From the NCBI GenBank assembly GCA_030706735.1, contig JAUZNZ010000029.1:1-59424 (forward strand): DNA of 59,424 nucleotides, written 5' to 3'. The translations under genes and the position numbers were made by a program. The notes under the pieces are model-generated. The model was not told the DNA's origin, did no database searches, and worked only from the letters and a program-made list of their open reading frames with translations. Shown here one piece after another: positions 1-59,424 of the stretch (position 1 is its first letter; the number at the start of each line of letters is the position of its first letter). The DNA is from Bacteroidota bacterium (GTDB taxonomy: Bacteria > Bacteroidota > Bacteroidia > Chitinophagales > Chitinophagaceae).

Positions 1-48
1 AACCGGGCGAGCGGCATGTCGCCGCGGAAGCCGTTGCGCCCTCGACGC

Positions 49-423
49 CTAGTTCCCCGTCGGAATGATCTCGCTGGTCTCGACCATCAGGATGACGGTT
101 TTTTTCGGTGCGCGCGTGCGATGCATGAGTCCTTTGCTGACCGTCACGCCCTGGCCCGGCTCCAATTCCAGGGTACGCCCTTCCAGGTCGACGAACAGTT
201 TGCCCGACACGACGAAGAAGAATTCATCCTCGCTGTCATGCTTATGCCAGTGATATTCCCCTTCGATGATGCCGACGCGCACGACGCTGTCATTGACGCG
301 GGTCAGTGTCTGGTTGAACCATTTGTCTTTGCATTCGGCCACCATGGCGGGAATGTCGATGATCTCCCCGTGCGGGTATTTGACGTCCAGCCGGGTCACA
401 TAAGGATAATCTTGTTGCGGCAT
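49..423 (-). CDS. Cupin-domain protein (small metal-binding beta-barrel)
   Basis: A 124-residue single-domain cupin. The first cupin motif is clear: H58, H60 and H62 followed by E66 and G74 (EYHWHKHDSEDEFFF), and the second motif supplies H101 in GLMHRTRAP. These are the usual metal ligands of the fold. Such stand-alone cupins may be small dioxygenases, isomerases or binding proteins, and the substrate cannot be read from the sequence. There is no signal peptide, so it should be cytoplasmic. It is transcribed away from the SPFH gene, with 58 bases between the two starts, so the two genes share a divergent promoter region. A near-consensus -7 element (TAACTTTC) lies about 20 bases upstream of the start on the minus strand. 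The family call is firm; the function is unknown. Confidence 0.85.
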   Translation of the reverse strand: MPQQDYPYVTRLDVKYPHGEIIDIPAMVAECKDKWFNQTLTRVNDSVVRVGIIEGEYHWHKHDSEDEFFFVVSGKLFVDLEGRTLELEPGQGVTVSKGLMHRTRAPKKTVILMVETSEIIPTGN

Positions 424-481
424 ATAATCGCTTTATTGATGAAAGTTAATATTTCTTACCTTTTGGCCAAATAGCCCCCAT

Positions 482-1390
482 ATGGCCCTCTTTATCTTAG
501 GCCTGCTCGTACTCATAGCAGGCGTGCTCATTGGCCGCCGCCCTTCCCCCATGGTTCCTTTTGCGCACTGGCTACGCTTAGGCGGGCTGGTCATCATGAT
601 CGCCGGTCTGCTCAGCGCCTGCTTCGTCGAGATCGGGCCCGGCGAGATCGGCGTGCAGGTTCTATACGGCAGCGTGCAGAATAATACCCTCGGCAGCGGC
701 CTGCACGTCATCAATCCGCTCATGAACGTCGAACGCATGGACGTCAAGACCGAGAACTATACGATGAGCGCCGTCCGTGACGAAGGCTCCAAGGAGGGCG
801 ACGACGCCATCCGCGTCCTCACCGCCGACGGCCTCGAGGTCGTCATGGACCTGACCGTGCTCTACAAGGTCATTCCCTCGTTTGCGCCCAATATCCTTCG
901 CGAGACAGGCATCGACTATACCAATAAGATCGTTCGTCCCATCACCCGCACCCGGATCCGGGATAATGCCGTCTATTATGACGCCGTAGCCCTGTACTCG
1001 ACCAAACGCGACGAGTTCCAGGCCAGGATCTTCAAGACCATCGAAGAACAGTTCCATCAGCGCGGGCTGCTCCTCGAACAGGTGCTCATCCGCAATATCA
1101 CGCTGCCCCAGGCCGTCAAGACCAGTATCGAGCAAAAGATCTCCGCCGAACAGGACGCCCAGAAAATGCAGTTCGTCCTGCAGAAGGAGCGCCAGGAGGC
1201 GGATCGCAAGCGGATCGAGGCCCAGGGGATCGCGGACTACCAGCACATCATCAGCGAGAGCCTGACCGACAAACAGCTTCAGTACGAGTCCATCAAGGCC
1301 CAGCTCAAGATCGCCGAATCGGCCAACGCCAAGGTGATCATCATGGGAAAGAGCAATACACCGGTGATGATCGACACGAAGGGTCAGTAG
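482..1390 (+). CDS. SPFH / band 7 (prohibitin-like) membrane protein
   Basis: A 302-residue protein with two hydrophobic segments near the N-terminus (about residues 3-18 and 34-50). An SPFH domain follows from about 50 to 230, opening with EIGPGEIGVQVLYG. The C-terminal part (220-290) is rich in Q, K and E, as in the coiled coil of prohibitins and stomatins. Such proteins form large membrane-associated rings that organise lipid domains or protect membrane proteases. The sequence shows family membership only. The ATG start follows a short AT-rich leader, and the stop overlaps the convergent acetyltransferase stop by seven bases. No NfeD-type partner lies beside it, so this is not the usual operon of bacterial flotillin genes. 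Confidence 0.85.
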   Translation: MALFILGLLVLIAGVLIGRRPSPMVPFAHWLRLGGLVIMIAGLLSACFVEIGPGEIGVQVLYGSVQNNTLGSGLHVINPLMNVERMDVKTENYTMSAVRDEGSKEGDDAIRVLTADGLEVVMDLTVLYKVIPSFAPNILRETGIDYTNKIVRPITRTRIRDNAVYYDAVALYSTKRDEFQARIFKTIEEQFHQRGLLLEQVLIRNITLPQAVKTSIEQKISAEQDAQKMQFVLQKERQEADRKRIEAQGIADYQHIISESLTDKQLQYESIKAQLKIAESANAKVIIMGKSNTPVMIDTKGQ

Positions 1391-1995
1391 CTCGCCACGC
1401 TTTCCGTAGCCACGAGCCGCTGCAACCGCTCCTTCTTTTCCGGCCATTCTTCGTCGATGATGCTGAATAGGACGGTATGGCGGATGGTGCCGTCATTGCG
1501 GTAGGTGTATTTTCTCAGGACGCCTTCCTTAAAACCGCCGATCTTCTCCACCGCCCGCTGCGAGCGTATGTTCTGGTGGGCAACCCGGAATTCCACGCGG
1601 TTGTAATGCAGTGTCTCGAAGATGTATTGAAGCAGGAGCAGTTTGCATTCTTTGTTATAGACCTTGCCCCAGACTTCGGGGAGATACCAGGTATGGCCGA
1701 TCTCGAGGCGCTTGTCCTTCAATTCGACGTGAAAGATGCGCGTCATGCCGATGATATCCCCTCCGGCCGTAGCGCGTATCACGAAGGCCTGTCCGCTAAG
1801 TGCCGGCAGCCCCATCGCTTCATCAAAATATTTGTCGAATTGCGCGTCGTAGGTCTCGTTGATCATCAGCGTCCGGGTAAATTCCCAGATGCGCTCATCC
1901 CGGGCCAGTGGCCGGATGGTTTCGCGGTACTCTTCGCGCAGGGGTTCCAGGTATACCCATTTGCCGCGGAGGGCCCTGGGATCGAATGGCAGCAT
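1384..1995 (-). CDS. GNAT-family N-acetyltransferase (RimJ/RimL type)
   Basis: A 203-residue acetyltransferase. The fold is recognisable from the N-terminal LRGKWVYLEPL strand, the central EIGHTWYLPEVWGKVYNKE segment and the C-terminal RVEFRVAHQNIRSQRAVEK, typical of the RimJ/RimL subfamily that acetylates protein N-termini or small amines from acetyl-CoA. The open frame runs 116 codons further upstream, to 2343, but that extension lacks protein-like composition and runs across the promoter and first codons of the rightward antitoxin-like gene, so the ATG at 1995 is taken. The 3' end overlaps the SPFH gene by seven bases in convergent orientation. The substrate is unknown. Confidence 0.85.
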   Translation of the reverse strand: MLPFDPRALRGKWVYLEPLREEYRETIRPLARDERIWEFTRTLMINETYDAQFDKYFDEAMGLPALSGQAFVIRATAGGDIIGMTRIFHVELKDKRLEIGHTWYLPEVWGKVYNKECKLLLLQYIFETLHYNRVEFRVAHQNIRSQRAVEKIGGFKEGVLRKYTYRNDGTIRHTVLFSIIDEEWPEKKERLQRLVATESVASY

Positions 1996-2084
1996 GACGT
2001 CGTTTTGCGTGAAGGTACAGCAGCCGCGCCAAGGGGTATGCGTCCGGTTTGGATAAACGGGATAGTCCGGGGTAGCAGGGTGGG

Positions 2085-2116
2085 TTGCGGGTGGTCTTGA
2101 CTTGTTTGTATCTTTG
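2085..2116 (+). promoter_or_regulatory. Bacteroidota-type promoter upstream of the HigA-lipoprotein fusion
   Basis: A TTG at 2085-2087 and TATCTTTG at 2109-2116 match the Bacteroidota -33/-7 consensus (TTG, about 20 bases, TAnnTTTG) with a 21-base spacer. The predicted transcript would begin near 2122, roughly 27 bases before the ATG at 2149. No operator palindrome was recognised. Confidence 0.5.
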
Positions 2117-2148
2117 TATCCAAGAACGGATAAAATTAGAGGTGATCT

Positions 2149-2922
2149 ATGAAACGAATAAAAAACATCCATCCTGGCGAGATTCTGTTGGAGGAGTTTT
2201 TGCTCCCATTGAATATTACGGCTTACCGGCTGGCAAAGAGCACGGGCATGCCACAGACAAGAATATCCGCGATCATTAAGGGAAATCGGGCGATTTCGGC
2301 CGCGACGGCGTTGCGATTGGCGGCGTATTTTAGAAGGGTCCAAATCGCATTTATATTGTTATTGTGTGCGTGCAATTCCAGAAGACATGATGTCTTGCCC
2401 ACCGATCAATTGGCCATTAGGTTGAATAATGAGGCTTTAAGGATTTATATGCATAATGTTTCGAATAAGGACTCGTTGCAAAAAGCACTGATTTTGCTTG
2501 ATAGCGCAATTTTTTTAAGGAAGGATAAGAATTTTTATACTAATAAATATATAGTCGCAAGAAGACTTGGACAATATACACTTGCATTGGCATCTTGCGA
2601 CAGTATATTGGCTGTGGATCATAATGATTTTTTTGCGACACTTCATAAAGGATATATATTCGAAGACATGAATCACACAGATTCTCAGAATAGCTATTAC
2701 AGCAAGGCATATAGCCTATTAGATAGTAGCAGGGCTTGGCAGTCCGCGAATATGGTAAGAGATAGAGAGAAAATAATTTTGAAGGGATTACTAAAAGATA
2801 CTGTCGCCTATAGACAAATGGTGGATGTATTCATTGTAAAATATGATACTTCGAAAGTATATAAGGGAATTGCCAATGAATTCTCAACCTTTGATAGGGA
2901 CAGATTTTTGGAAAGGTTCTAA
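2149..2922 (+). CDS. HigA-like antitoxin N-terminus fused to a lipoprotein-like C-terminus
   Basis: A 257-residue frame made of two unlike parts. Residues 1-61 match a HigA-family antitoxin: the opening IHPGEILLEEFLLPL, the helix-turn-helix around YRLAKSTGMPQTRISAIIKG, and RAISAATALRLAAYF. A usual HigA would continue with a FGTSPEFW-like stretch, which is missing. From about residue 62 the protein instead becomes a lipoprotein leader, QIAFILLLCACNSR, with a CAC lipobox and a mature part that looks like tetratricopeptide-type repeats (ALILLDSAI, ALASCDSIL). Base composition also changes at the junction near 2329-2340, from GC-rich to strongly AT-rich. No higB toxin gene lies next to it. Most likely a deletion or recombination joined an antitoxin start to a lipoprotein that lost its own ATG. 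Whether the product is exported or cytoplasmic is unclear. Confidence 0.7.
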   Translation: MKRIKNIHPGEILLEEFLLPLNITAYRLAKSTGMPQTRISAIIKGNRAISAATALRLAAYFRRVQIAFILLLCACNSRRHDVLPTDQLAIRLNNEALRIYMHNVSNKDSLQKALILLDSAIFLRKDKNFYTNKYIVARRLGQYTLALASCDSILAVDHNDFFATLHKGYIFEDMNHTDSQNSYYSKAYSLLDSSRAWQSANMVRDREKIILKGLLKDTVAYRQMVDVFIVKYDTSKVYKGIANEFSTFDRDRFLERF

Positions 2923-3289
2923 TGTATTGATGATGCAAAATTTCCTGAAGGTACTATTCTGCACCTTTTATGGCTTCTTGAAAGAAGGTTTTAATGCAAT
3001 GGGAGTTGTTACTGCTTTGCTTTCTGTAAATATTCTTACAATAGTTGGGTATGTTAAGGTATTGATTTTCCGCTCCAATAGGATTTTGCTCCCGTTCTTT
3101 GTCAATGCGTTAATTATTTCATCAATCGGGTGCATAATTTCTCTTTTCTTCCTGAAGGACAAAAGATTTGAATCGATGTATATTGAATACCAGCATAGGT
3201 CGAGCACGAAAGAACGGGAAGACAGGCGCAAAGTCTTGTTCTACATTATTTCTACGTTTGCAATTTTAGTGGCATTGATATGGGTCTGA
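2876..3289 (+). CDS. Small multi-pass membrane protein, unknown function
   Basis: A 137-residue protein with three or four hydrophobic segments, the clearest being VVTALLSVNILTIVGYV, LLPFFVNALIISSIGCIISL and VLFYIISTFAILVALIWV. A charged loop (HRSSTKEREDRRK) lies before the last segment. I recognise no family. The ATG at 2876 is preferred; it overlaps the preceding gene by 47 bases, which suggests translational coupling, and an ATG at 2930, just after that gene's stop, is the alternative. The gene shares the AT-rich composition of the patch and differs from the surrounding GC-rich genes, consistent with recent acquisition. It may work with the lipoprotein encoded just upstream. Confidence 0.6.
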   Translation: MNSQPLIGTDFWKGSNVLMMQNFLKVLFCTFYGFLKEGFNAMGVVTALLSVNILTIVGYVKVLIFRSNRILLPFFVNALIISSIGCIISLFFLKDKRFESMYIEYQHRSSTKEREDRRKVLFYIISTFAILVALIWV

Positions 3290-3312
3290 AAGAAATGGTA
3301 ATCTTAAGCTCA

Positions 3313-3666
3313 ATGGACGGCAATACAAACCTTACCGAAGATTGGTGGACGGAGTGGCAGACTGAGCTCGCACAGGATAAGTCCAGGGTATGGATCAAAA
3401 CAAAATTCCAGAAGAGGGCAGGTTATTGGGTTAACGTTGAGGGAGGTCGCTTTCTTGGGAGAGTTGAGGATAATGAGCCCCTGCCGCCGGATGCCGGGCT
3501 GGAACTCAACGCATGGGACCATGAGCACTGCGAACTTTGCTTTCAAAAAATTTCCGAATACCCTGGTGACCAGGCGGAGGGCTATTTCAACGGCAGCCAT
3601 TGGATATGCGTCGAATGCTTTAATAAATACATTGTTCCCAGAGAAAACACACCTGATTTACCATGA
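3313..3666 (+). CDS. Hypothetical protein with two Cys-x-x-Cys pairs
   Basis: About 117 residues, soluble, with no signal peptide. The C-terminal half carries HEHCELCFQKI and, about 30 residues on, WICVECFNKYI. Together they form a CxxC...CxxC arrangement suited to binding one zinc ion. The N-terminal half is rich in Trp and charged residues (EDWWTEWQTE). Similar small proteins occur in Bacteroidota accessory loci, sometimes as immunity-type partners of toxins, but that role is inference only and no toxin was recognised nearby. The ATG at 3313 is used because it lies just past the previous stop; earlier in-frame starts at 3280 and 3295 are possible. I do not recognise a named family. Confidence 0.6.
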   Translation: MDGNTNLTEDWWTEWQTELAQDKSRVWIKTKFQKRAGYWVNVEGGRFLGRVEDNEPLPPDAGLELNAWDHEHCELCFQKISEYPGDQAEGYFNGSHWICVECFNKYIVPRENTPDLP

Positions 3667-3732
3667 CCTTCGCCTCCGAGATCATCGGCTGACCCCGGTC
3701 GAGAAAGCGATGTCAAAGAAATCAAAGTCCCT

Positions 3733-4262
3733 ATGCCTTCTGATAAAAATGAGGAAAAGAAGTACTATTGGATCAGCATCGCGTGCCTGCTTCCGGGGTA
3801 TGGCGCCCTTCTGGGGATATTCCTGCTGGTTTACACAACGATAAGATTCAAGAGCCGGCGTTTATTCCTCACGATCCTTGCTATGATGACTATGGGGATA
3901 TTTCTCCTTCTGTTTCTCAACAACAAGGAAAAAACGGAACTAAGGTACGGGAAAGAGTCAGGTAAAGATTTTGCCTATTGGCCGCGAGTGAACTGGATAG
4001 ACTGGTTATCACGCTTAATCAATATAAAGCGGTTTATGGTGCATTCCCTGACAGTCTTCAGCAACTTCGGAGAATTGATCCACTAGTGCCCATCCAGGAC
4101 CCTTTATTGGCCAGAAACCCCGCAAATAAATTCATTCTCTATCGCTATAGGAAAGCAAACCTGAGCTATATTCTTTTTTCCTCAGGCATTGATGGCATAC
4201 CGAAGACGGATGACGACATTTATCCGCGGAACCGCAAGAATAACCCACTCACAACACCATAA
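3733..4262 (+). pseudogene. Pseudopilin (GspG)-like membrane protein gene, frameshifted
   Basis: Two consecutive frames together look like one protein. The first (from ATG 3733) has two transmembrane segments (WISIACLLPGYGALLGIFLL and LFLTILAMMTMGIFLLLF) and then becomes unlikely sequence after GKESGKDFA. The second frame starts at about 3978 and reads SELDRLVITLNQYKAVYGAF, then ends with FSSGIDGIPKTDDDIYP, the signature of the C-terminal domain of type II secretion major pseudopilins. The switch falls near 3974-3986. Either a one-base indel inactivated the gene, or the sequence has an error there; a TTG start at 3978 would also allow a separate 94-residue product. The last 14 bases overlap the convergent T9SS cargo gene. 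Confidence 0.6.
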
Positions 4263-5033
4263 TCTTCCCCTGCGAGATCAGCGGGTGCTCCGGATCGGAA
4301 AACCGATAGACATAGAGTCCCTTCGTCCAGGTCGTGGTATTCACATCGAAGGCGGTGCCATTCACCATATAGGTCGCTACCATCCGGCCGCTGCCGTCGA
4401 AGAAATTGACCGTCAACGGGCGATCGACGTAGGTAATCAGCCTGATCGTGCTACCCATATTCAGCACGGTCGGTGTGATCGCCAGCGCCGGCTCCCCGGT
4501 CATGTCCACCATGACGAACGGAGAATAGAAGGAACTCCCGTCTTTACCGATGATGCGTAGCCGGTAGTAGTTGATCTTTCCCACGGCCTGGTTGTCCTGC
4601 TTGCGGTATTCGGGCCGGCGCCGGGACCGCCCCGCGCCACCAATTCCTCCATGGGACTGAAATGCATCGTATCGGTCGAACGTTCCAATAGGTACCGGTC
4701 GGTATTCAGTTCGGTGCTTAGCTGCCATTGGATGATCACCATGTCGCTGCGGCCATCGCGGTAAGCAGTGAAGTAGGGAGTCCCGACCGCATAGGTCGCC
4801 TGCCCGGCTGCAAATGAAGGTTGCCCCGCGGGCAATGGCCGCTGCTCCGGCGCCATGCCCCTCATGCGTTGCTGTTGGTGCAGTTGCTGCGCCTGTATTT
4901 GTTGCTGGGCTGCCGTGGGCTGTGCGTCCTGGGCGCGGAGACTGCCCGCCGACATCATGGTCAGCGTCGACAAGATCAGGGCGCTTATCGTCGTCCTTGA
5001 ATTCGTGATCCTCGTGTTCCTGCTCGTTTTCAT
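4249..5033 (-). pseudogene. Secreted T9SS cargo protein with C-terminal sorting domain, frameshifted
   Basis: From the ATG at 5033 the product starts with a signal peptide (about residues 1-34, ending near SAGSLRAQDAQ). A Gln-rich stretch follows and then a sandwich-like region (TDRYLLERSTDTMHFSPMEE). This frame loses sense after VARGGPGAGP near 4610-4640. The coherent protein resumes in another frame with QAVGKINYYRLRIIGKDG and ends with GLYVYRFSDPEHPLISQGK, a typical type A T9SS sorting domain of about 75 residues. Joined, the protein would be about 260 residues, exported by Sec and then across the outer membrane by T9SS. A single-base indel in a very GC-rich run explains the break; it may be real or a sequencing error. 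Surface or secreted adhesin-like role inferred. Confidence 0.65.
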
Positions 5034-5185
5034 AAAACCTGATTTGTTACAAGGTAGAGGTACAAATCCGATGCCTACCGCTGATCCGCGCGCCATAAAG
5101 GCGGCGTTGGCGCGTAGGGCGTCGCCGCGGCCCCGGCTGTGTAAAAAAATCCCCGTGATATCGCTGTTTTTCAGAACTTTGCGTC

Positions 5186-5845
5186 ATGCGCACGCGAATC
5201 AAGATCTGTTGCATTTCTTCCGCTGAAGAGGCCCGGATGGCTATTCTTCACGGAGCCGACGCGATCGGGTTGGTCGGCAGGATGCCCAGCGGTCCCGGGG
5301 TCATCGACGACGCGTTGGTTGCGGACATTGCGCGGACGGTGCCTCCGCCTATCGCCACATTCCTATTGACGAGCGAACAATCTGCAAAAAGTATTATCGA
5401 CCATGTCAGGCGCGTCAATACGTCGACAGTGCAAATCGTGGATGAATTGCGGGAGGGCGCCTACCATGAGATCCGTGCGGCGCTGCCCGGTCTGCGCATC
5501 GTGCAGGTCATCCATGTGAGCGGCAGGGAGAGCATCGCACAGGCGGAGTCGCTGCAGGACGAGGTCGATGCCTTTCTGCTGGACAGCGGCGATCCGAGGG
5601 CGGCTGTTAAAATGCTCGGTGGCACGGGCAAGGTCCATGATTGGGGGATCAGCCGCGAGATCGTTAGCCGGGTCGACAAGCCCGTATTCCTCGCGGGTGG
5701 CCTGCATCCCGGCAATGTGCAGGAGGCCATCGGCATGGTGCGACCCTTTGGCGTGGATATCTGCAGCGGCGTGCGAACCAATGGCCGCCTCGATCATATG
5801 AAACTGGTCAGCTTCGTCGAAGCCGTGCAGTCCTGCTTCGCCTAG
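5186..5845 (+). CDS. trpF: Phosphoribosylanthranilate isomerase (TrpF) homologue
   Basis: A 219-residue TIM-barrel protein. The N-terminal RIKICCI corresponds to the KICGI strand of TrpF and keeps the catalytic Cys (C8), although the following Gly is replaced by Cys. The general acid Asp is D133 in AFLLDSGD. The phosphate-binding end FLAGGLHPGNV and DICSGVRT is present. TrpF converts N-(5'-phosphoribosyl)anthranilate to the carboxyphenylamino-deoxyribulose phosphate in tryptophan synthesis. No other trp genes are nearby, and residues after ICC are atypical, so this could be a paralogue rather than the pathway enzyme. It is transcribed divergently from the broken T9SS cargo gene and ends about 30 bases from the convergent LytT gene. 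Confidence 0.8.
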   Translation: MRTRIKICCISSAEEARMAILHGADAIGLVGRMPSGPGVIDDALVADIARTVPPPIATFLLTSEQSAKSIIDHVRRVNTSTVQIVDELREGAYHEIRAALPGLRIVQVIHVSGRESIAQAESLQDEVDAFLLDSGDPRAAVKMLGGTGKVHDWGISREIVSRVDKPVFLAGGLHPGNVQEAIGMVRPFGVDICSGVRTNGRLDHMKLVSFVEAVQSCFA

Positions 5846-5876
5846 GGCCGCCCCAACGCGCGCCCCTCGCCGCCCC

Positions 5877-6638
5877 TTAACGTTTCAATAACTTACTGTT
5901 AACGAGCCGCTCCATCACCTCTTCCCGCAGATTTTTGCTGACGGGTACACGGAATGCCCCAATGTGTAAGATATTACCCTCGATCGAATCGATCTTATCG
6001 ACAGCGGCAAGCCAGGACTTGTGCGTCTGAATGAACGAGCCTGCCGGCAGCCGCTCCTGAACCATCTTCAGGGTCAGGTGCGACATGATCCTTTTTTCCT
6101 TCGTGCGGATCGCTACATAATTTTCCAGCGCTTCGATGAACAGGATATCGGCGAAGCTTATTTTCTCCAGCTTGTGTTCCGCTTTGACAAAGATGTAGTC
6201 GCCCGCGTCCGCAATACCCGACCCCGAAACGCCCGGCCCGTGCGCGCCCCCATCCGTCGCCCGCAGCAACCGGAAATAATCGTATGCCTTATTGACCGCC
6301 CGTACGAAGCGGTCAAAACTCACCGGCTTCATCAAATAGTCCAGCACTTCCAGTTCGAATCCCTCCAATGCATATTTCTCATAGGCCGTCGTGAAGATCA
6401 CCCGGCACGACGGAGCGGCCGACCGCAGGAATTCGATCCCGGAGATATACGGCATCTCGATGTCGAGGAAGAGCAGATCGACCGGCCCCTCCTTCAAGAG
6501 GGAATTCAACTCCAGGGCGTTTTCGCAGACCCCTTTCAAGGCGAGGAAATCGATCTTTTCGACATAACCCTGAAGCCCCTTCCTCGCAAAGGGTTCGTCG
6601 TCGATGAGTACACAACTGATTGGGTCCATCGGGTTCAA
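5877..6638 (-). CDS. LytTR-family response regulator
   Basis: A 253-residue two-domain regulator. The receiver domain (about 6-125) has the acidic pair in LIDDEP, the phospho-acceptor D59 in LLFLDIEMP, and the conserved Thr/Ala and Lys positions in TTAYEKYAL and YLMKPV. The C-terminal LytTR DNA-binding domain (about 150-250) shows FIEALENYVAIRT and FIQTHKSWLAAVDKI. Such regulators bind direct repeats upstream of their targets. The start overlaps the stop of the histidine kinase by four bases, so the pair is translationally coupled and forms one two-component system. Targets cannot be read from the window; the acyltransferase just upstream in the same orientation is a plausible one. Confidence 0.92.
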   Translation of the reverse strand: MNPMDPISCVLIDDEPFARKGLQGYVEKIDFLALKGVCENALELNSLLKEGPVDLLFLDIEMPYISGIEFLRSAAPSCRVIFTTAYEKYALEGFELEVLDYLMKPVSFDRFVRAVNKAYDYFRLLRATDGGAHGPGVSGSGIADAGDYIFVKAEHKLEKISFADILFIEALENYVAIRTKEKRIMSHLTLKMVQERLPAGSFIQTHKSWLAAVDKIDSIEGNILHIGAFRVPVSKNLREEVMERLVNSKLLKR

Positions 6639-7663
6639 TTTTGCAAATTAAGCGTGAGACGGGCTACGAATCGGCCCCCCTGTCTTTCGGTATGGAATAG
6701 ATGTTTTCCGGGATACAGCAGCGCAAGCCTTCTCTTCAGGTTGTCAAGGCCGATGCCGCCCGGCCGCTGCGGCGGCGGATCCGCGGGCAGGGCATTGTCG
6801 ACAGTGAACCGCAACTCCGGTCCCTCCGCCAGCGCCTCGATCCGTATCCAGTAGTCGCCGCCCACATATTTGAAGGCATTCTCCACCAGGGGAAGGAATA
6901 ACAGGGGATAGACCTGTTGCTCGTTCAGGGTTCCGTCGAATTGCACATTCAACCGAAGCTTTTCCGAGGATCGCATCTGCTGCAACTGGATAAAGCTCTC
7001 GAGGTACCGGATCTCCTGGCTGACCGGCACGGTTTGTTGCTGATCGTATAGTTGGTAGCGCAAGAGTTCCGAGAATTTCTCCACGCTCTTCTTGGCGCCG
7101 GCCACGTCCTCGTCCATCTGGAAATAGATGGTGTTGAGTGCATTGAACAAAAAATGCGGATGGTACTGCGCCTTGAGGAACTTCAGTTCCGCTTGCAGGG
7201 TGTCATTGGCGATCTTTTCCAGCTGCAGCCTGCTGTCGACATAGGCCTTGAGGAAATGACTGCTGCGCACCACGCCGTAGTAGATGAGCGCGAACATAAG
7301 CGGAATCGTGTTGATGTCGACGAGGTCGTACCACTGAAGTCCATCATCGGTCGAGGCCACGACAGGCGTCACGATCGCATTGACCAGGAGCTGGTTGACC
7401 AGGAAGACATACCAAAGTTCGCGGGCGATCCGGCCATAGCTGAAGTCATGCTGCCAACGCCTGTCGAAGTACCTGAACAGCCGGCGGAATGCATACAGCA
7501 GTGCATAGCTTGCCAGGATGCAGGTGGCCATTTCCAGGCAGTTGAGGCCCCAGTCCCTATGCCAGAACCGCATCCCCGTCACCGTATCCAGGACCAGCCG
7601 GACCGTGAAATAGATCAGCAGTCCGTAAATGGGGGGGAAGCCATATTTCCAGAATCGGTTCAT
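6635..7663 (-). CDS. LytS-type sensor histidine kinase (His_kinase family)
   Basis: A 342-residue membrane kinase. About four transmembrane segments occupy residues 1-135, with no large extracytoplasmic domain. They are followed by a short coiled coil and the His_kinase box QYHPHFLFNALN, with H170 the likely phosphorylation site. The ATP-binding part carries LPLVENAFKYVGG (N box) and GGIGLDNLKRRL (G box). Kinases of this class pair with LytTR regulators, and the regulator gene overlaps this one by four bases downstream. The signal is unknown; with little periplasmic sequence it probably senses a membrane or cytoplasmic state. Confidence 0.92.
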   Translation of the reverse strand: MNRFWKYGFPPIYGLLIYFTVRLVLDTVTGMRFWHRDWGLNCLEMATCILASYALLYAFRRLFRYFDRRWQHDFSYGRIARELWYVFLVNQLLVNAIVTPVVASTDDGLQWYDLVDINTIPLMFALIYYGVVRSSHFLKAYVDSRLQLEKIANDTLQAELKFLKAQYHPHFLFNALNTIYFQMDEDVAGAKKSVEKFSELLRYQLYDQQQTVPVSQEIRYLESFIQLQQMRSSEKLRLNVQFDGTLNEQQVYPLLFLPLVENAFKYVGGDYWIRIEALAEGPELRFTVDNALPADPPPQRPGGIGLDNLKRRLALLYPGKHLFHTERQGGRFVARLTLNLQN

Positions 7664-7686
7664 ATCGATCGCTCCATATTGAAAAG

Positions 7687-8985
7687 TTAAGGAATTTGGA
7701 TCGCTAATGGAGCGGTCTCTGCAGTTTGCCCCTCCGACGCCTGGCCGTCCCCGGTTAATGGCCGGCCGCCCACTGACTCCCTATCGGCGGCGGGGGCCAT
7801 AGCGCGCTCTCCCCGCGGCTTCATCCCAAACAGCAGGCGCATCATACCGAAGGGTCGGATGAACAGGTGATAGATCCCCACGGTCACCGCAAAGGTGACC
7901 CCCAGGACGAAAAGATACTTCATGCCAATCCCGTCCGTCGTTTGCACGACGTAATACACGAGCACCACGATGACGGTCTGATGCAGGATATAGAAAGGAT
8001 AGACCGCCTGGTTCAGGTAATCCAGCACGCGATGCCGCCTGTTCAGATATCTCTTTCCGTATCCGATGGCCGCCATCACCCAGGCCCATGCATTGAGGGC
8101 ATTCAGCGCGAGATAAAGATACGTGCGGGGATCGGTCTGCCAGTGGACCAGCACGTACCCGGGTTCGAGGTGATTCCAGCGCAGGTAGTTGATCGCGAGC
8201 AAGGCCAGGAAGGCCATCGCCAGCGATGTGCGGCGATTTCGTTCGAGACTGTCCATCAGCAGCGGGTTGGCAATGCAAAGAAATCCCGTCAGCAGGAATA
8301 GCAGCCAATACAGCAGGTAGGCCGGATCATGGATCAGGTCATTGGTCTCGGGCCATCGCATGGTCATGAAGGTGCGAACGAGCAGACCCGGCAGGATGAG
8401 CAAATAGATGCGCTGCCCCAGGGCCAATCCGTTCAGCCGGGAAAGCCAACGCCGCCCGCGCTCCGACATCAGCCATACGAACGCCGGCGCACAAACGATA
8501 TCGTACAACAACAGATAGAGGATGAACCAGAGATGATGCCAGCTCAGGTTCCCCTTCGGATACGCGCCGGTATGAAAGATGCTGGGATACCAGCTCCAGA
8601 AATTCCCCGTGTATCCCTGGGTCAGCCGTTCCATATAAACCTGCGGCGGAACGATCACCAGCATGCCGAACAATAGGGGAATGAAGAGTCGGCGGAACCT
8701 CAATCCGATGAACCCGCCCCCGCTGCGCCGCTGCAACATGAAGTAGCTGACGGTCCCGGAGATGAAGAACAACAAGGGCATGCGGAAATTGTGCAGCCAG
8801 AAATTGAACTCCAGCAGCAGGTTGCTCGTCTGCTTATTCTTGATGTGCCAGCCCCAGTCCGCGACGAATGCCATCGCCGAATGAAAGAAGAGCACGCCCA
8901 GGATGGCGAGTATGCGAAGCCAGTCGAGATAGGCCTGTCGGTTGGTCGATGGCGTGGTAGCCAGCGGCAGGTTGGTCGGTTGCAT
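7687..8985 (-). CDS. Acyltransferase 3 family membrane protein (OpgC/MdoC-like)
   Basis: A 432-residue integral membrane protein with about ten transmembrane helices. It begins with the family signature RQAYLDWLRILAILGVLFFH, whose His is the conserved acyltransferase residue, and continues with FRMPLLFFISGTVSYFML and RLFIPLLFGMLVIVPPQ. Members transfer acyl groups to extracytoplasmic glycans, lipids or small molecules. The pattern of this N-terminus resembles glucan modification proteins (MdoC/OpgC), but the substrate is not determined. The last 45 residues are hydrophilic and poorly conserved in appearance. The gene lies 23 bases upstream of the LytS kinase gene in the same direction, so the three genes may form one operon. 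Confidence 0.88.
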   Translation of the reverse strand: MQPTNLPLATTPSTNRQAYLDWLRILAILGVLFFHSAMAFVADWGWHIKNKQTSNLLLEFNFWLHNFRMPLLFFISGTVSYFMLQRRSGGGFIGLRFRRLFIPLLFGMLVIVPPQVYMERLTQGYTGNFWSWYPSIFHTGAYPKGNLSWHHLWFILYLLLYDIVCAPAFVWLMSERGRRWLSRLNGLALGQRIYLLILPGLLVRTFMTMRWPETNDLIHDPAYLLYWLLFLLTGFLCIANPLLMDSLERNRRTSLAMAFLALLAINYLRWNHLEPGYVLVHWQTDPRTYLYLALNALNAWAWVMAAIGYGKRYLNRRHRVLDYLNQAVYPFYILHQTVIVVLVYYVVQTTDGIGMKYLFVLGVTFAVTVGIYHLFIRPFGMMRLLFGMKPRGERAMAPAADRESVGGRPLTGDGQASEGQTAETAPLAIQIP

Positions 8986-9154
8986 GGGAGGTATTTTTCG
9001 TAAAGCTCGCTACCGGGCCGCCCGCCCTGAAATTTCTTTGACCTCCGGACGCTTTGCGTTGACGAAGCGCCGCCGACCCCGCAGCGCCCCGGCCCGGCGG
9101 GTAAAAAAGGGGGGTAAATAGTCATTTCCGGCACAGCCGGGGAATTGGGATTTA

Positions 9155-9187
9155 AATAAAAAAAGTGTGGAAATATTTCCACACTTT
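9155..9187 (-). terminator. Rho-independent terminator of the single-domain receiver gene
   Basis: A perfect 26-base palindrome lies at 9162-9187 (half-site AAAGTGTGGAAAT). On the minus strand it is followed by a run of T residues (plus-strand As just left of 9162). It sits about 50 bases past the stop of the leftward receiver gene at 9238, so it should end that transcript. Confidence 0.8.
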
Positions 9188-9237
9188 CAGTCTTTTCCAG
9201 AACCATTCCCGTTCAGGCGCGAATGCCACCTAAAATA

Positions 9238-9648
9238 TTAATTGTCATGAAGCCACAGTTTTACTATGGAATTTGTAATATCGACGAGTTCTCCAAAGGA
9301 ATCGGGCTTCCGGAGATAACAACTGGCACCCAATTCGTAGGATGTTTTACGGTCTGAAACGAGGGTCGAGGTCGTAAGCACAATAATAGGGATCTGTCCG
9401 AATTTTTTATTGCCCCTTATCTCTTTAAGCGCCTGAAGGCCCAGCATTCCGGGCATGTTCAGGTCCAGCAGGATCAGGGCCGGATAATCGGAACTATCGG
9501 AATGCAAGTTCTCCAGTAAGGTCTCGGCATTCTCAATAAAGACGTAGTCGATCTCGGGACTGTTTTCCAGGAAGGCGTCCAAAATAATCTGTCGGTCATC
9601 CGGATCATCGTCAACAATGTAGATCAGATTCTGTAAGTTGTTTTTCAT
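9238..9648 (-). CDS. Single-domain response regulator (CheY/Rcp1-like receiver)
   Basis: A 136-residue stand-alone receiver. Its acidic cluster is IVDDDPDD, the phospho-acceptor Asp lies in LILLDLNMPG, the Thr switch is in IVLTTST, and the conserved Lys is in CYLRKPDS. It has no output domain and so acts by protein contact or as a phosphate shuttle in a relay. It is transcribed away from the poly-HAMP hybrid kinase, with 243 bases between starts, and ends at its own terminator. Its position suggests that it receives phosphate from the neighbouring kinases; this is inference. Confidence 0.92.
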   Translation of the reverse strand: MKNNLQNLIYIVDDDPDDRQIILDAFLENSPEIDYVFIENAETLLENLHSDSSDYPALILLDLNMPGMLGLQALKEIRGNKKFGQIPIIVLTTSTLVSDRKTSYELGASCYLRKPDSFGELVDITNSIVKLWLHDN

Positions 9649-9869
9649 ACATGATGATTGTTCTGTGAAAAGGGCCAGGCTGATGTTTCTTTAAGGATCG
9701 TTAAATTTAGAAAATTAATGCCAATTCGTTACTTTTAATCACCCCATTTCACATGACCGATACATCACGGGCAATATCGATTGGTACAGTACTATAACCT
9801 TGCCAAACTGCACAGCCGCAGAGGGCAGGGTGTCGATTTTCATGACGGCTAAACAGTTGCATCGATCTA

Positions 9870-9891
9870 AATAATCTATTAATAATCTATT
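9870..9891 (+). repeat. Two tandem 11-base repeats directly before the poly-HAMP kinase start
   Basis: The unit AATAATCTATT occurs twice without interruption (9870-9880 and 9881-9891) and the second copy abuts the ATG at 9892. The position is that of a translation initiation region or repressor site. Bacteroidota often use AT-rich leaders instead of a Shine-Dalgarno sequence, so the repeat may simply serve that end. Confidence 0.6.
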
Positions 9892-11997
9892 ATGGCCAGT
9901 GCTAAAGAAACAAAAAAAAGGTCCGTAAAGCCCTCTTCCGTCGCCGCGGAAGTGAAGCGGCCGGCCCAATCCGCACTCAGGAACGGCCCGGCAACAAGGA
10001 ACGGGAACGGGGCGAAGAACGGCGGCGCCCAACACCGAAGCATGCACGCCGGCGATGAAGAATGGATCCTGGACAGCAAGGAACTGCTCTGGGTGCTGAC
10101 GGAAGTGCGCAACGGCAATTTCAACGTGCGCATGCCGATCGATCAGGTCGGCGTCCGCGGGAAGGTCTGCGACACGCTTAATGAGATCATCTCCCTCAAC
10201 GAAGAAATGATGCGCGAGTTCACGCGCGCGGGCAATACGATCGGTAAGCAGGGCAAGCTCACCCAACGCATCGAAGTGCCCAACGCAAAGGGCTCCTGGA
10301 GCACGGGCGTGGATTCGCTGAACTCCCTGGTTTCCGACCTGGTGCATCCGATCATCGAGATCGCGCATGTCATCAGTTCCGTCGCCAAAGGGAATCTTTC
10401 GCAGGACATGCCGCTGGAGATCGGCGGACACACGCTGCAGGGCGAGTTCGCGCGCATAGCCAAGGAGGTGAATGACATGGTGAAGCAGCTGAACCTCTTC
10501 TCCATGGAAGTAACGCGCGTGGCGCGCGAAGTAGGCTCGGAAGGCAAACTCGGCGGTCAGGCCAAGGTGAAAGGCGTGGGCGGAGTGTGGAAAGATCTCA
10601 CCGATTCCGTGAACCAGATGGGGAGCAATCTCACCGCCCAGGTACGTAATATCGCCGAAGTGACCACCGCCGTGGCAAAGGGTGACCTCTCGAAAAAGAT
10701 CACCGTGGACGTGAAGGGCGAAATATTGGAATTGAAGAACACGATCAATACGATGGTGGACCAGCTCAACTCCTTCTCCTCGGAAGTGACGCGCGTGGCC
10801 CTCGAAGTAGGTACGGAAGGCAAACTCGGCGGCCAGGCCCAGGTAAAGGGGGTCGCCGGCACCTGGAAGGACCTGACCGACTCGGTGAACCAGATGGCCT
10901 CCAACCTGACGGGCCAGGTGCGAAACATCGCCGAAGTGACGACGGCCGTGGCGAAGGGGGACCTGTCGCGAAAGATCACGGTGGACGTGCGCGGAGAGAT
11001 CCTCGAGCTGAAGAATACGATCAATACGATGGTGGACCAGCTCAACTCCTTCTCTTCGGAAGTGACGCGCGTGGCGCTCGAAGTCGGCACCGAGGGCAAA
11101 CTCGGCGGCCAGGCGCAGGTGAAGGGCGTTGCCGGCACCTGGAAGGATCTGACCGACTCGGTGAACGGGATGGCGGGCAACCTGACGGGCCAGGTGCGGA
11201 ACATCGCCGAAGTGACGACCGCCGTGGCCAAGGGAGACCTGTCGCGTAAGATCACGGTGGACGTGAAGGGCGAGATCCTCGAACTGAAGAATACGATCAA
11301 TACGATGGTGGACCAGCTCAACTCCTTCGGCTCCGAAGTAACGCGCGTGGCGCGTGAAGTGGGCTCGGAAGGCAAGCTGGGCGGCCAGGCGGACGTGCCG
11401 GGCGTGGGAGGTACCTGGAAGGACCTGACCGACTCGGTGAACAAGATGGCCTCCAACCTGACCTCGCAGGTACGTAATATCGCCGAAGTGACGACGGCTG
11501 TGGCCACGGGTGACCTTTCCCGGAAGATCGACGTGGACGTGAAGGGCGAAATATTGGAATTGAAGAATACGATCAATACGATGGTGGATCAGCTCCGCGG
11601 TTTCGCGTCGGAAGTGACGCGCGTGGCGCGAGAGGTCGGCTCCGAAGGCAAACTCGGCGGCCAGGCGACCGTGGAGGGCGTCGGCGGCGTATGGAAGGAC
11701 CTGACGGACTCGGTGAACGGGATGGCCTCCAACCTGACAGGCCAGGTGCGAAATATCGCCGAAGTGACGACGGCCGTGGCGAAGGGTGACCTTTCCCGTA
11801 AGATCACGGTGGACGTGAAAGGGGAGATCCTCGAGTTGAAGAATACGATCAATACGATGGTGGACCAGCTCAACTCCTTCGCCTCCGAAGTAACGCGCGT
11901 GGCGCGCGAGGTGGGGTCGGAAGGAAAGCTCGGCGGCCAGGCCGACGTGCCGGGCGTGGGCGGTATCTGGAAAGACCTCGCCGACTCGGTGAATTAG
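9892..11997 (+). CDS. Poly-HAMP hybrid histidine kinase, N-terminal part (ends at in-frame amber)
   Basis: 701 residues ending at TAG 11995-11997; the same frame continues for 1,363 more residues. Residues 1-55 are basic and low in complexity. Residues 60-199 hold a divergent HAMP pair ([36 protein letters not shown]). From residue 200 there are 92-residue units, each with [26 protein letters not shown] and [16 protein letters not shown]. Five are complete and the sixth is cut in the middle, after WKDLADSVN. No membrane segment is present, so the protein is cytoplasmic, like the HAMP arrays of group III hybrid kinases (fungal Nik1 type). In several sister repeats the codon at the stop is CAG (Gln). 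A nonsense mutation, a sequence error or a truly split gene are all possible. Alone, this part has no catalytic domain. Confidence 0.85.
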
Positions 11998-13248
11998 ATG
12001 GCCTCCAACCTGACCTCGCAGGTGCGTAATATCGCCGAGGTGACGACGGCCGTGGCGAATGGTGACCTGTCGCGCAAGATCACGGTGGACGTGCAGGGAG
12101 AAATATTGGAATTGAAGAATACGATCAATACGCTGGTGGACCAGCTCCGCGGATTCGCGTCGGAAGTGACGCGCGTGGCGCGTGAGGTCGGCACCGATGG
12201 TAAGCTGGGCGGACAAGCCTTTGTGCCGGGCGTCGCGGGTACCTGGAAAGACCTGACGGACTCGGTGAACCAGATGGCCGGCAACCTGACGGCGCAGGTG
12301 CGTAATATCGCCGAGGTCGCCATTGCCGTGGCCAACGGCGACATGTCCAAGAAGATCACGGTGGACGTCCGCGGCGAGATCCTGCAGCTGAAGGAGACGC
12401 TCAACACGATGGTGGACCAGCTGCGCGGCTTTGCCTCCGAAGTGACGCGTGTGGCGCGTGAGGTCGGTACCGACGGTAAGCTGGGCGGACAAGCCTTCGT
12501 GCCGGGCGTCGCCGGTACCTGGAAGGATCTGACCGACTCGGTGAACCAGATGACGGGTAACCTGACGGCCCAGGTGCGTAATATCGCCGAAGTGACCAAG
12601 GCGGTGGCCAGCGGCGACCTGTCGAAGACCGTGGCCATCGACGTAAAAGGGGAGATCCTCGACCTGAAGAATACGATCAATACCATGGTGGAGCAGCTGA
12701 ACTCGTTCGCCTTCGAAGTGACGCGCGTGGCGCGTGAAGTGGGCACGGAAGGAAAGCTTGGCGGCCAGGCCGAAGTGCGCGGCGTGGCCGGTACCTGGAA
12801 GGACCTGACCGACAGCGTGAACATGATGGCCTCCAACCTGACCAACCAGGTGCGCGGCATCGCCAAGGTGGTGACCGCCGTGGCGACGGGGAACCTGAAA
12901 CAGAAACTTTCGATCGTATCGCGCGGGGAAGTGGCTCAGCTGACCGATACGATCAACGAAATGATCGATACCCTGGCGCTGTTCGCCGACCAGGTGACGA
13001 CGGTCGCCCGTGAGGTCGGCGTCGAAGGTCGTTTGGGAGGCCAGGCCAGCGTGCCGGGCGCTTCCGGTATCTGGAAGAACCTGACGGAGAACGTAAACCA
13101 GCTGGCCCAGAACCTCACGACGCAGGTGCGTTCCATCTCCGAGGTGGCCTCCGCGGTGACCAAGGGTGACCTGACCCGTACGATCCGCGTCGAGGCGAAA
13201 GGCGAGGTGGAGGCCCTGAAGGATACGATCAACCAGATGATCGCGAAC
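10489..13248 (+). repeat. Ten tandem 276-bp repeats encoding HAMP units
   Basis: Ten in-register units of exactly 276 bp (92 codons) start at 10489, 10765, 11041, 11317, 11593, 11869, 12145, 12421, 12697 and 12973. Each begins with a CTG or CTC/Leu codon of LN-F or LRGF. Units 2 to 8 are nearly identical in protein and close at DNA level; units 9 and 10 are more divergent. No indel breaks the register. The amber codon is in unit 6. Such an array is prone to unequal recombination and to assembly errors. Confidence 0.92.
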
Positions 13249-16089
13249 CTCAAGGAGACGACGCTCCGCAACCAGGAACAGGACTGGCTGAAGTCGAACC
13301 TGGCGAAGTTCACCCAGATGTTGCAGGGACAGAAGGACCTCAAGACGGTGACGCAGCGCATCCTCTCCGAACTGGCGCAGGTCGTGACCGCCCACTACGG
13401 CGCCTTCTACATCCTGAACCAGAACGAGGAGAACCAGCAGGTCAAGCTCAACCTCTTTGCCGCCTACGGCTATCGCTCGGAGAAGAATATCCCGATCGAG
13501 TTCGCCATCGGCGAGGGGCTGGTCGGACAGGTGGCCTTTGAAAAAGAGCGCATCATCCTGTCAAACGTCCCATCGAACTATATCAAGATCAGTTCCGGCC
13601 TCGGCAGGGCCAAACCGGCCAACCTGATCATCCTGCCGGTGCTCTTCGAAAACAAAGTGAAGGCCGTTATCGAACTGGCCTCGCTCGACGCCTTCAGCGA
13701 AACCCACCTGGACTTCCTCAGCCAGCTGACGGAATCCATCGGTATCGTGCTGAATACGATCGAAGCCAATACGCGTACGGAGGAACTGCTGGCCCAGTCG
13801 CAATCGCTGGCCGGCGAGTTGAAGATCCAGCAGGAGGAGCTGCGGCGCACGAATGACGAGCTCCAGGATAAGGCCCTGCTGCTGGTCAAGCAGAAGAATG
13901 AAGTGGAGGCCAAGAATAAGGAGGTGGAAGAGGCGCGCCGTTCCCTGGAGGAAAAAGCCGAGCAGCTGACCCTTACCTCGAAGTACAAATCCGAGTTCCT
14001 GGCCAATATGTCCCATGAGCTGCGGACCCCGCTGAACAGCCTGCTGATCCTCGCGCAACAATTATATGAGAATGCGGAAGGGAATCTCTCGGACAAGCAG
14101 ATCCGCTATGCCCGTACCATCCACTCCTGCGGCGATGACCTGATCCAGCTGATCAACGACATCCTGGACCTTTCCAAGATCGAGTCCGGATTCATCACGG
14201 CCAATATCTCGCCGGTTCGTTTCGGGGAGATCGCCTCCTTCGTGGAAACGACCTTCAAGCCCATCTCGGAAGCCAGGCACCTGCGCTTTACCATCGAGAC
14301 GGACCCACGCCTGCCGCAAAGCCTGGAGACCGACTTGCAGCGACTCAACCAGATCCTCAAGAACCTGCTCTCCAACTCCTTCAAATTCACCGAAAAGGGC
14401 GAGGTGAAGCTGAGGATCTACGAGGCGCAGAATAACTGGAAGATGGGCAATCCCAGCCTCGAGCAGGCCAGGCAGGTCGTGGCATTCGCCATCAGCGATA
14501 CCGGCATCGGCATTCCCCAGGAGAAGCAAAATATCATTTTCGAAGCCTTCCAGCAGGCGGAGGGTTCGACCAGCCGGAAATACGGAGGAACGGGCCTCGG
14601 CCTTTCGATCAGCCGCGGTCTGGCCGAGCTCCTGGGCGGCACCATCGAGCTGGAAAGCCTCCCCGGCCGGGGCAGCACCTTTACGCTCTTCCTGCCGGTC
14701 GAGAGCATGTCGGGGACGGGAATCCTCTCCAAGGAGACCACCGATAACCTGCATGCCTACCGCAAGTTGCAACTGGAAGGGACGGACAGCGGGGAGATCG
14801 ATACCCTGCTCAATTCGCTGCGCATCACCAACGATGGCGTCGAATCGCAGAAGATGCCGATGGTCAACGAAATGATCAATGACACGGGGGATGACCGGAC
14901 CTCCATTCAGCCGAATGACCGGATCGTACTCATCGTGGAGGACGACCTCCGCTTCGGCCGCATCATCATCGAGACGGCGCATCAGTATGATCTCAAGGCC
15001 GTCGTCGCCACCAATTATATTGAAGTATTCGACTTCATCAACCGCTTCACGCCGATCGCCATCACCCTCGACGTCAAGCTGCCGGATACCAGCGGCTGGA
15101 AGGTGCTGGACCTGCTGCGTAACGACCTCAACTACCGGCATATCCCGATCCACCTGATCTCGGGCGAGGAGAACAAGGCCCTGGCGCTTAAACGCGGAGC
15201 CCGCTCATTCCTGTTGAAACCGCTCGAAAATGATGCCCTGAAGGAGCTCTTCTCCGACATCGTCTCGTTTAATGAGAAGGAGAAAAAGAAGGTGCTGGTC
15301 GTGGAGGACAACGAGATCTACTCTTCGCAGATCACCCGCATGCTGCAGGGCGACAACATCGAAGTCACCATCGCCGCCACGGGTAAAAAGGCCTTGCAGG
15401 AGAACAATATCAAGGACTTCGATTGCATCATCCTGGATTATACGCTGCCCGACATCAGCGGCCTGGACCTGGTCAACCGCGTCAGCGAGACCAAGAACAA
15501 GCTGACCCCGGTCATCGTCTACTCGGCGAAGGATTTTGATAAGCGGGAGCTTAATCACCTCAACCGCACGTCCAATTCGATCCTCCTGAAAGGGGTCAAC
15601 TCCCTGGAGCACCTGCTCGAGGAGGCGGTCCTGCAATTGCATATCAACCACAAGGATTTGGCGCCGGAAAAGAAGAAGGTGATCGAGAATATCCGCATGA
15701 AGGACGATATCCTGACCGGCAAGAACGTACTTTGCGTGGATGACGACGTCCGGAACCTCTTCGCGCTGACGACGGTGTTCGAACGCTATAATATGAATGT
15801 GATCACGGCGGAGAGCGGGAAAGACGCGATCTCCATCATCAATGACGACAAGCAGCGCATCGATATGGTGCTGATGGACATCATGATGCCCGAAATGGAT
15901 GGATATGAGACGACGCAGAAGATCCGGAGAGAGCATAAGAACAGCACCCTGCCGATCATCGCCGTGACCGCCAAGGCCATGAAAGGTGACCGGCAGAAGT
16001 GTATCGAGGCAGGCGCTTCCGATTATATCACGAAGCCGCTGAAGATCGATCAATTGCTTTCCCTGATGCGGGTTTGGTTCTATAAATAA
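11998..16089 (+). CDS. Poly-HAMP hybrid histidine kinase, C-terminal part: HAMP-GAF-HisKA-HATPase-REC3
   Basis: 1,363 residues whose ATG directly follows the amber codon of the upstream part. It finishes HAMP unit 6 and carries units 7-10 (to residue 417). A GAF domain (about 440-590) and a coiled coil (600-660) follow. The HisKA domain has SHELRTPLN, phosphorylated His 673. The HATPase has [22 protein letters not shown] and [10 protein letters not shown]. Three receivers come last: LIVEDD with LDVKLPD, VVEDNE with ILDYTLPD, and VDDDVRN with [11 protein letters not shown]. The kinase core is intact, so this part could be active alone if translated, either by restart at TAG-ATG or from its own signal. 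If the stop is an error, the full protein has 2,065 residues. The next kinase gene begins 13 bases downstream. Confidence 0.9.
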
Positions 16090-16102
16090 AGTAAATTAGC
16101 CG

Positions 16103-17452
16103 ATGCAGCCGAAGATACTTTTGGTGGATGACCGCGAGGACAATCTGCTCTCCATGGAGACCGTATTGGAGACTGACGGCTATAAGATCGTCAAGGCGAG
16201 CTCGGGACGCGAGGTATTGAAGATCCTGCTCTCCGACCTCGACTTTGCGCTGATCCTGATGGACGTCCAGATGCCCAATCTCAACGGCTTCGAGACGGCC
16301 TCCCTCATTTATGAACGGGAACGGCTCCGGCATATCCCGATCATTTTCATCACGGCCAATAATTTCGGCGAGGAGAACGTCTTCAAAGGCTACCGGGCGG
16401 GCGCCGTGGACTATATCTACAAGCCCGTCAACCCCGACCTGCTCCGGGTAAAGGTGGCGGTGTTCGTGGACCTGTACCGGAAGAACCATCGCCTGCTCTT
16501 GCAGGAACAAAAGCTGGTGGCCATCAACCGGAGCCTGGAACTGGAGATCAATGAACGAAAGGCCTCGGAAGAGAAGGTGACGGAATTGAACCGCATGCTC
16601 CTGGAGAACATCGCCCGCCTCGAAACGGCCAACAAGGACCTCGACCTTTTCGCCTTCATGGCCTCCCATGACCTGCAGGCGCCCTTGCGGAAAGTGCGCA
16701 TGTTCAGCGACCGGCTCCTGATGAACCATAAAGATTCGCTGAACAAGGACGGCCAGATGTACCTGGCCCGCATCAAAGAGGTATCCAAGCGGATGCAGGA
16801 CCTGATCAACGACATCCTTCGGTTCTCGAAGATCTCGGTGGAGCAGGAAACGCTGCGTGAAGTGGACCTGAACCGCGTCATCACCGATGTCCTTTCCGAA
16901 CTGGAGGGGCCCATCCGTGAAAAGAAGGCGGAGCTGATCATCGATCAGCTGCCCGTGCTCTGCGTGAATGAATTGTTGATGGGACCCCTGTTCTCCAACC
17001 TGATCAGCAATGCGATCAAGTATAGCCGCAAGGGGGTGCCCCCGGTGGTCAGGATCCGCTGTGATATTACACCTCCCCATGCGGCCGCCCCGTCCTCCTC
17101 ATCCACCCACGGCGGCGTCAATGGCGGTAACGGGGGCGCGAATGGCGGCGTCAATGGCGGCGGGATGAATGGCAACCTGATCGCGAAGGAACCCGAGACC
17201 CGGTATTGCCGTATTTATATTGAAGACAACGGCATCGGCTTCGACCAGAAATACGCCGAACAGATCTTCGATATGTTCAGGCGCCTGCACCCCAGCCCCG
17301 ACTATGAAGGCACCGGCATAGGGCTCGCTATTTGCAAGAAGATCGTAGAAAAACACGAGGGATTCATATCCGCCAGAGGCAAACCCGACGAAGGGGCCTC
17401 CTTTATCGTTTCCCTGCCATTTAAAGCCATAAAAGATGAAGTCTTATCCTAA
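16103..17452 (+). CDS. Receiver-histidine kinase with Gly/Asn-rich insert in the ATPase domain
   Basis: 449 residues. The receiver (1-120) has LLVDDRED, acceptor D54 in LILMDVQMPN and YIYKPVN. A coiled coil (130-180) follows, then a HisKA domain with FMASHDLQAPLRKV, H189, of the phytochrome-like type. The HATPase has GPLFSNLISNAIKYS, EDNGIGFDQ and YEGTGIGLAI. Between the N box and the next motif the domain holds an insert with a Ser run and a Gly/Asn stretch (residues 336-358, bases 17108-17176), unusual in this domain. It starts 13 bases after the poly-HAMP kinase and overlaps or abuts the next kinase gene, so the three form an operon. No membrane segment; input is likely phosphate or protein contact through the receiver. 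Confidence 0.92.
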   Translation: MQPKILLVDDREDNLLSMETVLETDGYKIVKASSGREVLKILLSDLDFALILMDVQMPNLNGFETASLIYERERLRHIPIIFITANNFGEENVFKGYRAGAVDYIYKPVNPDLLRVKVAVFVDLYRKNHRLLLQEQKLVAINRSLELEINERKASEEKVTELNRMLLENIARLETANKDLDLFAFMASHDLQAPLRKVRMFSDRLLMNHKDSLNKDGQMYLARIKEVSKRMQDLINDILRFSKISVEQETLREVDLNRVITDVLSELEGPIREKKAELIIDQLPVLCVNELLMGPLFSNLISNAIKYSRKGVPPVVRIRCDITPPHAAAPSSSSTHGGVNGGNGGANGGVNGGGMNGNLIAKEPETRYCRIYIEDNGIGFDQKYAEQIFDMFRRLHPSPDYEGTGIGLAICKKIVEKHEGFISARGKPDEGASFIVSLPFKAIKDEVLS

Positions 17453-17510
17453 ATTAAAGACTGAAAACAATAATTTAGCCGATAAACGGGAAAAACAAGC
17501 GGGAGTTTCC

Positions 17511-18953
17511 ATGCACCATACCATGCCGACGAATATACTGATCGTGGAAGACGACGAGGATGACTTTTTGATCATAAAGGGGTGCATCAGCGACATTCCC
17601 GGAAAACAATTCAATATCGACTGGTGCTACACCTTCGAGGAGGCCCTGGACAATATCGCCAAACGGCACTACGACCTGTATTTCGTGGATTATCTGCTCG
17701 GGGCCAAAACGGGACTGGAATTGCTCCGCGAAGCCATCGACATGGGCTGCGAAGACCCGATCGTCCTGCTCACGGGGATCGGCAACCGCGACGTCGACGT
17801 CGAGGCCATGAAGATCGGCGCCGTCGACTATCTGGTCAAATCGGACATTAATACCGAAAAACTCGAGCGCTGCATCCGCTATGCCCTGGAACGCAGCACT
17901 TATCTGCGCGCGCTCCGGGCGAACGAGCGGAAATTTCACAGCATCTTCGAACGATCCAAGGATGCGGTCTTCCTGGCCGATGAAAAATTGGTTTTCCGCG
18001 ACGTCAACGCCGCCACCTGCGAGCTCTTTAAATATAACAAGGACGAACTGCTGAGGGTCAGCCTGACCGCGCTCTTTGCCCGCCGCGATGCCGCCGACCT
18101 GCTGGAGGAGCAGCTCAAGTCGGAGGGGGAAGTAGAGGACCTGGAAGTGGAATTGCTGACCCGCAAAAAGGAAAAGCGGAACTGCATCCTGTCCATTTCC
18201 CGGGAGACCAATTCCAGCGGGGACACCTATATCCAGGGCATCATCCACGATATTACCAACCTGAAACGGATCGAAAGGGCGACGTTCCAGATCGAGAAAT
18301 TGCGATCCACCGCCATGCTGCTGAGGACACTGGCCCATGAGGTGCGCAATCCCCTCACCAATATCAACCTCTCCATCGAACAATTGAAGCCGGATATTCA
18401 CGGTGACGACGCCACGATCTACCTGGACATCATCGCGCGCAATTGCGGCCGGATCGACGCGCTGATCTCCGAACTGCTTGACCTTTCGCGCCCGGCGGAA
18501 ATTTCCCTGCAAAAGGTGTCCCTTCAAACCATCATGAACAAGACGGTGGCCGCGGCGGCAGACCGCATTTCGCTGAAGGGCATCGCCCTGGAGGAGATCT
18601 ATCCGAAGGAACCTACCCATGTCATGGCCGATCTGGAGAAATTGAAGATCGCCATGCTGAACATCATCATTAACGCCATCGAAGCCGTGCCGCGGGAATC
18701 GGGAAAGATCTCGATCTCGATCAGGGAGGAGGGGAATCTGTTCAAGATCCTGATCAGCGACAATGGCGGGGGCATTCCGGAGGAGAACCTTTCCCGCATC
18801 TTCGAACCCTACTTCACCTCCAAGACCAATGGCTTCGGGCTGGGCCTCGCGGCAACCTGGAATATCCTTCAATCCCATCACGCCAGCATCGAGGTCAACT
18901 CCCAGCTCGGGGAAGGCACCAACTTCGTCATTGCCTTCGAACAGGCCGACTGA
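17511..18953 (+). CDS. Receiver-PAS-histidine kinase
   Basis: 480 residues from the ATG at 17511. The receiver (about 8-125) has LIVEDDEDD, D60 in YFVDYLLG and YLVKSDI. A PAS domain (140-255) follows with FERSKDAVFLADEKLVF. The HisKA domain has TLAHEVRNPLTNI, H276. The HATPase shows IAMLNIIINAIEAV, SDNGGGIP and FGLGLAATWNI, the NtrB-like pattern. Two earlier or later starts exist: ATG 17436, which overlaps the previous gene by 17 bases, and ATG 17523. The N-terminal receiver suggests control by an upstream kinase, probably one of the two preceding ones. It completes the kinase operon. Membrane segments are absent, so all kinases here are cytoplasmic. Confidence 0.92.
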   Translation: MHHTMPTNILIVEDDEDDFLIIKGCISDIPGKQFNIDWCYTFEEALDNIAKRHYDLYFVDYLLGAKTGLELLREAIDMGCEDPIVLLTGIGNRDVDVEAMKIGAVDYLVKSDINTEKLERCIRYALERSTYLRALRANERKFHSIFERSKDAVFLADEKLVFRDVNAATCELFKYNKDELLRVSLTALFARRDAADLLEEQLKSEGEVEDLEVELLTRKKEKRNCILSISRETNSSGDTYIQGIIHDITNLKRIERATFQIEKLRSTAMLLRTLAHEVRNPLTNINLSIEQLKPDIHGDDATIYLDIIARNCGRIDALISELLDLSRPAEISLQKVSLQTIMNKTVAAAADRISLKGIALEEIYPKEPTHVMADLEKLKIAMLNIIINAIEAVPRESGKISISIREEGNLFKILISDNGGGIPEENLSRIFEPYFTSKTNGFGLGLAATWNILQSHHASIEVNSQLGEGTNFVIAFEQAD

Positions 18954-18973
18954 GGGACCGCACGGCGCGAACC

Positions 18974-19420
18974 TTACAACACCTCCTTATCGAAGGTCTT
19001 ATTGTGGAATAGCACGGGCACCGCAATGGTCGCGGTAATCCCCAGAATGAGAATGATCCCCGTAAGCAATACCTTGAAATGGGCATTGATCACCTCATCG
19101 TCGGAACGGTGCACGCCCGATACCTTCCAGACCAGGAAGGCGGTCAGCAGGGCGAAGACCAGGCTATAGGGGATATCTCCTTTTGCGAAGGCTTTCCGGA
19201 AACCAAAATACACCACGCCCACCACGACGAAGGCCGCATTGATGATAAAGATCAGCGAAGAGACGTTGATGATATCCGCCGGAAAATATCCGACGCTGCC
19301 CCTGTACCAGATATTGTAGAACAGGCAGATGATCGTGTCTATGAAGCCGACAAAAACGCCCGTGAGCAGGGTCTTATGAAAGAGCGATTGAGGGTCGGAC
19401 CCCTGTTGATCGTACACCAT
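18974..19420 (-). CDS. Four-helix membrane protein, unknown function
   Basis: 148 residues with four hydrophobic segments: VFVGFIDTIICLFYNIWY, SLIFIINAAFVVVGVVYF, SLVFALLTAFLVWKV and LLTGIILILGITATIAVPVL. The short N-terminus is hydrophilic and the tail is charged. I do not recognise a named family; similar small membrane proteins are common in Chitinophagaceae. The ATG at 19420 is taken because the earlier in-frame ATG at 19444 lies inside a long inverted repeat. The gene is convergent with the kinase operon, ending 20 bases from it. Confidence 0.65.
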   Translation of the reverse strand: MVYDQQGSDPQSLFHKTLLTGVFVGFIDTIICLFYNIWYRGSVGYFPADIINVSSLIFIINAAFVVVGVVYFGFRKAFAKGDIPYSLVFALLTAFLVWKVSGVHRSDDEVINAHFKVLLTGIILILGITATIAVPVLFHNKTFDKEVL

Positions 19421-19431
19421 AATGCAATTAT

Positions 19432-19495
19432 TTAAATGTTCCATGCAAAACTACGGCCCTGCCCGCCGGCGGGGTGGTCTGCATGGAACATTTAA
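19432..19495. repeat. 16-bp perfect inverted repeat upstream of the four-helix membrane protein
   Basis: TTAAATGTTCCATGCA at 19432-19447 is repeated in inverted form at 19480-19495, with a 32-base GC-rich spacer. It lies 12 bases before the chosen start of the leftward membrane protein. It could be a dimeric operator, or a long hairpin in the leader RNA. No T run follows in the direction of transcription, so it is not a simple terminator. Confidence 0.75.
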
Positions 19496-19502
19496 TCACA
19501 TA

Positions 19503-19536
19503 TTAATGGCTCCGGGGGCTTAATGGCTCCGGGGGC
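19503..19536. repeat. 17-bp perfect tandem duplication
   Basis: TTAATGGCTCCGGGGGC occurs at 19503-19519 and again at 19520-19536, just before the 3' end of the leftward DinB gene. Its role is unknown; it looks like a recent slippage duplication. Confidence 0.7.
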
Positions 19537-19542
19537 CCGCGA

Positions 19543-20187
19543 CTACTTTTTCGGGAAGTTCGGGTCTGCTTTCACCTCTTCGAGCTGTGCGGTATGACGC
19601 GCGCAGTGACCGGCCAGCAGGATGAATCCCTGGAATGCATCAATGGTGCCGAAGGCCGGGTGATTGGCGTAGTGGTTGTGCAGATCGTCCTGCGTGGTCC
19701 TCAGATAGGCCATGGTGGAGTCCCTGCGGCCGACAAACGCCCTGACGGCTGTTTCCATGTCGGGAAATTTCCCTGTCGGCTCCAGCATGGTGGGCGCCTT
19801 GAACTTGTGCGAACGATCCTGCATGGCAGCCAGCATTTGGTCGGTGGTCATTTTCACTTCGCTCTTCTTTTCCGGGGCCGCGGGTTGCTTCTCGGTCATC
19901 TGCATCCACTGCCAGATCAGCGACTCGGAAAGGGCGATATGCTCGGTGCATTCGAAGACGGACCAACGGGACGTGTCGGCCTTAAAATTGAGTTGTGCCG
20001 GGCTGAGCCCCTTGATGTCCGCCAGGAGCCGGTCCTTCGTCTTGAGATAGAGGTCGATGGCGAATTTCCTTTCTTCGGCCGTCAGCGCGCCGTCGGCGTG
20101 GCGGTTGCTCCTAAAGTGGCTCGTAAAGCTGCTGCCCAGGAACAGGGCAGTCATGATAACCAGACTGGTTAGCGCAATTTTTTTCAT
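19543..20187 (-). CDS. Exported DinB-family protein
   Basis: 214 residues with an N-terminal signal sequence (KKIALTSLVIMTALFLGSSF) followed by a DinB four-helix domain. The domain shows WSVFECTEHIALSES and the late GHCARHTAQLEEV; His residues in these helices form the metal site of the family. DinB-like proteins include thiol-dependent transferases, but for exported versions from Bacteroidota no reaction is established. The frame is open further upstream to 20421, across the pdhB promoter and start, so the ATG at 20187 with its signal peptide is the supported start. It is divergent from pdhB. Confidence 0.85.
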   Translation of the reverse strand: MKKIALTSLVIMTALFLGSSFTSHFRSNRHADGALTAEERKFAIDLYLKTKDRLLADIKGLSPAQLNFKADTSRWSVFECTEHIALSESLIWQWMQMTEKQPAAPEKKSEVKMTTDQMLAAMQDRSHKFKAPTMLEPTGKFPDMETAVRAFVGRRDSTMAYLRTTQDDLHNHYANHPAFGTIDAFQGFILLAGHCARHTAQLEEVKADPNFPKK

Positions 20188-20264
20188 GTTTTTTGGTTTA
20201 AACTGGAACAATAAATGTAGGAAAAACCGCCCGATCGCCAAGCGGCACGCCCCACATTGATAAT

Positions 20265-20295
20265 TTGATAATGTCCTCGTTAACCGATATTTTTG
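20265..20295 (+). promoter_or_regulatory. Bacteroidota-type promoter of pdhB
   Basis: TTG at 20265-20267 and TATTTTTG at 20288-20295 match the -33/-7 consensus with a 20-base spacer. Transcription would start near 20301, about 17 bases before the ATG at 20318. Confidence 0.6.
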
Positions 20296-20317
20296 CGGCT
20301 CGAATAAATCAGTACGA

Positions 20318-21304
20318 ATGAGACAAATTGCTTTACGGGAGGCTTTGCGCGAGGCGATGAACGAAGAAATGCGCCGGGACGACCGCGTTTTCCTGATGGG
20401 AGAGGAAGTGGCGGAATACAATGGCGCCTATAAGGTCAGCCAGGGGATGCTGGATGAGTTCGGCCCGAAGCGGGTGATCGACACGCCCATATCCGAGCTA
20501 GGCTTCACAGCCGTCGCCGTAGGCGCGGCGCAGAACGGTCTGCGTCCCGTAGTGGAATACATGACCTGGAACTTTGCCGTCCTGGCCCTCGACCAGATCC
20601 TGAATACCGCCTCCAAGATGCTCGCCATGAGCGGCGGCCAGGTGAGCTGCCCGATCGTGCTGCGTGGCCCCAATGGGTCTGCCGGGCAATTGGGCGCCCA
20701 GCATTCCACGGCCTTCGAAAGTTGCTATGCGAATATTCCCGGTCTCAAGGTCGTGTCCACCTGCAATCCTTATGACTCCAAGGGCTTGCTGAAACAGTCG
20801 ATCCGGTATGAAGAGGATCCCGTGATCTTCATGGAAAGTGAAGTGGCCTATGGCGACAAAGGCGAAGTGCCGGAAGAGGAATACTATATCGAACTCGGCA
20901 AGGCCGATGTCAAACGCCAGGGCAGGGACGTCACGATCGTCAGCTTCAATAAGATGATGAAAGTGGCCATGGGCGCCGCGACAGAATTGGAGAAGGAGGG
21001 GGTCAGTGCCGAGGTCATTGACCTGCGTACGATCCGCCCGCTGGACTGGATGACCATCCTGGAAAGCGTAAAAAAGACCAACCGCCTGATCATCGTGGAA
21101 GAGCAATGGCCATTCGCCTCGATCTCGTCCGAGATCGCCTACCGCATACAGAAAGAGGGCTTCGACTACCTGGACGCGCCGGTGCGCCGGATCACGTCCG
21201 CCGATGCGCCGCTGCATTATGCCGGCAACCTGGCCGCCCTGGGGATCCCGGACGTCGCCCGCACCGTCAAACTGGCTAAGGAGGTCATGTACCTGAAGAA
21301 ATAA
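20318..21304 (+). CDS. pdhB: Pyruvate dehydrogenase E1 component, beta subunit
   Basis: 328 residues covering the whole family. The pyrimidine-binding half contains REALREAMNEEM and VFLMGEEVAEYNGAYKVS, where the conserved Glu activates thiamine diphosphate. The middle has RGPNGSAGQLGAQHS, and the C-terminal transketolase domain ends in SADAPLHYAGNLA. With the alpha subunit it decarboxylates pyruvate and passes the acetyl group to the E2 lipoyl domain. The alpha and E2 genes are not in the window, so the subunit genes are dispersed, as is frequent in Chitinophagaceae. It has its own promoter and is followed by a small membrane protein gene on the opposite strand. Confidence 0.93.
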   Translation: MRQIALREALREAMNEEMRRDDRVFLMGEEVAEYNGAYKVSQGMLDEFGPKRVIDTPISELGFTAVAVGAAQNGLRPVVEYMTWNFAVLALDQILNTASKMLAMSGGQVSCPIVLRGPNGSAGQLGAQHSTAFESCYANIPGLKVVSTCNPYDSKGLLKQSIRYEEDPVIFMESEVAYGDKGEVPEEEYYIELGKADVKRQGRDVTIVSFNKMMKVAMGAATELEKEGVSAEVIDLRTIRPLDWMTILESVKKTNRLIIVEEQWPFASISSEIAYRIQKEGFDYLDAPVRRITSADAPLHYAGNLAALGIPDVARTVKLAKEVMYLKK

Positions 21305-21338
21305 CGCGCCGCCCTTGTTGCGCCCGGCCCCAGCCGGA

Positions 21339-21476
21339 TTATTTGAGCGCTTCAAGCGCCGAATTGAACAGCAGCAGGAACCCGTATACGCAAGCCAACA
21401 GGACGCATCCGATAACAGTCAGCTTAAAAAGTACCTTGCCGGTCGGCAGAGCCTGAAGTTCAAGTTCCTTCTTCAT
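21339..21476 (-). CDS. Small single-pass membrane protein (45 residues)
   Basis: A short frame from ATG 21476 to TAA 21339-21341. It begins MKKELELQALPTGKVLFKL, continues with a hydrophobic helix TVIGCVLLACVYGFLLLF, and ends NSALEALK. The basic N-terminus followed by a single transmembrane segment fits a small inner-membrane protein with its N-terminus in the cytoplasm. It is convergent with pdhB. No family is recognised. The remaining 254 bases up to the DUF4846 gene (21477-21730) show no convincing gene or RNA. Confidence 0.55.
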   Translation of the reverse strand: MKKELELQALPTGKVLFKLTVIGCVLLACVYGFLLLFNSALEALK

Positions 21477-21730
21477 AGGGTGAATTTTAGGGGATTAGAG
21501 GATTAAGATCGATACGGTTTTTTAAGGATGTTGGACAACACTAAAGTACGGCGCGCGGCCATCTTCTGCAAAGGGTTTTTACGAGGGATTTATACGGAAT
21601 TCCGCTCTTTCGCGGCGCCCTGCCGGTCCCCTCCCCACCGACCATCTTTTTAACTGTTTCATAACCAATGGATTCTGGCGAAATCTCTTTCGGCCCCCCA
21701 TTCGCAACCCCTTCCGCCGCTCCTCCTTCC

Positions 21731-22603
21731 TCACCGGGGCCAGGCCCGCATCTGTCCGGCATAAAAGGTATACTCCGGCGTATACACCGTCTTGCCGTCA
21801 GCCGGGTACCAGGGATCCAGCTTGTCGTCTTCGGGGTCGTGAACGATATGGATATCCTGCGCCGGCATATACCCCTGCGCCAGCAGATAGACCTTCCTGC
21901 CCGACCGGCCGTCCACCGCCATGTCGATGATCAGCATGGCATGACCCGGCGAGCCCCCATGGATCAACACGTCGCCGATCTCCATTTTTTCCGGGCCGCC
22001 GCCGGCAACCAACTGCCGCTCCAGGGACAGGGTTCCGCAGTATGTGAATACCTTCTCCATGAATTTCCCGAAATTTTTGCGGATGGCGGCTTCGTTCGCC
22101 GGGGCTGCCCCGCGCTCTTTCAACCACTGCGCAAAATTGAATCGCGTTCCCTGCGAGGAATGGAATTCGATATGGATAAAATCCTTTTGATCGTACAGAT
22201 ATTCCGCTCGCAGTCGCATGATCGCGTCGGCGCATTGTTGCAGGTCCCGGGGAACCGCAGCTCCTTCCGGATGTCCCGGCCTGACGGAGGGGTCGTTCAC
22301 GGAGACGTCCAGCACGGCGAATTGCGCGTTCTGGTTACGCTTACTTTCTCCATTATATAAGTAGACCGTCCGGTCCTTCTTCAGTGGCAACGCGCGCAAC
22401 CAGGCCGCAAATGAATGTTCAGCCGCGAGAACGCGTACATACCCTTCCGGAACGGGAATGTCGCCGACCCGGAGATAGCCGGGGTGCGCCGCGGATGACG
22501 CGCCCTGGCGGGCTGCATGGCCCGCTAGCAATACATTGCCCGCGAGCAGTAATACGCTGCCCGCCGGCAGTAAAATAATTGGAATGAGGCGGTTCGGGTT
22601 CAT
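21731..22603 (-). CDS. DUF4846 family protein, exported
   Basis: 290 residues. The N-terminus NRLIPIILLPAGSVLLLAG is a signal peptide or membrane anchor. The domain that follows shows the DUF4846 patterns YLYNGESKRNQNAQFAVLDV, QCADAIMRLRAEYLY, GDVLIHGGSPGHAMLIIDM and FLLAQ-like YLLAQGYMPAQDIHI. The GSPGHAMLI segment has the look of a papain-like or NlpC-like active-site His region, but catalysis has not been established for the family. The ATG at 22603 is chosen; a longer frame to 22696 would overlap the divergent activator gene. Confidence 0.85.
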   Translation of the reverse strand: MNPNRLIPIILLPAGSVLLLAGNVLLAGHAARQGASSAAHPGYLRVGDIPVPEGYVRVLAAEHSFAAWLRALPLKKDRTVYLYNGESKRNQNAQFAVLDVSVNDPSVRPGHPEGAAVPRDLQQCADAIMRLRAEYLYDQKDFIHIEFHSSQGTRFNFAQWLKERGAAPANEAAIRKNFGKFMEKVFTYCGTLSLERQLVAGGGPEKMEIGDVLIHGGSPGHAMLIIDMAVDGRSGRKVYLLAQGYMPAQDIHIVHDPEDDKLDPWYPADGKTVYTPEYTFYAGQMRAWPR

Positions 22604-22608
22604 ATCGT

Positions 22609-22616
22609 TAATTTTG
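22609..22616 (+). promoter_or_regulatory. -7 element upstream of the sigma-54-type activator gene
   Basis: TAATTTTG matches TAnnTTTG and lies about 60 bases upstream of the ATG at 22677. The -33 region is poor (the nearest TTG is 27 bases upstream), so this is a weak call. Confidence 0.35.
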
Positions 22617-22676
22617 TAGCCGATTGGGCGGATAAGAGTCCTGCTGCATTTCATTCCATAGCAAAAGATTGTTAAA

Positions 22677-23840
22677 ATGTCGAACATCCTCATCATAGAC
22701 GATGAAAAAGCGATCCGTAAAACGTTAAGTGAGATCCTTTCCTACGAAGGCTATAAGATGGACGAGGCCGGCGATGGCGAAGAGGGCCTGAAAAAATTCA
22801 AGGAAAAAGACTACGACGTCATCCTTTGCGATATCAAGATGCCGAAGATCGACGGCATCGAGTTCCTGGAAAAGGCAAAAGAGTCCAATCCCGATATCCC
22901 GATCATCATGATCTCCGGCCATGGCACCATCGAGACGGCGGTCGAAGCCGTGAAAAAAGGCGCCTACGACTATATCTCCAAACCGCCGGATCTGAACCGG
23001 CTGCTCATCACGATCCGCAACGCGATGGACAAGACCAGCCTCGTAGCCGAAGCGAAAGTGCTGAAACGCCGCGTGAGCAAGGTCCAGGACATGGTCGGCG
23101 CGTCGACGCCGATCCAGAAGATCAAGGAGACGATCGAAAAAGTAGCGCCCACCGACGCGCGGATACTGGTCACCGGCGAGAACGGGGTGGGGAAGGAACT
23201 GGTCGCCCGCTGGGTTCATGAGAAGAGCAACCGGGCTTCCGGCCCGCTGATCGAAGTCAATTGCGCGGCCATACCCAGCGAGCTGATCGAGAGCGAACTC
23301 TTCGGACATGAGAAAGGATCCTTCACGTCGGCCGTCAAACAGCGCATCGGGAAATTCGAGCAGGCCAATGGGGGCACCCTCTTTCTCGACGAGATCGGGG
23401 ACATGAGCCTGAATGCGCAGGCCAAAGTGCTGCGCGCCCTGCAGGAAGGGAAGATCACCCGCGTCGGCGGCGACAAGGACATCAATGTCGACGTGCGCGT
23501 CATCGCCGCGACCAATAAGGACCTGCTGCGGGAAGTGGAAGAAAAGAGCTTCCGTCTCGACCTTTATCACCGTCTCAGCGTCATCATCATACACGTTCCT
23601 TCACTCAACGAGCGCAAGGACGATATCCCCCTGCTCGTTGACAAATTCCTCGCCGATATCTGCGCCGACTACGGCATCGCCAAAAAAACGATCGAGGAGG
23701 AGGCCATCAGGGCCCTGGAAAAGCACAACTGGACGGGGAATATCCGCGAACTGCGCAACGTGGTAGAGCGCCTCATCATCCTCTCCGGCAAGAGCATCAG
23801 CAAGGATGACGTGGAAAGCTACGTTCTTCCCAAAAAATAA
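22677..23840 (+). CDS. NtrC-type response regulator: receiver + AAA+ sigma-54 activator domain
   Basis: 387 residues. The receiver (1-120) has IIDDEKAIRK, acceptor D52 in ILCDIKMPKIDG and YISKPPD. The AAA+ domain (about 140-380) has Walker A GENGVGKE (167-174), the sigma-54 contact loop written GSFTSA (214-219) in place of the canonical GAFTGA, and Walker B GGTLFLDEIGDM. The C-terminus stops soon after VERLIILSGKSISKDDV without a Fis-type helix-turn-helix. So this protein may act without site-specific DNA binding, or not through the usual sigma-54 contact. No cognate kinase lies beside it; kinases at 16-19 kb are candidates. Confidence 0.92.
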   Translation: MSNILIIDDEKAIRKTLSEILSYEGYKMDEAGDGEEGLKKFKEKDYDVILCDIKMPKIDGIEFLEKAKESNPDIPIIMISGHGTIETAVEAVKKGAYDYISKPPDLNRLLITIRNAMDKTSLVAEAKVLKRRVSKVQDMVGASTPIQKIKETIEKVAPTDARILVTGENGVGKELVARWVHEKSNRASGPLIEVNCAAIPSELIESELFGHEKGSFTSAVKQRIGKFEQANGGTLFLDEIGDMSLNAQAKVLRALQEGKITRVGGDKDINVDVRVIAATNKDLLREVEEKSFRLDLYHRLSVIIIHVPSLNERKDDIPLLVDKFLADICADYGIAKKTIEEEAIRALEKHNWTGNIRELRNVVERLIILSGKSISKDDVESYVLPKK

Positions 23841-23876
23841 GGCATCCAGATCAGGTCAGACAGCCGGCAATTTTCT

Positions 23877-24557
23877 ATGAAACAGGTTTATTGCATCAGC
23901 GGGCTCGGGGCGGACGAACGCATCTTTTCCCGGTTGAAGGTACCGGGGGTGGAATTCGTTTATCTCAAATGGTTCGTCCCGGAGAAGGGAGAATCGATAG
24001 GCGCCTATGCGAATCGCATGAGCATGCAGGTCAGGGAGCCCCGCAACCCGGCCGGCCCGCACGGCAACCCCGTGTTCCTTGGCGTCAGCTTCGGCGGCAT
24101 CATGGCCATCGAGCTGGCGAAACTCTATCCCGCCGCCCGCGTCGTACTGGTCTCCAGCGTCAAATCCAGGAAGGAATTACCGGCCTGGATGAAATGGGTC
24201 GGCGCGCTTGGCCTGTATCGCCTCGTGCCCTCGCGGCCCGGATCCGTTACCCGGTCGTCTGCCTGGCTTCATGAGATCGGCAGCGACTTCCTGGGCGCCG
24301 AATCGGAGGAGGAGAAACGACTTCGCGACGAATACGTCAGGAAGGTCGATCCGGCCTATTTGTATTGGGCCGTCAAGCAGATCGTTCAATGGAAGAATTA
24401 CTGGCGGCCGCAGGCCCTTCACCATATCCATGGCAGCAAGGACAAGACCTTCCCCATCAGGGGGATCACGGCCACCCATGTCATTTCCGGCGGCGGGCAC
24501 TTCATGGTCATGAACCGCGCGGAAGAAATGAGCAGGATACTGGCCTCGATCCTCTAA
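23877..24557 (+). CDS. Alpha/beta hydrolase
   Basis: 226 residues. The nucleophile elbow is GVSFGGIMA (GxSxG with Ser), the acid loop is HHIHGSKDKTFP, and the last His is in ISGGGHFMVM. The order Ser-Asp-His is that of the alpha/beta hydrolase triad. The N-terminal YCISGLGADERIF provides the oxyanion-side loop. Substrate is unknown; similar proteins act on small esters. It lies 36 bases downstream of the activator gene and 39 bases upstream of lepB. Confidence 0.85.
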   Translation: MKQVYCISGLGADERIFSRLKVPGVEFVYLKWFVPEKGESIGAYANRMSMQVREPRNPAGPHGNPVFLGVSFGGIMAIELAKLYPAARVVLVSSVKSRKELPAWMKWVGALGLYRLVPSRPGSVTRSSAWLHEIGSDFLGAESEEEKRLRDEYVRKVDPAYLYWAVKQIVQWKNYWRPQALHHIHGSKDKTFPIRGITATHVISGGGHFMVMNRAEEMSRILASIL

Positions 24558-24563
24558 TAACAT

Positions 24564-24571
24564 TAACTTTG
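24564..24571 (+). promoter_or_regulatory. -7 element of lepB
   Basis: TAACTTTG fits TAnnTTTG and lies 25 bases before the lepB ATG. No matching TTG is present about 20 bases upstream, so it is a tentative promoter inside the gap after the hydrolase. Confidence 0.35.
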
Positions 24572-24596
24572 GCGGAATTTCAAAACAACGATCCCC

Positions 24597-26132
24597 ATGA
24601 GCGTTCACCAGATCCTGATCCTTGCCCTCATTGCCCTGGTTCTGTTCATTCTGCCCGCCTTCGGCGCCTACTTCCTTTTCAGGAAGGCAGGGCAGCCCGG
24701 TTGGAAGGGCGCGATCCCGGTCTACAATACCTTCGCGATGCTGCAGCTCAGCAAGCGGCCCTTGTTCTGGTTCATCCTGCAGTTCCTGCCTGTGATCGGA
24801 TGGTTCGTCACCCTCGGGATCTTCATCGAGTTCATTAAAACGTTCGGCAAATACCGCTTCTACCAGCATGCCCTGACCGTATGTACCGGTGGTCTCTACT
24901 TCCTCTATGTGGGACTCAATAAGAAAGACCGGTTCGTCGGGCCGGAGGCCGTGAAGAAGTATAAAAAGTCTACCGCACGCGAGTGGCTTGATGCCGCCGT
25001 GTTTGCCGTCGTGGCCGCCACGCTGATACGCACCTTCGTATTCGAAGCCTATACCATTCCGACGCCCTCCATGGAAAAGACCCTGCTGGTGAATGATTTC
25101 CTCTTCGTGAGCAAATTCAGCTATGGCCCGCGCATCCCCAATACCCCGCTTTCCGTCCCCTTCGTGCACAACACCATGCCGCTTATCAATACCAAATCGT
25201 ATGTGGAATGGATCAAGATCCCTTACACGCGCTGGTTCCCCAGCCCGGTGAAGCGAGGGGACGTCGTGGTATTCAATTTTCCCGCGGGAGATACGGTCAT
25301 CAATCTTCCGGAATTCCAGTCCAATAATCCGTACTATGACGTATGCCGGTTCGAGACCGGGCAAGGCAATATCGATTCGGGCCGCCAGGTCGTCCTGGCA
25401 AATCCCGATCAGTTCCCCCTCATCGTGCGGCCCGTCGACAAGGAGGAGAATTATATCAAGCGCTGCGTAGCGGTCGCCGGCGACACCCTGCAAATCCGGA
25501 GCGAGGTCCTCTACATCAATGGCCGGGCGCAACCCTTCCCGCCGGAGTCGGAGACGCAATACCTCGTGGAGACCAAGGGACAGCCCCTGGACGAGACCGT
25601 GATGAAGGAGGAGTATGACCTTGACGTCAACAATAACCAGGAATTTCAGAACGGCAACTCGCCCAATCAATTCATCATGCTGCTGACCTGGAAGGCGCAC
25701 GAAAAAATGTTGAAGAACGGATTGGCCAGGAGCATCACCCCGATACTGGACAGCGCCAGGGAGGTCTTTCCCTATGACCATATCCACCACTGGCGGCAAG
25801 ACGATTTCGGACCGCTATGGATCCCGGCCGAAGGCGCGACACTCACCCTCACGCCGGAGAATTACCCGATCTATGAACGCGCCATCCGGGTCTATGAGCA
25901 CAATAAGCTGGAGATGAAGGACGGCAAGTTCTATCTCAACGATCAGCAAACGGACCACTACCAGTTCAAGATGAACTATTACTGGATGATGGGGGACAAC
26001 CGCCACGGATCGCAGGACTCGCGCTACTGGGGCTTCGTCCCGGAAGATCACGTCGTCGGGGAAGCCTGGCTGATCTGGATGAGCTGGGATCATGGGGTCC
26101 GCTGGAAGAGGCTCTTCTCGCGCATCCGATGA
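24597..26132 (+). CDS. lepB: Signal peptidase I (large Bacteroidota form)
   Basis: 511 residues, roughly 1.5 times the length of the E. coli enzyme. An N-terminal membrane domain (1-115) with about three helices precedes the catalytic region. The catalytic Ser is S158 in PTPSMEKTLL and the general base Lys is K288 in NYIKRCVAVAGDTL. The final box is MGDNRHGSQDSRYWGFVP. It cleaves signal peptides of exported proteins at the outer face of the inner membrane. A long insert lies between the Ser and Lys boxes and again before the last box. The window has many clients (barrels, subtilase, DinB). It is followed by the cytidine deaminase gene. Confidence 0.93.
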   Translation: MSVHQILILALIALVLFILPAFGAYFLFRKAGQPGWKGAIPVYNTFAMLQLSKRPLFWFILQFLPVIGWFVTLGIFIEFIKTFGKYRFYQHALTVCTGGLYFLYVGLNKKDRFVGPEAVKKYKKSTAREWLDAAVFAVVAATLIRTFVFEAYTIPTPSMEKTLLVNDFLFVSKFSYGPRIPNTPLSVPFVHNTMPLINTKSYVEWIKIPYTRWFPSPVKRGDVVVFNFPAGDTVINLPEFQSNNPYYDVCRFETGQGNIDSGRQVVLANPDQFPLIVRPVDKEENYIKRCVAVAGDTLQIRSEVLYINGRAQPFPPESETQYLVETKGQPLDETVMKEEYDLDVNNNQEFQNGNSPNQFIMLLTWKAHEKMLKNGLARSITPILDSAREVFPYDHIHHWRQDDFGPLWIPAEGATLTLTPENYPIYERAIRVYEHNKLEMKDGKFYLNDQQTDHYQFKMNYYWMMGDNRHGSQDSRYWGFVPEDHVVGEAWLIWMSWDHGVRWKRLFSRIR

Positions 26133-26190
26133 GGAGGCACATGGCGCACCGATGCGGCCCCCCGGGGGCCGCGTGGATCAAATTTTTCGT

Positions 26191-26676
26191 ATGGAAAAAA
26201 AAGAATTCGCGTTCTCTTTCGAAGTCTACGGCTCCGCCGATGAGCTGAACCGGGACGATGCGGCCTTGCTGCGCCTGGCGCGCGAGGCCACGAAGAAATC
26301 CTATGCCCCCTATTCCCGGTTTCGCGTGGGCGCGGCCGCCCGCCTGTTGAGCGGTGAGCTCGTGACCGGCGCCAACCAGGAGAACGCCTCCTTTCCCGCC
26401 GGCCTTTGCGCGGAAGGGGTGCTGCTGGCGACCGCCTCTTCCCTGTACCCGGGCATGGCCATCGATACGCTCGCCGTCAGCTACGACAATGAACGCGGCC
26501 CAAGTGACCGTCCCATTTCGCCTTGCGGCATCTGCCGTCAATCCCTCCAGGAATTCGAGCAGCGAACGGGCCGCCCGGTTCGTCTGATCATGGGCGGTAG
26601 GGAGGGGAAGGTATACGTCATTCCGCAAGCCAGCCTGCTGCTGCCCCTGGCCTTCAGCGGCGACGAACTCGCGTAA
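26191..26676 (+). CDS. cdd: Cytidine deaminase
   Basis: 161 residues. The zinc site is in CAEG (C73, E75 the proton shuttle) and PCGIC (C112, C115), the arrangement of the small homotetrameric cytidine deaminases. The N-terminus has YAPYSRFRVGAA, a family landmark. It deaminates cytidine and deoxycytidine to the uridines in pyrimidine salvage. The ATG at 26191 is preferred over a longer in-frame start at 26092 that would overlap the end of lepB. It is convergent with the ferredoxin reductase gene, with seven bases between. Confidence 0.92.
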   Translation: MEKKEFAFSFEVYGSADELNRDDAALLRLAREATKKSYAPYSRFRVGAAARLLSGELVTGANQENASFPAGLCAEGVLLATASSLYPGMAIDTLAVSYDNERGPSDRPISPCGICRQSLQEFEQRTGRPVRLIMGGREGKVYVIPQASLLLPLAFSGDELA

Positions 26677-26683
26677 ACAGGGC

Positions 26684-27775
26684 TCAATACGCCAGCTCGA
26701 CATCGGTTTCGGCATAGCCCACGCAGGTCAGCACCAATCCGCGTTGCAGATCCTCATCAGTCAATACCTCATTGATGCTCATTTTTACTTTCCCCGCCAG
26801 GCAGCGCGCCACGCAGGTGGAACAACGCCCTCCGCGGCAACTGTAGGGCAGCTCGACCCCGTGGGCCAGGGCGGCCTGCAGGATCGTCTGGGGATAGGCG
26901 GCGTCAAAGACGATGGTCTGCCCTTCGCGGACGATCTGGATCTGTTTGGGCAGGGTATCCACTAACGGCGGGGGAGGAGGCACATATTCCACGGTGAAGT
27001 GCTCCCTGCGTATACGCGCCTCTTCGACGCCCATGAGTCGCAGCGTGAACTGCGCCATCCGCATAAACGCCGGCGGCCCGCAGAGATAGAAAAAGGGGAC
27101 AGCGCTTTGCCGCGCCGGCTGGCCGTTCCGCTCCGGCCGCTCGCTCCATTCCCCGACCAGGTCCTGCAGCATCAGATTGGTCAGCCGGCCGAAATGGCTG
27201 CTCAGGATATTTATCCAGGTAAACCGTTCCGGCCATTGGCGCTGCCAGCCGCGCAGCGCCTCCCCGAACAGCACGCTTTGCTCGTCGTGTTGCTGGGAGA
27301 TCAGGACCACGTCGGCCGCCGGCCCGGACGCCCCTTCCGCAGCCGGCTTCGCCGGCGTCAACAAGGCCGTCTTCAGCAGGGAATATACCGGCGCCATGCC
27401 ACTGCCCGCCGCAATGAAAAAATGCCTGGCGGCCGCGCCTCCCGCGCCACCCCCGCCCGCCGCTTCCAGCGTAAACCGGCCCGAAGGAGGCAGGGTCAGC
27501 AGCCGGTCGCCCGGAACGAGATGATCGAGCAGATAGCGGGAAGCCTCTCCGTTGGGGACGCGCTTGATCGTGATGGCTGGCCAGGGGTCGATGCCCGGAG
27601 CGGAGGAGAAGGAATAGGACCGGCGCAGCTCCCTGCCATGGATCGTCAGCAAAAAAGTGAGGAACTGGCCCGCCCGATAGACCAGCGGCTGGCCATCGAG
27701 TCTTCGCAGGACGATGGTCGAACAGTCCCTGGCCTCGGGGAAAATGCCGACGACCTCTACCCAGAATGGTTCCAT
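26684..27775 (-). CDS. Ferredoxin-NADP(H) reductase-type flavoprotein with C-terminal 2Fe-2S domain (PaaE-like)
   Basis: About 363 residues. FAD-binding part: RRSYSFSSAPG with the conserved Arg-x-Tyr-Ser. NAD(P)-binding part: FIAAGSGMAPVYSLL and YLCGPPAFMRM. The C-terminal plant-type ferredoxin domain binds one 2Fe-2S cluster through CRGGRCSTC and a later Cys in LTCVGYA. This order is shared by the PaaE reductase of phenylacetyl-CoA epoxidase and by related reductases of the Hmp type. No oxygenase genes are nearby, so the electron acceptor is unknown. The ATG at 27775 is chosen; a longer start at 27814 exists. It is convergent with cdd. Confidence 0.88.
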   Translation of the reverse strand: MEPFWVEVVGIFPEARDCSTIVLRRLDGQPLVYRAGQFLTFLLTIHGRELRRSYSFSSAPGIDPWPAITIKRVPNGEASRYLLDHLVPGDRLLTLPPSGRFTLEAAGGGGAGGAAARHFFIAAGSGMAPVYSLLKTALLTPAKPAAEGASGPAADVVLISQQHDEQSVLFGEALRGWQRQWPERFTWINILSSHFGRLTNLMLQDLVGEWSERPERNGQPARQSAVPFFYLCGPPAFMRMAQFTLRLMGVEEARIRREHFTVEYVPPPPPLVDTLPKQIQIVREGQTIVFDAAYPQTILQAALAHGVELPYSCRGGRCSTCVARCLAGKVKMSINEVLTDEDLQRGLVLTCVGYAETDVELAY

Positions 27776-27960
27776 GCCGAAAGTTAAGGATGACTTGCGA
27801 AAAGCCCTCATCATTTTAATCTTCCCTTAATCTAATCATCAAGCGTATGTTAACGATCCTGCTCTGAAACCCCAAATGACGCCTTACTACTAAATTTTTT
27901 GTAAGTTGCCCCATTCATGTAAATCGCGGAATGGCCTGCCGGTCAACCATGAAATCTAGC

Positions 27961-27968
27961 TATATTTG
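27961..27968 (+). promoter_or_regulatory. -7 element of the RND efflux operon
   Basis: TATATTTG fits the Bacteroidota -7 element. It would place the transcript start near 27975 and so favours the ATG at 27997. A good -33 TTG is not visible. Confidence 0.35.
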
Positions 27969-27996
27969 GCACCTTAATGATCTTAAATCTCGTGTA

Positions 27997-29103
27997 ATGG
28001 TCAGGCTCAAGAATTGTGAAGGTCCGGTCACCGGTAAAGGCCTGATACCCGCCTTGTTCTGCATATGCGCTCTCCTGGCCCTGCCGGCCTGTAAGGAGAC
28101 CGACGGCGAAAAACCGGGCCGGGCGCCCGCCGCCCCCCAGGCCGTGATCGTCGATGTGATCGTGGCCCAGCCCCAGCCGGTCAGCAACACGGTCGAAGCG
28201 AACGGCACCGTCGTGGCGAACGAGTCCGTGGAACTGCACCCCGAGATCAGTGGCCGCATTACCTACCTGAACGTGCCGGAAGGAGCCCATGTCGAAAAAG
28301 GATTCGTCATCGCCCGGATCAACGACGCCGATCTGCAGGCCACCCTCGAAAAGTCGAAGGTGCAGCTCGAGCTGAACCGGAAAACGGAGGAACGCGATCG
28401 CAAGCTCCTGGACATCCAGGGCATCAACCAGGCCGACTATGACCTCGCCCAGAACAATGTGAAGAGCGTACAGGCCGATATCGACTTCACGCTGGCCCAG
28501 ATCGAGAAGACGGTCATCCGGGCCCCGTTTAGCGGAACGGTCGGCCTGCGGCAGGTCAGCCCCGGCGCCTATGTCACGCCGGCGAACGTGATCGCCACCA
28601 TCCAGCAATTCGATAAGATCAAGGTGGACTTTACCCTGCCTGAGCAGTACACGGGGGTGGTCCGGAGAGGTTCCGTGGTGCAGATCGAGACCGATGCGTC
28701 CCAGCACGTCCGCACACGCGCCACCATCATCGCCGCCGAGCCTCAGATCAATCAGTCCAGCCGTAATATCACGGTGCGCGCGGTTTTGGATGGAGGCAAA
28801 TGGCATCCCGGCGCCTTCGTCAAGGTCTTTGTGAATGCCAGCGCGGACACGAAAGCCATCATGGTGCCCACCAATTCCATCATACCCGACGACAAGAACA
28901 ATCAGTTGATCGTTGTCCGGGACGGACGAGCGAATTTCGTGAACGTCCAGACCGGTGTGCGCGAAGCCAATAATATCGAGATCAGCAGCGGGGTTAACCC
29001 CGGGGATACCGTCGTCGTCACCGGCGTCTTGTTCGCCCGGCCGAAGTCGCTTTTGAAGATCAGGTCCGTCAAGACCCTGGATCATTCCTCATCGCAACTA
29101 TAA
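27997..29103 (+). CDS. RND efflux periplasmic adaptor (membrane fusion protein)
   Basis: 368 residues from ATG 27997. It starts with a lipoprotein leader (FCICALLALPAC, acylated Cys 32), followed by the lipoyl-barrel pieces NGTVVANESVELHPEISGRI and APFSGTVGLRQVSPGAYV, and a short alpha-hairpin. The adaptor joins the inner-membrane pump to the outer-membrane channel. Longer starts at 27931 and 27949 are open, but they put a polar stretch before the leader. The gene is first in an operon of three, with the pump 12 bases later. Confidence 0.92.
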   Translation: MVRLKNCEGPVTGKGLIPALFCICALLALPACKETDGEKPGRAPAAPQAVIVDVIVAQPQPVSNTVEANGTVVANESVELHPEISGRITYLNVPEGAHVEKGFVIARINDADLQATLEKSKVQLELNRKTEERDRKLLDIQGINQADYDLAQNNVKSVQADIDFTLAQIEKTVIRAPFSGTVGLRQVSPGAYVTPANVIATIQQFDKIKVDFTLPEQYTGVVRRGSVVQIETDASQHVRTRATIIAAEPQINQSSRNITVRAVLDGGKWHPGAFVKVFVNASADTKAIMVPTNSIIPDDKNNQLIVVRDGRANFVNVQTGVREANNIEISSGVNPGDTVVVTGVLFARPKSLLKIRSVKTLDHSSSQL

Positions 29104-29115
29104 CCTGAAGAAGGC

Positions 29116-32100
29116 ATGAATATTTCCGAACTGTCGTTGAAACGCCCGGTGCTGGCCACCGTCATGAACCTCATGATCATCCTGTTCGGCGTGGTCGGCT
29201 ACAATTTCCTGGCAGTGAGGGACTATCCGGCCATCGACCCGCCGATCATCTCGGTCTCCACGTCTTATATCGGCGCCAACCCGGAGATCATCGAGAGCAA
29301 GGTCACTGAACCTCTTGAAAAGCAGATCAACGGGATCCCGGGCATCCGCACCATCTCTTCCACCAGTTCCCTCGGCAACAGCCAGATCACCGTGGAATTC
29401 AACCTGGGCGTCGACCTAGAGGCCGCAGCCAGCGACGTGCGCGATAAGGTCGGCCAGGCCCAGCGCAGTCTCCCCCTGGACATCGACGCGCCGCCGGTCG
29501 TCAGTAAGGCCGACGCCAACAGCGATTTTATCCTGATCCTCGCGGTGCAAAGCCATAGCAAGAGCCTGATGGAGCTCAGCGACTATGCGGACAATGTGCT
29601 CCAGCAGCAGCTGCAGACCATCGACCAGGTGAGTTCCGTGAATGTCTTCGGCGACAAGAGCTTTGCCATGCGCATCTGGCTCGCCCAGGATAAGATGAAT
29701 GCCTATGGCATCGCCTACAATGATATCTCCGGCGCCATGAATTCGGAGAATGTCGAACTGCCGCCCGGAAAAATATACGGCAACAACACCGAGCTGACCA
29801 TCAAGACCCTCGGTCGCCTGAGCAGCGAAAAAGACTTCCGCGACCTCATCCTCCGCGAAGACAGCAGCGGCATCATCCGCCTCAGTGACGTAGCGCGGAT
29901 CGAGCTGGGCCCGCAGATCGAAGAACAGAGCTGGAAGTTCAACGGCGTTTATGCCATCGGCCTGGCCATCATCCCCCAGCCGGGAGCAAACAATATCGCC
30001 ATCGCCGACGAATTCAACAAGCGGCTCGCGGAGATCAAACGCGCCAATAAGGACGACCTGGAGTTCAGCGTCCTGGTGGACAATACGCAGATCATCCGGC
30101 AATCCCTGTCCGAAGTCAAGGAGACCCTGCTCATCGCCTTATCGCTGGTCGTGCTGGTCATCTTTTTCTTTTTCCGGAACTGGCTGATCGCGCTTCGTCC
30201 CCTGATCGATATCCCGATCTCCCTGATCGCGACCTTCTTCATCATGTACCTGGCCGGTTTCACGATCAATATCCTCACGCTGCTGAGCATCGTACTGGCC
30301 ACCGGCCTGGTGGTGGACGACGGCATCGTGGTGACGGAAAATATTTTTAGGAAGCTGGAGCAGGGTTTCCCCATCCGCAAGGCCGCCCTCGAAGGCAGCA
30401 AGGAGATCTTCTTTGCCGTCATTTCCACCTCGCTTACCCTGGCGGTGGTGTTCATGCCGGTGGTGTTCCTCCAGGGCTTCGTAGGCCGCCTGTTCAGGGA
30501 ATTCGGGGTGGTGCTGGCGGCGGCCGTGCTGATCTCCTCCTTCGTATCGCTCACCATCACGCCCGTGCTCAACGTGTACCTGACGAGCAAGAAGAGCGGC
30601 CATGGCCGGTTCTACGAAAAGACGGAGCCCTTCTTCACGGGCATGGAGAATGGCTATCTGCGTCTCCTGAAGGCCTTTATGAAGATCCGCTGGGCCGCCT
30701 GGCTCATCATCGGCGTCTGCCTGCTGATGATCTTTTTCATTTTCACCCGGATGCAAAGCGAGATCGCCCCCATGGAGGATCGCAGCAGCGTACGCTTCAC
30801 CGTGACCCTGCCCGAAGGCGCCAGTTTCAACTACACCCAACATGTCACTGACCAGACAGCCAATTACCTGTATGATTCGGTGCCGGAACGGGCCTTCGTT
30901 TTCGCCCGCACCCCCGCGGGCAGTTCCGTCAACACCTCGCAGCCCCGAATCGGCCTGGTTCCGCCACAGGACCGGAAGCGCAGCCAGGACCAGATCGCGA
31001 CTGATTTGCAGCGGAAACTGGGACGCTTCAACGATGCGCGGATCTTCGCCATCCAGGAGCAGACCATTGCCGTGGGTTCCGGATCCAAGACAAGCCTTCC
31101 CGTCCAGTTCGTGATCGAGAACCAGGACCTGAACAAGCTCAAGGAGATCATGCCCGCTTTTCTGGATGCGGCGCGCAAAGACAAGACCTTTTCCAATGTC
31201 GACGTGAACCTCAAATTCAATAAGCCGGAGGTACAGGTGAGCGTGGACCGGATGAAGATCAAAGACCTCGGCCTTTCGACCGCCGACGTGATCTCGGCCA
31301 TGCAGGCGGCCTTCAGTGGAGGGCGCCTGGCCTATTTCTATATGAACGGCTACCAGTACTATGTGATCGCGCAGGTCGAGCGGCGCGACCGCAACGACCC
31401 CTCGGACATCACCGGGCTCTATGTGCGCAACAATAAGGGGGTGAATATTCCCTTGTCTTCCGTGGTGCACCTGGAGACCAGCAGCAGCCCATCGACCCTA
31501 TACCATTTCAACCGCTTCAAGGCGGCTACGGTGTCGGCCTCCCTCTCGGAGGGGAAGACGATCGGGGACGGGATCATCGCTATGCAGGACATCGCCAGGC
31601 GGTTGCTGGACCCCAGCTTTCATACCGCGCTGTCGGGTTCGTCCCGCGACTATGCGGAAAGCTCGTCCAATATCCTGTTCGCCTTCGTCCTGGCCCTGGC
31701 GTTGATCTACCTGGTGCTGGCGGCGCAGTTCGAATCCTTCATCGATCCGTTCACGATCATGCTGACCGTTCCCCTGGCGCTCGCCGGCGCCCTGTTGAGC
31801 CTGTACCTGTTCCACCAGACCCTGAATATCTTCTCGGAGATCGGCATGATCATGCTGATCGGGCTGGTGACGAAGAACGGCATCCTCATCGTCGAATTCA
31901 CCAACCAGAAACGGGAGCATGGCATGTCCAAGATGGACGCGGTGATCGAAGCGGCCTCGCAGCGGCTCCGGCCGATCCTGATGACCAGCCTGGCGACCTC
32001 CCTGGGCGCGTTGCCGATCGCCCTCAGTCTCGGAGCGGCAGCCACCAGCCGGATCCCCCTGGGGATCGTCGTCGTCGGTGGCATCCTGTTCGCCCTGATC

Positions 32101-32181
32101 CTGACGCTCTTTGTTATTCCCGCCGTGTATACCTTCGTTTCGGGCAAGCATAAAGCGCACATGACCGAAGTAAATGAATAA
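29116..32181 (+). CDS. RND efflux pump inner-membrane permease (AcrB/MexF-type)
   Basis: 1,021 residues, the full length of the hydrophobe/amphiphile efflux family. The proton-relay Asp pair is D401-D402 in ATGLVVDDGIVV of the fourth helix. The N-terminus ISELSLKRPVLATVMNL and the two porter regions with internal repeat are complete, and the second half has LVLAAQFESFIDPFTIML. It expels drugs or metabolites from the periplasm, driven by protons. It lies between the adaptor and the TolC-like channel gene, which begins eight bases after its stop. Confidence 0.95.
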   Translation: MNISELSLKRPVLATVMNLMIILFGVVGYNFLAVRDYPAIDPPIISVSTSYIGANPEIIESKVTEPLEKQINGIPGIRTISSTSSLGNSQITVEFNLGVDLEAAASDVRDKVGQAQRSLPLDIDAPPVVSKADANSDFILILAVQSHSKSLMELSDYADNVLQQQLQTIDQVSSVNVFGDKSFAMRIWLAQDKMNAYGIAYNDISGAMNSENVELPPGKIYGNNTELTIKTLGRLSSEKDFRDLILREDSSGIIRLSDVARIELGPQIEEQSWKFNGVYAIGLAIIPQPGANNIAIADEFNKRLAEIKRANKDDLEFSVLVDNTQIIRQSLSEVKETLLIALSLVVLVIFFFFRNWLIALRPLIDIPISLIATFFIMYLAGFTINILTLLSIVLATGLVVDDGIVVTENIFRKLEQGFPIRKAALEGSKEIFFAVISTSLTLAVVFMPVVFLQGFVGRLFREFGVVLAAAVLISSFVSLTITPVLNVYLTSKKSGHGRFYEKTEPFFTGMENGYLRLLKAFMKIRWAAWLIIGVCLLMIFFIFTRMQSEIAPMEDRSSVRFTVTLPEGASFNYTQHVTDQTANYLYDSVPERAFVFARTPAGSSVNTSQPRIGLVPPQDRKRSQDQIATDLQRKLGRFNDARIFAIQEQTIAVGSGSKTSLPVQFVIENQDLNKLKEIMPAFLDAARKDKTFSNVDVNLKFNKPEVQVSVDRMKIKDLGLSTADVISAMQAAFSGGRLAYFYMNGYQYYVIAQVERRDRNDPSDITGLYVRNNKGVNIPLSSVVHLETSSSPSTLYHFNRFKAATVSASLSEGKTIGDGIIAMQDIARRLLDPSFHTALSGSSRDYAESSSNILFAFVLALALIYLVLAAQFESFIDPFTIMLTVPLALAGALLSLYLFHQTLNIFSEIGMIMLIGLVTKNGILIVEFTNQKREHGMSKMDAVIEAASQRLRPILMTSLATSLGALPIALSLGAAATSRIPLGIVVVGGILFALILTLFVIPAVYTFVSGKHKAHMTEVNE

Positions 32182-32189
32182 TCGAAGTA

Positions 32190-33581
32190 ATGCAGAAGAT
32201 GATCAACCAATCAGCGTTTTGTTTCAGACTGCCGGCGCTCCTCCTGGCGCTCCTCCCGGGACTGCTCGCGGCGCCGGGAAGGCTTTGCGCGCAGCAGGCG
32301 CAGCAGACGCAGCAGGCGCCACGCGACTCGGCAGCGCAGCCGGTAATGGGCCTGCGCGAGGTGCTGGAGACCGCCCTGAAGAACAGCCTGGGCATGCGCA
32401 TCGCCAGGAACAATGTCTCCATCGCGGGGACCTATAACAGCTATGGCTACGCGGGGGGCCTGCCCCTGGTCACGGCCACCGCCTCCGATGTCCAATCGTC
32501 GAATAATCTGCGCCAGGAATTTTCCAATCCGGCCAATAACAAGAACAGCACCAATGCCCCTTCCAATAACGTATCCGCCGGGCTGTCGGCCTCGGAGCTC
32601 GTGTTCAATGGCGGCCGGGTGCGTGCGGCCAAAGGACGGCTCGATAGCGCCGAGTCCCAAAGCCGGCAGTTGCTGAACAGCAGGGCCCTGGCCCTTATTT
32701 TCAACGTCACGTTGAAATATTACGACATCATCCGCCAGCAGAGCTATGCCCGGACGCTGCAGTCCTCGATCGACGTCTCGCGGGAAAAGCTCCGGATCGT
32801 CCAGGCGCAACAGGCCATCGGCCTCGCGAACAATGCCGACCTCTTCCAATCGCAGGTGGATCTGAATACGCAACTGCAGAACCTGCAGGCGCAGCAGCTG
32901 GTCGTGGAGCAGGACAAGACGGACCTGCTGACGCTGATGACCCTGGATCCCAACTCGTCCATCGGCGTCGAGGATACCATCCTCGTGGACAGGGACCTTC
33001 GTCTCGGGACGATCCTCAGCGGCGTGCAGTCCAACCCGGATATCGCGGCCGCCGACCAGCAGGTGTCCATTGCCCGGTTCCTCGAAAGAGAGACCGGCGC
33101 ATTGCGCTATCCTTCGCTCTACCTGGACGCGGGCTATAATCTCGGGAGGACGCAGAACGCGCAGGGCTTTTCCCTGCTCAACCTGAACTATGGCCCTTAT
33201 GCGGGCGTTACCATCAATATTCCGATCTTCAATGGCGGGATCTACCGCCGGCAGCATGAGGCGGCGAACTACAACACCCGGAATGCGGCCCTTCTAAAAG
33301 ATACCCTCCTGCAGAATTATACCTCCAATGCGGTGAAGAACTGGCAGGCCTACAGCAATAACCTGCAGCAGCTGGAAACGGCCAAAGCGAATTACGATCT
33401 CTCGCGGCGCCTGCTTGACCTGGTGCTCCAGCGCTTTCAGCTGAGACAGGCGACCATCGTGGATGTGAAGAATGCGCAGCAGAGCTTCGAGAATGCAGGC
33501 TTTCTGCTGACCAACGTGAGCTTTGCGGCCAAGTCGGCCGAAATACAATTGAAGCGGTATGCGAATCTGCTGACTTACTAG
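32190..33581 (+). CDS. TolC-family outer-membrane efflux channel
   Basis: 463 residues. The leader covers residues 1-37 and ends near LLAAPGRLCAQQ. Two OEP domains follow; landmarks are LREVLETALKNSLGMRIARN, DLFQSQVDLNTQLQNLQAQQ and RRLLDLVLQRFQLRQATIVD. The trimer forms the channel of the tripartite pump. An ATG at 32199 is an equally good start. The operon appears to end here; no terminator is evident in the 22 bases before the convergent ogt gene. Confidence 0.92.
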   Translation: MQKMINQSAFCFRLPALLLALLPGLLAAPGRLCAQQAQQTQQAPRDSAAQPVMGLREVLETALKNSLGMRIARNNVSIAGTYNSYGYAGGLPLVTATASDVQSSNNLRQEFSNPANNKNSTNAPSNNVSAGLSASELVFNGGRVRAAKGRLDSAESQSRQLLNSRALALIFNVTLKYYDIIRQQSYARTLQSSIDVSREKLRIVQAQQAIGLANNADLFQSQVDLNTQLQNLQAQQLVVEQDKTDLLTLMTLDPNSSIGVEDTILVDRDLRLGTILSGVQSNPDIAAADQQVSIARFLERETGALRYPSLYLDAGYNLGRTQNAQGFSLLNLNYGPYAGVTINIPIFNGGIYRRQHEAANYNTRNAALLKDTLLQNYTSNAVKNWQAYSNNLQQLETAKANYDLSRRLLDLVLQRFQLRQATIVDVKNAQQSFENAGFLLTNVSFAAKSAEIQLKRYANLLTY

Positions 33582-33603
33582 CGACGCGGGCGCGGCCGCC
33601 GTA

Positions 33604-34140
33604 TCAAAAGAGGGTTTGCACCCCATAGAGGATCTTCGTCTCGTGCTCCAGCAGCCATTTCTTTCGCCAGAGCCCGCCGCCATAACCGACCAGGTCGCGC
33701 TTGGAGCCGATCACGCGATGGCAGGGCACGACGATCGCGATATTATTCTTCCCGTTGGCGCTGGCCACCGCGCGGATGGCATTCGTGTCGCCGAGGCGCC
33801 TGGCCTGCTCGAGATAACTGATGGTCTTGCCGTAGGGGATCGACGTGAGCTCGTTCCAGACCCTTTTCTGAAAATCCGAGCCTTCCTGGTGAACGGGGAA
33901 GTCAAACAGGCGTCGTTGCCCTCCAAAATACTGGATGAGCTGTTCGATGCACTGGATCACGATGGGGGAGAGAGGGCCCTTCCATTCGGCGCCGTCGTCG
34001 CCCGCCCCGTCGAGGTGGTCGATGAAGCTGATCTCACTGACATACATATCCGTAGCGGAGATCCGGAGAAGACCCAGCGGAGAGCGGTAGTAGGCAGAGG
34101 TCGTCTGCCGCACGATATGTTGGGTCAGTTCAGGGATCAT
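33604..34140 (-). CDS. ogt: Methylated-DNA-protein-cysteine methyltransferase
   Basis: 178 residues. The suicide Cys is C140 in VVPCHRVIG, and the helix-turn-helix contains SIPYGKTISYLEQARRLG with the Arg-containing NAIRAVASANGKN. It removes O6-alkyl groups from guanine. The N-terminal part (1-80) is the small ribonuclease-like domain, as in Ogt. It has no Ada-type zinc domain. It is convergent with the efflux channel gene; the CsaA gene lies 40 bases upstream in the same orientation. Confidence 0.93.
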   Translation of the reverse strand: MIPELTQHIVRQTTSAYYRSPLGLLRISATDMYVSEISFIDHLDGAGDDGAEWKGPLSPIVIQCIEQLIQYFGGQRRLFDFPVHQEGSDFQKRVWNELTSIPYGKTISYLEQARRLGDTNAIRAVASANGKNNIAIVVPCHRVIGSKRDLVGYGGGLWRKKWLLEHETKILYGVQTLF

Positions 34141-34179
34141 AACGAGGATTGCTGCATGGCCGGTCGAAGGCTGGGGCGG

Positions 34180-34515
34180 TCATCCCACCTTCCATCCATT
34201 TTCCACCTTCTGCCCGGGGCCCAATAAAACTACTTCATTTTTGTCAGTATACACACCCAGCACCAGGCATTCGCTGAAAAAATTTGCAATTTGCTTGGGC
34301 GGGAAGTTGACGACGGCGATCACCTGGCGGCCCATCAGCTCCTCCGGTGGATACAAATGGGTGACCTGGGCCGAGGAACGTCGCACTCCCAATGGCCCGA
34401 AATCTATAACTAGCTGGTAGGCAGGTTTTTTAGCTTTCGGAAAATCCTTAACTTCCCGGATCGTTCCGACCCGCATATCGATTTTTTCAAAATCCTCCCA
34501 TTGGATCTCAGGCAT
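34180..34515 (-). CDS. csaA: CsaA-like tRNA-binding-domain chaperone
   Basis: 111 residues, a single OB-fold tRNA-binding domain: FEKIDMRVGTIREVKDFPKA, AQVTHLYPPEELMGRQVIAV and ANFFSECLVLGVYTD. This is the CsaA form, described as an export-related chaperone in Bacillus; the same fold in methionyl-tRNA synthetase binds tRNA. Its role here is unproven. It is transcribed divergently from the osmC gene with 37 bases between starts. Confidence 0.85.
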   Translation of the reverse strand: MPEIQWEDFEKIDMRVGTIREVKDFPKAKKPAYQLVIDFGPLGVRRSSAQVTHLYPPEELMGRQVIAVVNFPPKQIANFFSECLVLGVYTDKNEVVLLGPGQKVENGWKVG

Positions 34516-34552
34516 AGCTTTTGTGCATTAATCAACTAAAATATACATTTTT

Positions 34553-34963
34553 ATGAAACGTACAGCAACAGCAGTTTGGAATGGCACCGGAAAGGACGGC
34601 AAAGGCAATCTGACCACTCAAAGTACAACCCTCAACAAGACGCAGTATTCTTATAACTCGAGGTTCGAGGAAGGCCCCGGCACGAACCCCGAAGAGCTGA
34701 TCGCGGCCGCACACGCCGGCTGCTTCGCCATGAAACTGAGCTTCGTACTGCAGCAGGCCGGTTTCACCGCCGAGTCGCTCGAAGTCACGTCGACCGTCGA
34801 GCTGGCGGACGGCGCGATCACGAGTTCCGCACTGGTATTGAAGGCCAAGGTCCCCGGCGTGGACAAGGCGAAGTTCGCCGGATATGCCGACGACGCCAAG
34901 GCGAACTGTCCCGTGAGCAAACTGCTGAATGCGAAGATCACGCTCGACGCGCAATTGGTTTGA
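34553..34963 (+). CDS. osmC: OsmC-family organic hydroperoxide resistance protein
   Basis: 136 residues, full length. The two redox Cys are C57 in AAAHAGCFAMKLS and C119 in AKANCPVSKLL, as in OsmC/Ohr peroxidases. It reduces organic hydroperoxides as a dimer in the cytoplasm. The AT-rich 37-base gap to csaA must hold both promoters. A terminator lies about 70 bases downstream. Confidence 0.92.
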   Translation: MKRTATAVWNGTGKDGKGNLTTQSTTLNKTQYSYNSRFEEGPGTNPEELIAAAHAGCFAMKLSFVLQQAGFTAESLEVTSTVELADGAITSSALVLKAKVPGVDKAKFAGYADDAKANCPVSKLLNAKITLDAQLV

Positions 34964-35031
34964 CGCGCGGAACCCGCGACTGGCGGGGTCTGGCTCCCGC
35001 GGGCCGAATAATACTTTAGCACGGGTAATTT

Positions 35032-35057
35032 AGCACCTTTTACGGGTGCTTTTTTTA
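35032..35057 (+). terminator. Rho-independent terminator after osmC
   Basis: Arms AGCACC (35032-35037) and GGTGCT (35045-35050) flank a seven-base loop and are followed by seven Ts. It lies between osmC and the oxidoreductase gene, so it separates the two. Confidence 0.8.
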
Positions 35058-35079
35058 TGTGTTTCCCGTAAATTACCGC

Positions 35080-36483
35080 ATGAATCAATTACATCCTTCG
35101 CGCCGCAAATTCCTGCGCAACGCAGCTGTCGCCGCCTCGGGCATCGTCATCGTTCCGCGTCACGTATTGGGAAGAGGCTTCCTCGCGCCGAGCGACCGGC
35201 TGGTACTGGCCGCTATCGGCGCCGGCGGGAAAGGCGCCGACGACCTCAAGAACTTTTACGGCAGCGGCAAGGTCGATATCGCCGCGCTTTGCGACGTCGA
35301 CGACCGGCAATCCGCCAAGTCCGTGAAGGCCTATCCGAAAGCAAAATATTATAAGGACTTCCGGGAAATGCTCGACAAGGAGCACGCGCATATCGACGCG
35401 GTCTCCGTGTCCACGCCGGACAATATCCACGCCATCGCGGCGATGGCGGCCGTGCAATTGGGCAAGCACGTGTATGTGCAAAAGCCCATGACCCACGACA
35501 TCTATGAGGCGCGCATGCTGACCGAGGCCGTGAAGAAGTACAAGGTCGTCGCGCAGATGGGCAACCAGGGTTCCTCGATGGACGGCGTGCGGCTGATGCA
35601 GGAATGGTACCAGGCCGGCCTGATCGGCGATGCGACGGCGATCCATGTTTGGACAAACCGTCCCGTATGGCCGCAGGGTTTCGGCAAACCGACCGGGCAC
35701 AGCGAGATCCCCCCGGAATTGAACTGGAACCTCTGGCTGGGCCCCGCGGCATTCGAGGAGTACCATAAGGAATATCTGCCCTTCAACTGGAGAGGCTTCT
35801 GGGCCTTCGGTACCGGTGCACTAGGCGATATGGGCTGCCACCTGATCGACCCGGCCTTCAAGACCGTGGGCCTGGGTTATCCCTCGGAAGTGGAATGCAG
35901 CGTGACCAATGTCGTCGAGAAAATGTGGAATGCATCCTACTACCCGGCATGCTGCCCCATCAGCTCTTCGATCAAGATGAAGTTCCCCGGCAAAGAGGGA
36001 AAGCCCGACGTGGCCCTGTACTGGATGGATGGCGGCCTTCGCCCCGAGCGCCCCGAGGAGTTGGGCGCCGACGAGCAAATGGGCGACGACGAAGACGGCG
36101 GTGTCATCATCACCGGCACCAGGGGCAAGATGATGTGCGGCACCTACGGCCTCAACCCGACGCTGCTGCCCACCTCGCGGACCCGGGAGATCAACGTGCC
36201 CCAAACGATCGCGCGTGTGCCCGAAGGCCATTACGTGCAATGGGTCAATGCCTGCATCGCCGGCTACGGCAACCATACGCTGAGCTCACCCTTCGAATAT
36301 GCGGGCCCGCTGACCGAAACGATCCTGATGGGCAACCTGGCGCTGCGCAGCTGGAATGTGAAGGACGCGAACGGGAAATTTCCGGGACGCAAGAAATTGC
36401 TTTGGGATGCCGCCAATATGAAGATCACGAATTTCGACGAGGCCAATCAGTTCGTCAGAAGGCAGTACCGGCAGGGCTGGTAG
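35080..36483 (+). CDS. Gfo/Idh/MocA-family oxidoreductase with Tat signal
   Basis: 467 residues. The N-terminus PSRRKFLRNAAVAASGIVIV is a twin-arginine signal, so the enzyme is exported folded with its cofactor. The Rossmann part has AAIGAGGKGADD, and the usual EKP motif is written VYVQKPMTHD (Q in place of E), keeping the Lys. The C-terminal domain ends in NFDEANQFVRRQYRQGW. Exported members in Bacteroidota act on sugars or glycosides, often with NAD kept bound; the substrate here is unknown. A GTG start at 35059 is possible but would fall next to the terminator. Confidence 0.9.
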   Translation: MNQLHPSRRKFLRNAAVAASGIVIVPRHVLGRGFLAPSDRLVLAAIGAGGKGADDLKNFYGSGKVDIAALCDVDDRQSAKSVKAYPKAKYYKDFREMLDKEHAHIDAVSVSTPDNIHAIAAMAAVQLGKHVYVQKPMTHDIYEARMLTEAVKKYKVVAQMGNQGSSMDGVRLMQEWYQAGLIGDATAIHVWTNRPVWPQGFGKPTGHSEIPPELNWNLWLGPAAFEEYHKEYLPFNWRGFWAFGTGALGDMGCHLIDPAFKTVGLGYPSEVECSVTNVVEKMWNASYYPACCPISSSIKMKFPGKEGKPDVALYWMDGGLRPERPEELGADEQMGDDEDGGVIITGTRGKMMCGTYGLNPTLLPTSRTREINVPQTIARVPEGHYVQWVNACIAGYGNHTLSSPFEYAGPLTETILMGNLALRSWNVKDANGKFPGRKKLLWDAANMKITNFDEANQFVRRQYRQGW

Positions 36484-36537
36484 GGCGCGGCCGTGGCTCC
36501 CGGCGCGGCGCGGGTGTGGCGCCTCAATGGCCCCGCC

Positions 36538-37410
36538 TCAATCGCCCAGGAGATGCGCGAGCTCGAGCAGTTCCTTTTGCTTGTAGGCGTGGCGCTCGTC
36601 GTCGAAGCATTTGCTGAACTCCTCCAGCTGCGTCTGGATGATGCGGTTATGCGAGAGCGGCTTGAAGTAGGAGGCGACCGGCGGAACGGAAACGCGTTTG
36701 AAATAACTCTCCACGTCCTTATGGCTGAACACCTGTCCGCTCATCGGGTCGATGAAGAACTCGATGCGCTGCGCCGGGCCCATCTTTTCGGGGTTCTCGT
36801 CATAATTGGGCTTGATATAGGCCAGCACGAACTGGCGGGGGATGTTGATGGCTTTGACGGGAATGTCCAGCAACTCGCTGAGCAGCAGGTATAGCACGCC
36901 GTTGGCGATGGCATTGCCGCGCTTGGTCTCGATCAGCTTGTTGATCAGGAATTCTTCCGGGTGCTGATAGGCCACTTCCGATCCTTTCAATCCATAATAA
37001 TTATAGAGGATGCTGGTCAGGACATTCACCTGCTCCAGGGGCGTGAGATAGCTGTTCAATTCCAGCCAGATATTGCGGCGCAATTTTTCCACCTCCTGCA
37101 GTACCGGCGTCGTCACGAGGTCGGGGTATTGGAACTTCGCCACAAGCAGGGAGGCCGTCAGCAGATCCTGGTAGCTGCTATTCTTCCAGTGCGTGAAATC
37201 TTCCGTCAGGTCGCGGTAGTGCAGTTTGTGGATCAGCAGTTCGATGCGCTCCTGGACCTCGGCGCTGATGGTGTTCTCCCAGAGGTTCTCCAGGTTCGGG
37301 ATGATCCCCCGGCCATAGCTGACGATCTTGCTGCTGACCGAATCGAATACCTCGAGGTCGGGGTCATCGATCAGATGAAAAAGGGCTTTTATTTCCTGGT
37401 TTTCCTGCAT
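36538..37410 (-). CDS. SirB1-type transglutaminase-like protein (UPF0162)
   Basis: 290 residues. N-terminal helices LFHLIDDPDLEVFDSVSSKI are HEAT-like. The SirB1 domain follows, with LTPLEQVNVLTSILYNYYGL, NAIANGVLYLLLSELLDIP and a C-terminal FFIDPMSGQVFSHKD. In true transglutaminase folds a Cys-His-Asp triad is used; the expected Cys is replaced here (NAIANGVLY), so catalysis is doubtful. Members of the family occur in nearly all Bacteroidota, without a firm function. It is followed on the same strand by no gene for 50 bases, then the oxidoreductase end. Confidence 0.8.
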   Translation of the reverse strand: MQENQEIKALFHLIDDPDLEVFDSVSSKIVSYGRGIIPNLENLWENTISAEVQERIELLIHKLHYRDLTEDFTHWKNSSYQDLLTASLLVAKFQYPDLVTTPVLQEVEKLRRNIWLELNSYLTPLEQVNVLTSILYNYYGLKGSEVAYQHPEEFLINKLIETKRGNAIANGVLYLLLSELLDIPVKAINIPRQFVLAYIKPNYDENPEKMGPAQRIEFFIDPMSGQVFSHKDVESYFKRVSVPPVASYFKPLSHNRIIQTQLEEFSKCFDDERHAYKQKELLELAHLLGD

Positions 37411-37543
37411 GCGGCGTCAATATCGGGCAAGTTTATGCAACAAAGTCGATTTTCTTATCCACAAGAACGCAAGGAATGTTTATTACCTGGGAATTGCGGG
37501 TAAGGGGTCTGTATTATAACGCCGCCGGAGGTCACAAATTGTG

Positions 37544-39886
37544 TCAGCTCTTCTTCCTGCGCGGTACGCGCTTCGGCGGGTTCGCCTTCACCTCTTCGAT
37601 GATGGCCTTCACCTCTTCGAGACTGAGGTCGGCCGCCGTCTCCTGCTTTTCCTTCGGCAATTTGAAATTGCGCAGGCCCTGCTTGATATAGGGTCCGTAG
37701 GGGCCCCGGAGCACCTGTATCTTTTCCTTTTCGAAAACCTTGATCGTACGCTGTTCCTTAGCCGCTCTCTTCTCCACGACCAGCGGTACGGCTTCTTCAA
37801 AGCTGATGCTGTACGGGTCGTATTCCTTGCCCAGGGAATAGAATTTCTTGTCGTGCGCGATATAGGGTCCGAAACGACCAATATTGACCGTCAGGTCCGA
37901 ACCCTCGAAGGAGCCCAGATTGCGCGGCAAACGGAAGAGCTCCATTGCCTCGTCGTAGTTGATGGTCTCGATGCTCTGCGTATTCTTCAGCTTGGCGAAA
38001 CGCGGCTTCTCTTCGTCGTTGACGTCGCCGATCTGCACCATCGGACCATAACGGCCCATGCGCGCGATCACCTTCTTGCCCGTTTGCGCGTCCACGCCCA
38101 GCTCTCTTTCCCCGTTGATGCGTTCGGCCGTTTCGATCGTCTTCTCGACGTCTTTTTTGAATGGATTGTAGAAGTCGTCGATCATCTTGCTCCATAGCAT
38201 TTTCCCCTGCGCCACTTCGTCGAACTCCTCCTCGATGCGCGCGGTGAAATTATAATCCATGATGTCGTCGAAGTATTGCTTGAGGAAGTCGGTCACGACC
38301 AGGCCGAGGTCCGTCGGGAATAATTTGGATTTCTCCGCGCCCGTATTTTCCTGCTCGACCAACTTCTTGATCTCGCCGCCCCGGAGCTCGAGTATCCGAA
38401 AATCCCGCTTGACGCCCTCCTTATCGCGTTTCTCGACATATCCTCTCTTGACGATGGTGGAGATCGTGGGGGCGTAGGTCGAAGGGCGGCCGATGCCCAG
38501 TTCCTCGAGTTTCTTCACCAGCGAGGCCTCCGTATAGCGGGGCAGGGGACGGCTGAAACGCTCGATGGCCTTCATCTCCCGCAGCGGCAGGACCTGGTTC
38601 ACGGACAGCGGCGGCAACATGCCTTCCTGCCGCTCCTCCTCCGTCAGGTCGTCGTCGTCCCGATCTTCCATATACACTTTTAGAAAGCCGTCGAATTTCA
38701 GCACCTCTCCCGTCGCACTCAGTTCCTCCTTATTGGTCGAGATCTGAATTTTGGCCGTCGTCTTCTCCAGCTCGGCGTCTGCCATCTGGCAGGCCATCGT
38801 CCGCTTCCAGATCAGTTCATACAGCCTGCGGCAATCCGAGTCCTCCACGGTCATATTCTCCATGTAGGTCGGACGGATGGCCTCATGCGCCTCCTGTGCC
38901 GATTCATTTTTATTCTTGAAGCGCCGGTTCTGAACATATTGCCGGCCGTACTGGCTGGCGATCTGTTTGGTCGTCGCCTCGGTGGCCGTCTCGCTCAGGT
39001 TGACGCTGTCGGTACGCATGTACGTGATCTTGCCGCTCTCGTACAGTTTTTGCGCCAGGATCATGGTCCGGCTCACCCCATAACCCAGTTTGCGGCTGGC
39101 CTCCTGTTGAAGGGTCGAGGTCGTAAAAGGAGGGGGTGGCGTTTTCCGGGCGGGTTTGACCTGTATGTCCGTTACGGAATAGTTGGCCCCGATGCAGGAC
39201 TTCAGGAAGTTCTCGGCATTTTCCGCAGAGGACTGCCTCTTGCCCTCCGCCGTAAAGGGCACCGTCTTGCCGCTCAGGTCCTTTGCCGTAAATACCGCCT
39301 CGATCTTGAACTGGCTGGTGGCGGTGAAGGCGTTGATCTCCCGTTCCCGTTCGGCGATGATCCGGACGGCCACGCTTTGCACCCGGCCGGCGCTGAGATT
39401 GTTCTTCATGCTCATCTTGCGCCAAAGCACCGGGCTCAGTTCGAAGCCGACGATCCGGTCCAGGATCCGGCGGGCCTGCTGGGCATTGACCAGGTTCATA
39501 TCGACCGTCCGGGGGCGGTTTACCGCCGACTGGATCGCAGGTTTTGTAATCTCATGAAATACAATACGTTTGGTAGTAGCCGGGTCCAGGCCCAGCACTT
39601 CGCAGAGGTGCCAGCTGATGGCCTCGCCCTCCCGGTCCTCATCCGTCGCCAGCCATACTTCGCCCGATTTCTTGGCGAGGCTTTTCAGCTCCCGGACCAC
39701 TTTTTCCTTGTCTTCGGGCACGATATAGCGCGGTTTGTAATTATTATGGACATCGATGCCCATATCCCCTTTTTCCAGATCGCGGATATGGCCATAACAG
39801 CTCTTCACCTCGAAGTTTTCACCCAGGATCTTCTCAATGGTCTTTGCTTTTGCCGGGGACTCCACGATCAATAAATTCTTAGCCAT
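37544..39886 (-). CDS. topA: DNA topoisomerase I
   Basis: 780 residues. The Toprim domain has LLIVESPAKAKTIEK and the metal-binding TDEDREGEAI (81-90). The catalytic Tyr is Y289 in KITYMRTDSVN. The cap domain ends near residue 600, and the C-terminal part carries Topo_C repeats (RMGRYGPMVQIG, NIGRFGPYIAHD, LRGPYGPYIKQG) and a basic tail PPKRVPRRKKS instead of Cys4 zinc fingers. It relaxes negative supercoils. This domain order is the usual Bacteroidota form. It is divergent from pxpB with 96 bases between starts. Confidence 0.96.
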   Translation of the reverse strand: MAKNLLIVESPAKAKTIEKILGENFEVKSCYGHIRDLEKGDMGIDVHNNYKPRYIVPEDKEKVVRELKSLAKKSGEVWLATDEDREGEAISWHLCEVLGLDPATTKRIVFHEITKPAIQSAVNRPRTVDMNLVNAQQARRILDRIVGFELSPVLWRKMSMKNNLSAGRVQSVAVRIIAEREREINAFTATSQFKIEAVFTAKDLSGKTVPFTAEGKRQSSAENAENFLKSCIGANYSVTDIQVKPARKTPPPPFTTSTLQQEASRKLGYGVSRTMILAQKLYESGKITYMRTDSVNLSETATEATTKQIASQYGRQYVQNRRFKNKNESAQEAHEAIRPTYMENMTVEDSDCRRLYELIWKRTMACQMADAELEKTTAKIQISTNKEELSATGEVLKFDGFLKVYMEDRDDDDLTEEERQEGMLPPLSVNQVLPLREMKAIERFSRPLPRYTEASLVKKLEELGIGRPSTYAPTISTIVKRGYVEKRDKEGVKRDFRILELRGGEIKKLVEQENTGAEKSKLFPTDLGLVVTDFLKQYFDDIMDYNFTARIEEEFDEVAQGKMLWSKMIDDFYNPFKKDVEKTIETAERINGERELGVDAQTGKKVIARMGRYGPMVQIGDVNDEEKPRFAKLKNTQSIETINYDEAMELFRLPRNLGSFEGSDLTVNIGRFGPYIAHDKKFYSLGKEYDPYSISFEEAVPLVVEKRAAKEQRTIKVFEKEKIQVLRGPYGPYIKQGLRNFKLPKEKQETAADLSLEEVKAIIEEVKANPPKRVPRRKKS

Positions 39887-39982
39887 GTGGGTGCAAGTTT
39901 ACAGTATAAGCGGCAAACTAAAAAATCAATGCCCGCCCCCAGGTTGGCCTGCGGCTCCGCAAAATTGGCTAATTTGGCCCCG

Positions 39983-40756
39983 ATGAGCGCCATGATCAAC
40001 AGGTACCAGCCCGCCGTTTCGATATTCCCGCTGGGGGATTCCGCGATCACGGCCGAGCTTGGCGGCGATGCGGATGAAGAGTTGAATAGCAAGGCGCTGG
40101 CCATGCAGGACTGGCTCATTGCCCGTCGTTTTCCCGGCATCCTCGACATCATCGTAGCCTACCATTCGGTTTCCGTTTTCTATGACCCCGTCCGGGTCAG
40201 GCAGGAGCGACCGGATTGCCGTCAGGGGGCCTTTGCCTGCGTCCGTGATTGCCTGGAGGAGGCCTGGCGCGAGGCCCGGCCGGCATTCGTCCCGGAACGG
40301 GGCACGATCCGCGTCCCGGTATGTTATGGCGGGGAATTTGGGCCGGATCTGGAAGCGGTGGCTGAGGACAAAGGGGCTTCCGCGGAGGATTGCGTGGGGT
40401 GGCATGTGGGCCGGACGTATAGGGTATTCATGGTAGGCTTTCTGCCGGGATTTCCCTACCTTGGGGTGGTCGACGAGCGTTTGCGGGTGCCGCGCAAAGA
40501 GAAACCTTCGCCGGTAAGAGCAGGGAGTGTGGGCCTCGCGGGAAAGCAAACGGGGATCTATCCCGTCGATAGTCCCGGGGGATGGCGGATCATCGGCAGG
40601 ACGCCATGGAAACTGTTCGACCGGGGTGCGGACATGCCGATCCGCCTGAAGACGGGCGACCGGGTTGAGTTCTTCCCTATCTCGCCGGAAGAATTCGCCG
40701 CCGAGGTAGCGCGCCTTGCCGGGCTGCCTCGCGTCGCCGGGCAGTCCCCGCCTTAG
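39983..40756 (+). CDS. pxpB: 5-oxoprolinase subunit B (KipI-like)
   Basis: 257 residues from ATG 39983 (ATG 39992 also possible). Landmarks: SIFPLGDSAITAELGG at the N-terminus and VGFLPGFPYLGVVDERL, AGKQTGIYPVDSPGGWRI and DRVEFFPI in the cyclophilin-like C-terminal domain. With PxpA and PxpC it hydrolyses 5-oxoproline to glutamate using ATP. It begins the operon pxpBCA. A GTG at 39887 would extend it up to the topA start and is unlikely. Confidence 0.93.
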   Translation: MSAMINRYQPAVSIFPLGDSAITAELGGDADEELNSKALAMQDWLIARRFPGILDIIVAYHSVSVFYDPVRVRQERPDCRQGAFACVRDCLEEAWREARPAFVPERGTIRVPVCYGGEFGPDLEAVAEDKGASAEDCVGWHVGRTYRVFMVGFLPGFPYLGVVDERLRVPRKEKPSPVRAGSVGLAGKQTGIYPVDSPGGWRIIGRTPWKLFDRGADMPIRLKTGDRVEFFPISPEEFAAEVARLAGLPRVAGQSPP

Positions 40757-40933
40757 TCCTTTTGCGTATCCCTTTTGAATTATTCAATAATTGCGGACAC
40801 CGACGAATGCAGTAGCTTCGGATTCTCTCAGCAGCATGGCCTCTTCCGCGCCGATCTTCTGCCCCGGCGCGCCACCAGTATCCATCTTACCTCGATCATA
40901 TCCTGTGCACGGCACCAAGTAAAACGTTTTCGC

Positions 40934-41926
40934 ATGTCCTTCTCCATTATTAAAGCTGGCCTGCTGGATACCATCCAAGACCCGGGAAGACCCGGTTACG
41001 GCAACTGGGGCATTGGCCCGGGAGGAGCCATGGATCGCTACGCGGCCGAGGTCGGAAATTTGTTGGTGGGCAACGGCAAGCAGGAGGCGGTCATCGAGAT
41101 CCACTTTCCGGGTCCCCAGATCCTGTTCGAACAGAATACCCTGATCGCCATCACGGGCGCCGATTTTTCGCCGACCGTCAACGACCAGGGCATCCCCCGC
41201 TGGCAGCCCGTGGTGATCCGCAAGAATACGATCCTTCATTTTCCCGCTCACGTGCAGGGCGCCCGCTGTTACATCAGCGTGCATGGCGGATTTTGCATGC
41301 AGAAATGGCTGAACAGTTTTAGTACGAATCTCAAAGCCGCCGCCGGCGGCTGGCATGGCCGGGCGTTGAAGAAAGGCGACGAGCTGCCCTTTGCTGAGAA
41401 CACGATCTATTTCGCCGGACTGCTGAGGGAAGATCGTGACTTCGAAACGCTGCCCTGGCGGGTGAACATCGAAAAGCTATACCGGCACCCGCACGAGATC
41501 GGTTTTGTGCCCGGCCATGAATGGAAGCATCTGTCCCCTCTCTCGCAAACCAGGTTTCTCCAGGAGAATTTTCTGATCCATCCTTCTTCGGATCGGATGG
41601 GGTATCAACTCAAAGGCGCACCGCTCGATATCGAAGGGGCGGGCGAACAGGTCTCTTCTGCCGTGAGTTGCGGCACGGTCCAACTCCTGCCGAACAGGCA
41701 ATTGATCGTGCTGATGGCCGATCATCAAACCACCGGCGGCTACCCACGCGTCGCCCATGTCATTTCCGCGCACCTGCCCAAGCTGGCGCAGCTGCGTCCC
41801 AGTGACTGCGTCAAGTTCCGGATGATGGATATGGCGACCGCGGAGGACCTGCTGGCCGCACAGCACAAAGAGCTGCACATCCTGCAACGCGCCTGTCTCG
41901 ATCATTTAAACGAATTGGTATGCTGA
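40934..41926 (+). CDS. pxpC: 5-oxoprolinase subunit C (KipA-like)
   Basis: 330 residues. The N-terminus SIIKAGLLDTIQDPGRPGYG is the family hallmark, followed by GAMDRYAAEVGNLLVGN and later MADHQTTGGYPRVAHVI. It is the partner of PxpB in the ATP-dependent 5-oxoprolinase. An upstream in-frame ATG at 40775 would add 53 residues without family character, so 40934 is used. The 177-base gap before it holds only a 15-base palindrome (40778-40792) and no gene. It overlaps pxpA by seven bases, showing coupling. Confidence 0.93.
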   Translation: MSFSIIKAGLLDTIQDPGRPGYGNWGIGPGGAMDRYAAEVGNLLVGNGKQEAVIEIHFPGPQILFEQNTLIAITGADFSPTVNDQGIPRWQPVVIRKNTILHFPAHVQGARCYISVHGGFCMQKWLNSFSTNLKAAAGGWHGRALKKGDELPFAENTIYFAGLLREDRDFETLPWRVNIEKLYRHPHEIGFVPGHEWKHLSPLSQTRFLQENFLIHPSSDRMGYQLKGAPLDIEGAGEQVSSAVSCGTVQLLPNRQLIVLMADHQTTGGYPRVAHVISAHLPKLAQLRPSDCVKFRMMDMATAEDLLAAQHKELHILQRACLDHLNELVC

Positions 41927-42702
41927 GCGTCGGTAGGTTGAGCGTCGATCTCAACTGCGACATGGGGGAGGGGATGGAGGAGGACGCGGACATCATGCCC
42001 TTCATCAGTTCCGCCAATATCGCCTGCGGCTACCACGCGGGTGACGAGGAGACCATGCGGCGGACCGTGGACCTGGCCTTGCGTCATCAGGTGCTCGTTG
42101 GCGCCCATCCCTCCTTTGCCGACCGCGAACGCTTCGGAAGGACCGACCTGCTGGAGCGCGCGGGATCCGAAGAGGCCGGCCGCCTGCTTGCCGGACTGGC
42201 CGTCCAGATCGCCGATCAACTGGACCTTCTTCAACGGATCTGCGCGCAGCAGGGAACCCGCCTGCATCATATGAAGCCGCACGGCGCGCTGTATAACCGG
42301 GCCGCCTGGGACCCCGTCCTCGGCGCCATCGTCTGCCGGGCGGTGCAGCTCTTCGATCCGGGGATATTTATATATGGGTTAAGCGGCAGTCCCCTGGCGT
42401 CGATCGCTGAACGATCCGGACTACGCTTTGTCCACGAAGTCTTTGCCGACCGCAGCTACCGGGAGGACGGGAAGCTCACCCCGCGCACGGAACCCAATGC
42501 GCTGATCGAAGACGCCGGTCAGGCGGCCCGGCAGGCGCTTGTGCTGGTAAAGGACGGCGTCGTCAAGACGACGAGCGGCGCGCTGATCCCGCTGCGTGCG
42601 CAGACGGTCTGCATTCACAGCGATGGCCCGCATGCCGCCTTGTTCGCACGCTCCATCCGGGAGGAACTGCTGCGGAACGGATTTTCGATCCAGGCGCCTT
42701 AG
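41920..42702 (+). CDS. pxpA: 5-oxoprolinase subunit A (LamB/YcsF family)
   Basis: 260 residues. It has VDLNCDMGEGMEEDADIMPF, ANIACGYHAGDEETMRR, VLVGAHPSFADRERFGR and HHMKPHGALYN, the metal-binding and substrate motifs of the family. It completes the 5-oxoprolinase operon and may start at ATG 41920. 5-Oxoproline is a toxic by-product of glutamine and glutathione turnover, so the operon is metabolic housekeeping. Confidence 0.94.
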   Translation: MLSVGRLSVDLNCDMGEGMEEDADIMPFISSANIACGYHAGDEETMRRTVDLALRHQVLVGAHPSFADRERFGRTDLLERAGSEEAGRLLAGLAVQIADQLDLLQRICAQQGTRLHHMKPHGALYNRAAWDPVLGAIVCRAVQLFDPGIFIYGLSGSPLASIAERSGLRFVHEVFADRSYREDGKLTPRTEPNALIEDAGQAARQALVLVKDGVVKTTSGALIPLRAQTVCIHSDGPHAALFARSIREELLRNGFSIQAP

Positions 42703-42860
42703 CGCGGGCTTTGCGCGCCCCTCCGACTTTAAGGTTTCCTTTGCAATTTCTCCGGAATTTGTCCGTTCTTTGCATGTTCCCACTTCAACTTTCCAACTTT
42801 GACCGCCTGCCAAACGCTCGCCGAGAGCTTATGGCATCGTATTGACTCTAACCGACACTC

Positions 42861-44012
42861 ATGGCTAACAATGAAAACAGCCGGCAGCACGGCGACAACA
42901 GCCGGCAGCACGGCGACAGCAGCCGCCAGAACGGCCTGTACACGTATGATTCGTTCAGTGGGAATGGTAAACGAAGGGCGGCGGAATCCCATTTCCTATG
43001 GTGGTGCGCAGGCGCCTATCAGCGCCTCCTGAAGGATTGTCCATCGGAACAAACGAAATATGCGGGTCTCGGGGGCGTCATCCTCGCGACCTTTGTGCTG
43101 GCTGCCCTTTCCGCGGGCTATGCCATTTACAGCGTCTTTGGTCAGATCGGCTGGGCGATCGGCTTCGCGATCATCTGGGGATTGATCATTTTCAATTTCG
43201 ACCGGTTCCTGGTCTCGACGATGCGCAAGTATGGCGTGTCGCGGCGCAAGCAGATCCTGATGGCCCTGCCGAGGATCGCCCTCGCCCTGCTGATCGGCGT
43301 GACCATTGCCCGTCCGCTGGAGCTGAAGATCTTTGAAAAGGAGATCGACGTTCAGGTCGCGGAGAACCGGCATAAGAAGGTTTTGCTCAACGACAGTCTC
43401 CTGCTTGCCGAGGGCCGGAACGTGCTGACCACGGCGGGTTCGGAGCGGGACCGGCTCATGGCGCGGAAGACGGGTCTGGAGGATACTTTGCATCGCCTGC
43501 AGCAGGCCTATGTGCAGGAAGCCGACGGCACCGGGGGTTCGCAGCGCCGGGGCATCGATGCCCTGACCCGGCTCAAGCAGGCGGCTTATCAATCGGCGCT
43601 TCAACAGGATCTGCCGGAACTGGCCAGGCTCCAGCAACAGATCCATTACCAGGATAGCCTGATGCAGGAGGCCAATGCCACCCGGGAAGGCAAACGAAAG
43701 CAATATGAGGAGCAGGTAAGGAGCGACGTGGGATTTCTGGAGAGGAACAAGGCCCTGTCGGACCTGAGCGACCGGGAGGGCAGTGTCTTCCGGGCGAATT
43801 TATTGATCTCGCTCTTGATCATCCTGATCGAGATGGGGCCCATTCTTAGCAAGCTGATCATGAGCACCGGTCCCTATGACCTCGCCCTCGCAAAAGTAGA
43901 GCTGTCGCAGATGGTCTCCACCGAACAGGAGATGCGGGCCGAGCATGCCCGGATCAGGCAGCGGTATGAGCCGAAGGAGGGAGTGGAGCCGAAGGAGGAA
44001 GAGGTGCTGTAG
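42861..44012 (+). CDS. DUF4407 membrane protein
   Basis: 383 residues. A polar N-terminus with a short repeat (SRQHGDNSRQHGDSSRQNG) is followed by FLWWCAGAYQRLLKDCPSE, the DUF4407 opening. Three transmembrane segments come next (GGVILATFVLAALSAGYAIY, GWAIGFAIIWGLIIFNF, LPRIALALLIGVTIARPL). A long cytoplasmic or periplasmic helical region (150-300) is probably coiled coil, and a last helix (LLISLLIILIEMGPIL) closes the domain. The role is unknown. The polar repeat lies at 42861-42930 and looks like a local duplication. Confidence 0.85.
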   Translation: MANNENSRQHGDNSRQHGDSSRQNGLYTYDSFSGNGKRRAAESHFLWWCAGAYQRLLKDCPSEQTKYAGLGGVILATFVLAALSAGYAIYSVFGQIGWAIGFAIIWGLIIFNFDRFLVSTMRKYGVSRRKQILMALPRIALALLIGVTIARPLELKIFEKEIDVQVAENRHKKVLLNDSLLLAEGRNVLTTAGSERDRLMARKTGLEDTLHRLQQAYVQEADGTGGSQRRGIDALTRLKQAAYQSALQQDLPELARLQQQIHYQDSLMQEANATREGKRKQYEEQVRSDVGFLERNKALSDLSDREGSVFRANLLISLLIILIEMGPILSKLIMSTGPYDLALAKVELSQMVSTEQEMRAEHARIRQRYEPKEGVEPKEEEVL

Positions 44013-44015
44013 GGC

Positions 44016-44594
44016 CTAGCAGGCAGTGGGGCCGCCGGGCTGGCTGCGGTTCTCGCGGCGCGCGTCGAGGTTGATATAATTTTCGGCCAGGCTGGTCAGC
44101 AGGTCGTCGGCGTCTTTCTCTTCCAGAAGGATCGATTCAAGGGAGTCTGCAATTTCGTCATATTCGAGGGTGCGCGCCAGCTGTGCGAGGCTACCATAGG
44201 TGCCGATCTCATAGTGCTCCAGCTTTTGGACCGAAACGATCAGGCCCGCGTCGCGGGTTGCCGATCCGGGTTGCGTCTCACCGATCACCATTTCACATTC
44301 CCTGCCGATGCCAAGGATCGCTTCGGACTTCCGGTCCTCCGGCTGTTCGCCAAGCGCTTTGAATATCTCCTCCAACTGGACGATCTGCTCCCGGGTAGAA
44401 TCGAGATGACCCGCAAGGACGCTTTGTAATTTGAGCGAAGCCGCGGCCCTCTTGATCAACGGGAGGATCATCAACTGATGCTTTTCGGCGCCATACATAT
44501 CCCTCAATTGCTCCAGCAGCAATCCTTGCAGGTTGGAGTCCCGGGCCTGCCCGGGCGCATCCGCCGGCTTTTGGGAGACGCTGTTTTTTTGCAT
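44016..44594 (-). CDS. DUF892 (YciF-type) ferritin-like protein
   Basis: 192 residues. A four-helix DUF892 domain spans about 24-175: LQGLLLEQLRDMYGAEKHQL, DSTREQIVQLEEIFKALG, QKLEHYEIGTYGSLAQLA and LLEEKDADDLLTSLAEN. The Glu and His residues of these helices could hold a di-iron site, as in ferritin-like proteins. YciF proteins are linked to stress in enteric bacteria; the reaction is not known. It is convergent with the DUF4407 gene, with three bases between stops. Confidence 0.88.
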   Translation of the reverse strand: MQKNSVSQKPADAPGQARDSNLQGLLLEQLRDMYGAEKHQLMILPLIKRAAASLKLQSVLAGHLDSTREQIVQLEEIFKALGEQPEDRKSEAILGIGRECEMVIGETQPGSATRDAGLIVSVQKLEHYEIGTYGSLAQLARTLEYDEIADSLESILLEEKDADDLLTSLAENYINLDARRENRSQPGGPTAC

Positions 44595-44693
44595 ATGGCT
44601 ACTTTTGATGTGGAATCCCGTTCATGGTAGGGAAAATTATTCTACAAAAAGTTAAGGTCAGGTTAAAGCCGGATCAATGGCGGGTGGGGCCGG

Positions 44694-44906
44694 TCAAAGT
44701 ATTTCGTGTTTTCTGGAACGATAAAGGATGCAAAAGGGATACTTTGACGCCAGTTCGTTAAGTTCCCTGATCTTCGCCTCGTCAGGCGGATTGGACAACG
44801 GCAACTTGATAATTTCCGTTCTTTGCCTGGATGATCTTAAATTATGGGCGCTTAGGGCCGGATCACCGATCCGGGTAGGCAAGTTAATAAGAGAACTAGA
44901 TTTCAT
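44694..44906 (-). CDS. Possible small protein (70 residues), unknown
   Basis: A frame of 70 residues in the 478-base gap between the DUF892 and barrel genes. It is hydrophilic, ends RELNELASKYPFCILYRSRK and has a helical middle (PPDEAKIRELNELASKYP). There is no family match that I know. Composition is AT-richer than in the neighbours. Nothing else is seen in the rest of the gap (44595-44693, 44907-45072). Could be spurious. Confidence 0.4.
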   Translation of the reverse strand: MKSSSLINLPTRIGDPALSAHNLRSSRQRTEIIKLPLSNPPDEAKIRELNELASKYPFCILYRSRKHEIL

Positions 44907-45072
44907 TTGATAAAATTTTCTACTGGTGTAATGGGAAGACTGGTATGATAATGTATCCTATTTCAAAAACAATACCATCCCGCGGGGGAATGAAACAAAC
45001 ACTGCAGGGATCCACGTTTATAACAATCTGGTAACAAAGGCCATCATAACGAATACGTATAACCACCTATAC

Positions 45073-46926
45073 TTGACAAAGCATAACCGGATACGGCTCC
45101 TGGCATTGACCTGTTGCGCCATGCTGACTGCATGCGCCGCGGCCCAGGAGACGGATACGGCCTCTCACTTCAACCGGCTTAAGAATAATATCTTCCAGTT
45201 CTTCCGCAGCACGATCACCCGCGGCCGGCCAGATTCCGCCAATATGGCGGTTGTCCTGAATACCAAGAGCGAAAGTCCCTTCGCGCCTTACGAAGGCAAG
45301 GTGATCCGGCATATCTACATCAAGGCCTATGGATTCGAACAGGTGTTTACGGACACGAGTAAGCGCCTCGAGTATTTCGGTACCAAGCTGCTGAACCACA
45401 TGCACCGTAAAACGAGGGATTGGGTGATCCGGAATAGCCTGTTCATCAAGGAGGGAACCGTGCTCAATGCCTTCAAGGTGGCCGACAACGAACGCCTGAT
45501 CCGGTCCCTTGGGTATATCCAGGACGCGCGCATCCTCGTGAACTATATCCCGGACAACGGGGATTCTGTCGACCTGGTCGTGGTCGTGAAGGATCTGTTC
45601 AGCATCGGCGGGGATCTGTCGAGCGCCACGCTCAACAGCGTCCGCGGGAATATCAGCGACGCCAACGCCTTCGGCCTCGGCCAGCGGATACAACTTGGCG
45701 CCTACGTCGAGCAGCAGCGCAACCCGCATTTCGGATACCAGCTATTGTACAGCAAGAGCAATATCGGCAATACCTTCGTCACGGCTACCGGCAGCTATAG
45801 CCAGATCAACAATGACCTGACCGACGGCACGCCGGACGAGCAAGGCTGGTTCTTCCGGCTGGACAGGCCGCTCTATGCCCCCTACGCCCACCTTGCCGGA
45901 AATGTCAGCATCAGCCAGGCGGAGTCCTTCAATTATTATGTAAAGCCCGACAGCGTATTCTATAAATACCGCTACCGGGTCCGGGACGCATGGGTCGGCT
46001 GGAACCTGGGCACGGAACGATTTCTGGCCAATACGTCGGTTCGTGACCGCAAGTTCCTGGGCATCCGGTACCTGAATACCCATTTCTACCAGACGCCCGA
46101 CCAGGTAGGGGACAAGTTCAATTTTCGTTTCAACGACCGGCAGGCCGTATTGGCGCAATTCACCTTCTTCCGCCAGGATTTCTACAAGACGAATTATATC
46201 TACGGCTTCGGCACCACGGAGGACGTGCCCGAGGGATACAATATCGCGCTGACCTCGGGTTGGTATAAGCAGTTGTTCCTGGAGCGGCCCTATGCCGGCG
46301 TCGATGCCAACCAGTATATCGTGACGTCGAAAGGAGGCTTCATACAATACTTTCTCCGCTCGGGCGCCTTCCTCCATGCCCACCAGGTCGAAGATGCCAG
46401 TCTGCTCATCGGCTCCAGTTATTATAGCCCCCTGTTCCTGTTCCCTCATCTCAAGATCAGGCAATACCTCAACCTCAGCTATACCCGGCTATGGAACCGG
46501 GTCGGTCTCGATCCGCTGACCATCGACAATGTGTTTGGCTTGCGGTATTTCAGCGGGGATTCCACCTTCGGCTACCAGCGGGTCACTCTCCACTCGGAGA
46601 CCACGCTCTTCGCGAACTATAAATTATTTGGTTTTAAGTTCGCCCCCTTTGCCTTCGGCGACCTGTCGCTGCTGACCCCGGAAGGGCAGGATTTTTCGAA
46701 GTCCGCCCTCTACCACGGCATCGGTGCGGGCATGCGCACGCGCAATGAGAACCTCGTCTTTGGAACGATCGAGCTCAGGCTGGTCTATTTTCCGAGGAAG
46801 ACGCAGCAGAACGATTCGTTCAAGATCATGCTGACCTCGAATATCCAGTTCCGGTACAATAATACATACGTGAAGGCGCCGGACATCGTCCAGCTCAATA
46901 CCGACGGATTGAATAGTATTTATTGA
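45073..46926 (+). CDS. Omp85/BamA-like outer-membrane barrel protein
   Basis: 617 residues. The leader RIRLLALTCCAMLTACAAAQ has an LTAC lipobox-like end or a plain Sec site. One POTRA-like part (about 75-165; GKVIRHIYIKAYGF and YIQDARILVNYI) is followed by a barrel from about 170 to the C-terminal IY. There is only one clear POTRA, so it is shorter than BamA (which has five). The frame has no ATG until 45121, in the leader, so a TTG at 45073 is proposed; the open frame runs from 44932 without ATG. It may export or insert an outer-membrane component. Confidence 0.78.
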   Translation: MTKHNRIRLLALTCCAMLTACAAAQETDTASHFNRLKNNIFQFFRSTITRGRPDSANMAVVLNTKSESPFAPYEGKVIRHIYIKAYGFEQVFTDTSKRLEYFGTKLLNHMHRKTRDWVIRNSLFIKEGTVLNAFKVADNERLIRSLGYIQDARILVNYIPDNGDSVDLVVVVKDLFSIGGDLSSATLNSVRGNISDANAFGLGQRIQLGAYVEQQRNPHFGYQLLYSKSNIGNTFVTATGSYSQINNDLTDGTPDEQGWFFRLDRPLYAPYAHLAGNVSISQAESFNYYVKPDSVFYKYRYRVRDAWVGWNLGTERFLANTSVRDRKFLGIRYLNTHFYQTPDQVGDKFNFRFNDRQAVLAQFTFFRQDFYKTNYIYGFGTTEDVPEGYNIALTSGWYKQLFLERPYAGVDANQYIVTSKGGFIQYFLRSGAFLHAHQVEDASLLIGSSYYSPLFLFPHLKIRQYLNLSYTRLWNRVGLDPLTIDNVFGLRYFSGDSTFGYQRVTLHSETTLFANYKLFGFKFAPFAFGDLSLLTPEGQDFSKSALYHGIGAGMRTRNENLVFGTIELRLVYFPRKTQQNDSFKIMLTSNIQFRYNNTYVKAPDIVQLNTDGLNSIY

Positions 46927-46935
46927 AGGCGCGGC

Positions 46936-47721
46936 TCATTTCCCGCCGGCGAGATGCGCCCCGATCCGCGCCGCCAATTGCTCTGCCCAGTGACGGTATT
47001 GCCGGCCGGACGGATGCAATCCATCGGAGGCGAACCAGGAACTTTCCGAGCGGGAGTCGCTGTATTGCGAATCGTCTCCCGAATCGCCGGAGCGGTAGCC
47101 CGCCTTTCGCGAATGGGAGGTGATATCGATGAAGTCCACGGCGCACGCGGCGGCATGCCTTGCAGCCACCTGATTAAACTCGTCGATCTCTCTGGAGATG
47201 GTTTGCCGGTCACGTCCGAGCGCATCGGGGAGGTGGATCGCGGCGAAAGGAGTCACGCTCCAATCCGGAATGGATACCACGAAGGTCCGCCCGGGCCGGT
47301 TGCCGGCCAGGCGTATCGCCGATTCGAGGAGGGAACGGAATTCCCGGTCGAATTGTCGCAGGCTCTGCCCGCGGTATTCGTTATTCACCCCGATCAGCAG
47401 GCTGACAAATCCAAACGGGGGATGGAAGGGGCCCGCGTCGGGAGCCGCTTTGCCGCTCGTTGCGCCCTCCAGGGCCTTGATCAGTTCTCCGGTCGTCCAC
47501 CCTGTCCTGGCAAGGACAGCCGGGTCGGGGAAGCGGTGGCCCGCAGCACGCAGCATGTTGACGGTCTGAAAGGGGAAGCTGTCTCTGCATTCCACCCCCT
47601 CGCCGATCGTGTAGCTGTCCCCGAGCGCGAGGAAAGAGAGTTCCCGCTGCTCATCCGGCCCGGTGCGCTGATCGCCGGGTCGGATACCCTCATCGCCGCG
47701 TCGGGCCTGGCCCTTATCCAT
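46936..47721 (-). CDS. SGNH/GDSL hydrolase
   Basis: 261 residues. Block I is FLALGDSYTIGEG with the nucleophile Ser, block III is LLIGVNNEYRGQSL with Asn, and block V is ASDGLHPSGRQYRHWAEQL with Asp and His. No signal peptide. The family covers esterases and lipases acting on small esters, lipids or acetylated sugars. The N-terminal 28 residues are polar and might lie outside the domain. It lies 20 bases from the TonB-receptor gene on the same strand and is convergent with the barrel gene. Confidence 0.85.
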   Translation of the reverse strand: MDKGQARRGDEGIRPGDQRTGPDEQRELSFLALGDSYTIGEGVECRDSFPFQTVNMLRAAGHRFPDPAVLARTGWTTGELIKALEGATSGKAAPDAGPFHPPFGFVSLLIGVNNEYRGQSLRQFDREFRSLLESAIRLAGNRPGRTFVVSIPDWSVTPFAAIHLPDALGRDRQTISREIDEFNQVAARHAAACAVDFIDITSHSRKAGYRSGDSGDDSQYSDSRSESSWFASDGLHPSGRQYRHWAEQLAARIGAHLAGGK

Positions 47722-47741
47722 AGGTGCTTATTGCGTTTGAC

Positions 47742-50543
47742 TTATTGCGGCTGCGCCTGCACTCCCTGCATGCTTCCCTGCAGATTTTCCATGTCGCTCT
47801 TCATGTTCTTGCGCTTGAACAGGGCCACGTCGAATTTCCCGAACCGGTAATTGAACTGCAGGCGGAAGAACTGCGGATCCCTTCTGCGGAAGGCCTCCTG
47901 GTCGAACTGCGCCGACGACGTGAACACATCGTATACCCGGGTGCGGAAAATATCGCTTACGCTCAGGGTCAGCGAGGCCGCCTTGTTCTTCAGGAACTCA
48001 TATTTGAGGGCCGCATCCACGCCTCCGGACGGCCGGGAATAGCCCTGGGCATTGCCGCTGACCGTACCGCCGAAGCCCCTGCCGCCGCCGCCGCCATTGC
48101 CCGCGCTGCCTCCGGGCGGCAGCACGGTTTTGGACGTATAGTCGCCCGACAGTTGCAAGGTAAAGTTCTTTGGCAACTTGAAGGTATTGTTGATCTTTCC
48201 GAACCAGCTGTATAATTGCCCGGTTGTCGGAATGGCGACCTTGCCGGTATCGATCAGGTCGATCTTCGAAGTGAAAAAGTTCAGATTGCTCGTGATGTCC
48301 CACCAGCGGGTGACGGTATTGCGGCCGATGAGCTCCAGGCCGCCGACAAAGCTTGACTTGGCGTTGACATACGTATTGATGAATACCGTCGAATCGGTGA
48401 TCGGGTTGACGCCGGACACCTGGTAGCGGGTGATCAGGTTCGTGGTGGACTTATAATAGACCGAGGCCAGAAAGGTATTGTTCCCCGCGTAGTTCTTCTG
48501 GTAGGAGAGCTCCAGCGAGTTCGTGAACTGGGGCTGCAACCCCGGATTGCCCCGGCTGATATTGAGTGAATCGGAATAATCCGTGAACGGGAAGAGCTGG
48601 AAGAAATTGGGCCGGTCGATCCGGCGGGTATAGTTCAGGGCCAGGTCCTGGTCATCGCCGAGCTTCTGCGTAAGGAATATGCTCGGGAAGAGGCTGATGG
48701 GGAACTGGTTGCTGAAATAGCCGATCGTAGGCTGCTGGACGTGATTGGAGTCGAAGGCCGTATAGTTCTCCGTTCCCTTGTAGTCCGAGCTTTCGGCGCG
48801 AAGGCCCAGCTGATAGTTGAAATTATGGATCGCGTTGGAATAGGTGACATAACCGGCAAAGACCCGGTCCCGGAAGCTGTAATTAGTGGACAAAAGCTCG
48901 TTCACATGGTACAATCCGTCCCTGCCCAGCGTATCGAGATCGTTCACGCTGGCATTATTCCGGATGGCTATGCGGGCGCCCGTCTCGAATTTTGATTTGT
49001 CATTGATGGGCAGGACAAAGTCGGTCTGGGCGGTGAAATACTTGTTGGTACCCGAGCCCAGCTGCTGCTGGCTGTACGGGTAGTTCGCGGGCTGACCCTT
49101 GACCGGAAAGATCGTGGACGTGATATTGTTGGTATTGTCGTTGCTGCCGCTGCTGTAGTTCGCGTCGGCCGTCCATTCTTCACCCGATCTCGGGAACGTG
49201 TGCTTGAAGCTCAGCATGCCGCCATGATTATTGAACTGCGCGACGGTATTGGACAAACGTCGGGTATACGAGTAGGTGGTATTATTGGGGAACAGGGTGT
49301 CGACATAGAGGTCGCTGTTCGTATAGGGCTTGAACGTGCCGTGCACGATGGTTCCGGAAATGGACAGCGTATTGCGGTTGTCGATCAGGTAATCCAGACC
49401 GCCGCGGCCGAATGCGAAATAGCCGTTGGTGACATTGTAATCGTTTTGGATCAGGCTGTCCCCCGGGGCGGCCTTATAAGGAAAGACCGGGCTCGAATAG
49501 GGGAAGGTATAACGGGTCGTTGTGCCCGGGGAGATCGACTTGCGCTGGCCGTAATTGGCATTCGCGAAAAAGTTTACCTTGCCCTGTTTGACGTTGATAT
49601 CCGCTCCCAGGTTCAATTTCCCGCGCTGATCGAGGCCCGCCCGGATATTTCCGTTATAGCCGGCCTTGCGGTTCTTTTTCAGGACGATGTTGAGGATGCC
49701 GGACGTCCCGCCGGACGCGTCGTACTTTGCACCGGGATTGGTAATGATCTCGACGCTGGCGATCGCATCGGCCGGGATCTGGTCGAGGGTCAGCGTGGTC
49801 GGACGGCCGTCCACGAATATGGTCGGGGGGCTATTGCGCAAGGTCACGTTGCCGTCGATATCCACCTGCACGGAAGGCACGTTCTTCATGACGTCCACGC
49901 CCGTTCCGCCCTGCGCGGAAATATCCTTCTCCACATTATAGATCTTCCGGTCGACGCCCATCGAGATGAGGGGCTTCGATGCCGTCACCGTCACCTGCTC
50001 CAGGGTCTGCGATTCGGAACTGAGCTTGATATTCCCGAGGTCCTTGTCCACGCCGGCAAGCGCCTGCTGGATGTCCCCGCCTTTCTGGGGCATCTTCATT
50101 TCGAAAGCGACCCGTTGCTCGTAGGTTTTGTACCCGATGGCCGTGATGCGTATGCGAAAGTTCCCGAATAGCGGAAGGTTCTCCAGGCTGAAATCACCTT
50201 TGCGGCCGGTGATCATGCCGGCGATGACCGTATCCTTTCGCTTGCGCGTGACGGTATCGAACTTGCTTTGTACCAGCTGCACCGACACGCCGTCCATGCC
50301 CTTGTCCGTTTTGGCATCCACGATCCGGCCGTAGAAATGCCCGATGGAGCCTCCGCCGGCGCCGAAACCGCCGCCCTGCCTGCCGGCCCCGCCGGAACCC
50401 GGGTATTGCGCAAAGGTCGTTTGGCCCATCATCAATAAGCCCGTCATCATCAGGGTAATCATTCCGATCCATCCCTTCATTCCGATCAATAAGTTCCTGC
50501 CGATCCGCTTTTCCGATCGCCCGGTCTGTTTTCTCAAGTTCAT
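47742..50543 (-). CDS. TonB-dependent receptor-like outer-membrane protein (OMP_b-brl_3)
   Basis: 933 residues. Signal peptide with GMITLMMTGLLMMGQTTFAQ, a Gly-rich linker, a carboxypeptidase-regulatory-like domain (about 70-150; GHFYGRIVDAKTDKGMDGVS), a plug (about 165-290; EQVTVTASKPLIS, PTIFVDGRPTTLTL) and a barrel from 290 to the end. A long polar tail with a Gly run (PGGSAGNGGGGGRGFG) sits near the C-terminus inside the barrel. No SusD partner is present. Such stand-alone proteins of the family import unidentified nutrients or bind peptides. The SGNH hydrolase gene follows on the same strand. Confidence 0.9.
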   Translation of the reverse strand: MNLRKQTGRSEKRIGRNLLIGMKGWIGMITLMMTGLLMMGQTTFAQYPGSGGAGRQGGGFGAGGGSIGHFYGRIVDAKTDKGMDGVSVQLVQSKFDTVTRKRKDTVIAGMITGRKGDFSLENLPLFGNFRIRITAIGYKTYEQRVAFEMKMPQKGGDIQQALAGVDKDLGNIKLSSESQTLEQVTVTASKPLISMGVDRKIYNVEKDISAQGGTGVDVMKNVPSVQVDIDGNVTLRNSPPTIFVDGRPTTLTLDQIPADAIASVEIITNPGAKYDASGGTSGILNIVLKKNRKAGYNGNIRAGLDQRGKLNLGADINVKQGKVNFFANANYGQRKSISPGTTTRYTFPYSSPVFPYKAAPGDSLIQNDYNVTNGYFAFGRGGLDYLIDNRNTLSISGTIVHGTFKPYTNSDLYVDTLFPNNTTYSYTRRLSNTVAQFNNHGGMLSFKHTFPRSGEEWTADANYSSGSNDNTNNITSTIFPVKGQPANYPYSQQQLGSGTNKYFTAQTDFVLPINDKSKFETGARIAIRNNASVNDLDTLGRDGLYHVNELLSTNYSFRDRVFAGYVTYSNAIHNFNYQLGLRAESSDYKGTENYTAFDSNHVQQPTIGYFSNQFPISLFPSIFLTQKLGDDQDLALNYTRRIDRPNFFQLFPFTDYSDSLNISRGNPGLQPQFTNSLELSYQKNYAGNNTFLASVYYKSTTNLITRYQVSGVNPITDSTVFINTYVNAKSSFVGGLELIGRNTVTRWWDITSNLNFFTSKIDLIDTGKVAIPTTGQLYSWFGKINNTFKLPKNFTLQLSGDYTSKTVLPPGGSAGNGGGGGRGFGGTVSGNAQGYSRPSGGVDAALKYEFLKNKAASLTLSVSDIFRTRVYDVFTSSAQFDQEAFRRRDPQFFRLQFNYRFGKFDVALFKRKNMKSDMENLQGSMQGVQAQPQ

Positions 50544-50719
50544 TTTGTGTAGAATTCTTTATTTGGGGGCAAAATTCGCTGCTAAAATCCGTGTAAAACA
50601 GTTATATCTGTACAAGCGGTATAAAAAAAGCCACAGAAGGGCTAATTGCGACAGGCAGGCCGCGTTTCTAACCCCTTCATTAACAAGGTCTTTTGCCGGA
50701 GCGCCTGCTGAGGGGGTTG

Positions 50720-51346
50720 CTACCGCATCAGCAAGCTCAGGAAGATCTGCAGGAGGCCGATGAAGAACCCCAGTGCCGCGCCGATGACCTCGACAAAACG
50801 GAACTCTTTGGTCAGGATCTGGTTCAGCATCTGCTCGAGGCGGTCGGAGGAGAAATTGACGATCTTGTCCACCACGATCCTTTCCAGGTCCAGGTCGTTG
50901 CGCAAATTGGCCACGTAATTCTTCATGATCACGGGAAACAACTGCTCGAGCTCTTGCATGAATACGGTCTTCAGCTGCACGATGGTCTTGTCGCCGATGA
51001 ACAGGGAGATCATGGGCATGGTCTCCTTCAGCTTGGTTCGCAGGAAATGATCGATATGCTCCTCGGCCAGCGGGAGGATGCGTTGCACATTTTGCGGATT
51101 GGTGATGGTCTTTTCGATGTCGTCGAAGGAAAGGAGCTCCTGGCCGACGATCCGCCCAAGGCTCTCCGCGATCTGCTTTTGTCGCTTGGGGAAGACGCCG
51201 TGCAGGGTGAAGAGACCCAATATCCGCCTGGGGTGGCGGGGATGAAAGAGCAGCTTCAGGGCCATCCAGATCGTCAGCCAATGAATGAATGCGGAGATGA
51301 AGGGTATGGTATAGAGCCACCAACTGATGCTTGTCATAGGCTGCAA
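50720..51346 (-). CDS. DUF445 family membrane protein
   Basis: 208 residues. N-terminal helix ISWWLYTIPFISAFIHWLTI and C-terminal helix FRFVEVIGAALGFFIGLLQI flank a helical domain: FTLHGVFPKRQKQIAESLGR, the DUF445 landmark. Two membrane helices with a middle soluble part suggest an anchored hairpin. Function unknown. It is the last gene before the tRNA. Confidence 0.88.
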   Translation of the reverse strand: MQPMTSISWWLYTIPFISAFIHWLTIWMALKLLFHPRHPRRILGLFTLHGVFPKRQKQIAESLGRIVGQELLSFDDIEKTITNPQNVQRILPLAEEHIDHFLRTKLKETMPMISLFIGDKTIVQLKTVFMQELEQLFPVIMKNYVANLRNDLDLERIVVDKIVNFSSDRLEQMLNQILTKEFRFVEVIGAALGFFIGLLQIFLSLLMR

Positions 51347-51393
51347 AGAAAAGGCAATTCCCCGCCCGCCGCGCCCGGGGCCGGCAAATTGTT

Positions 51394-51424
51394 TTGAACA
51401 GAACTCTTTTTTATTTTAATTTTG
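51394..51424 (+). promoter_or_regulatory. Bacteroidota-type promoter of tRNA-His
   Basis: TTG at 51394-51396 and TAATTTTG at 51417-51424 have an exact 20-base spacer. The transcript would start near 51430, about 60 bases before the tRNA. Confidence 0.6.
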
Positions 51425-51491
51425 CCCTCCCGGATCGCCTTTAGACGGTCCGGCAAGCGGCGCCGGCCACCGGCCGGCGCCCGGAAAAAAT

Positions 51492-51566
51492 GGTGGTTGT
51501 AGCTCAGTTGGTTAGAGCACTAGATTGTGGTTCTAGGGGTCGTGGGTTCGAACCCCATCATCCACC
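51492..51566 (+). tRNA. tRNA-His (GTG anticodon)
   Basis: The cloverleaf folds with D stem GCTC/GAGC, anticodon stem CTAGA/TCTAG around the loop TTGTGGT (anticodon GTG) and T loop TTCGAAC. The extra G-1 at 51492 can pair with C73 at 51566, the identity element for histidyl-tRNA synthetase. The acceptor GTGGTTG / CATCCAC has one U-U mismatch. CCA is not encoded. The gene has its own promoter upstream and a terminator downstream. Confidence 0.95.
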
Positions 51567-51575
51567 CGACACCCG

Positions 51576-51616
51576 CTCCCGGCAAATGGGTCAAACCGCT
51601 GCCGGGAGTTTTTTTT
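51576..51616 (+). terminator. Rho-independent terminator after tRNA-His
   Basis: Arms CTCCCGGCA (51576-51584) and TGCCGGGAG (51600-51608) flank a 15-base loop and are followed by eight Ts. Confidence 0.85.
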
Positions 51617-51733
51617 GCCCTGCCGCACGCCCTGCTTTCTCCTGCCGCCCGCCGTGCTTTCCGCTCATGGAATTTATCGCAAACCCCTTGTTAATATTCG
51701 CCCGGGGCGACAACATACCATCTGTTTTATCGT

Positions 51734-51741
51734 TATTTTTG
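51734..51741 (+). promoter_or_regulatory. -7 element upstream of the S41 protease gene
   Basis: TATTTTTG fits TAnnTTTG. The -33 position has no TTG, so the call is tentative. It helps decide the protease start. Confidence 0.35.
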
Positions 51742-51776
51742 GATTAGTTATGCCAAAAGCGACAAGATATAAACGT

Positions 51777-53906
51777 ATGATTACTAAAAGAAATCTGCCG
51801 ATCGTCCTGCTGATCTTCGGCGCGAGCGTGTTCGTGGCGTTCAGGACCCTCGGGATAGGGAAGAACCCGCCCACCAAGTACGAGAAGATATTGCACAATG
51901 TCGGAGAGATGTTGAAGGAGATCCACTACAGTCCGAAGGCCATTGACGATAACTTCTCAAAGGAAGTTTTTTCCAAATATCTGTCGGACGTGGACGTGGA
52001 AAAGAATGTGCTGATGCAGTCCGATGTGCAGGCATTGCGCCAGCAGTATGAGACGAAGATCGACGATGAGATCCTGGGCAAGGCCCCGATTCAGTTCTTC
52101 TCTGCGGTGCAGGAGATGTACAAGAAAAGAATGGTCGAGACCGAAGCCATTTACAAGGAGATCCTGTCGAAACCCTTCGACTTCACGAAGGACGAGTCGG
52201 TAAGTCTCGATTACGATAAGATCGATTTTCCCAAAACGGACGCCGACCGCCGGGAGGCCTGGCGCAAGCGCCTGAAATTCCTCAGCCTGGAAAGGTATTC
52301 CGACCTGATGGATGGACAGGAGGCGAACAAGGCAAAACCCGACTTCGTAGCCAAGACCAATGAGCAGATGGAGAAGGAGGCGCGCGGGCGCACCCTGAAG
52401 ATCATGGACCGGTACTACGAGCGGCTGAAACTGAAAGTCAACGACGACGACCGTTTCAACCAGTTCGTCCAGACCATCGTGCAGTGCATGGACCCTCATA
52501 CGGACTATTTTCCCCCGGTGGAGAAAAGATATTTCGACGAGCAGATGAGCGGGCATTTTTTCGGGATCGGCGCCTCGCTGAAAGACGATGACGGGAATAT
52601 CAAGATCAATACGCTCATTACCGGCAGCCCGGCCTGGAAATCACAGCAGATCCATGTCGGCGACATCATCGCCAAGGTGGCGCAGGGAAACCAGGAGCCG
52701 GTCGACCTCACGGGGTACCTGGTCGAAGACGCCGTCAAGCTGATCCGCGGCACCAAGGGTACCGAAGTGCGGCTCACCATCAAGAAGACCGACGGTTCGA
52801 TCAAGGTGGTTTCCCTGATCCGCGATGAGATCGTCCAGGACGAGTCCACGTTTGCACGCAGCACCATCATCAACACCGATAAAGGAAAGATCGGCTATAT
52901 CTTCCTCCCCGAATTTTACGCCGACTTCGATAACCAGCACGGAAGCCATTGTTCCGTGGACGTTGCCCGCGAGGTGATGAAACTGAAGGAGGACAAGGTG
53001 GACGGCATCGTCATCGACCTGCGCAATAACGGAGGCGGCTCCCTCACCGACGTGGTTCAAATGGTCGGTCTCTTCATCGACCAGGGCCCGGTGGTGCAGG
53101 TCCGCGACCGGGACGGAAGGCCGCAGATCATCCCCGACCGCGACAAGAACCTCTTGTACGATGGGCCGCTGGCGGTCATGGTCAATGAGCTTAGCGCATC
53201 GGCTTCGGAGATATTCGCCGCCGCCATCCAGGACTATCACCGCGGGGTGATCATCGGAAGCAGTTCGACCTATGGAAAGGGCACGGTGCAACGGCCGATC
53301 GGCCTGGACAAGAACTTCGGGTTCATCGACGCGAACAGCGATCTGGGCACCCTGAAGCTCACCTTACAAAAATTCTATCGCATCAGCGGCGGGTCTACGC
53401 AGTTGAGGGGCGTCTCTTCGGACGTCGTCCTGCCTGACCTCGATGAATATTCCAAGATCCGCGAAAAGGACAATCCCGATGCACTGCCCTGGGATGAGAT
53501 CCAGAAGGCGGACTATACGCCCTGGCGCTATGCCTATGATGTGGGCCATATCCGGAACCTGAGCAGCGAACGCATGAAGAATAATTCGGCGTTCAGCCTG
53601 ATCCAGACCGACGCGGAATGGCTGAACAAGCGGGACAAGGTATCTTCCCTCAACCTGGACAAATACCGCGAAGAGCAAAAGCAGTTCAAGGCCACGATGA
53701 AGCAGATCGAAACCATGAGCAAATCCACTGCGGAACTGAACGTTCAGGCCCTGCCGCAGGACGCCAATAAATATGTGAACGATAAGGACAAGGCCGACCG
53801 CTTCCAAAACTGGATGAAGAGTCTGCGGACCGATATCTGGCTCGAAGAGACGGTGAATGTGGTGGATGACATGGTGTCGCAGAAAGCCCTCGTGTATAAT
53901 AAGTAG
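51777..53906 (+). CDS. C-terminal processing protease (CtpA/Prc, S41 family)
   Basis: 709 residues from ATG 51777. The leader ITKRNLPIVLLIFGASVFVA anchors or exports it. An N-terminal helical domain (about 25-225) precedes a PDZ domain (FFGIGASLKDDDGNIKI, GSPAWKSQQIHVGDIIAKV) and the S41 protease with VNELSASASEIFAAAIQDYH (nucleophile Ser) and SSTYGKGTVQRP (general base Lys). A C-terminal DUF3340-like region follows (YTPWRYAYDVGHIRNLSSER). It trims or degrades periplasmic proteins from the C-terminus. An ATG at 51750 would also be in frame; a -7 element TATTTTTG at 51734-51741 implies a transcript start near 51747, which favours the later ATG. A terminator follows. Confidence 0.93.
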   Translation: MITKRNLPIVLLIFGASVFVAFRTLGIGKNPPTKYEKILHNVGEMLKEIHYSPKAIDDNFSKEVFSKYLSDVDVEKNVLMQSDVQALRQQYETKIDDEILGKAPIQFFSAVQEMYKKRMVETEAIYKEILSKPFDFTKDESVSLDYDKIDFPKTDADRREAWRKRLKFLSLERYSDLMDGQEANKAKPDFVAKTNEQMEKEARGRTLKIMDRYYERLKLKVNDDDRFNQFVQTIVQCMDPHTDYFPPVEKRYFDEQMSGHFFGIGASLKDDDGNIKINTLITGSPAWKSQQIHVGDIIAKVAQGNQEPVDLTGYLVEDAVKLIRGTKGTEVRLTIKKTDGSIKVVSLIRDEIVQDESTFARSTIINTDKGKIGYIFLPEFYADFDNQHGSHCSVDVAREVMKLKEDKVDGIVIDLRNNGGGSLTDVVQMVGLFIDQGPVVQVRDRDGRPQIIPDRDKNLLYDGPLAVMVNELSASASEIFAAAIQDYHRGVIIGSSSTYGKGTVQRPIGLDKNFGFIDANSDLGTLKLTLQKFYRISGGSTQLRGVSSDVVLPDLDEYSKIREKDNPDALPWDEIQKADYTPWRYAYDVGHIRNLSSERMKNNSAFSLIQTDAEWLNKRDKVSSLNLDKYREEQKQFKATMKQIETMSKSTAELNVQALPQDANKYVNDKDKADRFQNWMKSLRTDIWLEETVNVVDDMVSQKALVYNK

Positions 53907-53926
53907 ACCACCTTTCAAAAGATACC

Positions 53927-53960
53927 GGGAGCCCCGCCGCCAGCGCGGGGCTCCCTTTTT
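53927..53960 (+). terminator. Rho-independent terminator of the S41 protease gene
   Basis: Arms GGGAGCCCCGC (53927-53937) and GCGGGGCTCCC (53945-53955) with a seven-base loop are followed by five Ts. Confidence 0.85.
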
Positions 53961-53984
53961 ATTGCCACTTCGTTCCGGTTGCCT

Positions 53985-54080
53985 GCGCTTCGCTCCTGCG
54001 GGCCATCGGCGCCTCGTTCCGGCGGTCACTGAGCGCTTCGCTCCGGCGGTCACTGGGCGCTTCGCTCCGACGGTCACTGG
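53985..54080. repeat. Four 24-bp imperfect tandem repeats
   Basis: Units at 53985, 54009, 54033 and 54057 share GCGCTTCGCTCCGGCGGTCA, with one to a few changes each. The last two units differ at two bases. The array begins 24 bases after the protease terminator and runs over the stop codon of the leftward MFS gene. Its unit length and GC-rich arms resemble no CRISPR; there are no spacers. Confidence 0.8.
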
Positions 54081-55270
54081 AATTTCGTCCTCGTCGCGAT
54101 CAGCGTGATGGCGGAGCCGAGGATGGCGATCAGTCCCAAGGATACGCGCAGGCTCGAGGCCTGCGCGATAAAGCCGATGAAGGGCGGCCCGAACAGGAAG
54201 CCCAGGTATCCGATCGTGGACACGGCCGCCAGCGCCACGCCCGGCGAAAGCCGCTTCGAACGTCCCGCCGCGCTATAGACCAGGGGCACCACCGACGATA
54301 CGCCGGCCCCCACCAATAGGAAGCCTCCAATGCCCGTCCCCAGCCCCGGCCACCCGATCGCCGTCAGCAGGCCCACCGCCGTCAGCAGGCCGCTGGCCTG
54401 CAAGATCGTTCTGATGCCCCACTTCGTGGTCATCCAGTCGCCTATGAAGCGGGCCGCCGCCATCGTACAGGTGAAGGCAGTCAGTCCCGCGCCCAGCCAT
54501 TCCCGGGGCGGCTGGATCACTTTTTGAAAATAGACGCCGCTCCAGTCGAACATCGAGCCTTCACAGATCATGCTGCAGAAGGCGATCAGGCCCAGACTGA
54601 TCAGGGAGCGGTCGGGCATGGCGAAAATGGGTTTTTTCGCGCCCAGCGGGTTGGATTGGGCCGCGCCAGGGCCCGTTGTGTCGGTGCGGGTCGGTGGGGC
54701 CGCCGTCGTGTCGGCGAGGTGGGGGATGAGCTTGCCCGAAGCGATCGCGATCGTCCCCAGGGCCAGCGCGCTGATCAAAAGGAAGTGCAGGTAAGGCGGC
54801 AGCCCCAGGCCGATCATCAGGTTGCCGACGGCGGCGCCGGAAAATCCCGCCAGGCTCCAAAGACCATGATAGGAGGCCATGATCGTCCGGCCATACAGCT
54901 GTTCGGTTCCGACCGCCTGCGTATTCATGGAGATATTCAGCAAATTCCCTCCCATGCCGAAAAGAAAAAGGCATCCCATCAGTTGCCAGACCGCGGCGGC
55001 CAGGCCGAGCAAGGGTAACGTGCAGGCATAACCGATCGCAGCGATCGTGGCGATGCGCCGGCTGCCGAACCGGGCGACCAGCCAGCCTGCGAGGGGGAGG
55101 GAGACCATCAGTCCCACCGGCAGGGCAAGCAGTACGGCGCCCAGCGCCGCATTGTCCAGGCGGAGCCTGAGCCGGATGTCGGGGATGCGCGAGGCCCAGC
55201 TGAAGAAGCAGAGGCCGGCCAGGAAAAAAAAGGAGCTGACGGCCAGGCGGTGAATTCGTTTATGGGTCAC
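54074..55270 (-). CDS. MFS transporter
   Basis: 398 residues with about 12 transmembrane helices. It starts HRLAVSSFFFLAGLCFFSWA and has the loop WLVARFGSRRIATIAAIG, typical of the loop between helices 2 and 3 of the superfamily. The pattern is close to the fucose-permease-like or YbjJ-type carriers. Substrate not known. The last codons use the tandem repeat DNA. The start overlaps the DinB gene by four bases, so the two are co-translated. Confidence 0.9.
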   Translation of the reverse strand: MTHKRIHRLAVSSFFFLAGLCFFSWASRIPDIRLRLRLDNAALGAVLLALPVGLMVSLPLAGWLVARFGSRRIATIAAIGYACTLPLLGLAAAVWQLMGCLFLFGMGGNLLNISMNTQAVGTEQLYGRTIMASYHGLWSLAGFSGAAVGNLMIGLGLPPYLHFLLISALALGTIAIASGKLIPHLADTTAAPPTRTDTTGPGAAQSNPLGAKKPIFAMPDRSLISLGLIAFCSMICEGSMFDWSGVYFQKVIQPPREWLGAGLTAFTCTMAAARFIGDWMTTKWGIRTILQASGLLTAVGLLTAIGWPGLGTGIGGFLLVGAGVSSVVPLVYSAAGRSKRLSPGVALAAVSTIGYLGFLFGPPFIGFIAQASSLRVSLGLIAILGSAITLIATRTKFQ

Positions 55271-55779
55271 AGGTACCGTTCCTTGATGACGCGGATATGA
55301 TGCACCACATGGCCGGGGATCAGGTAGGCAAGCGCCAGGGCGTTCTGCGCCGTTCCGCTCGCCTCGCCCACAAACTGCAGTTGATCGTCGTTCATGGAGG
55401 CGAACAGCGCCTCCGTCGATTTCCGGACAGCCCTGAACTCCTCTTGCAGATCGTCCCAGGAACGACGGCCCGCCGCGCCCGCCGTCCGGGCCCAGGTATT
55501 CTCATCGAAGCCGGGCAGGGGCGTGCCGTCCTTGCGGGCAAAGCGGAGCGCGCGGTAGCTGAACACGCGCTCGGCGTCGATGAGGTGCTGCAGGATCTCC
55601 CGGATGGTCCATTTGCCCTCGGCATAGGCGCGGTCCACTTTCTTGCGGGGGATCTCCTTGAGGAACTTTTTGAACTGGCGGGTATTCTTCTTCAGGTTCT
55701 TGTTGATATCGCCTTCTTCGATGTTTTGAATATAACGGTGATAGAATTCGCCGGCGACAATTTCAGACTTGGAGAGCAT
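55267..55779 (-). CDS. DinB-family protein (cytoplasmic)
   Basis: 170 residues. WTIREILQHLIDAERVFSYR and LIPGHVVHHIRVIKERYL supply the His residues of the DinB metal site. No signal peptide, in contrast to the DinB protein at 19.5 kb. Proteins of this type include bacillithiol-related transferases and unknowns. The ATG at 55779 is favoured; a longer frame to 55833 reads through the terminator hairpin of the subtilase gene. It is the first gene of a pair with the MFS carrier. Confidence 0.88.
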   Translation of the reverse strand: MLSKSEIVAGEFYHRYIQNIEEGDINKNLKKNTRQFKKFLKEIPRKKVDRAYAEGKWTIREILQHLIDAERVFSYRALRFARKDGTPLPGFDENTWARTAGAAGRRSWDDLQEEFRAVRKSTEALFASMNDDQLQFVGEASGTAQNALALAYLIPGHVVHHIRVIKERYL

Positions 55780-55795
55780 GCGCTTTTTTTTTCTA

Positions 55796-55834
55796 AAGAT
55801 AAAAAAAGAATGCCGGATCGCTGGATCCGGCATT
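55796..55834 (-). terminator. Rho-independent terminator of the subtilase gene
   Basis: Arms AATGCCGGATC (55809-55819) and GATCCGGCATT (55824-55834) with a four-base loop; on the minus strand a T run follows (plus-strand As 55801-55807). It lies about 30 bases after the subtilase stop. Confidence 0.88.
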
Positions 55835-55862
55835 GCGGCCTTGAATTCCTTGAGACGCGGCC

Positions 55863-57587
55863 TCAGTCTTTACTATTTTGCAGCGTGGATCTCTCCAGCT
55901 TATTCTTTTTCGGGTCGGGGTTCATCTGCGAAGCCAGTTTAAGGGCCTCATAGGCATTGATGATGCCGCCCGAGCGGCAGATATCCGAGAGGTTGACCAT
56001 CTCTTTCTCCGTACCGGGCCTGATCACTTTGGATTGGGGATGGACCGCGGTCTTCATGATGCAATATTTGACCTGGGCCGGAGTAAGGCCCGGATAGAAT
56101 TCCAGGAGCAGCGCGGCGACGCCGGTCACCACGGGAGCGGCCATACTGGTCCCCTGCAGGTTCCCATAGTTCTTGCCGCCCGGCAGCGTCGAATAGATGC
56201 GCGTCCCCGGCGCGAAGACGTCCACGTCCTTGCCGTAATTCGAGAAGGAAGCGGTATAGCTCGGGAAGCCGGGTTCGGCAAGCGGATCGCTGCTGGCGCC
56301 GACCGTGATCCAATTCGATGCGGTGTCGTTGCTATGCAGGAAATGCGGATTGGGGAAATTGTCGGTCGTGTCCACGTCGGCATTATCGTTGCCTGCCGCA
56401 TGGATAAGCAGTACGCCCTTGCTTTCTGCATATTTGACGGCCTCGTCCACCCATTTCTTTTCGGGCGAGAGGTTCTTGCCGAAGCTCATGTTGATGACGC
56501 GCGCGCCATTGTCGACGGCATAACGGATGGCCAGGGCGATGTCCTTGTCATGCTCGTCCCCATTGGGAACGGCACGTATCATCATGATGCGCACATTGTC
56601 GGCGATGCCGTCCATGCCCTTGCCGTTATTCCTTTCGGCGGCGATGATCCCTGACACATGCGTGCCATGCATGGGATCGCCGGCCATGATATCATTGTTG
56701 CCGTAATCGCGGTCGGAAAAATCGTTCTCGTTGTCCCTGACGATGTCGTGCCGGCTGTCGGCGGGGGGACTTTCTTTGGCGGCGGCCTTCTTTTCCTCCT
56801 GGTCGATCTGTTCGGTAAAATCATTCAGGAAGGCCTTGTTGGTCATGTCCATGATCTTATTGGCCTTAAAGGAATAGAGCCATATCGATTTGGCGCTGCG
56901 GCTTTCCGGACTGTGGGTTTCGAAGGTGTCGAGGTCGTTGCCGGTATATTCAGGCCGGCCAAGCGCCTTTTGAAGAATGCTGTCCGTTCGTACGAAGGCG
57001 GACAAGGCGCGGTGCAGCATGACCAGGTCGATGCCGCTTTCGGGACCGTCGCTCATGATGGCCTTGCGGGCCTTAAGCCACATGTGGTAATTGTCGAGAT
57101 CGTCGCCGCTCAGCTTCGACGAATCGAACCCGGGCGCCTCGAACCTGGCCTTGAACATATAATATACCCTGGCCTCCTCCTGGGAATCGTCCTTGACGTT
57201 CTTGCCATCCTTGCCCCCGATGAAATTCCAGCCATGTACGTCGTCGACGTATCCATTGTGATCGTCGTCGATGCCGTTGCCGGGGATCTCTTTCGGGTTC
57301 GTCCATAAGACCCCTTTCAGGTCCTCATGCAGGGTGTCCACTCCGGAGTCGATGACCGCCACGATCACGGTCTTGCTCTTCAACTTCTTTTCATGGGCGA
57401 ATTCATACGCTTTGTTCACACTGACCCCGTAGAACCCATCCTGGCTCTTGTCCAGCAAATGCCAACCCTTCGGCAATTCGGTCTTCGCCGAAGTTCCCTG
57501 TGCCAATGCCCCCATTTGAAGGGCTGCCAGCAGGATCAGGCTCATCCACCATCTCATGCCAAACTTCATGTGCAAGCTAAACTTCAT
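55863..57587 (-). CDS. Subtilisin-like serine protease (S8), secreted
   Basis: 574 residues. Signal peptide with WWMSLILLAALQMGALAQ. The triad is D80 in VIVAVIDSGVD, H307 in MHGTHVSGIIAAERN and S481 in QGTSMAAPVVTG; oxyanion N400 is in HAAGND. The stretch between Asp and His is about 225 residues, far longer than in subtilisin, with charged helical sequence (IDQEEKKAAAKESPPAD). No pro-domain of the I9 type and no T9SS sorting tail were seen. It probably digests proteins in the periplasm or outside. Its terminator follows; a hairpin lies far upstream of its start. Confidence 0.93.
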   Translation of the reverse strand: MKFSLHMKFGMRWWMSLILLAALQMGALAQGTSAKTELPKGWHLLDKSQDGFYGVSVNKAYEFAHEKKLKSKTVIVAVIDSGVDTLHEDLKGVLWTNPKEIPGNGIDDDHNGYVDDVHGWNFIGGKDGKNVKDDSQEEARVYYMFKARFEAPGFDSSKLSGDDLDNYHMWLKARKAIMSDGPESGIDLVMLHRALSAFVRTDSILQKALGRPEYTGNDLDTFETHSPESRSAKSIWLYSFKANKIMDMTNKAFLNDFTEQIDQEEKKAAAKESPPADSRHDIVRDNENDFSDRDYGNNDIMAGDPMHGTHVSGIIAAERNNGKGMDGIADNVRIMMIRAVPNGDEHDKDIALAIRYAVDNGARVINMSFGKNLSPEKKWVDEAVKYAESKGVLLIHAAGNDNADVDTTDNFPNPHFLHSNDTASNWITVGASSDPLAEPGFPSYTASFSNYGKDVDVFAPGTRIYSTLPGGKNYGNLQGTSMAAPVVTGVAALLLEFYPGLTPAQVKYCIMKTAVHPQSKVIRPGTEKEMVNLSDICRSGGIINAYEALKLASQMNPDPKKNKLERSTLQNSKD

Positions 57588-57719
57588 TTGTTTGTGTTTT
57601 TAGTAAGAAATAGTACCGGCCCGCCGGCCCCGGGATATCAGGCCCCGGCTCCTATGGCCACGGCAAGCGCGCCAGGTACCCGTTGACCTCCTTTCAATCC
57701 CTAAAACTAAAGAAACATA

Positions 57720-57752
57720 GGCCATCCTATGCACTAATTTACATGGATGGCC
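57720..57752. repeat. 8-bp inverted repeat in the subtilase-OmpA gap
   Basis: GGCCATCC (57720-57727) and GGATGGCC (57745-57752) enclose a 17-base AT-rich loop. On the minus strand T-rich sequence follows, so it may terminate the leftward OmpA gene 50 bases earlier. It is not a strong hairpin. Confidence 0.45.
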
Positions 57753-57803
57753 TTATTAAGTTGTTAATTAACCAATTCCGGCCACCGGCGCCGCGCGGCG
57801 AGG

Positions 57804-59372
57804 TTATTTCTCCTGGCTGACCTTCAGTTCGACCCTGCGATTGGCGGCCCGGCCTTCCGAGGTCGCGTTGTCGGCAATCGGGCGTTCCTGTCCATAGCCT
57901 GCCGCCGTAAGCCGGATTTCCCGGACACCCTGTTTTACGAGCCAGGCCTTGACCGCATTGGCTCGTTTCTGCGACAGGACGAGATTATGCTGCGGCGTGC
58001 CTGCATTATCGGTATGGCCCTCGATGGTCAGGTGCCATTCGGGATGCGCCTTCAGCAGGCCCGCCAGTTCATTGAGCGCGGCGCGCGAGCTCTGGAAAAG
58101 ACGGTCGCTGCCGAGCGTGAAGAGGATATTTCGGGCGGTGTAGTTGATCTTTTCGACCATTTCCTTTTTGATGATCGGGCAGCCCTGGTTTTCCACGGTG
58201 CCGGGTTCATCCGGGCATTTGTCTTCTTCGTCGTTGATGCCGTCGCCGTCCCTATCGGGCACCGGACAGCCCTGGTAACGTGCTACGCCGGGCTGGTTCG
58301 GGCACTTGTCCTCTTCGTCATTGATGCCGTCGTGGTCGGAATCCGGTATGGGGCAGCCATTATATTTTGCCACGCCGGCCGTCGTCCGGCAGGAATCGTG
58401 TTCGTCGTCGATGCCGTCATGATCGGTATCGGGAATGGGGCATCCCTGGTATCGGGCCAGCCCGGGAACGTTCCGGCAGGAGTCATGGTCGTCGTCGATC
58501 CCGTCCTTGTCGGTATCGGGCACCGGACAGCCCTGGTAGCGGGCGACGCCCGGCTGCGTGGGGCAGCGGTCCGATTTGTCGGGGATGCCGTCGTTGTCGG
58601 TGTCCTTTGGAGGGGGCAGAGGGGCCGGGCGGCCAAGCCAAAGCCCAAGGGAAAATCCCTCAAGCTGGTGATGGAAGGTGCCCGGATAATCGGCCTCATA
58701 GAAATTGGTCAGCCCGCGGCTGGCGTAGTAGCTCAGGATCAGGTTCCCGAACTCGAACCCTGCGCGGCCGTCGATACCGATATTCATGGTTCGATACGTA
58801 TTCTGCCCGTGGCCTACCGTGAGGTGGCCTGTCACGCTCGAATAGTTATATTGGGTGTCTGCGGGAGGCGTGGTGGTGAGGATCTGGGTATTCGTGCTGC
58901 CTGAGTAAAAAAAGCTCAGGTAGGGCCCCGCGCTCACAAAGAAAAAATTCTTGTGGCGTCGATCCAGGGGGAGTTTATAGGCCAGGTTCAATTGCAGATC
59001 GATATAGCCGAGGCTCAGGCTGCTTTTATTGGATACCGTGTCGGTGTGGCGGATCGTTGCCGAGTCGTTACTCTTTGCATACTGCCGGCCCCGGGCCGTA
59101 TACAGCAGCGAAGGTTGGAAATAAAAGCCATTGCGCCCGACCGGCATGTCGCCGATGATGCCCAATTGAATGCCCGAACGCGAGGATTGGAATTTATGTA
59201 CGGCCGTGTCCCAGCCGGGGATGCTGTTGGTTTCGAGGACGCGGGCATCATGGATGCCGCCGATCACCCCCAATCGCCACTGCGCCCTGACACCCTGTGA
59301 GATCAGCGGGCCAAACAAGCACAGGAACAGGATCTTAATCAGGAAGGCAGTCGATTTGGGAGCAGGGATCAT
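57804..59372 (-). CDS. OmpA-family outer-membrane protein with five thrombospondin type 3 repeats
   Basis: 522 residues. Signal peptide (1-30, ending GPLISQGVRAQ), an N-terminal eight-stranded barrel-like part (31-250; LGYIDLQLNLAYKLPLD, GPYLSFFYSGS), five TSP3 repeats of 29 residues (257-400), then an OmpA peptidoglycan-binding domain (411-520; LTIEGHTDNAGTPQHN, SQKRANAVKAWLVKQGV). The repeats follow DTDNDGI-D, -C-, and GCP patterns, whose Asp residues bind calcium. It ties the outer membrane to the cell wall. The gene starts 52 bases from the right end of the window; no promoter is clear in this stretch. Confidence 0.93.
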   Translation of the reverse strand: MIPAPKSTAFLIKILFLCLFGPLISQGVRAQWRLGVIGGIHDARVLETNSIPGWDTAVHKFQSSRSGIQLGIIGDMPVGRNGFYFQPSLLYTARGRQYAKSNDSATIRHTDTVSNKSSLSLGYIDLQLNLAYKLPLDRRHKNFFFVSAGPYLSFFYSGSTNTQILTTTPPADTQYNYSSVTGHLTVGHGQNTYRTMNIGIDGRAGFEFGNLILSYYASRGLTNFYEADYPGTFHHQLEGFSLGLWLGRPAPLPPPKDTDNDGIPDKSDRCPTQPGVARYQGCPVPDTDKDGIDDDHDSCRNVPGLARYQGCPIPDTDHDGIDDEHDSCRTTAGVAKYNGCPIPDSDHDGINDEEDKCPNQPGVARYQGCPVPDRDGDGINDEEDKCPDEPGTVENQGCPIIKKEMVEKINYTARNILFTLGSDRLFQSSRAALNELAGLLKAHPEWHLTIEGHTDNAGTPQHNLVLSQKRANAVKAWLVKQGVREIRLTAAGYGQERPIADNATSEGRAANRRVELKVSQEK

Positions 59373-59424
59373 GGTTGAGTCTTGATCTGTCCCGGTATAA
59401 CGCGGATGCGGGGGACATTATTGT

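Follow-up and report, generated by a model that had tools for sequence, protein, structure and literature searches.

A 59,424-nt window of a Chitinophagaceae genome (Bacteroidota; contig JAUZNZ010000029.1 of assembly GCA_030706735.1) carries a poly-HAMP histidine kinase gene interrupted by an internal amber codon, which we consider probably to be a very recent nonsense allele, produced by one base change in a gene that is a single chain in the examined relatives. Re-reading of the plus-strand frame at 9892-16089 (2,066 codons, terminal TAA) bore out the original prediction of a single break, a TAG at 11995-11997 with an ATG directly 3' of it at 11998. As had also been claimed, the second part keeps an intact kinase core, with HisKA and HATPase_c both present and no stop within HATPase_c (Table 1). 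A profile search of the genome gave 11 HAMP_2 matches above cut-off in the frame, one of which holds the TAG, and Pfam placed six HAMP stretches (PF00672) in the part before the stop and five in the second part, so that HAMP and HAMP_2 matches lie on both sides. Judged from its sequence, the encoded protein is a predicted hybrid histidine kinase of Chitinophagaceae with poly-HAMP, GAF, HisKA, HATPase and three REC domains.

Table 1. Features of the interrupted kinase gene and its neighbours, in window coordinates.
Feature	Position	Strand	Source
Divergent single-REC gene; similar gene at 12 of 23 orthologue loci	9238..9648	-	Pfam
First part: N-terminal cap and first poly-HAMP units, 701 aa, ends at the TAG	9892..11997	+	
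N-terminal cap region, 165 aa, served as query	10066..10560	+	
Codon 692, ten codons 5' of the stop: Ile in this genome alone, all 12 aligned relatives having Thr	11965..11967	+	
In-frame amber stop; 13 of 16 relatives have Lys at the orthologous position	11995..11997	+	
Second part from the ATG, 1,363 aa: remaining poly-HAMP units, GAF, HisKA, HATPase_c, three REC	11998..16089	+	
GAF_2 domain, residues 446-585 of part 2	13333..13752	+	Pfam
HisKA domain, residues 664-731 of part 2	13987..14190	+	Pfam
HATPase_c domain, stop-free	14332..14703	+	Pfam
Top-scoring of three REC domains, residues 1244-1356 of part 2	15727..16065	+	Pfam
REC-HisKA-HATPase gene, open frame; similar gene at 22 of 23 loci	16103..17452	+	Pfam
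REC-PAS-HisKA-HATPase gene, open frame; close match in L035 alone	17436..18953	+	Pfam

The traits of a group III type poly-HAMP kinase, namely tandem HAMPs on the N-terminal side, a HisKA and HATPase_c core and receivers, are all present. The one-chain arrangement of cap, HAMP array and kinase, which the relatives have, is absent in this genome, where the TAG at 11995 divides it. In the available text of one report (PMC7643160), AskA and AskB of Myxococcus xanthus and Amb07 of Sorangium cellulosum are likewise bacterial poly-HAMP hybrid histidine kinases, and the SpoIIID-like partial Pfam matches that it describes over their HAMPs are shared by this gene; the likeness is one of description, and the amber interruption sets this gene apart from those three. 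The HAMP units of the array also strongly matched the sequences of PDB entries 9TRK and 9TRJ (“histidine kinase,Gcn4p”; E 1.1e-87 for 9TRK), the first part of which looks cap-like by eye as well. Going by their name, these entries are a fragment fused to Gcn4p, unlike this gene.

To place the stop in its line of descent, we compared the orthologous codon in related genomes, as had been suggested, taking as the orthologous unit the fifth marker from the C-terminal end, counted over relatives that reach the position. None of these 16 has a stop at this place; 13 carry Lys (AAG or AAA), two Ile (G014, G017) and one Gln (G008). This count leaves aside G006, whose array lies over two contigs, G004, G016, G021 and G040, which fall short of the position or are unplaceable, and G011 and G044, partial matches with unfetched sequences. 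In a 12-genome alignment Lys stood at the stop position in 11 of 12, and G046, the nearest genome by DNA, has AAG there. The original prediction had instead read the codon against sister units of the same array, and the codons that it gave after VN are correct (CAG in units 1, 2, 7 and 8; GGG in 3 and 5; AAG in 4; ATG in 9), unit 10 having CAG too but followed by CTG. However, because the orthologous codon is mostly Lys, CAG is the wrong reference for descent, and a Gln-to-stop route by C-to-T was discarded. One A-to-T change in AAG is enough to give TAG, and the AAT before the stop, present in 11 of the 16 rows, is no second change peculiar to this genome.

The sister units, described beforehand as ten near-identical copies, are indeed alike as protein, but as DNA the array matches itself at just 74-81%. 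Across the genus (window 10288-13254 and its orthologues), the units hold position-specific residues without homogenisation, and full genes have anywhere from 7 to 11 unit markers. Over its best-placed two-HAMP stretch, the array has 81-95% protein identity in most of the listed loci (L035-L114), a set that spans Bacteroidota, Cyanobacteria, Proteobacteria and Acidobacteria; the kinase parts of the non-Bacteroidota loci match at about 46-52%.

We then examined how far the relatives keep the gene in one frame. A same-genus search of 33 genomes, including this one, with the intact G046 gene as query (match at E 1e-200 or better) found 30 places in 24 genomes, several of them spanning only part of the gene, and an in-frame stop in two, here and in G021. 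The stop of G021, a sister species, is a TAG replacing Glu in GEILELKN, in a different unit (L167, G021:C276, about 2112-2114), on a contig that ends inside the array. G041 looked split too, but this was rejected, since it is an N-run that interrupts the frame. A search of 296 Bacteroidota genomes gave the N-terminal cap in 10; the nine besides this one carry it in frames of 1,484-2,233 aa, two of which match at only 30-32% identity. A wider set of 80 named GTDB loci held 61 homologous kinase frames closed at the 5' end, 56 of which carry the cap; the 5' end of the other 19 was open, which kept them out of the count. The five without it were L060, L112, L048, L095 and L098. A screen of the 80 loci for a clean in-frame stop splitting the gene at a unit flagged L060 and L112, neither of which is a natural split, the former having an N-run and the latter a frameshift near a contig edge. 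L048 (Flavobacteriaceae bacterium CRH) is a cap-less poly-HAMP kinase frame that starts abruptly within a unit (4117); no HAMP-like match was found upstream and no in-frame stop split was seen there, which suggests a deletion or misassembly. The two Nostoc loci, L095 and L098, were rejected as cap-less poly-HAMP kinases, because their frames start with an apparently membrane-anchored sensor, as judged by eye. Of the three readings offered beforehand, inactivation or sequence error therefore fits the relatives examined, which are single-frame with no stop here, and the third, a true split, found no support.

As we formulate it, that third reading holds that termination at UAG and restart at the adjoining AUG give a cap-HAMP chain and a HAMP-kinase chain that act together, which we consider improbable. 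Its fuller form, a newly born two-chain poly-HAMP kinase with UAG-AUG coupling, a fixed ratio and joining at the helix break, appears slightly more doubtful still, although, if true, it would mean that long signalling rods are divisible by one mutation. The distance of zero from stop to AUG speaks for it: in the available text of PMC10666635, E. coli restarts most efficiently where the two frames overlap or lie a very short way apart, and at +2 nt the loss came to 5, 20 and 70% for three pairs. The stop position is variable, with many residues there among the homologous loci, and the next residue is Met with at least 90% conservation, so a stop arising here is usually followed by ATG. Among single-base routes to a stop, 13 of 569 in the frame (2.3%) and 7 of 253 in the array (2.8%) fall directly before an ATG, and the pair TAG-ATG does not call for selection; as a post hoc observation, it is mildly unusual.

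Other features bear on restart in both directions. Both pieces are conserved, the break falls at a HAMP-HAMP joint, closed homologues with just four unit markers occur (L070, L072), and L048 offers a closed frame of a cap-less poly-HAMP kinase. Against this, L070 and L072 retain the cap and the second chain here is without it; and in none of the relatives examined, the 80 named loci included, does a clean in-frame stop divide the gene at a unit. The base at -3 of the AUG at 11998 is T, and starts in Bacteroidota are favoured by an A there (PMC6847099, available text). Poly-HAMP kinases in split form were not found described in the open-licence literature searched. The missing A(-3), the absence of a split in relatives and a kinase half lacking the cap together told against a true split as proposed. 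Folding of 70 nt around this AUG gave -16.7 kcal/mol, compared with -3.4 at the gene's own start and -13.8 at the intact gene at 16103; being no better than shuffles (z -0.63), and with an intact gene folding at -13.8, this is weak evidence. A structure model of low confidence (mean pLDDT 60), used for helix assignment only, puts the broken residue at 63 of the modelled segment, within a helix from 54 to 83, and the ATG at 11998, the nearly invariant Met of the array, lies inside this predicted helix. The break would thus leave the predicted helix in two halves, and the notion that the two proteins meet through matching half-units gave way to a cut that probably runs through a helix at the HAMP-to-HAMP joint.

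Selection on the gene was estimated on both sides of the stop. Pairwise dN/dS of the array against G046 was 0.021 before the stop and 0.008 after it. On this genome's own branch, the pre-stop array had a dN/dS of 0.019-0.031, with bootstrap upper bounds of 0.034-0.098, and a dN of 0.009-0.013 (three-point estimates), like that of the G046 branch; with each of four outgroups, the differences in array dN between the two branches included zero, before as well as after the stop. Purifying selection on the array is very strong before the stop and after it, and decay has not begun. Conserved open pieces on both sides would equally fit a young split. In the GAF-kinase part, amino-acid change on the own branch exceeded that of G046 with three of four outgroups, by 0.011-0.016, and the fourth showed no excess; with lower bootstrap limits of 0.000, -0.003 and -0.001, these differences stand at or just short of 95%, and the surplus could be slight relaxation or nothing. 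Beyond codon 80, this genome alone departs at seven positions that are fixed among 12 aligned relatives, a count that is none in G002 and above seven in six of the twelve. Thr-to-Ile makes up three of the seven (window 10351, 11965 and 13495, each fixed in 12 of 12). These estimates allow only a rough timing and no date, because dS is near saturation and some three-point branch values were negative or saturated.

A base error in the draft assembly, with the gene intact in the cell, would give the same picture as a nonsense allele, as one base is enough for either, and we hold this to be the less likely source of the TAG, though with an appreciable chance of being right. An array free of relaxed selection agrees with it, as does the draft state of the assembly (100 contigs), which is judged incomplete because Ile(gat) and Ala(tgc) are missing from the typed tRNAs and 16S was not found in it, in a search that recovered 16S from just 9 of 14 named genomes as a control. 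The other amber, that of G021, sits no more than 500 bp from the end of a contig. On the other hand, the stop here lies 12 kb inside a 59 kb contig, with no repeated 31-mer over the TAG, and TAG occurs in no other unit from which it could have been borrowed. Repeat collapse or misassembly is unlikely to have caused it: exact repeats in 9892-13400 reach 45 bp at most, and none of at least 31 bp covers the stop. The HATPase_c matches of this genome, 94 in number, had four flagged stops, each in one of the final two codons of its match; three look like ordinary gene ends and the fourth like a degenerate remnant, so this family shows no general excess of false stops.

Strong conservation on either side of the stop and a further amber in the G021 copy of the gene would also accord with readthrough of the amber, whether by a suppressor tRNA or through programmed recoding, which we nonetheless judge highly improbable. 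A cta anticodon is absent from the 44 typed tRNAs among 45 tRNA-like places of this incomplete draft; the 45th (C5:126223-126283) is a 61-nt remnant left uncalled by ARAGORN, with no anticodon arm by eye. The two ambers stand at different places. TAG accounts for 374 of the frame's 569 single-base stop routes, which puts the expected share of TAG-TAG pairs at about 43%, and with stop routes this TAG-heavy and no UAG-reading tRNA typed, we dismissed the two ambers of the genus as a sign of suppression. No Rfam family was found in 9600-19000 at gathering cut-offs.

If the TAG is a recent nonsense allele, as we favour, the full-length kinase would be lost, and the cell would make a cap-and-HAMP fragment of 701 aa, possibly acting as a dominant partner; occasional restart at the adjacent AUG may yield a little cap-less kinase. 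In the available text of PMC3848655, the fungal group III kinase CaNik1p has tandem HAMPs before its kinase and receiver that restrain the pathway, and removal of all of them left the pathway active without stimulus. By this precedent the outcome could be deregulation instead of loss, although CaNik1p is eukaryotic and lost all its HAMPs by design, whereas about half would stay with the kinase here. The allele would have to be young, in a species represented by one genome. The in-frame stops of this genome and G021, at different places, affect two of the 24 matched genomes. As matters stand, it counts as an ordinary nonsense allele of a single genome. If real and expressed, it would matter in that one base change could cut poly-HAMP arrays into two chains, given the free position followed by a nearly fixed Met in most units, and the allele could serve to test whether the kinase is kept inactive by the outer HAMPs.

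The interrupted gene lies in a signalling cluster (9238-18953) made up of a divergent REC gene, the poly-HAMP kinase, a REC-kinase and a REC-PAS-kinase, the first three of which often occur together at the loci examined. The 23 orthologue loci of Table 1 include two from one genome, and most of the fetched loci end before the place of the fourth gene. Antisense to the whole HAMP array runs an open frame of 1,218 aa (window 9739-13395, minus strand), which is probably a mirror of the repeat and of codon bias (GC3 0.82).
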